From Chthonomonas sp. (GTDB lineage: Bacteria; Armatimonadota; Fimbriimonadia; Fimbriimonadales; Fimbriimonadaceae), in contig JAEURP010000013.1 in the NCBI GenBank assembly GCA_016788585.1, positions 1 through 32,896 on the forward strand: a DNA stretch of 32,896 nucleotides. Reading direction: 5' to 3'. Positions 1-32,896 of the stretch are shown here, one piece after another; the first letter of the stretch is position 1; every line of letters starts with the position of its first letter. A program made the translations under genes and the position numbers. The notes below the pieces were generated by a model that was not told the origin of the DNA, did no database searches, and saw only the letters and a list, made by a program, of their open reading frames with translations.

Positions 1-459
1 CTGAGCGGGGCCGTGACCGCCAAGGAAGAGCAGCTGATGCGGGTGCGCAAGATCGTGGCGATGATGGCCAAGACTTGGCGCGCCGACCCCGAGATTCCCG
101 ATGAGGTTTTGGACCAGGTGATGGTGGCGCCGCACAGCCCTAGGCGGGTGATTTCGCGGCCTTCGGTGGTGACCGACCTCGTGATCAACGCGAATGGGCA
201 GGGCGAGATTAGCCTGAAATGGAACCCGAACGGCAATACGAAGGGGACGGTTTACCTGGTGGAGACCTCGGCGACCGGCTCGGGGCCGTGGGTGGTTCTG
301 GACGCCGTGACCTCGCGGAAGTTTAGCGTGGAGGCGACTCCGGGCGAGCCGATCTGGTTCCGCGTGCGAGCGAAGCGGGGGACGAGAGTGGGCGGTTTTT
401 GTAATCCGGTGGGGATGTGGGGGGCTCGAGTTTCGGGTCTAGGGTCTCGGGTGGCGTAG
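1..459 (+). CDS. Fibronectin type III-like domain protein, 5' end cut by the window
   Basis: The frame is open from the first base of the window. The GTG at 13 is a possible start, but the codons before it are also open, so the gene probably begins upstream. After an N-terminal helical stretch of about 50 residues comes one beta-sandwich-like unit (roughly residues 55-130 from the GTG) with alternating hydrophobic strands, a KWNP motif and a closing WFRVRAKRGTRVGGFCNP segment. This resembles small FN3-like proteins in which a helical N-terminal part precedes a single FN3 domain. No signal peptide is visible in the portion present. Function is unknown. The last ten residues are low-complexity and may lie beyond the domain. 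Confidence 0.55.
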   Translation: MSGAVTAKEEQLMRVRKIVAMMAKTWRADPEIPDEVLDQVMVAPHSPRRVISRPSVVTDLVINANGQGEISLKWNPNGNTKGTVYLVETSATGSGPWVVLDAVTSRKFSVEATPGEPIWFRVRAKRGTRVGGFCNPVGMWGARVSGLGSRVA

Positions 460-510
460 TTTGGTGTTCGGTGTTTCAGTTAGGAATCACGGTGTACGTT
501 ACCTGGGCGG

Positions 511-548
511 TCAACCCTCCCCCAGCCCCTCGCAAGCTTGAGAGGGGA
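511..548 (+). repeat. Palindromic repeat A, left copy
   Basis: A 38-bp element with a C-rich lead followed by a hairpin: CCCCTC (526-531) pairs with GAGGGG (542-547) around the palindrome CAAGCTTG (533-540). The reverse complement of 32821-32858 matches it at 35 of 38 positions, including the first 21. It is therefore one copy of a dispersed family, inverted relative to the right-end copy. Confidence 0.85.
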
Positions 549-581
549 GAATGGGGACGCCTCGCGTGGAGTTGGATGCAG

Positions 582-637
582 AACCCCTCTCTTGACCACG
601 CTTCGCTTTGGTCTTCCTCTCCCGCAAGAGGAGAGGA
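582..637 (+). repeat. Palindromic repeat B, left copy
   Basis: The element starts AACCCCTCTC (582-591) and carries the 16-nt block CTTCCTCTCCCGCAAG (613-628). Both are found as reverse complements at 32698-32707 and 32642-32657. Between them is a small hairpin with arms GACCA (594-598) and TGGTC (609-613). CCTCTCC (616-622) also pairs with GGAGAGG (630-636). The middle differs from the right-end copy but is still self-complementary. Confidence 0.8.
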
Positions 638-656
638 GGGAACCGCCAACTGCTCA

Positions 657-684
657 CCGATAACCGATAACCGATAACCGATAA
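657..684 (+). repeat. Four tandem copies of CCGATAA
   Basis: Perfect 7-bp units run at 657-663, 664-670, 671-677 and 678-684, in the intergenic space before the gene at 737. This is a simple sequence repeat prone to slippage. No function can be read from it. Confidence 0.95.
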
Positions 685-724
685 CAAATCTCCCCCTGGG
701 CCTTCGCTTTCTCGAAAACTGGCT

Positions 725-730
725 TATATT
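725..730 (+). promoter_or_regulatory. -10 box (TATATT) of the gene at 737
   Basis: TATATT ends six bases before the GTG start. A transcript from it would begin at or very near the start codon, so the gene is probably leaderless. No good -35 box is visible. Confidence 0.5.
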
Positions 731-736
731 AAGGGT

Positions 737-1957
737 GTGAAACGCGCGCAACTGAGGGGGGCGACCTTGCTTTCTGGCCTAGCCTTGGCCGGCATCGCAT
801 CGGCGGGGAGCTTATATGGCATTCGGCCAATTTTTGGCGGCTATCAGCTGGCGAAGATCAACGCCGCGACGGCGGGGGTCGAGATATTGGGGACGATTTC
901 GCTGCCCGATGCGATGGTCGTGAACGAGATGACGTATCACCCCAAACGGCAACGGTTTGTGGTTACGGCGACGATCACTACTTCGTCTTCTTACTTTCTG
1001 GAAATCGACCCGATCACGCTTGGCTACTATGCCGTGGGCCACAACATACCGGCAAGTTATGTCGAAGGTGTCGAGTACATTCCCAGCCTGCAGTCGCTGG
1101 TGGTTTCTTATGGCATGAATGACGGCACAAAGAGCGTGGCGCGGCTGAATGATGATTATCAAGTGATTGGGACCGGAACGCTGTCGCTTCCTGATCTCGA
1201 TATGGACACGATTTATACTGATCAGAGCGGTAGCGTTTACAAATTCGACAGCACACACCTGGTAGACGGCTATCCATTTGGTCGGCTCGATAATCCATTT
1301 ACGGCGATCTCTCACGTGACGATCGGGGGCGATTACGGCACGACGGCGTTTGATCATGACGTGGCCTACAACCCGGATGACGGGCGACTATATTTGACCC
1401 GGACCAGTTCGCTGGCCACCTTGAATGCGGCCCGGACTACGGCGATACCCATCGGGAGCTATGGTGGTTTTGATATCACGGCGTTGGCCTATGGGCCGGA
1501 GGTTGTGGAGGTTTCGGGCGCGCTCTTCTTGGGCGACACAGTGCCGACATTTGCCCAGCCACGCTTCATGGTGATGTCCTTAAAGCAGGGTACCAATACG
1601 GTCGGATCGGGGAGTGTTGTCGCCTCCCAGTCGGGCACGATTTTCTCGGTACCGGTTCTCGACAATGTGACGGGACCGGCCACTCTCACGGTTAATGGCT
1701 CATCGTTTCTGAAGCGGTCGGTTCCCGTGACCTTGACAGGTGGAAACGTGCTCCTGGGGAATGTTTCGATGACGAACGGCGATTGCGATTACAGCGGGGA
1801 AGTGGACGCCGGCGACATCGACATGGCGATCGCGAATTTTGGAAACACGTTCCCGGGACCGAATGGAAACACCCATGCGGATGTGAACTGCTCTGGCGAG
1901 GTAGATGCTGAGGATATTGATATCGTGATCGCGCGATTTGGGTCGGTCGATGACTAG
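737..1957 (+). CDS. Secreted protein with paired dockerin-like calcium loops at the C terminus
   Basis: A 406-residue exported protein. The N terminus is a signal peptide (basic MKRAQLRG, hydrophobic core, likely cleavage after IASA near residue 23). Residues about 25-260 alternate short beta strands and look propeller-like, with motifs such as VEGVEYIPSLQSLVV and DVAYNPDDGRLYLT. A beta-rich linker of about 90 residues follows. Residues 347-406 contain two EF-hand-type loops (DCDYSGEVDAGDID and DVNCSGEVDAEDID), each followed by a helix and FG, and the protein ends FGSVDD. From about residue 285 to the end it resembles the C-terminal part of the protein at 31334-32497. Dockerin-type loops bind calcium; the partner here is unknown. 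The GTG at 737 is chosen because the signal peptide begins there and a -10 box lies just upstream. Confidence 0.8.
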   Translation: MKRAQLRGATLLSGLALAGIASAGSLYGIRPIFGGYQLAKINAATAGVEILGTISLPDAMVVNEMTYHPKRQRFVVTATITTSSSYFLEIDPITLGYYAVGHNIPASYVEGVEYIPSLQSLVVSYGMNDGTKSVARLNDDYQVIGTGTLSLPDLDMDTIYTDQSGSVYKFDSTHLVDGYPFGRLDNPFTAISHVTIGGDYGTTAFDHDVAYNPDDGRLYLTRTSSLATLNAARTTAIPIGSYGGFDITALAYGPEVVEVSGALFLGDTVPTFAQPRFMVMSLKQGTNTVGSGSVVASQSGTIFSVPVLDNVTGPATLTVNGSSFLKRSVPVTLTGGNVLLGNVSMTNGDCDYSGEVDAGDIDMAIANFGNTFPGPNGNTHADVNCSGEVDAEDIDIVIARFGSVDD

Positions 1958-1990
1958 AATGGCGCACGGCTAGGACGTCAATTGCACTAA

Positions 1991-1996
1991 AATAAT
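1991..1996 (+). promoter_or_regulatory. -10 box (AATAAT) of the gene at 2003
   Basis: AATAAT, one mismatch from TATAAT, ends six bases before the ATG. The overlapping TAAAAT at 1988-1993 is an alternative. Either placement leaves no room for a Shine-Dalgarno site, so the mRNA is probably leaderless. Confidence 0.45.
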
Positions 1997-2002
1997 GGTG
2001 GG

Positions 2003-2401
2003 ATGAAGGAGTTCAGTCAACTCTCTGGACCGTGGACCGGCCTCTCGACCCAAGACGGTCGAAGGATCCCTGAGAGCATCCAATTGCGAATTTCGGACCG
2101 GTTCATTGTCGGCACTGGTTCCGACGCCGACGGCTTATTTGAACTGGATGGTAATTACGATCCCAACACTGGGCGCGTGACGATGACCAGGCGCTACACG
2201 GTGACCACCGATCCGAGCCAGGAAGGGGCGGGGATTCCATATCACTATGACGGCATTTGGGACGGGGCATTCGTGGCCGGAACTTGGCATTGCCGTCCCG
2301 CGCCCGAAATTTGCGGGGACTTCGAGATGTGGCCCGACCGAGAAGAGGATCGCAAAGAGCTGATGATGGACCTGCGCGAGCTCAGCCTCAATGGAAGCTG
2401 A
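2003..2401 (+). CDS. Small beta-rich hypothetical protein
   Basis: A 132-residue protein without signal peptide or membrane segment. It shows a regular pattern of short strands rich in Gly, Trp, Asp and Tyr (SGPWTGLSTQDG, GLFELDGNYDPNTGRVTM, YHYDGIWDGAFVAGTWHC) and then a short charged helix. The pattern suggests a small closed barrel or lipocalin-like fold, but I recognise no named family and assign no function. It lies 48 bases before the favoured secDF start and about 45 after the secreted protein upstream. A -10 box lies between its stop and secDF, so the two may be transcribed separately. Confidence 0.65.
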   Translation: MKEFSQLSGPWTGLSTQDGRRIPESIQLRISDRFIVGTGSDADGLFELDGNYDPNTGRVTMTRRYTVTTDPSQEGAGIPYHYDGIWDGAFVAGTWHCRPAPEICGDFEMWPDREEDRKELMMDLRELSLNGS

Positions 2402-2405
2402 GCGG

Positions 2406-2439
2406 TATACTGACGGGCCGCCTTCGTGGCGATCAGGAG
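2406..2439 (+). promoter_or_regulatory. secDF -10 box and Shine-Dalgarno site
   Basis: TATACT (2406-2411) is a plausible -10 box. AGGAG (2435-2439) lies 10 bases before the in-frame TTG at 2450. Transcription starting about seven bases after the -10 box would include this ribosome site, which supports the TTG over the GTG at 2426. Confidence 0.45.
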
Positions 2440-2449
2440 TTTCTCAGTT

Positions 2450-5002
2450 TTGCAGCCGCAGTCAGCTAAGGGTATTTCTAACCAGTTAAAGGGTCTCCTC
2501 TTCCTCGTTCTCGTCGTCGTCTTGGCGGTGGCTTCGGGCTTCTTATATCAAGCCAAGCCGTACCAGTTCGGCCTCGACGTGCAGGGCGGAATTCGATTCA
2601 CTTATGAGATGGAGTTCGACAAGGACCCCAAGCTTGCGGCGGAGCAGCAGAAGAATGTTCTCTCGATTCAGCGAAACCTAGTCGGCACGCTTCAGAATCG
2701 CGCCAGCCAGAGTCTTGGCGTGGTCGAGGCGAATGTGCAGCCGCACGGCAACACCGGTTTCATCGTCGAGGTCCCCGGTTACACCGATATCACCAAAGCT
2801 CGTGAGATCATTGGCACGACAGCCAAAATCATCGCCTATCACGCGAGTACGGTGAATACGGCCCAGCGTGATTTCCGACAGTTTAAGGCCGGCGAAAGCG
2901 AAAACGATAAGGCTGGAAATCCCTACGTTCCTTTTATTCGGCAGTCTGACCAAAAGAAGATCGTGCCTGGCGACCCGGAATACACAGCGATGGTCGATGG
3001 TTGGACTAAGATTCTTGAAGGTGCCGACCTACAAAAGGCAGCCATTCAAGTCGCTGGCGAGCGCCCTCAACCGCAGTTCTTCTTTAATCCTGAAGGCGCC
3101 TCGAAAATGGAAAAGTGGTCGCGTAGTGTCGCTGGCCAAGAAGAGAATCTCGCGTTCGTCCTCGATGGTCGCGTGATCTCGATCGCGGCGATCAAGAAGG
3201 ACACGCCCTATATCAGCAATGAGGCGTTCATTGACGGCACATTCACGGCTGATTACGTGAAGCGACTGGTGAGCTTGCTTAACAGCGGTGCGTTGCCCGT
3301 CAAGCTAACGGAGACCAGCTCGATGTCGGTTGACCCAACAATTGGCAAGCAAGCACTTAACCAAATGGTTTACGCCGGCGTGATTGCCTTTGGCCTGACC
3401 GCGCTTTTCTTGCTGATTTACTACGTTTTCCCCGGATTTGTCGCCTTGATTGCGCTGGGGCTCTATGTGCTCTTCACGCTGACGGCGCTGAAGCTCATCA
3501 ACGCCACATTCTCGCTGGCATCGATTGCCGGCTTCATCTTATCGGTCGGTATGGCGGTGGACGCCAATATTCTTGTTTTCGAGCGCGTAAAAGAGGAAAT
3601 GCGCGAAGGGCGGTCGCTCTTGACTTCGGTCGAGCTCGGCTTCAAACGCGCATTTCCAGCGATCCTCGACTCGAACATGTGTACGATTCTCACCTCGCTG
3701 GTGCTTTCGATCATGGGGACGGGTCCGGTGAAGGGCTTTGCCACAACGCTAATCGTTGGTGTCGCGATTTCGCTCTTCACGGCGGTTGTAATCGTTCGCT
3801 CGCTCCTCGTGTTCCTAGTTACTTCTGGCATTGGTAACAATCCCAAGCTCTACGGTTTGAATCGAAGCTGGTTTGGCGAGAGCATGGAAGCGACGGCCGA
3901 CACCAATCCAAAGCAGATTATCAAGAAATCTAAGCTCTGGTTTACGATCTCGGCGGCTACCGTCATCATCGGTATACCGTTTTTCATGATGGGCGGCCTC
4001 AAAACAAACGTCGAGTTTAATGGCGGAACGGAAGCGGTTTTCTCTCTTGAAGGGAGTGCGAGCGCAGACCCGGCGACGATCACAAAGAAGCTGGAAGAGG
4101 CTGGTTATCCGGGCAGCGTCGTCAAGGTTGGAACGACGGCGGACGGCAAGAAGCAGGTTTACGCGACGATTCCAGGCAAGCTCAGTAACGATCCAAACTT
4201 CGGCACGAAGCTAGGTGAAATGACCGGCCTAAATGCAACTCCATCACTGACGACGATCGGGCCTTCTGTCGCCGAAGAAACGCAAAACACAGCCCGCAAC
4301 GGTGTCCTAATCAGTTCGGCGCTGATTGTCCTATATCTGGCATTCCGATTCGGCGTTTCGGTGGGCGGCCTCAAGAATGGCCTTAAGTTTGGCTTTTCGG
4401 CGATCGGCGCCTTGATCCATGACATTCTCGTCGTGGTGGGCCTGGCGGCGATCGTTGGTTACTTCTTCAAATGGGAGGTCAGCGCGCTATCGATCACGGC
4501 CATGCTGACTGTGATTGGCTTCTCGGTGCACGATACGATCGTCATTTTTGACCGAATTCGTGAGAATCTGAGAAAGCCGATCCAGGGTGAGACCTTCGAG
4601 CACCTGTGTGACCGCTCCATCACTCGTTCCGTAGCACGGTCCTTGAACACGTCAATTACCGTCATTGCCACGCTCATTATCTTGATGGTGTGGGGTACTC
4701 CAACGCCTGACCTTAAGTTCTTTTGTGCGGCAATGCTTTTCGGGATCCTCTCGGGAACCTATAGCTCCATCTTTAACGCGACTCCAATTCTTTGGATGTG
4801 GGATACCTACGTGAGCAAGAAGAAGGGACCGCAGCACTCGCTTATTGCAGAAGCTATGGCGGAATCAGCCCGAATACGAGCTGCCCAGTCTCAGGCCACG
4901 GCAGCAACAGCAGGGGCAGGTGCTGCTCCAGCCGCCGGCTATGGAACCGTCAAGCGCCGAAACCGGGCCAAGGACGCGGGACGCCAAGAACTCGAGGACT
5001 AA
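2450..5002 (+). CDS. secDF: Fused protein-export membrane protein SecD-SecF
   Basis: SecDF is the proton-driven accessory unit of the Sec translocon; it helps pull exported proteins across the inner membrane. SecD and SecF are joined in one chain of about 850 residues, an arrangement known in several phyla. The SecD half has an N-terminal membrane helix, the FGLDVQGG motif, a large periplasmic part and helices with AVDANILVFERVKEE. The SecF half begins near residue 490 with its own first helix, NVEFNGGTE, the IGPSVAEETQNTA segment, and HDTIVIFDRIREN in the membrane core. The tail is Ala/Gly-rich and basic. The TTG start at 2450 is preferred because of AGGAG at 2435-2439; GTG 2426 would add eight residues. 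The stop overlaps the convergent SIS gene by four bases. Confidence 0.95.
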   Translation: MQPQSAKGISNQLKGLLFLVLVVVLAVASGFLYQAKPYQFGLDVQGGIRFTYEMEFDKDPKLAAEQQKNVLSIQRNLVGTLQNRASQSLGVVEANVQPHGNTGFIVEVPGYTDITKAREIIGTTAKIIAYHASTVNTAQRDFRQFKAGESENDKAGNPYVPFIRQSDQKKIVPGDPEYTAMVDGWTKILEGADLQKAAIQVAGERPQPQFFFNPEGASKMEKWSRSVAGQEENLAFVLDGRVISIAAIKKDTPYISNEAFIDGTFTADYVKRLVSLLNSGALPVKLTETSSMSVDPTIGKQALNQMVYAGVIAFGLTALFLLIYYVFPGFVALIALGLYVLFTLTALKLINATFSLASIAGFILSVGMAVDANILVFERVKEEMREGRSLLTSVELGFKRAFPAILDSNMCTILTSLVLSIMGTGPVKGFATTLIVGVAISLFTAVVIVRSLLVFLVTSGIGNNPKLYGLNRSWFGESMEATADTNPKQIIKKSKLWFTISAATVIIGIPFFMMGGLKTNVEFNGGTEAVFSLEGSASADPATITKKLEEAGYPGSVVKVGTTADGKKQVYATIPGKLSNDPNFGTKLGEMTGLNATPSLTTIGPSVAEETQNTARNGVLISSALIVLYLAFRFGVSVGGLKNGLKFGFSAIGALIHDILVVVGLAAIVGYFFKWEVSALSITAMLTVIGFSVHDTIVIFDRIRENLRKPIQGETFEHLCDRSITRSVARSLNTSITVIATLIILMVWGTPTPDLKFFCAAMLFGILSGTYSSIFNATPILWMWDTYVSKKKGPQHSLIAEAMAESARIRAAQSQATAATAGAGAAPAAGYGTVKRRNRAKDAGRQELED

Positions 5003-5964
5003 AGAGTACGGGTTACCTTTGTGAGGAAGCGCGGGTCGTCGGGGTTCAAACCTCTGGCCCGCGCGGCCAATAGTGCGACCCATTGCCCGAAGATAATTTC
5101 CGCGATCGGGCTTGCTGCCATTTTGCCGAAATCCGGGGCACGCTCTACAAGGCAGCCTTGATCCGATAGTCCGTCTGGCTCGTTGCCAAAGACCAAAGCC
5201 GCTGAACCTGGCCCGGCCAAGGCTTTTGGCCCGTGCTCGAAATCCGCCGTCGAATAGCTCTTGCAGGGAAGCAGAGCGCACTCCATCAGCTTTAATGCGG
5301 TTTCCTGAGCCGTGCAGAACGAGAAACCGCGCGCCAACGCAAAGAGAATCGAAGATCGAATGACCGCACCGAGGGAGCTTTCTGCGGCGGTCTGGCTCGA
5401 CTCGACCCAGGCATCGTCGGGGAGAGTGGGCTCGGGCAGCTTGCCACTGAGAGCCCTCACCATTTGGTAAACGGCGAGTAAAGTGGCTGTATACGTCTTG
5501 GTGGCTGCAACGGCCTTCTCGGGTCCGGCATCGAGTAGCAAGCTAAACTCTGCCGACCGAGTTAGGCGCGATCCCGGCGTATTAGTTATTCCTAAAGTGA
5601 CATGACCGGTGGAACGCAGATGCTCCATTACTTCGGCGACATCGGGAGCTTCTCCGGACTGCGAAATTCCTACGGCTAGGCAATTCCGATACTTAATCTG
5701 TGATCCGTAGCGAGTAATAACCGAAGGCGCCGATAGCGATACGGGGATGCCAAGGTGAACCTCGATTAGATACCTGGCAAAGAGGGAGGCATTATCCGAC
5801 GAGCCCCTGCCGGCAAGCAAGACCATATCGAATTGGCGGCCTCCGATGCACTTTTCCAATTCGCTCAAGTAGCGTCCCGAATTTTGGGCTAAGATCGCCG
5901 GCTGGCTCCGAATTTCCGACTCCATGACTTCGCCGAGCATAACCAATAGTTTAGACCGCTCCAT
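4999..5964 (-). CDS. SIS-domain sugar-phosphate isomerase/deaminase (GlmS C-terminal-like, AgaS/NagB-II type)
   Basis: A 321-residue protein with two SIS domains and no N-terminal glutaminase domain. It cannot be a full GlmS and more likely isomerises or deaminates an amino-sugar phosphate, as in AgaS/NagB-II enzymes. Visible motifs are AGRGSSDNAS (51-60) and SQSGEAPDV (101-109) for phosphate binding, AVAATKTYTA (151-160), ETALKLMEC (221-229) and EHGPKAL (243-249). These correspond to the catalytic Glu and His region of the GlmS isomerase domain. The C-terminal LTKVTRTL resembles the GlmS tail that carries the active-site Lys. The exact substrate cannot be read. The ATG at 5964 is divergent from the next gene. 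No sugar kinase or transporter gene adjoins it. Confidence 0.8.
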   Translation of the reverse strand: MERSKLLVMLGEVMESEIRSQPAILAQNSGRYLSELEKCIGGRQFDMVLLAGRGSSDNASLFARYLIEVHLGIPVSLSAPSVITRYGSQIKYRNCLAVGISQSGEAPDVAEVMEHLRSTGHVTLGITNTPGSRLTRSAEFSLLLDAGPEKAVAATKTYTATLLAVYQMVRALSGKLPEPTLPDDAWVESSQTAAESSLGAVIRSSILFALARGFSFCTAQETALKLMECALLPCKSYSTADFEHGPKALAGPGSAALVFGNEPDGLSDQGCLVERAPDFGKMAASPIAEIIFGQWVALLAARARGLNPDDPRFLTKVTRTL

Positions 5965-6023
5965 GGGGTACTTTCTTGATTGACCGACGCGGGAGCCACG
6001 GCTCGGGCGTCCTCAAAATAGCC

Positions 6024-7064
6024 ATGACAGTTCCTGCAGTAGTCGCCCTGCTTGCCTTATCCCAGGCTCAGCCCACAACCAAGACTTTCGTCACCTCTGA
6101 CCGCATCTTTGAGATGCAGGTGCCGAAGGAATGGACTATCAAGAAAGAGAAGACCCGTCAGACCATCACGTTTTCCGTGCCAGATGGGACGGCGATGATT
6201 GAGGTTTATGGCACGCGTTACGTTCAACCTGCAGAAGATTGGCAAGCCCTGCAGCGAACTGTCAATGAGCAAATGAAGCGAACAATCGTTCGCCAATGGG
6301 ACGAAGAGATCATGGCCGTCCCGATGCTGTTCACGAGTCTCAGATACAGTGAGCCAAAAGGCGGGGATATGGGTGCGCTGATCGGGTTGCTTTACACGAA
6401 CACGGCGGAGAAATTTCACTTCAGGCTAAGCGCTCCTCTAGCTAGCATGGAGGCCGCCGAGGGCCCATGGCGAGCCGCACTGCTCACTATGCGAACAGGA
6501 AGCGGGAGCGCGCCGACGACGGAAGATGGCAATCCGGATAGCAACGTCGAGGTCAAACCAATCGCCGAGGGAAGAACGCTGAGCATGGCTGCGACCGCCA
6601 ATCGGCCCAAGCCGATGGGCCCAGTGAAGTACGCGTTCACCACGAGCGGCAGATCGGGCGTATTGCGCTTTCCGAAGGGTTGCATTGTCACTGAAGGGTC
6701 TCCAACCACCCTTGAATGGGCTGGAGTTAAGGGCATTCAACTGGCTGTTTACAGTAACGATGACAGCCCTGCAAGCGCACTCTTCCTCATGCAAGAAGTT
6801 AACAAAGATCTCGATCGTTACAAGACGGTCTCAATGCGGGAGAACTTTGGTCCAAAGCGAAACTTGGTTGGATTAGATACGCTGACAGTGGTTCGCACTG
6901 GCTTTAGCGAGACTGGTGACCTGCAAAGTATCGCGGCTGCGGGAGACAGTGGTAAGTTCTATTTCATGATTCGCAGTGACGCCACTGAGGCTAAGCAATT
7001 CCGCCAACACCGCGAAGCGCTCCTCAAACTCGTCAGCGAAATCGGCTTTGAACCCACGCCGTGA
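6024..7064 (+). CDS. Secreted hypothetical protein, possible tandem PsbP/DcrB-like domains
   Basis: The frame opens at TTG 5976, but the ATG at 6024 starts a clean signal peptide (MTVPAVVALLALSQAQ), so I use it. The mature protein has two similarly organised halves. Each begins with a strand pattern like FEMQVPKEWTIKKE or GVLRFPKGCIVTE and ends in a helix before a final strand. This resembles small PsbP/DcrB-type folds, but the assignment is weak and no function is claimed. The central linker (about 155-195) is rich in Ser, Gly and Pro. Its stop overlaps the tsaB start as GTGA, implying co-transcription with tsaB-murB-smc and perhaps translational coupling. Confidence 0.7.
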   Translation: MTVPAVVALLALSQAQPTTKTFVTSDRIFEMQVPKEWTIKKEKTRQTITFSVPDGTAMIEVYGTRYVQPAEDWQALQRTVNEQMKRTIVRQWDEEIMAVPMLFTSLRYSEPKGGDMGALIGLLYTNTAEKFHFRLSAPLASMEAAEGPWRAALLTMRTGSGSAPTTEDGNPDSNVEVKPIAEGRTLSMAATANRPKPMGPVKYAFTTSGRSGVLRFPKGCIVTEGSPTTLEWAGVKGIQLAVYSNDDSPASALFLMQEVNKDLDRYKTVSMRENFGPKRNLVGLDTLTVVRTGFSETGDLQSIAAAGDSGKFYFMIRSDATEAKQFRQHREALLKLVSEIGFEPTP

Positions 7065-7612
7065 TCGTCGCCTTCAGCACCTCTTGCCAACTCGCTAGCG
7101 TTGCAGTCTTTGGGAATGATGGCGAACTCATAGACGCGCGTCAAGGGGAATCTGCGCGGAACGCCGCCGCCGCTTGCTTTCAACAAATGACTGAGATGGG
7201 CATTGAAGTGAACAAGGTCGATCGGTATGTAGCCGATGTCGGTCCAGGTAGCTTCGCAGGCGTTCGAGTCGGAGTGATGTTGGCTAAGACATTGGCTTGG
7301 ACGAGGGGCCTCCTCGTCGCTGGAGTTAGTAGTTTTGATCTCATTGCTCACGACCAAGTGGTTAGCTTGCCAGGACGCAAGGGGCAATGGCTCGTTCGAG
7401 AGCCGGGATCAATGGTGCAAACTAGCACCGAGTTTGTTGGTGTGGGCTACGGAACTGGAACCGACCACCGTGATTACCCTCATGCCAAAAACGCTGGCGC
7501 CCTGTTAGAGTCAATCGTGTGGATGCCGGCAATGGAACTTGTTCCCGAGTACTTCCTTGCTCCCAGCATCAGCGAACCAAAGACTCCGTTTCGGCTGGAG
7601 GGATCTCCATAA
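7061..7612 (+). CDS. tsaB: tRNA threonylcarbamoyladenosine biosynthesis protein TsaB
   Basis: TsaB partners TsaD (with TsaE) in the cytoplasm to transfer threonylcarbamoyl to A37 of ANN-decoding tRNAs. The ASKHA-type N-terminal half is clear: MIVAFSTSCQLASVAVF is the first strand-loop, and DVGPGSFAGVRVGV (59-72) is the family hallmark, usually GPGSFTGLRIG. At 183 residues it is somewhat shorter than typical TsaB (about 220-230), with a reduced C-terminal half. The GTG at 7061 overlaps the previous stop. The downstream end overlaps the proposed murB start. tsaD and tsaE are not in the window. Confidence 0.88.
   Translation: MIVAFSTSCQLASVAVFGNDGELIDARQGESARNAAAACFQQMTEMGIEVNKVDRYVADVGPGSFAGVRVGVMLAKTLAWTRGLLVAGVSSFDLIAHDQVVSLPGRKGQWLVREPGSMVQTSTEFVGVGYGTGTDHRDYPHAKNAGALLESIVWMPAMELVPEYFLAPSISEPKTPFRLEGSP
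7597..7601 (+). promoter_or_regulatory. Shine-Dalgarno site that points to an ATA start for murB
   Basis: GGAGG lies seven bases before the in-frame ATA at 7609-7611, which overlaps the tsaB stop TAA. No ATG, GTG or TTG is available at the proper spacing. Confidence 0.45.
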
Positions 7613-8562
7613 GCCTTCAGCTTCAACGGGAAGTGAGTCTTGCCCCATATACAACCCTTAAAGCAGGCGGACCTGCAGATCGGTTTGCGCTGGTGCAAAC
7701 TCCAGAAGATCTTTCTGACGCTGCCGCACAGGCTTATCTTTCCGACTGGCCCCTGACGATACTGGGAGCGGGCAGTAATGTCCTTCCAGCCGACGAGGGA
7801 ATTGCTGGCCTAGTTCTGGTCAATGCCACCCAAAGTATCACGTTAGATGAGGCGACTGGGGAAGTAACTGTTGACTCTGGGCTTGCACTACAAGATTTGT
7901 TTTTGAAATGCGCTCAGAGTGGTTTGGGAGGCATCGAGCACGCCGTTGGCATTCCGGGTTCCGTTGGAGGCGCTTTAGTAAGTAATGCAGGGGCCTATCG
8001 AAGCAACCTGAGTGCCCACCTGATCGCACTTGAAATTGCGATCGACGGTGACCGTCAATGGGTGTCTCCCGACTGGATGGAGTTTTCCTATCGCGATTCA
8101 AAGCTTCGCCGTCCGAACCCTCCAAAGTGTGCGATTCTTCGACTAAGATTGCGCTTTCCAAAGAAGTCACGATCGGCAATTTACGACGAAGCTCGCGAAT
8201 ACCAACGCCAGCGAATCAGCAAGCAACCCGCGCCTGCCAGCGCGGGGAGCTTCTTCAAGAACGTGATTGATAAAGAGCTGGCTCAACAAATCGCGGGCCT
8301 CACGGATGGAATGCGAGAGAGTGGAGTGATTCCGTCCGGGTTCTTGATCGAGGCTGTGGGTATGAAAGGCTTTAGGCACGGCGGGGCAATGTTCTCGCGT
8401 CGACACGCCAATTTTATGCTCAACGTAGCAGCGGCAACCGCTACGGAGATTTACGAACTAGCGCAATTGGCTAAGGAAGAGGTTTACGATCAGTATAAGG
8501 TGCAGCTTGAAGAAGAAGTGCTCTATCTCGGTCGCTGGCCACACGTTTTAAGCGGCGAATAG
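7609..8562 (+). CDS. murB: UDP-N-acetylenolpyruvoylglucosamine reductase MurB
   Basis: MurB reduces UDP-GlcNAc-enolpyruvate to UDP-MurNAc with FAD and NADPH, the second committed step of peptidoglycan synthesis in the cytoplasm. The FAD-domain motifs are present in order: APYTTLKAGGPAD, LGAGSNVL, GIPGSVGGALVSNAGAY, the PASAGSFFKN segment with the catalytic Ser, SGFLIEAVGMKG and SRRHANFMLN. The open frame extends back to GTG 7519, but that extension runs inside tsaB and resembles no MurB. Homology seems to start around SLQLQREVSLAPYTT, just after an ATA codon at 7609 with a well-placed GGAGG. GTG 7633 is the fallback start. Length from ATA is 317 residues. The gene sits between tsaB and smc in one direction. 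Confidence 0.9.
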   Translation: MSLQLQREVSLAPYTTLKAGGPADRFALVQTPEDLSDAAAQAYLSDWPLTILGAGSNVLPADEGIAGLVLVNATQSITLDEATGEVTVDSGLALQDLFLKCAQSGLGGIEHAVGIPGSVGGALVSNAGAYRSNLSAHLIALEIAIDGDRQWVSPDWMEFSYRDSKLRRPNPPKCAILRLRLRFPKKSRSAIYDEAREYQRQRISKQPAPASAGSFFKNVIDKELAQQIAGLTDGMRESGVIPSGFLIEAVGMKGFRHGGAMFSRRHANFMLNVAAATATEIYELAQLAKEEVYDQYKVQLEEEVLYLGRWPHVLSGE

Positions 8563-8596
8563 GTTCAGTCGAACGTCTTTCTTCTGCAACCTATTC

Positions 8597-11500
8597 ATGA
8601 GGCTCAAGAGCGTCCGCATTATTGGATTCAAAACCTTTGCCGAAAAGGTGGAATTGAACCTAGACGTTGACATCATTGCCATCGTTGGGCCAAACGGTTG
8701 TGGCAAATCCAATATTGTCGACGCGATCCTTTGGGGACTTGGCGAACCCAATGCCAGAAATTTACGGGCATCCAGCGGCGTCGATGTGATCTTCAATGGA
8801 TCTCAAAGGCGTAAAGCCTTGGGATACGCTGAAGTCACATTACACTTTGACAATGAGGATGGGACCTTGCCACTCGAAGCTGCTGAGGTTGCCATCACCC
8901 GCAAGATCAATCGCGCTGGAGAGTCTCACTTTTCAATTAATCGGCGAACGTGCCGCCTCAAGGATATCTATGACCTCCTCGCTGATTCCGGTCTTGGCAG
9001 AGCTGGCTACTCCATCGTCGGCCAAAGCGAGATCGACCAAGCACTGAGCGCAAGTCCGGAGGAGCGACGCGCCTGGATCGACGAGGCAGCTGGTGTTCAG
9101 CGCTTTCGATCAAAGCGCGTTGAATCCTTGCGCCGACTCGAAGCAGCAAAGGACCACCTTTCTCGAATCGAGCAAATCCTTTCGGACATTTCATTTCAGC
9201 GAGAACCGCTGCGAGAGCAAGCCGAAGTAGCCAAGCGTTTTCTTGAAATCAAGGCTGCTCTTGCCGAGCTTGAAGTTAACCTTTTGGTTAAGGAACTGCA
9301 AGGATCCCAAAGTGAACTCGACCGAATTGAAGCGGCACGCGTGGAGACGGAAGATGCTTTGCTGAGCGCTACAGAGAGGGCCCAAGCGACTCGGAAATTA
9401 ATGGACGCTCAAGGGGCCGACCTTGCAGAAATCGAGCGTCGCCTAGATGCCGAGCGCGAGCTGCGTCAAGCTGAGATCTCCAAGATAGAGAAGGCTGAAT
9501 CTTCGATTGCGCTTGCGAAGCAGCGCCTAGATAGCCTCGACGAACTGGAGCAAGACATTAACGGTGCGCAAGGCGAGAGTGCGAACCTTATTCGTGATGC
9601 CGAGGCAGAGCTTGCAATTCTGGAGATCGAGTACGCGTCGGCGGCTGAAGAATTGTGCAAACAAGGTGGCATCGATTTTTCGGCCCAAACACAGGAGCTA
9701 AGAGGGAAGCTTCAAGCCATCGAGGCCCAAATCTCACAGGCGCGAAAAGCAGAGATGGAGGAATTGAAGCGTGAGGCCCAAGTCAATCAGTCGAAGCTCC
9801 GACTTCAGCGAATCGAAACGGAAGCGAAGGGAATTGAAGAAGCGTTGGCTGATCTTGCAACAGCGATCGTACCCGCCGAAGTTCGGCTAAGAGACCTTAC
9901 CGAAAAGACGGAGGCTCTAAGGGCCGAGGTCTCGCTCGTGCAATCGCAACGGGCGCAAAGCCAAGCTGAGGCAGCTGACGTCCAGAAGGAGCTTCAAAGA
10001 GTCCTTAGCGAGTCCTCGATGCTCGAAGGCCGGAGACGAGGCATTGAGTCCACAATCGAGACCATGGATGGCCTCGGCCAGGGCGCCAAGGCTGTACTGG
10101 ATCTTTGCCGATCGGGCCGCTTGTCGGGAAGCTTTACACCCGTATCGAGTGCGATCGAAGTCAGTGAACGCTACGCAATGGCCATTGAGACCGCCCTCGG
10201 AGCCGCAGCCCACGACCTGATTACGCCGCATGATAGCGAGGCAAAAGCAGCCATCCAACTTCTGAAGGCTCAATCATTGGGTCGCGCCACTTTCCAACCC
10301 CTTAATCTTGTCAATCCAGGGTCGAGTCAAGCCAGAGGCATTAAGGGCGCGGGTGTTATTGGAGTCGCGGCTGACCTCGTGAGGTGCCAATCCGAACATC
10401 GTTCAGTAATCGAGTCTCTACTCGGGCGCATCGTCATTGTCGAGTCGCTCGACGACAGTATTCGCCTTGTCGGGACCAGAGGATGGTCTCGCATGGTCAC
10501 GCTCGATGGTGAAGTCATGCACAGCGGAGGGTCCGTTACCGGCGGGCGGAACAGTCGCCAGGGAAGTGGACTCGTGCAAAGAAGGGCCGAGTTGGCAACA
10601 GTTGTTCACCGACTTGAAGGCCTTGCCACAGAGAATCAGAGCCTAGTCGCTCGGTACGAGGCCCTCACCGGAGAAATCGAAGCGATCGCAAACAAGGAGG
10701 CCGAGTCTTTGCGGTCACTGAGCGAAACTCAGGATGAACTAGCCGAAGCTAAAGAGTGGCACCAACAGCTTCAGCGCGAATCGGCCTCGACCGAACGCGA
10801 ACGCGAGAAATTGGCTCGTGAACAGGCAGAGATCCAGGTAGTTGATTCGGTTGAGCCTGAGCAAGAGTGGGACCTTGCCGCGCTCAACCGCGACCGAGAT
10901 CGGACGTTAGGTGAATTGGTCAAGGTTACAGCAGAAGAGGACCAGCAACGAACCAAAACGGAGAAATTGGACAGTCAGTTGAGCACCGCCGATCAGCGCA
11001 GACAAGCGGCCAAAGATCGACTTGAACGAGCCCTTAGCGGAGTCACAACTCGAGCCGAGCGACTGTCCGGCCTGTCCGAAGAGCGCCAATCTTGGGAAGA
11101 GAGAATTCAAGTCGCTGAAGCCGAGCGCATCCAAGCCGAAGACCGGGCTGAGCATCTTCGGCTTCAACTCGAAGCAACTCACGGCCAGAGAAAGGACCTA
11201 CTTGAGACTGGACTTAAGCTTGCCGAAGACGCGAAAGATGCGGAGCATTCGATGAGTGCGCTAAGTGCACTGGCAAATAAGCTTGAGGTGGAGATGGCGC
11301 GATGTGAGTCGAGAAGGGCAACTGCCGATCAGCGTTTACTTGAAGACTATTCCATCTCAAGAGATGAGGCCCTTCTTCGGCCGATCGGGGAAATCCCAGA
11401 CGATGCACAGTCCCTTGTCAGCCGATTGCGACGCGATCTTCGAGCATTGGGCGATGTCAATGTCGGATCAATCGAAGCCTATGACCGTTTGAGTGACCGT

Positions 11501-12085
11501 TTCATTGAACTGGATGCCCAACGAGAAGATGTCCAAGCTGGGATGGACGAACTCCATGGCGCTGTGAAGGAACTTGACCGGCTCACTCGAGACCGCTTTC
11601 TCAACACGTTTGAGCAGGTGCGTTCCATGTTTAGCCAAACCTTTTCGGAGCTCTTTGGCGGTGGCGAAGCGGAGCTGGCCCTTACCAATGTCGATGAGAT
11701 TATCTCGGCGGGCGTGCAGGTCAACGTTACGATTCCTGGCAAGAAGCGGCAGCGCTTGGAACTCCTTAGCGGCGGGGAAAGGTCGATGAGTGCAATCGCC
11801 TTTCTATTTGCCCTGCTTCGCGTGAAGTCAAGTCCATTAGTGGTCCTTGATGAGGTTGATGCGCCGCTCGATGGACGAAATGTCGAGCGCTTTGTCGAGG
11901 TGCTAAACACTTTTAGAGGAAGTACACAGTTCCTCGTGATCACGCACAATCCGGTAACGATAGAGGCGGCGCCACTCTGGTTTGGCGTAACAATGCAAGA
12001 ACCCGGTTGCACTTCGATATTGCCTTATAGCGTGCCAGAAGAGGTCGTCTCAGAACAGCAACTTCAGTCCGCCAACAGTTTGTAA
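8597..12085 (+). CDS. smc: Chromosome partition protein SMC
   Basis: SMC is the condensin ATPase that compacts and segregates the chromosome together with ScpA and ScpB. The 1162-residue protein has the full architecture. Walker A GPNGCGKS is at 31-38 in the N-terminal head. Long coiled coils rich in Glu, Gln, Arg and Ala flank a hinge at about residues 490-650 (GLGQGAKAVLDL through the glycine-rich GEVMHSGGSVTGG). The C-terminal head carries LSGGERS (from 1057) and Walker B VVLDEVDAPLD (1082-1092). The start is the only ATG matching the family N terminus (MRLKSVRIIGFKTFAEK). It lies 34 bases after murB, and its last 22 bases overlap the convergent lipoprotein gene. scpA and scpB are not here. 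Confidence 0.97.
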   Translation: MRLKSVRIIGFKTFAEKVELNLDVDIIAIVGPNGCGKSNIVDAILWGLGEPNARNLRASSGVDVIFNGSQRRKALGYAEVTLHFDNEDGTLPLEAAEVAITRKINRAGESHFSINRRTCRLKDIYDLLADSGLGRAGYSIVGQSEIDQALSASPEERRAWIDEAAGVQRFRSKRVESLRRLEAAKDHLSRIEQILSDISFQREPLREQAEVAKRFLEIKAALAELEVNLLVKELQGSQSELDRIEAARVETEDALLSATERAQATRKLMDAQGADLAEIERRLDAERELRQAEISKIEKAESSIALAKQRLDSLDELEQDINGAQGESANLIRDAEAELAILEIEYASAAEELCKQGGIDFSAQTQELRGKLQAIEAQISQARKAEMEELKREAQVNQSKLRLQRIETEAKGIEEALADLATAIVPAEVRLRDLTEKTEALRAEVSLVQSQRAQSQAEAADVQKELQRVLSESSMLEGRRRGIESTIETMDGLGQGAKAVLDLCRSGRLSGSFTPVSSAIEVSERYAMAIETALGAAAHDLITPHDSEAKAAIQLLKAQSLGRATFQPLNLVNPGSSQARGIKGAGVIGVAADLVRCQSEHRSVIESLLGRIVIVESLDDSIRLVGTRGWSRMVTLDGEVMHSGGSVTGGRNSRQGSGLVQRRAELATVVHRLEGLATENQSLVARYEALTGEIEAIANKEAESLRSLSETQDELAEAKEWHQQLQRESASTEREREKLAREQAEIQVVDSVEPEQEWDLAALNRDRDRTLGELVKVTAEEDQQRTKTEKLDSQLSTADQRRQAAKDRLERALSGVTTRAERLSGLSEERQSWEERIQVAEAERIQAEDRAEHLRLQLEATHGQRKDLLETGLKLAEDAKDAEHSMSALSALANKLEVEMARCESRRATADQRLLEDYSISRDEALLRPIGEIPDDAQSLVSRLRRDLRALGDVNVGSIEAYDRLSDRFIELDAQREDVQAGMDELHGAVKELDRLTRDRFLNTFEQVRSMFSQTFSELFGGGEAELALTNVDEIISAGVQVNVTIPGKKRQRLELLSGGERSMSAIAFLFALLRVKSSPLVVLDEVDAPLDGRNVERFVEVLNTFRGSTQFLVITHNPVTIEAAPLWFGVTMQEPGCTSILPYSVPEEVVSEQQLQSANSL

Positions 12086-12684
12086 AGCGACTTGGCCCGA
12101 GCATCGCCGGGGAACGAGCTTAAGACCCTTTCCAGAAGTTGCTTCGCTTCCCTTTCCCTCTTGGCCTGGATCAATACCGAAGCTTGATCGACCTGATAAC
12201 GGGGATCATCGGGCCGTAGTTGCCGGGCGTAATCAGCCTGCTCACCTGCCGATTGGACCTCTCCGTTCAGAATGAGGATTCGGCTCAGCTCTCCATGCGC
12301 CTCAGCCAGCAGGGTCGTGTCCAAGTCCTTGGGCTCCTTCAAGGCGGCAAGTAGAGTCACCACTTGCTGAAAGTGCTCGAATGCCGCTGTGTCGTCGCCT
12401 AAGGCTCGAGTAATCTTGCCAAGAGCAAAGTGACTGTTCGGCAGTACCGGCGAGTAGTCACGCATTCCTTGAAACAGAAGGCGGGCCTTCTTCAGACTCT
12501 CTTTGTCACCTTCGGTAAGGGTTTCGCCTCTTTCGTACTTGGTCAGAGGGGCCCGCGAAAGCTGCTCGGCTTCCTTAACCGTTTGGTTATAGTGTTCGGC
12601 AGTGCGAATAATGGGTACACCGCCTGATTCACCGCTTTGGCAACCAACCAGCAGAATCGCGAGCAGGATGCTAGGACGCAACAA
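12064..12684 (-). CDS. TPR-containing lipoprotein
   Basis: A 206-residue predicted lipoprotein. A signal peptide ends in a lipobox LVGC (12-15), so the mature protein would be lipidated at Cys15 and anchored in a membrane. Residues about 65-200 hold three to four TPR-like helical pairs (NSHFALGKITRALGDDTAAFEHFQQVV, AEAHGELSRILILNGEVQSAGEQ and AKREREAKQLLERVLSSFPGD, listed here as segments of the repeats). TPRs mediate protein contacts; the partner is unknown. Its start overlaps the leuS 3' end by 14 bases, so it is translated from the same mRNA. The last 22 bases overlap smc on the opposite strand. Confidence 0.82.
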   Translation of the reverse strand: MLRPSILLAILLVGCQSGESGGVPIIRTAEHYNQTVKEAEQLSRAPLTKYERGETLTEGDKESLKKARLLFQGMRDYSPVLPNSHFALGKITRALGDDTAAFEHFQQVVTLLAALKEPKDLDTTLLAEAHGELSRILILNGEVQSAGEQADYARQLRPDDPRYQVDQASVLIQAKREREAKQLLERVLSSFPGDARAKSLYKLLAD

Positions 12685-15316
12685 TGTTCACCAACTTTCC
12701 GGGAACGACAATGACTTTGCGGATCTCCTTGCCGTCAATATGGAAGACCACTTTTTCCGAGCCCATTGCTGCAATCTCCAATTCCTCATTTGAGGCCGAC
12801 GCCCTCGCGGCAATTGTGTCGCGCAGCTTGCCGTTTACCTGGACGGCAATCATGACCTCGTCGACTTTGGCGAGTTCTTCATCAGCTCTTGGCCAGTCCG
12901 CATGATAGGTAAAGCCTGTCTTGCCAAGACCTTCCCAGAGTTCGTCCGCCGTATGAGGTGCCATTGGCGACAGCAACAAGATCAGCGTTTCTACTGCCTC
13001 GCTCAATTCAGCATCTGAAGAAGAATCCTTGATCGCGTCGGTTAGGTTGTTGACATAAATCATCAAGGCGCTGACAGCTGTGTTGAAAGCAAATTTCTCG
13101 ATGTCGTCGGACACCTTTTTGATCGTTTGGTGCGTCCAGCGCCGAATATCGCGCCCTGATCCCGAAAGTTCTTCGCGCCACGTTGGGCGATACCTTGGGC
13201 CAAACTCCGAAACAAGTCGGCACACCCGGCTCAGAAAGCGAACGGCTCCTTGCATGCCCTCGTTCGACCACTGAACATCTGCTTCGAATGGGGCAACGAA
13301 GAGTTCATAAATGCGCAAGGCATCAGCACCATACTCGGCGACTGCTTCATCAGGCGTCACCACATTGCCTTTTGACTTACTCATGCGCACCCATCGCCAC
13401 TGAAGGTCCGCTTCGCTCAAATTCTTCGCATCCTCAAAGCTAACCAAGACGCCATCCTCGCCTACGTCTAGGACCTCACCGTCCCGTGGCTTGCGATAGG
13501 GAGTCAATCCGAGCACCTGGCCCTGATTCTGGAGCCGTGCGAATGGCTCCTTTACATGAACCAAGCCAATGTCAAACAGCACCTTCGTCCAGAAGCGCGC
13601 ATAGAGCAAATGCATCACGGCGTGCTCCGCTCCTCCGACGTAAGCATCTACCGGCATCCAATACTTGACCTTCTCGGGGTCCCAGGCGGACTCGAAGTTA
13701 TGCGGATCACAGAAGCGTAAGAAGTACCAACTCGAACACGCGAATCCACCCATGGTGTCCGTCTCGCGACGCGCCAATTGCCCCTCGCTGTCAGTGGCGT
13801 TCAGAAACTCGGGAATGCCGGCAAGCGGGGAGGCGCCGTCGTCTCCCGGCTCATAGCTCTCAACCTGAGGCAACATAACCGGCAGACACTCTTCAGCGAC
13901 CGCCTCCATCGAGCCGTCGGCATCATGCAAGATTGGTATGGGACAGCCCCAATAGCGCTGGCGACTAATCAGCCAGTCGCGGATTCGGTAGTTAACTTTT
14001 CGCTCTCCAATGCCAAGGCTTTCCATCCAAAGGCCAAGGTTCTGTTGAGCCGCCGCGACCGCCTGACCCGTGTATTCGCCGGAGTTAATGAGTACCCCTT
14101 CTTTAGATTCAACGGCCCTTCCATTGGTGTGTGCCGCCACCACTTGGTCTGACTCTTCGATGCTTGGGGCAATGACGGGCACAATTGCAACTTGGTGCTT
14201 TCTGGCAAAGTCGAAGTCGCGCTGATCATGACCAGGTACCGCCATAATCGCCCCGGTGCCATAACCCATCAGAACATAGTCGGCAAGGAAGATTGGAACT
14301 GGCTTGCCGTTGGCCGGGTTGATTGCGTGGAAGCCTGAGTTCACACCTGTCTTTTCGCGATCTGCAGCTTGGCGTGTCGTATCGCCCAAGGCCCTGGCTG
14401 CCTGAACGTACTCTTGAATCTTAACTCGGGTTTCCTCGTCTGCCCGGGCAGCCAAATCAGATACTAATGGGTGTTCTGGAGCCAAAACGCAAAATGTCAT
14501 GCCAAAGATGGTGTCGATCCGAGTCGTGAAGACGCGGAACCGCAAGGGCTTGTCGGCATCTGCTTGATCGCTCTCAAGATCAAATCGCCCCGAGCCATCA
14601 GCTCCCACAACCGCCATCTCAAACTCGACGCCATCGCTTCGGCCAATCCAGTTGCGCTGCTGATTCTTGATTCCGTCTGGCCAGTCGAGGTCGTCAAGGT
14701 CATCGATTAGCCGCTGAGCATAATCCGTGATCTTAAAGAACCACTGCGGAATCTCGCGCTTTTCAACGGGTGTGCCGCACCGCTCGCAAAGCCCGCCGAC
14801 CACCTCTTCGTTGGCAAGGGCAGTCTTGTCCTTCGGGCACCAGTTCACGGCGGCATTCGATCGGTAGGCAAGTCCTCGCTCATAGAGCTTCGTGAAGATC
14901 CACTGCGTCCACTTGTAGTAGCTCGGATCGGAACTGTAGAAAGATCGAGACCAGTCATAGCCGATGCCGATGAGATCCATTTGCCGCTTATAGGTGTCCC
15001 CATACTCGTGGACCATCTCTTCCGGGTGGCGCTGCCGCTTTATCGCCTCGTTCTCCGCGGGTAGACCGAAGGCATCAAAGCCCATGGGGTGGAGGACATT
15101 GAATCCCTGCATGAACTTCATACGACAAAGGACATCGGTCGGAATATAGTTGCGGCAGTGCCCAACGCTAAGGCCGGCACCCGATGGATACGGGAAGAAG
15201 TCTAAGCCATAGAACTTCGGCCGTCCGTTCTCCTCACGTGTCTTGAAGAGGTCGGCATCGGCCCACCTTTGTCTCCATTTGGCTTCAAATTCTAGCGGCT
15301 CGTACCGTTCCTGCAT
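12671..15316 (-). CDS. leuS: Leucyl-tRNA synthetase
   Basis: LeuS is a class I synthetase that charges tRNA-Leu with leucine and edits mischarged tRNA. Length is 881 residues. The HIGH-equivalent lies in YPSGAGLSVGHCRNY (43-57). A zinc-type cluster follows (C160, C177, C180). The CP1 editing domain has TTRIDTIFG (264-272) and GYGTGAIMAVPGHDQRDFD (351-369). The KMSKS loop is RMSKSKGN (644-651), and an anticodon-binding helical domain and C-terminal domain follow. Everything needed for activity is present. The ATG at 15316 gives the expected family N terminus. A TAAACT box lies 11 bases upstream. The gene is followed by an overlapping TPR lipoprotein. Confidence 0.97.
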   Translation of the reverse strand: MQERYEPLEFEAKWRQRWADADLFKTREENGRPKFYGLDFFPYPSGAGLSVGHCRNYIPTDVLCRMKFMQGFNVLHPMGFDAFGLPAENEAIKRQRHPEEMVHEYGDTYKRQMDLIGIGYDWSRSFYSSDPSYYKWTQWIFTKLYERGLAYRSNAAVNWCPKDKTALANEEVVGGLCERCGTPVEKREIPQWFFKITDYAQRLIDDLDDLDWPDGIKNQQRNWIGRSDGVEFEMAVVGADGSGRFDLESDQADADKPLRFRVFTTRIDTIFGMTFCVLAPEHPLVSDLAARADEETRVKIQEYVQAARALGDTTRQAADREKTGVNSGFHAINPANGKPVPIFLADYVLMGYGTGAIMAVPGHDQRDFDFARKHQVAIVPVIAPSIEESDQVVAAHTNGRAVESKEGVLINSGEYTGQAVAAAQQNLGLWMESLGIGERKVNYRIRDWLISRQRYWGCPIPILHDADGSMEAVAEECLPVMLPQVESYEPGDDGASPLAGIPEFLNATDSEGQLARRETDTMGGFACSSWYFLRFCDPHNFESAWDPEKVKYWMPVDAYVGGAEHAVMHLLYARFWTKVLFDIGLVHVKEPFARLQNQGQVLGLTPYRKPRDGEVLDVGEDGVLVSFEDAKNLSEADLQWRWVRMSKSKGNVVTPDEAVAEYGADALRIYELFVAPFEADVQWSNEGMQGAVRFLSRVCRLVSEFGPRYRPTWREELSGSGRDIRRWTHQTIKKVSDDIEKFAFNTAVSALMIYVNNLTDAIKDSSSDAELSEAVETLILLLSPMAPHTADELWEGLGKTGFTYHADWPRADEELAKVDEVMIAVQVNGKLRDTIAARASASNEELEIAAMGSEKVVFHIDGKEIRKVIVVPGKLVNIVAS

Positions 15317-15341
15317 TGCGAGGCACTAGTTTACTGTGAAA

Positions 15342-15390
15342 CCCCCTCCATTCCCTTGGGAGGGGAGGGGAGGGGGCAGGGGGTGGGGAG
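15342..15390. repeat. Degenerate relative of palindromic repeat A
   Basis: A G-rich element with CCCCTCC, a short spacer and GGGAGGGGAGGGG, then AGGGGGCAGGGGG. It has the hairpin plus G-run layout of repeat A in the same orientation as the right-end copy, but differs at many positions. It sits between leuS and the DinB gene. The plus-strand G-runs could also form a quadruplex. Confidence 0.55.
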
Positions 15391-15399
15391 GTGCTCCTT

Positions 15400-15840
15400 C
15401 TACTGCCTAGCCTTCTCCCGGGTGAACTTAATCATGTCAGTTTCAGGGAAGTCCTCGAAGCCTTCGGCATCGGCTAGTCCGCGCAAATGCCCCCGGTGGT
15501 AGGTGCCATGGTTAAACATATGGTGAGCCACTTCGCTCAGCATGTAGAAGTAGCTCTGTCCATCGCGTTCGTGGCTCACAAATGCATTCGGATCCCCATG
15601 CAAAATGACATCGCGCCACGCATCGAAAAGTCGCGCTATGGCGAGCTCCAAGTCATCTTCCAGAGGTGCGACTTCTTCCTCGCTCAGAACGACGGCGAGC
15701 CACTTGTGCTGGGCAACCAAAATGTGGGCAAATATCTGCTTAGCTACGGCAGGGTCAGGCATTCCGTCCAACGCAGCCAGCCACTTTTGGTTTGCCCATC
15801 GGTCGTAGTCTTGCAGTTCGAGCAGGGCATCGCGGGTCAT
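15400..15840 (-). CDS. DinB/YfiT-family putative metal-dependent protein
   Basis: A protein of about 146 residues with the four-helix DinB-family pattern: MTRDALLELQDYDRWAN at the N terminus, a central H39/H45 region and the motif HHMFNHGTYHRGHLR (106-120). The last of these supplies the His residues (H111, H115) that usually bind a divalent metal. Known members are thiol transferases or other metal enzymes, but this one's substrate cannot be read from sequence. The ATG at 15840 is preferred over GTG 15861 because it gives the usual family start and follows a TAAACT box by seven bases. Four helically phased GCTGG motifs lie upstream. A second, distant DinB-like gene lies at 20350-20868. Confidence 0.78.
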   Translation of the reverse strand: MTRDALLELQDYDRWANQKWLAALDGMPDPAVAKQIFAHILVAQHKWLAVVLSEEEVAPLEDDLELAIARLFDAWRDVILHGDPNAFVSHERDGQSYFYMLSEVAHHMFNHGTYHRGHLRGLADAEGFEDFPETDMIKFTREKARQ

Positions 15841-15865
15841 TGGGTGCAGTTTACATAACACTATG

Positions 15866-15900
15866 GCTGGACATTGCTGGAAGTAGCTGGATCTTGCTGG
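15866..15900 (+). promoter_or_regulatory. Four GCTGG motifs at exact 10-bp spacing upstream of the DinB gene
   Basis: GCTGG occurs at 15866-15870, 15876-15880, 15886-15890 and 15896-15900, separated by five variable bases each time. The set covers the -35 and upstream region of the minus-strand gene starting at 15840. Same-face spacing of one helical turn suggests a cooperative operator, but this is inference. Confidence 0.35.
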
Positions 15901-15942
15901 GCATGGCTAAGAACAATGTCCCGCCAGGTCCCTCCTCTTCCC

Positions 15943-17277
15943 TCAATGTCCCTCTACGAATCGCACAGGCCGGCCAATCATACGCCCGATCAAGGCACCA
16001 TCGGCAACCATGTGATGTCCACTCAAGAAGACATGCTCGATCCGACCATGAATATTCATGCCTTCAAATGGTGACCAGCCGCAATGGCTCTGAAGCCACT
16101 CGTTTTCTATGATCCATTCCTTGTCCAGATCGACCACAGTCAAGTCGGCGTCAAACCCCGGTTCGATGCGCCCTTTGCCATGAACATTGTAAATCTGGGC
16201 TGGATTCTCACAGAGCATTCTCACCAGCTGATTTAGCGGCAGCTCGCCTTTGTGCACCCAATCGAGCAGGATCGGAAGCATTGTCTGCACTCCCGGTATC
16301 CCGCTTGGGCTGTCGGGATAGGGTTGTGACTTCTCATACGTCGTGTGCGGAGCATGGTCGCTACCAAACACGTCGAAAAGACCAGCCTTCACGGCTTGCC
16401 ACAACCCTTGGCGGTGCACTTCCGACCGAATTGGCGGATTCATCTGTACTTTGGTGCCCAATGTCTCATAGGCATCGGCGTTCAGCGTCAAGTGTTGTGG
16501 AGTAACTTCGCAAGTTGTGTTGAGCCCCTTTCGCTTGGCATCAGCCAAGAGGGGAAGCTCATCTCGGGTCGAAACGTGGAGTACGTGGATTGGATGTCCT
16601 GTTTCAGCGCTCAGCCTAAGAATGCGCTCCGTTGCGAGCCGCGCGGCTTCCGCATCACGCCGAATAGGATGTTCTCGCACATGCGGCTCGCCCGGACTTC
16701 GCATGGCCTTACGTTCGCGTAACCGTGCTTCATCTTCAGCATGAACTGGGCTCCTCCTGCGACAAGACATGAGAACCCGGCGCAGATGTTCATCATCGTC
16801 CACCAAAAGAGGCCCCGTCGAGCTTCCCATGAAAATCTTAATCCCGGGAGTACCGGGAAGATTTTCAAGGTGGCCCAATTCATCGACATTCTCCTTCGAC
16901 GCTCCGACAAAGAAAGCATGGTCGGTCCACGTCCTACCGTAGGCAAGGTCTAGTTTCTCGTTGAGCGCCTCTTCGCTGGTCGTAGTCGGATCTGTGTTGG
17001 GCATCTCAAAGATGGTGGTAATGCCACCCATGATCGCGGCTCGAGTCCCGCTCTCAAGGTCCTCCTTGTGCGTTAGGCCTGGCTCGCGAAAGTGGACCTG
17101 CGTGTCGATGCCACCCGGAAGGACATGCAGATGAGTGGCATCAAGCGTTACCTCACTGGTCGCCTCGCGTAAGTCCCCAACCTGCCAAATCTTTCCTTCA
17201 AGGACTCCAATGTCTGCCTGAAGCGATTTCGAGCCGATGACGATAGTGCCGCCCATGATTCTCAGGTCGAGGTGCAT
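15943..17277 (-). CDS. pyrC: Dihydroorotase-family amidohydrolase with a DTQVH metal motif
   Basis: A 444-residue cyclic amidohydrolase. Dihydroorotase closes carbamoyl-aspartate to dihydroorotate in pyrimidine synthesis. The family signature PGGIDTQVHFREPGLTHKED (55-74 region), carboxy-lysine K147 in GIKIFMGSS, H179, H234 and D307 in GSDHAPH are present. The usual DxHxH has Gln60 where the first His should be. From memory, a subgroup of dihydroorotases known mainly in Alphaproteobacteria has the same DTQVHFREPG and GSSTG segments and the same length, so this is probably a true subgroup trait. Activity as dihydroorotase is therefore likely but not certain; hydantoinase-like activity is possible. 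No other pyr gene is adjacent. It is divergent from dnaK. Confidence 0.85.
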   Translation of the reverse strand: MHLDLRIMGGTIVIGSKSLQADIGVLEGKIWQVGDLREATSEVTLDATHLHVLPGGIDTQVHFREPGLTHKEDLESGTRAAIMGGITTIFEMPNTDPTTTSEEALNEKLDLAYGRTWTDHAFFVGASKENVDELGHLENLPGTPGIKIFMGSSTGPLLVDDDEHLRRVLMSCRRRSPVHAEDEARLRERKAMRSPGEPHVREHPIRRDAEAARLATERILRLSAETGHPIHVLHVSTRDELPLLADAKRKGLNTTCEVTPQHLTLNADAYETLGTKVQMNPPIRSEVHRQGLWQAVKAGLFDVFGSDHAPHTTYEKSQPYPDSPSGIPGVQTMLPILLDWVHKGELPLNQLVRMLCENPAQIYNVHGKGRIEPGFDADLTVVDLDKEWIIENEWLQSHCGWSPFEGMNIHGRIEHVFLSGHHMVADGALIGRMIGRPVRFVEGH

Positions 17278-17310
17278 GATCGCTTAGGTTGTACCCCGAG
17301 GTGCGTTAGG

Positions 17311-17334
17311 ACCATGAAACCAACATGGTATAAT
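17311..17334 (+). promoter_or_regulatory. dnaK promoter with embedded palindrome
   Basis: A perfect TATAAT (17329-17334) lies about 55 bases before dnaK. Immediately upstream, and sharing one base with it, is an inverted repeat: ACCATG (17311-17316), a seven-base spacer, CATGGT (17324-17329). It fills the -35/-10 spacer, a typical operator position. The -35 itself is weak (TTAGGA at 17306). No CIRCE element is present. Confidence 0.55.
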
Positions 17335-17389
17335 CCGCGTTACTTTAGTGTAGAACGCTCAAGTCGTTTGATAGCACGGGATTAAAATA

Positions 17390-19309
17390 ATGTCACGAAC
17401 GGTAGGAATTGACTTAGGAACAACCAATTCAGTGGTTGCTGTTATGGAAGGCGGTGAGCCGGTCGTTATTGCGACCGCCGAAGGAACACGTACGCTGCCC
17501 AGTGTCGTCGGTTTCAAGAACAATGGAGAGCGACTGGTTGGGGTTACCGCTAAGAGACAGGCTGTCGTTAACCCAGAGAATACAGTCCAGTCCATCAAGC
17601 GCTTTATGGGGCACAAGTTCAGCGAGGTCTCAGCGGAGGCCAGCCGCGTTGCCTATCAGGTGAAGGAAGACAAGAAGGGCAATTGTGTCGTTCACATTCC
17701 GGCCGTCGGCAAGGATTACACGCCCGAAGAGATCAGTTCTATGATTCTACAGAAGCTCAAGGCCGACGCCGAAAGTTATCTTGGCGGTGCAGTCACCAAG
17801 GCTGTTATCACTGTTCCTGCTTACTTCAACGACTCTCAGCGCAAGGCAACTAAGGATGCGGGTGAAATTGCCGGCCTCGAAGTACTTCGCATCATCAACG
17901 AGCCAACAGCGGCATCGCTGGCTTACGGGCTGGATAAGAAAGCCAACGAAACCATCATGGTTTTCGACCTTGGTGGCGGTACGTTCGACGTGTCGGTTCT
18001 CGACGTTGGTGATGGCGTTTTTGAAGTTCGCTCGTCGGCAGGCGACAGCCACTTGGGTGGCGACGACTTCGACCAGAAGATCGTGGAATGGCTCGCAAGT
18101 GAGTTCCGCAAGGACAATGGCATTGATCTTCTTAACCAGAAGGATGCCCTCCAACGGCTTCGAGAAGCGGCTGAGAAGGCCAAAATCGAACTGAGCAGTC
18201 AGGTCAGCGCAAACATCAACTTGCCGTTCATCACGGCCGTGGATAACCAGCCCAAGCACCTCGACTACAATCTCACGAGGGCTCAATTTGAAGCGCTCTG
18301 CGCTGACCTCCTGAAGCGTATCGAAGTCCCCGTCAAGACGGCTCTCGAGGACGCTAAGGTCAGTACAAGCGATCTAAACGAAGTCATCTTGGTGGGCGGT
18401 TCAATTCGAATGCCGATGGTTCAGGATTTGGTACAGAAACTTACGGGCAAGGCACCTAACAAGGGCGTGAACCCTGATGAGGCTGTTGCCATCGGCGCAG
18501 CGATTCAGGCTGGCATCCTGGGTGGGGAAGTCAAGGACATTCTCCTGCTCGACGTGACTCCGCTCAGCCTAGGCGTTGAGACGCAAGGCGGCATCTTCGA
18601 TAAGATTATCGAGCGCAACACCACGATTCCGACAAAGAAGAGTCGAACATACACTACTGCGGTGGATAACCAGCCCGAAGTTGAGATTCACATCTTGCAA
18701 GGCGAGCGACCACTGGCCCGTGACAATAAGTCGCTTGGTCGTTTCAACCTAACCGGCATTCCACCCGCTCCGGCGCGAGTTCCACAGATCGAAGTGACGT
18801 TCGATATCGATGCAAACGGCATCCTGCAGGTAAATGCAAAGGACAAGGCGACGAACAATGAGCAGAAGATCACCATCACCGGCTCTGGCTCGCTCAGTCG
18901 TGACGAGATCGATCGAATGGTTGCCGAGGCCGAGGCCAACGCTGCTTCTGACAAGGAAGCGCAGGACCTTGCGGAGATTAAGAACAAGGGCGAAAACCTT
19001 TGCTTCCAGATCGAGAAGCAGATGCGCGATAACCCAAACCTCTTCAGCGAGACTGACAAGACGCAGATCGAAGACAAGGTCCGCGCGCTACGGCTCGCGA
19101 TCGGCGCCGATAAGAAGGACGACATTCAGGCAGCCTACACAGAGCTTGAGTCCGAGAGCCATCGAATTGCCGAGGAAATCTACAAGGCAAACCAAGGGCA
19201 ACCCCAAGATGGCGAGAATCCGCCTTCTGAGGAGGAGCCTGTGGGCGCTGGTGTAGGTGCGACCGAAGGCGAAGTCATCGACGCCGAGTTCAAGGAAGAC
19301 GACAAGTAA
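17390..19309 (+). CDS. dnaK: Molecular chaperone DnaK (Hsp70)
   Basis: DnaK is the cytoplasmic ATP-driven chaperone that binds unfolded hydrophobic segments with DnaJ and GrpE. The 639-residue protein is complete. The nucleotide-binding domain has IDLGTTNS (7-14), [15 protein letters not shown], the [12 protein letters not shown] hinge and [14 protein letters not shown]. The substrate domain has [14 protein letters not shown] and the IPTKKS and LARDNKSLG loops. A helical lid and an acidic tail ([14 protein letters not shown]) finish the chain. grpE and dnaJ are not adjacent. It is transcribed alone from a TATAAT promoter, with an intrinsic terminator right after the stop. A second AT-rich TAAAAT stretch abuts the start codon. 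Confidence 0.98.
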
Positions 19310-19331
19310 GCCACGAAGGGACTGACTCTAA

Positions 19332-19374
19332 GGTCGGGCAGGTCGGGCTACTCTGACCTGCCCGGCTTCGTTTT
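19332..19374 (+). terminator. Intrinsic terminator after dnaK
   Basis: GGGCAGGTC (19336-19344) pairs perfectly with GACCTGCCC (19355-19363) over a 10-nt loop. The stem extends outward by a few more pairs. It is followed by CTTCGTTTT. The hairpin starts about 22 bases after the dnaK stop. Confidence 0.85.
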
Positions 19375-19430
19375 GCAAATCCGAACAAACCCACACAAAT
19401 CCAAGCAAAACAAAGTGGTAAAACCCGAAC

Positions 19431-19862
19431 ATGCCATACGAGGTTAAAGAGAAGCCCGAACTTTGGGCCGTTGGAATGACTTGGAAGGGTTCGGATAGTA
19501 AGGAGATTCCCCAGTTGTGGGACCGTTTCGTACCTGTAATGCACGACGTGCGCCCCGCGGGATTTCCCGAGCAAGGCTTCGGAATCTGCAGAAATTGGGA
19601 CGAACAGAACAAGTCGTTTGAGTATATGGCGGGCGTCGAGACAAGTAGCACCGCCGATGCACCCGAGGGCATGGAGAAGTGGCAGATTCCCGCCGCAACC
19701 TACGCTGTGTTCAAAGCGACTCTTCCTACCATCATGCAAGACATGAACGCTGCCTGCGAAGAGGTGAAGCCCGCCGGCCCGATTATCGAGCTCTATGACG
19801 AGGACTTCAATCCTCCCGCCGGCAAGATGGACATGTGGATCTACATCCCGATCGAAGCATGA
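19431..19862 (+). CDS. GyrI-like small-molecule-binding domain protein
   Basis: A 143-residue stand-alone domain of the GyrI/effector-binding type, the fold also found at the C terminus of AraC- and MerR-like regulators. Evidence is the run of segments PELWAVGMTWKGSD, IPQLWDRFVPVMHD, GICRNWDEQ with FEYMAGVE, the WQIPAATYAVFKATLP strand and the terminal IELYDEDFNPP...MDMWIYIPIEA (two segments of that order). No DNA-binding domain is attached, so it may be a ligand sink or a lone effector domain. Its stop overlaps the next start as ATGA. It is the first gene of a four-gene run. Confidence 0.75.
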   Translation: MPYEVKEKPELWAVGMTWKGSDSKEIPQLWDRFVPVMHDVRPAGFPEQGFGICRNWDEQNKSFEYMAGVETSSTADAPEGMEKWQIPAATYAVFKATLPTIMQDMNAACEEVKPAGPIIELYDEDFNPPAGKMDMWIYIPIEA

Positions 19863-20371
19863 CGACTGCGCTTCTCATCGGGGCGACGCTGATCTCGCCC
19901 TACCAAGCCAAGGGACCGCAGGTGGAGTTTAGGCTCTTTGGCGGCAGTTCCTTCGTCATCACAACCGATCCGAAACTGTCTCCTAAGACGGTCGAGCATG
20001 TGCTGGCCCTGGTGCGAAGGGGCTTCTACGACGAGCAGCGATTCCATCGAGTCGAGAGCTGGGTGACCCAATGGGGTGCGCCTGCCAGCAGAACCGAACC
20101 CTTGGATAGCGATGCCGTTGGCGATGGCGGCTCAGGCAAAGACATTCCGATCTTCGAAGCTGCACCTAACGTGGACTTCAAGCGCGGCATCGTGGGCGTC
20201 GCATCGACTGGTTTTCAGGTTCCTGGCGACTCGCAACTGTTTATCCTCAAGCGCGACACCGAGCGCCTCTATGGAAGCTACGCGGTGGTTGGTCAAGTTA
20301 CCAGGGGAATGGATGTCGTCGGCAAGATCAGGAAAGGAGACCGAATCAAATGGGCCAAGATTCTAAAGTAA
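19859..20371 (+). CDS. Cyclophilin-type peptidyl-prolyl cis-trans isomerase
   Basis: Cyclophilins isomerise Xaa-Pro bonds during protein folding. About 170 residues. The core motifs are SPKTVEHVLALVRRGFYD, RFHRVESWVTQWGAP (active-site Arg in FHRV), RGIVGVAS, SQLFILKRD and YAVVGQVTRGMDVVGKI. The N-terminal 18 residues are moderately hydrophobic and could be a weak signal sequence, so location is uncertain. The ATG at 19859 overlaps the upstream stop (ATGA) and is preferred to the frame's earlier ATG at 19835. The 3' end overlaps the next gene by 22 bases. Coupled translation in a small operon is likely. Confidence 0.85.
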   Translation: MTTALLIGATLISPYQAKGPQVEFRLFGGSSFVITTDPKLSPKTVEHVLALVRRGFYDEQRFHRVESWVTQWGAPASRTEPLDSDAVGDGGSGKDIPIFEAAPNVDFKRGIVGVASTGFQVPGDSQLFILKRDTERLYGSYAVVGQVTRGMDVVGKIRKGDRIKWAKILK

Positions 20372-20868
20372 GAGCAGCTTTGGAGAGCCAATACCTTGGC
20401 ACGCTGAGCATGATGCGTGAGTGCATCACCTTGGCTACGCCAGAAATCTGGGTTGGCAGTACTTGGCCCCGCCACTTCTGGCGCATCGCCTTCCACGGGC
20501 TGTTCTACACAGACTTGTACTCCGGTCAGACAGTCGAGGACCATAAGGATTGGCCCGGGACGAAGTCTACCGGCGGTGGCTTGTGGCTCGACGACGAAGA
20601 CAATGACCCAAACGAGGGCCCCTACACGCAAGAGGACATGCTGAACTACTGCGACTGGCTTGCAGAAGACATTCCTAAGCGACTCGCGGTGATGGACTTA
20701 GAGGCTGATACTTGCGGCATTCCTTGGTACGACCCTTTTCCAAAGCTCGACCACCAAATGCTGAACATAAGGCACTTGGCTGGGCATGTCGGGCAGCTCA
20801 GTGAACTCCTGATGGGGGCCGGGGTGGATGGCGATTATTGGAAGTCGCGCCACTACAAGAAGGGTTAA
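20350..20868 (+). CDS. DinB-like putative metal-binding protein
   Basis: A 172-residue helical protein with a His pattern like the DinB superfamily: H49 in the first long helix pair (HFWRIAFHGLFYTD) and HLAGH (142-146) in the last (DHQMLNIRHLAGHVGQL). These could form a three-His metal site. The middle has an acidic stretch (WLDDEDNDPNEG). The substrate is unknown. It begins inside the cyclophilin gene and ends four bases before the VOC gene, so all four small genes probably share a transcript. It is not closely similar to the DinB-family protein at 15400. Confidence 0.72.
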   Translation: MGQDSKVRAALESQYLGTLSMMRECITLATPEIWVGSTWPRHFWRIAFHGLFYTDLYSGQTVEDHKDWPGTKSTGGGLWLDDEDNDPNEGPYTQEDMLNYCDWLAEDIPKRLAVMDLEADTCGIPWYDPFPKLDHQMLNIRHLAGHVGQLSELLMGAGVDGDYWKSRHYKKG

Positions 20869-20871
20869 GGC

Positions 20872-21237
20872 ATGCCTCAAGAGCCTACTTCCGAGCCCAT
20901 TCATATCATCCAGGGGGCTGCGGTCATCCAGGTGACCGACATCGCGCCGACCGTTCGCTTCTACCGCGACCTATTGGGCTTTAGTTGTGACTTTCAAGAC
21001 GTGAAGTACGCCGTGGTCTGGCGCGACAATGCCGCAGTGCACTTTCGCAAGGGGCCGACCAAATCAACCGAGGTCGAGCTATTCTTCTGGGTGAAAGACG
21101 CCGACATCCTGCACGCCGAGTTCATGAGCAAGGGCGTACCAGCGGGAGAAGTGGAGAGCCAGCCCTACGGCATCCGCGACTTTAGTGTGACCGACCCGAA
21201 CGGAGTAAAGATCGTGTTTGGCCACGACCTAGAATAG
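20872..21237 (+). CDS. VOC (glyoxalase/bleomycin-resistance) family protein
   Basis: A 121-residue single VOC unit with two beta-alpha-beta-beta-beta modules: IQGAAVIQVTDIAPTVRFYR and DLLGFSC at the start, and DADILHAEFMSKGV then GIRDFSVTDPNGVKIVFGHD at the end. The C-terminal DPNG...I.FG pattern is characteristic. Members include glyoxalases, dioxygenases and antibiotic-binding proteins, so no reaction can be assigned. It is the last gene of the four-gene run and is followed at once by a hairpin shared with convergent rplL. Confidence 0.82.
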   Translation: MPQEPTSEPIHIIQGAAVIQVTDIAPTVRFYRDLLGFSCDFQDVKYAVVWRDNAAVHFRKGPTKSTEVELFFWVKDADILHAEFMSKGVPAGEVESQPYGIRDFSVTDPNGVKIVFGHDLE

Positions 21238-21268
21238 AGAAGAGCCCCCAGCCGAAGCTGGAGGCTCT
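21229..21268 (-). terminator. Terminator of rplJ-rplL, possibly bidirectional
   Basis: AGAGCC (21241-21246) with GGCTCT (21263-21268), and CCAGC with GCTGG, form a stem around a CGAA tetraloop with one C-A mismatch. Read on the minus strand it is followed by a T-rich stretch, fitting termination of rplL. On the plus strand there is no T run, though the hairpin follows the VOC stop. Confidence 0.7.
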
Positions 21269-21287
21269 GGACACTAACGGGTAAGAA

Positions 21288-21674
21288 CTACTTGAGTTCG
21301 ACCTTTCCGCCAGCTTCTTCGATCTGCTTCTTGATCGCTTCGGCGTCTTCCTTGCTGGTGTTCTCCTTAACGTTGTTAGGAGCACCATCAACGAGGTCCT
21401 TAGCTTCCTTGAGGCCGAGACCGGTGATTTCCCGGACGACCTTAATGACGCCGAGCTTGTTGTCGCCGGCAGCGGAGAGAACGACCGTGAATTCGGTCTT
21501 CTCTTCGGCAGCAGCGCCACCGGCATCACCACCACCACCCATCATCATGGGCATTCCCATCATGGGGGCAGCGGCTGTTACGCCAAACTTGTCTTCGAGG
21601 GCCGTCTTCAGCTCACTGAGCTCAAGAGCGGTCATACCACTGATCTTTTCTACGAGGTCTGCAACGGCGGACAT
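21288..21674 (-). CDS. rplL: 50S ribosomal protein L7/L12
   Basis: L7/L12 forms the flexible stalk of the large subunit that recruits translation GTPases. At 128 residues it is of normal length. An N-terminal dimerisation part ([28 protein letters not shown] region) is followed by a Met/Gly/Ala-rich hinge ([13 protein letters not shown]). The conserved C-terminal domain has [28 protein letters not shown] and [10 protein letters not shown]. Its ATG overlaps the rplJ stop (TAATG). AGGAG lies just upstream inside rplJ, so translation is likely coupled to rplJ. Confidence 0.97.
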
Positions 21675-22417
21675 TATTCTGTTTCTCCTTCTGGGGCGGC
21701 TTCTTCAGCCGGGGTTTCTGCTTCGGCGGCGGCCTCAGCGGTCGGGGCTTCGGCTTCGGCCTCAGCGGGGGCAGCTTCTTCTGCGGGAGCCTCGGCTTCG
21801 GCTGCTGGTGCAGCTTCGGCGGCAGGCTCGGCGGCCTTGGCGGCCGGAGCTGGAGCGGGGGCGCCTTCACCCACCTTGTCGGCAACAGCACCAATCACAC
21901 GGATTGGGTCGGCATACAAGGCTTCGATGACACCAACCAGGTTCGAGAGCGGAGCCGCAATGGCGCCGATCACCTGGGCGATTAGCACGTCTCGTGGCGG
22001 GAGCTTGCTGAACGCCTCGACCTGTTTGTCGGTCATTGGCTTCTTGTCAAAAATCCCGCCCTTAACGGTCAGCTTCTTGGTCGAGTTGGCAAAATCGAAG
22101 AGCAACTTAGCACATTCGGTTTCGTTCTCAAACAAGAAAGCATAGGCCGTAGGGCCGCCCTTCAGGTCGTCGGCGAGGATACTGATATCTTCACCAATCG
22201 CGCGCTGGAAAAGCGTGTTCTTGATAACGTGGATTTCGCCGCCCTTGGCTCGCAGATCGCTGCGCAACTTTTGAACTTGCTTAACCGTGAGGCCGCGATA
22301 GTCGGTAAAGACTACGCCCTTGGACTTGGCGTACCAGTCCTGCGTCCTCTCGATCGTTTGCGCTTTTTCTGCGGTGCCCTCAGACTTGTAGGCCGGGGCT
22401 TTTTCTGCGGTAGGCAT
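21674..22417 (-). CDS. rplJ: 50S ribosomal protein L10 with Ala/Glu-rich C-terminal extension
   Basis: L10 anchors the L7/L12 stalk to 23S rRNA. The core is clear: [42 protein letters not shown] and [18 protein letters not shown]. The last 63 residues (about 185-247) are almost only Ala, Glu and Pro, an extension beyond normal L10 length. The open frame runs back to 22519, but it would cross an intrinsic hairpin and T tract. The ATG at 22417 ([11 protein letters not shown]) is therefore chosen; ATG 22447 is the alternative. A good promoter and attenuator-like leader lie upstream. rplK and rplA are not upstream here, unlike the common gene order. Confidence 0.95.
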
Positions 22418-22448
22418 AGCGTTTTGCTTAACCCATTGCTGTTGCATC

Positions 22449-22483
22449 AAAAAAGCTTGCGGGCCAAACGACCGCCGCAAGCT
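22449..22483 (-). promoter_or_regulatory. Attenuator-like hairpin in the rplJ leader
   Basis: On the minus strand a perfect 9-bp stem (AGCTTGCGG at 22483-22475 with CCGCAAGCT at 22462-22454), a 12-nt loop and a run of six T form a textbook intrinsic terminator. It lies between the rplJ promoter and the rplJ start. Its position matches L10 autoregulatory leaders, although it could instead be the terminator of the gene at 22631. Confidence 0.7.
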
Positions 22484-22565
22484 CATAGACCCACCTTGGC
22501 GGGTTACTTTGCTATTCAATTTGCGATCCCTCGGCGCGCAGACCGTGCTTCAAAAGAAGGGGTCT

Positions 22566-22593
22566 ATTATGACTTTCGCCACGCAACTGTCAA
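22566..22593 (-). promoter_or_regulatory. rplJ-rplL promoter
   Basis: A perfect TTGACA (22593-22588 on the minus strand) is 16 bases from CATAAT (22571-22566). Transcription would start near 22558 and give a leader of about 140 bases to the ATG at 22417. It is the best consensus promoter in the window. Confidence 0.75.
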
Positions 22594-22630
22594 CAGGTTA
22601 CGCAAATTATGGCCCAGTGAGGCCAAAAAG

Positions 22631-23206
22631 TCAAGGGTGGGGCTGAACGGCGGGCTTAACCATTTCGGTTTTCGTCATCGGTGGGGCACCAACTCCAAGC
22701 ACGCCGACTTGGAAAGGGCGTACCCGAGCCGTACAAAACCCTTTAGCGACAAGCGGGGAACCTTCTGCGACCTTTGCCGCCGTGGTGTCATCTTTTGCAA
22801 GAATCACCATCATTCGCTTTCCATCGTCCATATACATGCCAGACATCATCAAACTGCCTTGCTTAGCCAAGGTGACTGTGTAGTTTGATTCATGATCTTT
22901 AGCTGCAGCTTGCATGCCATCGGTTGAGGAAGCGCTGGACGATTTTTCGGCATAGTCCACGACATAGACGTTTTGTCCGTTTACCTTCCCGTTAGAAGAA
23001 GAAAAGCCCGACATGGAACCGCCGTTTGCACTCCCGCCGGCACGTCCACTTGCAGAGCCACCCGCACGAGCACTCGCACTCGCAGAGCCTTGGCTTGATC
23101 CAACCGAAGTTGCTTGGCCCTCGATTTCGACTTGAGATTGAGCCCATGCCAGGCTAATGCCAACGACCGAGATAAGAAGTGCGAACGAAAATAGACGATT
23201 TTTCAT
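22631..23206 (-). CDS. Secreted protein with Ser/Gly/Ala-rich linker and YCII-like domain
   Basis: A 191-residue exported protein. The signal peptide is MKNRLFSFALLISVVGISLA with cleavage near AWA-QS. Residues about 35-75 are almost only Ser, Gly and Ala, with repeating ASARAGGSASGRAGGSA-type units. The rest looks like a YCII-related dimeric alpha/beta barrel: YVVDYAEKS, then DHESNYTVTLAKQGSLMMSG, GKRMMVILAKDD, AAKVAEGSPLVAKG and ARVRPFQV. This matches the family order of His, G-x-L-x-x-x-G, an acidic helix and a final V-x-P-F. YCII domains are usually cytoplasmic, so secretion is unusual. The reaction is unknown. It is divergent from the first protease. Confidence 0.65.
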   Translation of the reverse strand: MKNRLFSFALLISVVGISLAWAQSQVEIEGQATSVGSSQGSASASARAGGSASGRAGGSANGGSMSGFSSSNGKVNGQNVYVVDYAEKSSSASSTDGMQAAAKDHESNYTVTLAKQGSLMMSGMYMDDGKRMMVILAKDDTTAAKVAEGSPLVAKGFCTARVRPFQVGVLGVGAPPMTKTEMVKPAVQPHP

Positions 23207-23301
23207 GATTCACCAACAAGTATTGGCAAGACGTCCGAGTCTTCACCAGGGTTCACTTCATGCGAATTTCAGAACAAAAGCCGTGATCGCCATACCTTTA
23301 C

Positions 23302-23313
23302 TACTATATAGTA
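23302..23313 (+). promoter_or_regulatory. Palindromic -10 region of the first protease gene
   Basis: TACTATATAGTA is a perfect 12-bp palindrome containing the -10 candidate TATAGT (23307-23312), seven bases before the ATG at 23320. The transcript would be leaderless or nearly so. Confidence 0.45.
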
Positions 23314-23319
23314 AGAGCC

Positions 23320-24297
23320 ATGAAGTGTTTTCCTTTGTTTGTTTGGCTACTGGCTGCGACTACTCCCGCTGTAGTAATTCGGGACGATCTCGCTGATGCT
23401 TGGTACAAGGAGATTGCCGATAAGGATGCTTACAAGTGTGTGGGGAGAATCGCGACGGACACCACATCGGCAAGTGGCGTCTACATTGGCTTTGGCAATG
23501 GCGCGCACTGGCTTTTAACGGCGGCCCATGTTTCGATTACTTCGCCAGCTACGGTCAACTTTGCGGGTGGTATCTCGAGTGCCTACAGCCTGATCGTATC
23601 ATCGAGAATCGCTTACGATCCGTACACCTTAGGCCTGAATGATCTTGCTCTAATCAAGATTCATAATTTTGGTAGTTCAAACCTCGCTCCCGCCAAGTTT
23701 TCGAAAACTCTTCTCGACATACCGGATGCAGTCGCCGACCATCCGCTGATAACAAGTGTCGGATTTGGACAGACCGGAACCGGCATTACCGGACAGCAAG
23801 CCGGCACGCAAGGTACCAAGCGCGGATTTCGAAACCGAATCGATGCCATAGGTACAACTTACACGACTGGTACCGCAGGGCAGCCAGACTATAACGTTCG
23901 GGCCTACGAAGGCTATATGGCCGACTTTGACAACGACACAGATGGGAACAACACGCTCAACCACGCTGACAACACCCATATTCCGGCAGGCGCAAAATCA
24001 TCGAAGTCATGGGAGCAAACCGAGGGCCAACTCGCGCCCGGCGACAGTGGGGGAGGGCTCTTCCGAACCGTCGACGACCAAGAAGTCTTGGTTGGAATCA
24101 ATAGCTACAATGTCGACGGCGGCGTTCTGGGACCCGCTGGCACTTATGGGACTTGGAGCGGCTGGACAGCGATAAACCGTGAAAGGGCGCTCTGGATTCG
24201 ACAGCACACTGGAATCGAAGCGGTGCCCGAGCCATGCACTCTGATTGGATTTACTGCCGGGGCATGGCTATTAGGTAGAAGAAAAAGGAGGAACTAG
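23320..24297 (+). CDS. PEP-CTERM trypsin-like serine protease 1
   Basis: A 325-residue exported S1-type protease. The signal peptide (MKCFPLFVWLLAATTPA) precedes a mature N terminus of about VVIRDD. The catalytic triad is visible: H70 in LLTAAHV, D108 in NDLALIKI and S243 in GDSGGGLF. A C-terminal PEP-CTERM sorting tail consists of VPEP (302-305), a hydrophobic stretch and a basic end (GRRKRRN). In known systems exosortase removes this tail during export to the surface. No exosortase gene is in the window. A possible Asp-rich loop lies at 202-212 (DFDNDTDGNN). A related gene follows 64 bases downstream, so this is a local duplication. Confidence 0.88.
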   Translation: MKCFPLFVWLLAATTPAVVIRDDLADAWYKEIADKDAYKCVGRIATDTTSASGVYIGFGNGAHWLLTAAHVSITSPATVNFAGGISSAYSLIVSSRIAYDPYTLGLNDLALIKIHNFGSSNLAPAKFSKTLLDIPDAVADHPLITSVGFGQTGTGITGQQAGTQGTKRGFRNRIDAIGTTYTTGTAGQPDYNVRAYEGYMADFDNDTDGNNTLNHADNTHIPAGAKSSKSWEQTEGQLAPGDSGGGLFRTVDDQEVLVGINSYNVDGGVLGPAGTYGTWSGWTAINRERALWIRQHTGIEAVPEPCTLIGFTAGAWLLGRRKRRN

Positions 24298-24349
24298 CAT
24301 TTCTGTTAAGATTTTGCTAATTTTGTGATCAAAGGACGACAAAAGTCTT

Positions 24350-24355
24350 TATGCT
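24350..24355 (+). promoter_or_regulatory. -10 box (TATGCT) of the second protease gene
   Basis: TATGCT ends six bases before the ATG at 24362, the same geometry as at 737 and 2003. A possible TTGTGA -35 (24323-24328) is spaced too far away (21 bases) to be convincing. Confidence 0.4.
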
Positions 24356-24361
24356 TATAGC

Positions 24362-25309
24362 ATGAGACATGGTTGCATGCTTCTATCACTATTCGTTGTT
24401 GGCTCGGCTCATGCTGTTGTGATTCGGCATGACGTAAACGACAATCTGTACACGGCCCTAGGGAACTCATACGCAAGTGTCGGCCGAATCCACACCGAGA
24501 CCGATACGACTATTGGCTCCGCATCTGGCGTTTACATTGGAAGCCACAATGGTAGTGCTTGGCTCTTAACGGCCGCCCACGTAACATTCGCTGGAACAAC
24601 TACTGCGACCGTTACTTTCGGTGCCAACACGTTTAACCTCGATACCGCGAGCAGGCAAGATTTTTCTGGCGGCACGATCGTAAATGGGAAGAACGACCTT
24701 GCTCTGCTTAAAATCACCGGCTTCAATGCTGCAATCGGTGCCGCGAAGCTATTCAACAACAAACTAAACATCCCTCTTGGCGGTCCGAAGCCAATTGGAA
24801 CATCGGTAGGCTTTGGAAGGACTGGCACCGGTAATACCGGTGCGAACGGAGCTTCGGGTACGAAGAGAGGTCTTCGGAACCGGCTCGACTGGGTGGATTG
24901 GACCAATGGGGGCTCGACACTTTGGGGTTATTGGGCCGATTTTGACAACAACACCGTCGCCGCAAACACTTTGGACTTCGCAGGCCAGTTTCCGTCCTTA
25001 CCAGACATGCCGGCATCATCGAAAGAACCGCTTGATCTCGAGGGCATTACTGCCGCAGGTGACAGCGGTGGAGCCTTGTTCGCCAACGTGGACAGTAGCG
25101 AGCTCCTGGTAGGAATTACTTCTTCGGGCGGGCCTGGGCCGGACGGCGTCGGGCACTATGGTTCGACCTCAGTCTGGACACCAATCAATGCGACGAGTTC
25201 AGCGTGGATCACCGAAAAGACCGGAATCACAGCGGTTCCAGAACCGGGAACGATGGCGACTCTAGCCCTCGGGGTGGTCGCGATGTTGAGGCGTCGTCGT
25301 CGCACTTAA
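24362..25309 (+). CDS. PEP-CTERM trypsin-like serine protease 2
   Basis: A 315-residue paralogue of the preceding gene product. The signal peptide is MRHGCMLLSLFVVGSAHA with mature start about VVIRHD. The triad is H73 (LLTAAHV), D112 (NDLALLKI) and S235 (GDSGGALF). The shared segments SVGFG.TGTG, GTKRG and RNR with ADFDNN also appear in protease 1. The tail is VPEPGT (292-297), a hydrophobic helix and RRRRR. The substrates are unknown; both proteins are probably surface-displayed or released. It has its own promoter-like box and converges on the MutL-type gene. Confidence 0.88.
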   Translation: MRHGCMLLSLFVVGSAHAVVIRHDVNDNLYTALGNSYASVGRIHTETDTTIGSASGVYIGSHNGSAWLLTAAHVTFAGTTTATVTFGANTFNLDTASRQDFSGGTIVNGKNDLALLKITGFNAAIGAAKLFNNKLNIPLGGPKPIGTSVGFGRTGTGNTGANGASGTKRGLRNRLDWVDWTNGGSTLWGYWADFDNNTVAANTLDFAGQFPSLPDMPASSKEPLDLEGITAAGDSGGALFANVDSSELLVGITSSGGPGPDGVGHYGSTSVWTPINATSSAWITEKTGITAVPEPGTMATLALGVVAMLRRRRRT

Positions 25310-25374
25310 GCTCTTGCATTTTGGAGGCTCCCTCTTACAGACAACACTCCCATCGCCCGTCGAAAGCGGTCGCG

Positions 25375-27231
25375 CTAGGCTGTCTTCGGCAATGGAAGAC
25401 CCATTGCTTCTAACCACTCACGCAACTTGGCTGTTCTCGCTGCGACTTCATCGGGTAGCGAGAATGGCCGTCCTCGCGCGTCGATGATGATGCCAACGGT
25501 TCCACCTTCAAACTTCTGCGTAATCGCCTTACCCTTGCCTGCGCCTACGTCCAGCAACTTGTGAGGAGTGATTGTAAGCTCTTTAAACTCATTGCGACCA
25601 CACGGAATGACCTTAATGTCACCGTACTTAACACTATGGTTCTCGCCAGAGCCCGAGACCGTAACCGCGACTTCCGGTTGCTTCAGCACTCCCAGTGGGG
25701 CGATACAGTGGCCGCACTTTACGATACAGTCAAACTCGAAAACTTGCTTAGCGGCTTCGTAGAAATGCTCACTGAGTACGCCGAGGTGGGGCATCATGAA
25801 GATCGAGTCCACCGTGAGCATGGTCACCCCTTCGGGCTGATAGGCGTCCATCATCATCAGAGCGCTTTGGGCACGGCGTGGAGCGTGGCTTAGAACGCCA
25901 CCCGACCCAATGACCATATTGAGGTCCATCATCTTGATGAGCGTTCCGCCAGACTGGGCTTGCTCAAAGATCTGGCCCACGTCACGCTGCTGGGCCGAAC
26001 CAGTCAGCGAACGCGCCAATGATTTGTGGTGATCAAAGGCCAATCGCAATGCTTCCCGGCTAACCGCATGCTCGATGAGCAAGTCTTCATACGCTTGCGG
26101 AATCGTCGTTGGACGAATCATCTTGTTGCGCAAGCGGTTTCGGACGTCATTGGGATCGATCGTGAAGGGAAGCCAACGGACGATATTGTCGATTCCGGTC
26201 TCCTTCAAGACATTACAGATCGAATAACTCATGCCCAAATTGGCAGAAACGGTTCGGTTGTAGATGCCTTGGAAAACGGAGAAAACATCCGTCGTAGCCC
26301 CACCGATGTCCACACCCAACACATTGATGCCTTCTTGGTCGGCGTAAGACTTCATCAGCTTTCCAACCGCGTTTGGCGTTGCCATCACCTCTTCGCTAGC
26401 CCATTCCAAAAGCTTGTTATAACCGGGTGCCTGCTGCATCACGTGCTCCAAAAACAGCTCATGGATTTCGTCACGCGCCGGGTCGAGGTTCTCTCGATCC
26501 ATGGTAGGCCGAAGGTTTGGAACCATCTTGACGGCGATATCTTCGCCGAGGACTTCGGCGACCTCTTCTCGAACGTCGACATTTCCCGCAAAGATGAGGG
26601 GCAATTTCATGTCGCCAAATCGTGGCTTGGGATCGGCCCGTCGAACGACCTCAGCCATTTCAATTAAGTGGCTCCGGGTTCCACCATCGGTGCCGCCAGA
26701 CATCAAGATGATATCGGGGCGCAATTGTCGAAGCCGTTCGACCTTCTGAAACTCCTTGCGACCGTCATTGATCGCCAATGTGTCCATCAGAATGGCACCC
26801 GCTCCCAGCGCTGCACGCTCAGCCGATTCGGCGCTCATCTCTTTGACCACGCCTGCGACCATCATCTGGAGACCGCCACCCGCTGAACTCGTCGAGACAT
26901 AAATATCGGAACCCTCGAGGTCATTGGACCGCGTATCGACCACTTGGCCTTCCTTGAGCAGCTTATAAACGTGATCATCTTTGATCAGCTTTCGGCGGCC
27001 CTTCGTGAAGCCCTGCGCCTCGGGCACCTCTTCCTCGGTGATCTCCTCGAGTTCCGTCATGGCGTTCAAAACACCGATGGTCACGTCCTCGAAGGGACGT
27101 TCTACCGTCGTGGGTGCTTCGCCACGAGCCACAAGGCGATAATCGCCCTGAGGGTTTCGCTCAATGAGAATGGCCTTGGTTGTGGTCGACCCACAGTCGG
27201 TGGCAACGATGCGCTTGATGTCCTGCGCCAT
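25375..27231 (-). CDS. MutL-type ASKHA ATPase (glutamate mutase L/aminomutase reactivase-like)
   Basis: A protein of about 618 residues in the MutL/GlmL family. These ATPases are found beside B12-dependent mutases such as glutamate mutase and aminomutases and are thought to reactivate them. Key segments are VATDCGSTTTK (9-19) for phosphate 1, STSSAGGGLQMMVAGVVKEM, ILMSGGTDGG, GVDIGGATTDVFSVFQG for phosphate 2, IGSGGVLSHAP for adenosine, and a C-terminal DVGAGKGKA with GIIIDARGRP. The frame extends to 27645, but that part runs over the divergent diguanylate cyclase gene. ATG 27231 lies seven bases after a CATAAT box; ATG 27240 is the alternative. No mutase gene is nearby, so its client is unknown. 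Confidence 0.85.
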   Translation of the reverse strand: MAQDIKRIVATDCGSTTTKAILIERNPQGDYRLVARGEAPTTVERPFEDVTIGVLNAMTELEEITEEEVPEAQGFTKGRRKLIKDDHVYKLLKEGQVVDTRSNDLEGSDIYVSTSSAGGGLQMMVAGVVKEMSAESAERAALGAGAILMDTLAINDGRKEFQKVERLRQLRPDIILMSGGTDGGTRSHLIEMAEVVRRADPKPRFGDMKLPLIFAGNVDVREEVAEVLGEDIAVKMVPNLRPTMDRENLDPARDEIHELFLEHVMQQAPGYNKLLEWASEEVMATPNAVGKLMKSYADQEGINVLGVDIGGATTDVFSVFQGIYNRTVSANLGMSYSICNVLKETGIDNIVRWLPFTIDPNDVRNRLRNKMIRPTTIPQAYEDLLIEHAVSREALRLAFDHHKSLARSLTGSAQQRDVGQIFEQAQSGGTLIKMMDLNMVIGSGGVLSHAPRRAQSALMMMDAYQPEGVTMLTVDSIFMMPHLGVLSEHFYEAAKQVFEFDCIVKCGHCIAPLGVLKQPEVAVTVSGSGENHSVKYGDIKVIPCGRNEFKELTITPHKLLDVGAGKGKAITQKFEGGTVGIIIDARGRPFSLPDEVAARTAKLREWLEAMGLPLPKTA

Positions 27232-27238
27232 GCGGCCC

Positions 27239-27244
27239 ATTATG
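27239..27244 (-). promoter_or_regulatory. -10 box (CATAAT) of the MutL-type gene
   Basis: CATAAT on the minus strand overlaps the ATG at 27240 and ends seven bases before the ATG at 27231. If used, it favours leaderless translation from 27231. Confidence 0.4.
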
Positions 27245-27300
27245 CACCATGAACCCTCTAGTTTTCGGTGGGGGATACCAATGAAACCGATAGGCGGAAA

Positions 27301-28206
27301 ATGGCGAACAACCTTAAAGCTAGACCGTTCCTCGACGAAGCAGTGGTGCTTCCGGTCGGTACCGGCTACGATACAACCTGGCGCGATATTGTCATCGCTG
27401 GGCTTGCCAGCCTTGCTCTCATTCTCGCTGCCTTTGGAGACACTGCCGGCCTTCCTAACGCAGAATTGGGCGGGCTCTATATCTTCATCCCGTTTTACGT
27501 CGGTATCACTTACAGGAACCGAATTTTCGTGCCCGTTACTGTCGTGGCCGTCGCCTGCTACTTGGCGACGCAGATTGGGAATATGGCCAGCTCCAGCTTC
27601 GATCGCGCAAGCATCTTGGCTGCTGGAATCAATATTCTCGTTCAATCGACGGCAGCTGGCGCCATGGTCGCGATGTTGCAGGCCCTCCAGGATCTCTTCG
27701 GAACGGCATTAACCGATCATCTCACCAAACTGAAGAACCGCCGTGGTCTTTTTGAAGCCGCGCCAAGATTTCTAGCATCCGCGCGAACTAGGCGCGTATC
27801 GATTGTCGCAATCATCGTTGATATCAACCAGTTCAAGCTTGTGAACGACACATTTGGCCACGATGCGGGTGATCGCGTGCTTTGCGCCGTCGGTGCAGCT
27901 CTCAGCAAACTCCGGCATAAGCCTTCGCTTGCGGTACGAACTGGCGGTGACGAGTTTCTTTTTCTTGGATTGGTACGAAATGAGCACGAAGCACAGGCCC
28001 TGAAGTCGCATATTCGTGCGTGTGTTCATAAAGAACTAGAGCGGATTGATATACCCGCCACTGCCAGTGTCGGCATGGCCCTCGTTCGCGAAGTGCCCGA
28101 TGATTTGGATGCGCTGCTTGCCGATGCAGACAATCAGATGTACCGGGCGAAGAGCCAGGCGCGTGCTGTTGTCAACGTGAGTCACGAGCTGACCACCAAT
28201 TCTTGA
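27301..28206 (+). CDS. Membrane diguanylate cyclase (GGDEF domain)
   Basis: The predicted enzyme makes cyclic di-GMP from two GTP. From ATG 27301 (GGCGG just upstream) it has about 301 residues. An N-terminal region with three or four membrane helices (about 30-130) is followed by a short helix and the GGDEF domain. The active signature TGGDEF is intact (about 214-219), as are DINQFKLVNDTFGHDAGD for metal and GTP binding and ASVGMAL. The inhibitory RxxD site is absent (HKPS at that place), so product inhibition through it is unlikely. No sensor domain other than the membrane part is seen. It is divergent from the MutL-type gene and 40 bases before the ABC gene. Confidence 0.9.
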   Translation: MANNLKARPFLDEAVVLPVGTGYDTTWRDIVIAGLASLALILAAFGDTAGLPNAELGGLYIFIPFYVGITYRNRIFVPVTVVAVACYLATQIGNMASSSFDRASILAAGINILVQSTAAGAMVAMLQALQDLFGTALTDHLTKLKNRRGLFEAAPRFLASARTRRVSIVAIIVDINQFKLVNDTFGHDAGDRVLCAVGAALSKLRHKPSLAVRTGGDEFLFLGLVRNEHEAQALKSHIRACVHKELERIDIPATASVGMALVREVPDDLDALLADADNQMYRAKSQARAVVNVSHELTTNS

Positions 28207-28216
28207 GTGCGTCGTC

Positions 28217-28236
28217 TATACTCACTGCAGGCGGAG
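28217..28236 (+). promoter_or_regulatory. -10 box and Shine-Dalgarno site of the ABC gene
   Basis: TATACT (28217-28222) is followed by GCGGAG (28231-28236), which sits 10 bases before the TTG start at 28247. This is the same order and spacing style as at secDF, whose start is also TTG. Confidence 0.45.
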
Positions 28237-28246
28237 CACTACAACC

Positions 28247-29383
28247 TTGGCAGGAGTTGCATTTCAACAAATTTCAAAGGTGTTTGCGGGCGATGTTCGT
28301 GCCGTAGATAACCTCGATCTTCAGATCAACGATAAGGAATTCATGGTGCTGGTCGGGCCTTCGGGTTGCGGCAAGACCACCGCGCTTCGCATGATCGCCG
28401 GTTTGGAAGAAGCGACCGATGGCGACATGCTCATCGGTGACACTCGCGTCAATGACGTCCCTCCAAAGGATCGGGATATCGCCATGGTTTTCCAAAACTA
28501 TGCGCTGTATCCGCACATGACGGTCTACGACAACATCGCCTTCGGTCTGCGTCTCCGCGAACTCGGCGGCTTCTTTTGGCAGATCAGCCACCCTGCAGAA
28601 GCAAAGAAGATCAAGACCTCGATCGACGAACGCACGCGAGCGACCGCGAAGATGCTCGACATCGAGCACCTCCTTCACCGCCGTCCAAAGGAACTCTCCG
28701 GTGGTCAGCGGCAACGCGTGGCACTGGGCCGTGCGATCGTTCGCCAACCCAAAGTCTTCTTGATGGATGAGCCGCTGTCGAACCTCGACGCCAAGCTCCG
28801 AATTCAAACCCGCGCCGAGCTTATCCGCTTGCATCGCGACCTCGGCATTACGACGATTTACGTGACGCACGACCAAGTCGAGGCGATGACGATGGGGCAG
28901 CGCATCGCCGTGATGAAGGACGGTGTCCTCCAGCAGTGCGACACGCCCGAGAAGGTTTACAATCAGCCTGCTAACAAATTTGTGGCCGGCTTCATTGGGG
29001 CGCCGCCAATGAACTTCATTCCCGCGAAGGTCTCAGGTGGCAAGGTTGAGGCAGGGGCATTCACACTTCCCATTCCATCTGGCCACCCTGCAGCCGCCCT
29101 AGAAGGGAAGTCGCTGTTCTTGGGCATTCGGCCCGAGGACATCTATGATGCCGCGATGAATAACCCGATTCCGACGACCGACGAAAACACGATCAAGGCC
29201 AAGGTCGACGTCCTCGAACCACTGGGCCATCAGTACATCGCTTATCTGAAGGCCGGCGATCATGCTTTTCTGGCCAGTATCGATGCTGGTTCAAAGCTCA
29301 AGATCGACGACGAATCAAACTTCACGATCAACTTGGATCAGCTTCACTTTTTTGATGCTGAGACTGAGCAGGCGATCCGCTGA
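28247..29383 (+). CDS. MalK/UgpC-type ABC transporter ATP-binding protein
   Basis: The protein powers import of sugars or related solutes (carbohydrate-uptake type). Length is 378 residues. Walker A GPSGCGKTT (37-45), the Q-loop in VFQNYALYPHM, LSGGQ (150-154), Walker B VFLMDEP (170-176) and H208 of the switch are all intact. The C-terminal OB-type regulatory domain (about 240-378) contains FIGAPPMNFIPA and LGIRPEDI. Between the Q-loop and signature there is about 18 extra residues (GGFFWQISHPAEAKKIKT) compared with standard MalK/UgpC. Permease and binding-protein genes are not in the window, so it may serve several remote permeases, as MsmX does. The start is TTG 28247. The 3' end overlaps the convergent EamA gene by 56 bases. 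Confidence 0.92.
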   Translation: MAGVAFQQISKVFAGDVRAVDNLDLQINDKEFMVLVGPSGCGKTTALRMIAGLEEATDGDMLIGDTRVNDVPPKDRDIAMVFQNYALYPHMTVYDNIAFGLRLRELGGFFWQISHPAEAKKIKTSIDERTRATAKMLDIEHLLHRRPKELSGGQRQRVALGRAIVRQPKVFLMDEPLSNLDAKLRIQTRAELIRLHRDLGITTIYVTHDQVEAMTMGQRIAVMKDGVLQQCDTPEKVYNQPANKFVAGFIGAPPMNFIPAKVSGGKVEAGAFTLPIPSGHPAAALEGKSLFLGIRPEDIYDAAMNNPIPTTDENTIKAKVDVLEPLGHQYIAYLKAGDHAFLASIDAGSKLKIDDESNFTINLDQLHFFDAETEQAIR

Positions 29384-30257
29384 ATTTCGCTGCAGAAGCA
29401 ATCCAAACGCCGGCGATCACAACCAAAACGCCAAGTCCTTGCAGCAAGGTGACCGGAATTCCGAGAACCACCAGCGCTGAAATCGTGGCAACGATCGGGA
29501 CGAAGAACTGATAGCGCATCGCCTTGCCCGGTCCAAGTTGCTGAACGCCCGTGAAGAACCCATAGAAGCCCAAGGCGCCGGCAAGCAGGGCAATATGAAA
29601 GAAGTAGTACCAATCACGTGGTGAAAGTGACGCCCAATTCACGCCCAGAGCCGGTCCCAGTCCATACGGCACGATGACAATCAGCGCACCAGGCATGCCC
29701 AGAGTAATCAATTGCAGTGGCGAAAAGTGCGCTCCCAAGACGCGCGATATCACGACGCAAAGACCCCAAATGACCGCAGCAGCAAGCGTCATAAGGATGC
29801 CAAACATCGTCGTCGTGCCCGAACTGTGACCAACAACCAGAGCAACCCCCAAGCAAGAAATCACCGCCCCAATCACGCTCCCCCACCGGAGCTTCTCTAA
29901 GCGAAACAATGCCTCGAAAAAGAGCACCCAAATTGGGCTCGTCGAGATCAGAATGCTCGATTCGCCCGGCGTCACCTGCTTGGCTCCCTCCAAGAAGAAG
30001 AACATATACACGCCCATCGTGAGCGAGCCCAAGAAGAGCACTTGCAGCGCTAACCGAGGCGAAGGGAAGCGCAGGGGCTCCTTCATCACGAGGCATAGCG
30101 GAACGAGAGCGAAAAGCATCACGACCCAGCGCGTCAGCGCCAAGGCGGCTGGCGGCATCACTTGGTAAAGCGATTTCACTGCCACGAAGTTGAAGCCCCA
30201 CGCCAGCACCGTCAACGTCAAGTACGGGTTTGGCAAAAAGCGATTGGTGGGCTTCAA
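29328..30257 (-). CDS. EamA-family (DMT superfamily) transporter
   Basis: A 309-residue integral membrane protein with ten hydrophobic helices in two EamA repeats. The first begins YLTLTVLAWGFNFVAVKSLY and the second near FGILMTLAAAVIWGLCVVISR. Conserved Pro/Gly-rich signatures such as TPGESSILISTSPIWV are at the ends of helices. DMT transporters export amino acids, nucleotides or other metabolites; the substrate cannot be inferred. It lies 17 bases after the TPR membrane protein gene on the same strand and probably shares its transcript. The C-terminal 17 codons plus stop run antisense to the ABC gene. Confidence 0.88.
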   Translation of the reverse strand: MKPTNRFLPNPYLTLTVLAWGFNFVAVKSLYQVMPPAALALTRWVVMLFALVPLCLVMKEPLRFPSPRLALQVLFLGSLTMGVYMFFFLEGAKQVTPGESSILISTSPIWVLFFEALFRLEKLRWGSVIGAVISCLGVALVVGHSSGTTTMFGILMTLAAAVIWGLCVVISRVLGAHFSPLQLITLGMPGALIVIVPYGLGPALGVNWASLSPRDWYYFFHIALLAGALGFYGFFTGVQQLGPGKAMRYQFFVPIVATISALVVLGIPVTLLQGLGVLVVIAGVWIASAAKFSGSPAQSQHQKSEADPS

Positions 30258-30274
30258 GGCCGCTAGTTTACTTG

Positions 30275-30970
30275 TCAGAGCTCAAACGACTGATCGCTCG
30301 GCGGCGTGGGCCGTTCGATCGGCATCACCGGCATACGCTTGATTCGCGTCGAGACATCCGCGATGTTTGTCACCCAGTTAATGAAACCGACCACCACCGG
30401 AAGCCAAATGATCGGGCCAACCGGTGGGGCATTCTTGTTCAGGCCCAATTGCCCGGCGATACCGCTCAGCCCTTCCGGAGTCAGCACGATCCAAAGCAGA
30501 CAAACGACAAACACGCCAAAGTAGCCAAGACCCGACCGAAACTCGCCCACCGCCGCATGCCCCGCGCCCGGCATGATCGCCGCCAGAAAAACTGGAACCT
30601 TGCCGCCCTGGGCCATCGCCTGAAATTCGCTCGGCGCCATCAAGTCGGCAACGCCGGCGATTCGAAGCACAAGCTCACCATAAAGCGTTTCGAGCTTCGC
30701 ATCTTTCGGATAGAGCTCCAAGCCTTCCTTCAGCAATGTGGCCGCCGCCTTGATCTGCTTGTTAGAAACCAAGTCTTCTGCATTGGCCAAGATTACGGCC
30801 GCTGAACCGGGGGCAACAGAGATCGCCTCTTGCAAAAGCTTGTGCGCCGCCGAAACATCGCCGCGCCGATGCAACACCATGTATTGCCGCAAGAGCGACT
30901 CGGCCTTTTCCTCATCCGCCGGAGAGGGCCTAGTTAGAGCAGGTCGGGGTTCGGCTGCATCGCCGCCCAA
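30275..30970 (-). CDS. TPR protein with C-terminal membrane segments
   Basis: A 231-residue protein. Residues 18-105 form two to three TPR-like helix pairs (LLRQYMVLHRRGDVSAAHKLL, AVILANAEDLVSNKQIKAAAT and so on, in that order). They are followed by PVFLAAIMPGAGHAAVGEFRSGL, which resembles the PG-G-rich helix of TM2/DUF-type small membrane domains, and two more hydrophobic helices. No signal peptide is seen. The function is unknown. The TTG start at 30970 has GGAG five bases upstream and lies inside the rsfS 3' end (37-base overlap), so translation is probably coupled to rsfS. Confidence 0.75.
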   Translation of the reverse strand: MGGDAAEPRPALTRPSPADEEKAESLLRQYMVLHRRGDVSAAHKLLQEAISVAPGSAAVILANAEDLVSNKQIKAAATLLKEGLELYPKDAKLETLYGELVLRIAGVADLMAPSEFQAMAQGGKVPVFLAAIMPGAGHAAVGEFRSGLGYFGVFVVCLLWIVLTPEGLSGIAGQLGLNKNAPPVGPIIWLPVVVGFINWVTNIADVSTRIKRMPVMPIERPTPPSDQSFEL

Positions 30971-31275
30971 AGCGTCTCCAGGTCGTAAAATTGCCTCTGT
31001 TCCTCCCTCATGACGTGCAAAACCACGTCGCCGTAATCCACCAAAATCCAGCCGCCATTGCCGTCCTCGCGTCGCGAAGGACGAAAGCCCTTAGCCTTCA
31101 TTTTCTCGACGACCCTTTCCGTGATAGAGTTCGCGTGGATGTCGCTATTACCAGTGCAAATCACAAAGAAGTCCGCCACGCTCGTCTTCTGACGAACGTC
31201 GAGGGTTTCAATTCGGTCGGCCTTGATGTCGTCGGCATAGTCGACAATGAGTTTGGCTTTTTCTTCTGAAGTCAT
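30934..31275 (-). CDS. rsfS: Ribosomal silencing factor RsfS
   Basis: RsfS binds L14 on the free 50S subunit and blocks subunit joining when nutrients are scarce. About 113 residues from ATG 31275 (MTSEEKAKLIVDYADDIKAD). The family core is clear: IETLDVRQKTSVADFFVICTG, then SIHANSITERVVE-like helix (read here as IHANSITERVVEKM) and the GGWILVDYGDVVLHVM strand block with the closing QRQFYDLETLW. The frame continues to 31305, but the ATG at 31275 matches the family start. It lacks its usual neighbours nadD and obg. It is first in a likely three-gene unit with the TPR protein and the EamA transporter. Confidence 0.94.
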   Translation of the reverse strand: MTSEEKAKLIVDYADDIKADRIETLDVRQKTSVADFFVICTGNSDIHANSITERVVEKMKAKGFRPSRREDGNGGWILVDYGDVVLHVMREEQRQFYDLETLWAAMQPNPDLL

Positions 31276-31286
31276 AGGCAAGGGCC

Positions 31287-31323
31287 GCGGGGAGTGTACC
31301 GCCAACGGCTAACCACTCCCCGC
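31287..31323. terminator. Ten-base-pair hairpin between the dockerin-tail gene and rsfS
   Basis: GCGGGGAGTG (31287-31296) pairs perfectly with CACTCCCCGC (31314-31323) over a 17-nt loop. It follows the stop of the minus-strand gene at 31334 and precedes rsfS by about 12 bases. There is no T tract, so termination would not be simply intrinsic. It may instead act in the rsfS leader. Confidence 0.5.
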
Positions 31324-31333
31324 CAAACGCCCC

Positions 31334-32497
31334 TTACTCATCCACAGACCCAAAGCCAGCGATCACCAAGTCGATATCCGCCGCATCAACTTCGCCGCTC
31401 ACATCCACGTCGGCGTCAGGTGTCGAGCCGCCAGGATAGGTGCTGCCAAAGTCCGCAATCACGGCGTCGATATCCGCCGCGTCCACCTCGCCCGAGCCGT
31501 CCACATCGCCGTTCACCATCGAAATCGTTCCGAGGCTAAAACCACTACCCGTCAAGGTTATGGTCACTCGCCGCCTAAGCCACGAGGAACCATCGAGCAC
31601 GAGCTCTGCCGAGCCCGTCGCCGTCGAGGCTACCGCGAGGCTAATGGCAGAGCTACTCGAATTCGCGGTGATCACACCCGATCCCACCGTGCTCGTCCCC
31701 TGCATGATCGAGTAGGCGATCGCCCGTGGCATGGCGAACGCGCTCACCGAACCACCAAGCTCCATCGTGCCCCCGAGTTCGACATTCTGCGAGCCGATGA
31801 CTTGGAATGGCACTTCCATCTGCGAGCCGCTATTGGTATCCACCATCGTGTACCACTGAAACGACGTGTAGAGCATGGCGTTGGCGCCCACGGGCTGAAG
31901 CTCACCAGGCCGCGTCACGAGCGGCGCAAACGTGTTGCCGGCGCTGGTCAGGCCATAGTCCATCCAATAGGTGCCCTGCGGCAAACTGACCGCAGTAGGG
32001 AAGGTGAGCGTCGCCGACATAATCGGGCGGCTGGTAAGGCTCGAGCTGCTGCGTCCCGTTCGATAGATACCGCTGAAGTCCGTGAATGTGAGGATATTAG
32101 TCGTCAAATCGCCGGCAACAATGTTTGATCCCGGCTGCCCCGGCACGCCATCCCAAATCCGCAGGACACCGGTGTTGAACTGCTCGGTGGTCGAACCATT
32201 CGTCCGAAAGCCGTAAACAACAAAACTCGACACACTCCAGCCGCCCGCGGGCACCGTAAAGTCATCTGCCTGGTGCAGCGGCCCCGTCGCGGTCGCGTTC
32301 AGGTAGTTCACGCTATAGCCGAGAACTGTGTTCGATACCGCCCCAACAGACTGCAACTCGCTAAACGTCGTCCCCACCGGCGCGGTATTGCCCAAGTGAT
32401 GCGTCGGCCCCGTCGACATCGGGCCATTATCGTGAAGGACGGCGGCCTGGGCCGAGGCAATTGCCGAGAACATGGAAAGGAGCGCAACCTGCTTCAT
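31334..32497 (-). CDS. Secreted protein with paired dockerin-like calcium loops at the C terminus
   Basis: About 387 residues from ATG 32497, which begins a signal peptide (MKQVALLSMFSAIASAQA, mature AVLHDNG). The frame continues upstream to 32569 without a signal-like start. The first 200 or so residues are beta-rich, Thr/Ser/Gly-rich (DDFTVPAGGWSVSSFVVYGF, LRIWDGVPGQPGSNI) and resemble a jelly-roll/lectin-like fold. The C-terminal part from about 240 parallels the protein at 737: a beta unit with QGTSTVGSG and LDGSSWLRRRVTITLTG, then DVDGSGEVDAADID twice (329-387), ending FGSVDE. The function is unknown. Calcium-stabilised binding or surface attachment is plausible. Confidence 0.8.
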   Translation of the reverse strand: MKQVALLSMFSAIASAQAAVLHDNGPMSTGPTHHLGNTAPVGTTFSELQSVGAVSNTVLGYSVNYLNATATGPLHQADDFTVPAGGWSVSSFVVYGFRTNGSTTEQFNTGVLRIWDGVPGQPGSNIVAGDLTTNILTFTDFSGIYRTGRSSSSLTSRPIMSATLTFPTAVSLPQGTYWMDYGLTSAGNTFAPLVTRPGELQPVGANAMLYTSFQWYTMVDTNSGSQMEVPFQVIGSQNVELGGTMELGGSVSAFAMPRAIAYSIMQGTSTVGSGVITANSSSSAISLAVASTATGSAELVLDGSSWLRRRVTITLTGSGFSLGTISMVNGDVDGSGEVDAADIDAVIADFGSTYPGGSTPDADVDVSGEVDAADIDLVIAGFGSVDE

Positions 32498-32631
32498 CAC
32501 CCATAGAGTATCCGAGCTAGGCTCGATTCGTTCACCGCCAACGCGAGAAACTGGTAAGGCAGACTCCAATTTAGATAAAGCTATGGAGTGCGCGAGGCTT
32601 GCTAGCTAACTCAACTCTCCCCGCACCCGCC

Positions 32632-32707
32632 CCCCTCTCCCCTTGCGGGAGAGGAAGTTCGAGGAGTCCCGCGCGAAAGCAAGGGAAGCTCGAACAGGAG
32701 AGGGGTT
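32632..32707 (-). repeat. Palindromic repeat B, right copy
   Basis: The outer arms CCCCTCTCC (32632-32640) and GGAGAGGGG (32697-32705) pair, and an inner stem GTTCGAG (32657-32663) pairs with CTCGAAC (32689-32695). The blocks at 32642-32657 and 32698-32707 are exact reverse complements of 613-628 and 582-591. The middle is longer than in the left copy (40 versus 21 bases). Confidence 0.8.
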
Positions 32708-32753
32708 TCTTGGCTGTCTAAATCGAGCAAGTCCGCCCCCCTCGCATTCCCGG

Positions 32754-32820
32754 CCACGCAGTGGGCTCCCACGCAAGTTTTAGAATTTATCGCGACCACG
32801 CAAGTGGGCACCCAAGCAAC
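32754..32820 (+). repeat. Imperfect direct repeat of about 25 bp
   Basis: CCACGCAGTGGGCTCCCACG begins at 32754 and CCACGCAAGTGGGCACCCAA begins at 32796. The units share most positions, with one inserted A, and are separated by an AT-rich spacer. It lies between repeats B and A and is absent from the left patch. Confidence 0.7.
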
Positions 32821-32858
32821 TCCCCTCCCAAGCCTGGGAGGGGCTGGGGGAGGGTTGA
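32821..32858 (-). repeat. Palindromic repeat A, right copy
   Basis: The reverse complement matches 511-548 at 35 of 38 positions. CCCTCCCA pairs with TGGGAGGG around a short centre, followed by the G-run GGGGCTGGGGGAGGG. Confidence 0.85.
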
Positions 32859-32896
32859 AGACGTCGCGGCGAGGGCCAAATGTTGTCGCTTCATGG

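Follow-up and report, generated by a model that had tools for sequence, protein, structure and literature searches.

The two copies of repeat B in the window, which is the whole of contig C25 (32,896 nucleotides) of a 2.38-Mb draft genome of 27 contigs, probably belong to a dispersed repeat of BoxC/PIT/TM type whose second loop (loop 2) is enlarged and folds on itself, as judged from sequence comparison. BoxC/PIT elements are "TM" intrastrand triplex motifs (Holder et al., 2015, PMC4666352). The sequence-only reading had described constant outer blocks around exchangeable, self-complementary centres, and this description was borne out by covariation and by the folding of most centres. What it missed is that the outer blocks appear to be the three parts of a triplex-type motif in mirror register, and not two plain arms.

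Anatomy and copies of the B element

Both ends of the contig carry a pair of repeats, A and B, in opposite orientations at the two ends. The features are as follows.

511-549, plus strand: left A element (block CCCTCCCC, 2-3 nt, hairpin CCCCTC..GAGGGG), a short-loop form of the B layout.
582-641, plus strand: left B element, a putative loop-expanded BoxC/PIT-type repeat with a minority centre (covariance model R1, E = 2.6e-8).
582-591, plus strand: 10-nt block AACCCCTCTC of left B (direct reading).
584-591, plus strand: 5' block CCCCTCTC of left B, candidate third strand on the complementary G-rich strand.
592-612, plus strand: variable centre (loop 2) of left B, 21 nt; predicted stem GACCA (594-598) with TGGTC (609-613).
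613-628, plus strand: 16-nt block CTTCCTCTCCCGCAAG of left B, followed by AGGAGAGGAGGG (direct reading).
616-636, plus strand: outer hairpin of left B, CCTCTCC-CGCAAGA-GGAGAGG (predicted fold and pattern count).
32630-32707, minus strand: right B element, of the type that is standard in this genome, centre GTTCGAG..CTCGAAC.
32707-32698, minus strand: 5' block AACCCCTCTC of right B; counting the following C, it mirrors the arm over 8 positions and matches it in direct order over 7.
32697-32658, minus strand: 40-nt centre of right B; stem GTTCGAG/CTCGAAC, the last C of which sits in the 3' block.
32657-32642, minus strand: 16-nt block CTTCCTCTCCCGCAAG of right B, followed by GGGAGAGGGGGG (direct reading).
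32634-32654, minus strand: outer hairpin of right B, arms CCTCTCCC-GCAAG-GGGAGAGG (predicted fold and pattern count).
32820-32858, minus strand: right A element, 92% like left A, also of the short-loop form.

Direct reading showed that the 10-nt and 16-nt blocks are identical in the two B copies and that the centres are 21 and 40 nt long, so that the earlier account was correct to the base; the arms that it named, GACCA/TGGTC and GTTCGAG/CTCGAAC, are both present and self-complementary. In the right centre, the stem is followed by an internal loop (CT/CTC) and then by a covarying upper stem (TCCC/GGGA). When each element was folded with DNA parameters and compared with shuffles, the right copy gave z = -3.25 and the left copy only a weak z = -1.45; the case for the left copy thus rests on the family. 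A short tandem array of CCGATAA units lies directly behind the left B element (649-684). The genes that adjoin the two B elements (737-1957 and 31334-32569) encode proteins with dockerin-like C-terminal repeats (NGDVDGSGEVDAADID), and similar dockerin-like genes adjoin the B copies L017 and L020.

Copies in the genome itself were gathered through searches and short stretches. When the right B copy was used as a BLAST query, 12 further strong matches were obtained (84-96% identity including the centre), two of which comprise 5' parts only and in one of which the hairpin is shortened by an internal deletion. A covariance model (R1) built from 11 copies, without the left copy, matched the genome at 14 places, one of which is the left copy. 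Further, the outer-hairpin pattern CCTCNCCN{3,12}GGNGAGG occurred 24 times in the genome vs. four times for a reversed control. The B repeat is not a product of chance in this genome, because 12 further strong matches exist and a model built without the left copy recognizes it. The right centre is the standard of the genome, and the left centre (GACCACGCTTCGCTTTGGTC) is the exception, of another type; the two are not ancestor and descendant.

Six of the 14 B copies lie less than 1.5 kb from a contig end (binomial p = 3.7e-6), namely those at C25 582 and 32630, C2 299, C15 713, C27 1264 and C21 53471 (of 53955). This bias may reflect variability between strains at these loci or paralogous neighbours that break the assembly.

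Exchangeable centres and loop lengths

The sequence-only reading had proposed collecting copies and examining the variable centre for covariation. In the genome itself, both partners are altered in three upper-stem pairs of the standard centre (T-A or G-C in place of C-G), and the covariation score was 0.102 vs. 0.058 in shuffled alignments (0/500), with slid controls at or below 0.065. For two of these pairs, of the C-G/T-A kind, one or no intermediate was seen. Four copies from G044, a relative in another genus, share the same plan, with CTTCGAG..CTCGAAG around a different upper stem. When they were included, four pairs with 16 cells changed on both sides were counted and the score rose to 0.274 vs. 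0.081 shuffled (0/500; slid controls at or below 0.078), although the copies are few and related, so that these counts are supportive and do not represent independent events.

Of 301 genomes, 64 gave a match to model R1 with E no higher than 0.1, the matches near this threshold likely including chance ones. In the relatives' copies that were printed, the outer blocks are constant and each genome has its own typical centre: CGGTTCGCTTCGCTCACCG-like in G057, CTTCGCGC..GCGCGAAG in G042 and G015, CTTCGC..GCGCGAAG around another loop in G115, and CCGTTCGCTACCGCTCACGG in the congener G003. Only a few nucleotides, without a hairpin, separate the blocks in G008, G155 and G294. With ACGCTTCGCTT flanked by GACC and GGTC, the centre of the left copy is similar to that of G057. 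The R1 search of congeners yielded no match in G002 and G004 and only a weak one in G001, two congener assemblies being incomplete, which indicates that it was in this lineage that the standard B copies increased in number.

An exact-pattern scan (CCCCTCWCC, 12-42 nt, CCTCTCCCNCAAGGGGAGAGG) of 84,980 species genomes returned at least 119 stretches, from Bradyrhizobium, Caulobacter, Devosia, Sphingomonas, Gemmataceae, betaproteobacteria, Lysobacter, a Nitrospirae MAG and others. Among the matches listed, at least 136 distinct centres stand between identical outer blocks. The median folding z of these 136 centres was -3.1 against mononucleotide shuffles and 87% had z < -1; a simple stem score of at least 5 was reached by 111 of the 136, vs. 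19 of 136 after shuffling, among the matches listed. Given both results, the centres are not unstructured in most copies; unstructured centres or a lack of covariation would have spoken against the earlier proposal, and neither was observed. The outer blocks stay constant while the loop hairpin differs between copies and species, with its foldability kept.

The length of loop 2 is about 21-45 nt in B elements and 12-60 nt elsewhere. In viral contigs, where the scan was open to 0-30 nt, the distinct loops among the matches listed numbered 50 at 0-7 nt, none at 8-13 nt and 36 at 14-30 nt; the fraction of the longer loops with a stem score of at least 5 was 0.50-0.58 vs. 0.02-0.12 after shuffling, again among the matches listed. 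Elements in fetched loci outside the scan pattern, a sample that leans to long loops, had loops of 2-6 nt in 50 cases, 7-11 nt in two and at least 12 nt in 204. A sister type, CCCTCATC with the hairpin CTTCTCCC/GGGAGAAG (viral contigs, L560-L658), has loops of 13-27 nt in nearly all cases, and these are folded; the CCCTCATC/CTTCTCCC repeats often occur in inverted pairs. To judge from these lengths, the connecting loop seems to be tolerated if it is short or if it is folded.

Certain internal loops are fixed within centre subfamilies, such as CT/CTC in this genome and A.A in sphingomonads. Mismatches in centre stems (L221-L437) are likewise non-random (C.T 23 and A.A 17 vs. A.G 2, T.T 2 and G.G 0), and they stem from subfamilies with fixed internal loops, for example CTA-GGC..GCC-A-AG in sphingomonads.

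Mirror register, mobility and upkeep

The hairpin CCTCTCCC-loop-GGGAGAGG makes up the 3' part of the element, and its arm recurs in the 5' block in mirror order, not as a direct repeat (CCCCTC(A/T)CC vs. CCTCTCCCC). This order is expected if GG(T/A)GAGGGG on the complementary strand runs antiparallel along the purine arm, where an A in the block would give a T.A-T triplet. Across 1175 hairpins with homopyrimidine arms from the fetched loci, the mirror order beat the direct order 287 to 97, vs. 154 to 147 with shuffled upstream sequence; since the copies are related to one another and a pattern helped to select some of the loci, these counts, like those of the loops, are not independent. Differing arms come with correspondingly mirrored blocks (CCCTCTCCC/CCCTCACCC, CCTTCTCCC/CCCTCATCC, CCTCCCCCT/ACCCCCACC and TCCTCTCCT/ACCTCACCT). 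In 11 of the 12 B copies listed from the genome itself, the mirror run exceeded the direct run (it spans 7-8 of 8 positions; in the left B element, 584-591, seven positions vs. six), and because arms such as CCTCTCC are themselves mirror-symmetric, much of this signal rests on one or two positions.

We also considered the outer arms as a plain long-range duplex, which is possible where CCTCTCC can pair with GGAGAGG. However, the A in the commonest block, CCCCTCACC, breaks such a duplex yet fits the mirror register, and the mirror order outscores the alternative; we therefore rejected this candidate. One counter-example is copy L017 (1504-1581), in which the block (CCCCTCACC) and the purine arm (GGGGTGAGG) have changed together in such a way that they fit a plain duplex and the local hairpin is broken.

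On the G-rich strand, the order of parts is the pyrimidine arm CCTCTCCC, a 5-nt loop, the purine arm GGGAGAGG, the hairpin loop 2 and the third strand GG(T/A)GAGGGG. When this strand is single, for example in replication, the arms would pair and the third strand would fold back on the purine arm in reverse-Hoogsteen register. A self-folded centre would hold the joined parts near each other, and hence the third strand near its target, at any centre length, which would explain why many sequences are tolerated as long as they are self-complementary. The anatomy, the mirror register, the covariation between arm and block and within the centre, the gap in loop lengths and one insertion into a gene are apparent in the DNA itself; we infer that maintenance acts on the three-part fold and that this fold arises on DNA in single-stranded form.

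The insertion is copy L019, situated in frame inside an aminotransferase-like gene of 446 codons. The genes of congeners lack the repeat (FVRFPSPQEGASAWSE in G001 vs. FVPFPSAPSSPLAGEEVRGVLSDSETSSNRRGVAWSE here, the congener sequence differing at the site), indicating that the element reaches new places. L019 is the clear gene-internal copy; most other open reading frames that overlap copies look spurious, and L020, for example, sits between two real genes. Such mobility, together with the two Y1/RAYT-like transposase genes of this genome, would be expected of a REPIN-like element, which has palindromic ends on either side of a variable hairpin spacer and is mobilized in single-stranded form by a REP-associated tyrosine transposase (RAYT, Y1/HUH). 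The spacers of REPINs are poorly conserved, yet they keep their length, their hairpin capacity and compensatory changes (PMC3116915), and the same pattern, a variable spacer that keeps its hairpin capacity, was found here. We nevertheless consider this explanation unlikely. Both Y1/RAYT-like genes (L009, G000:C6:111306-111605, and L010, G000:C26:16211-16444) are flanked by other repeats, of the CGACCTTWCACCAGTG type and the GGTTGGGCACGGGTGGGAAG / CACCCATGGCACCAACC type, and not by the B repeat; among 59 Y1 loci of this phylum, a single triplex-type motif lay within 500 bp of the Y1 match, that is, there was no association; and the outer blocks are, in their commonest form, mirror partners and not inverted ones. 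Y1/RAYT was rejected as the mobilizer on the first two of these grounds.

Upkeep by mutation without selection is rather improbable as the whole explanation, although it may contribute. Replication would stall at palindromes and template switching would copy one stem arm onto the other, so that centres drift yet stay self-complementary; such perfecting of palindromes could yield a pattern similar to that of selection, and replication errors that preserve pairs could account for part of the centre covariation. The stems are near perfect, the paired changes in this genome usually lack intermediates, wobble pairs show no strand bias, and PIT elements stop DNA polymerase in vitro, according to work cited in PMC4666352. 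However, mutational upkeep alone leaves unexplained the mirror relation of block and arm, the absence of 8-13 nt loops among the matches listed and the fixed internal loops of subfamilies.

The earlier suggestion of an RNA role was not supported: a transcribed repeat whose stem-loops act in RNA stability or termination would suit the strong RNA fold of the right copy (z = -3.65) and the position of several copies directly behind genes, but it is very improbable, since wobble-type mismatches show no strand preference across 206 centres (G.T 30 and A.C 40 of 1388 pairs) when one RNA strand under selection should favour G.U, an Rfam 15 search of the window gave no match at gathering score, one copy lies within coding sequence, and PIT elements had neither promoter nor terminator activity in the earlier tests that PMC4666352 cites. 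The wobble symmetry and the Rfam result favour an explanation at the level of DNA, although single copies may still be transcribed.

Comparison with known repeat systems

Like REPINs (Bertels and Rainey, 2011, PMC3116915), B elements have conserved ends, a variable spacer that keeps its hairpin with compensatory changes, and a species-specific expansion. Unlike REPINs, they showed no association with RAYT genes, and their ends appear to be not a pair of inverted REPs but a three-part motif of the mirror type. The GTAG/CGTC REPs and the Rickettsia palindromic elements (Di Nocera et al., 2013, PMC3733652) are also small palindromic repeats, some of them in frame in protein genes, and CGTC REPs likewise are without a dedicated transposase (PMC3733652). 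In contrast to GTAG/CGTC REPs, such tags do not define the ends of B elements; these families were compared by description and not matched, and B block sequences were not found in the text of PMC3733652. A motif noted there for some transposase-flanking repeats, GGGGWSAS, appears to fit GGGGAGAG, which we regard only as a lead.

The E. coli TM consensus is CCCTCNCCC N3-6 GGGNGAGGG N3 GGGNGAGGG; in vitro, an isolated TM strand adopts a stable triplex, no triplex was seen in footprints from E. coli cells, and TM loci are more variable between strains (PMC4666352). The cellular relevance of BoxC/PIT has been open since its description: the motifs fold in vitro, but footprinting in vivo and assays of function came out negative. 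The present variant offers an independent handle on this question, because its third strand, arm and loop differ from lineage to lineage and one can ask whether they change together. A folded three-part structure would lead one to expect both the gap in loop lengths (0-7 or at least 14 nt) and the mirror covariation; if both hold in a full survey, repeat catalogues miss a large class, and the natural centres are ready variants for biophysical and genetic tests. More tentatively, hairpin-centred triplex repeats might form a large class across many bacterial phyla that published loop limits exclude, and the loop gap and mirror covariation might show, on evolutionary grounds, that the three-stranded fold itself arises in cells and is kept up, perhaps because some protein or replication process acts on the fold and spreads the element. 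No hairpin-loop variants of CCTTCTCCC-type repeats or PIT elements are described in the open-licence literature searched; we claim novelty on the basis of these open-licence papers and only at the level of a variant.

Like BoxC/PIT/TM, the B element has a pyrimidine arm, a short loop, a purine arm and a mirrored third block of the same G/C-rich sequences, and it is dispersed in many bacteria, often in inverted pairs. With respect to the ITxF class II description, CCTCTCCC-GCAAG-GGGAGAGG has arms within 6-15 nt and a hairpin loop within 1-6 nt, and the third block is compatible with antiparallel G.GC, A.AT or T.AT triplets, as judged from the copies in this genome and the family-wide mirror advantage. 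E. coli TM motifs are reported to be always intergenic (PMC4666352), whereas one B copy here lies inside a gene. The search for TM motifs allowed loops of 1-6 nt and an earlier one 0-10 nt (PMC4666352). The A elements and the relatives' centre-less copies fit this short-loop layout; in contrast, loop 2 of the B element, between purine arm and third strand, exceeds both limits and folds as a variable hairpin of its own, and we therefore class B as a loop-expanded variant and not as a member of BoxC/PIT/TM.
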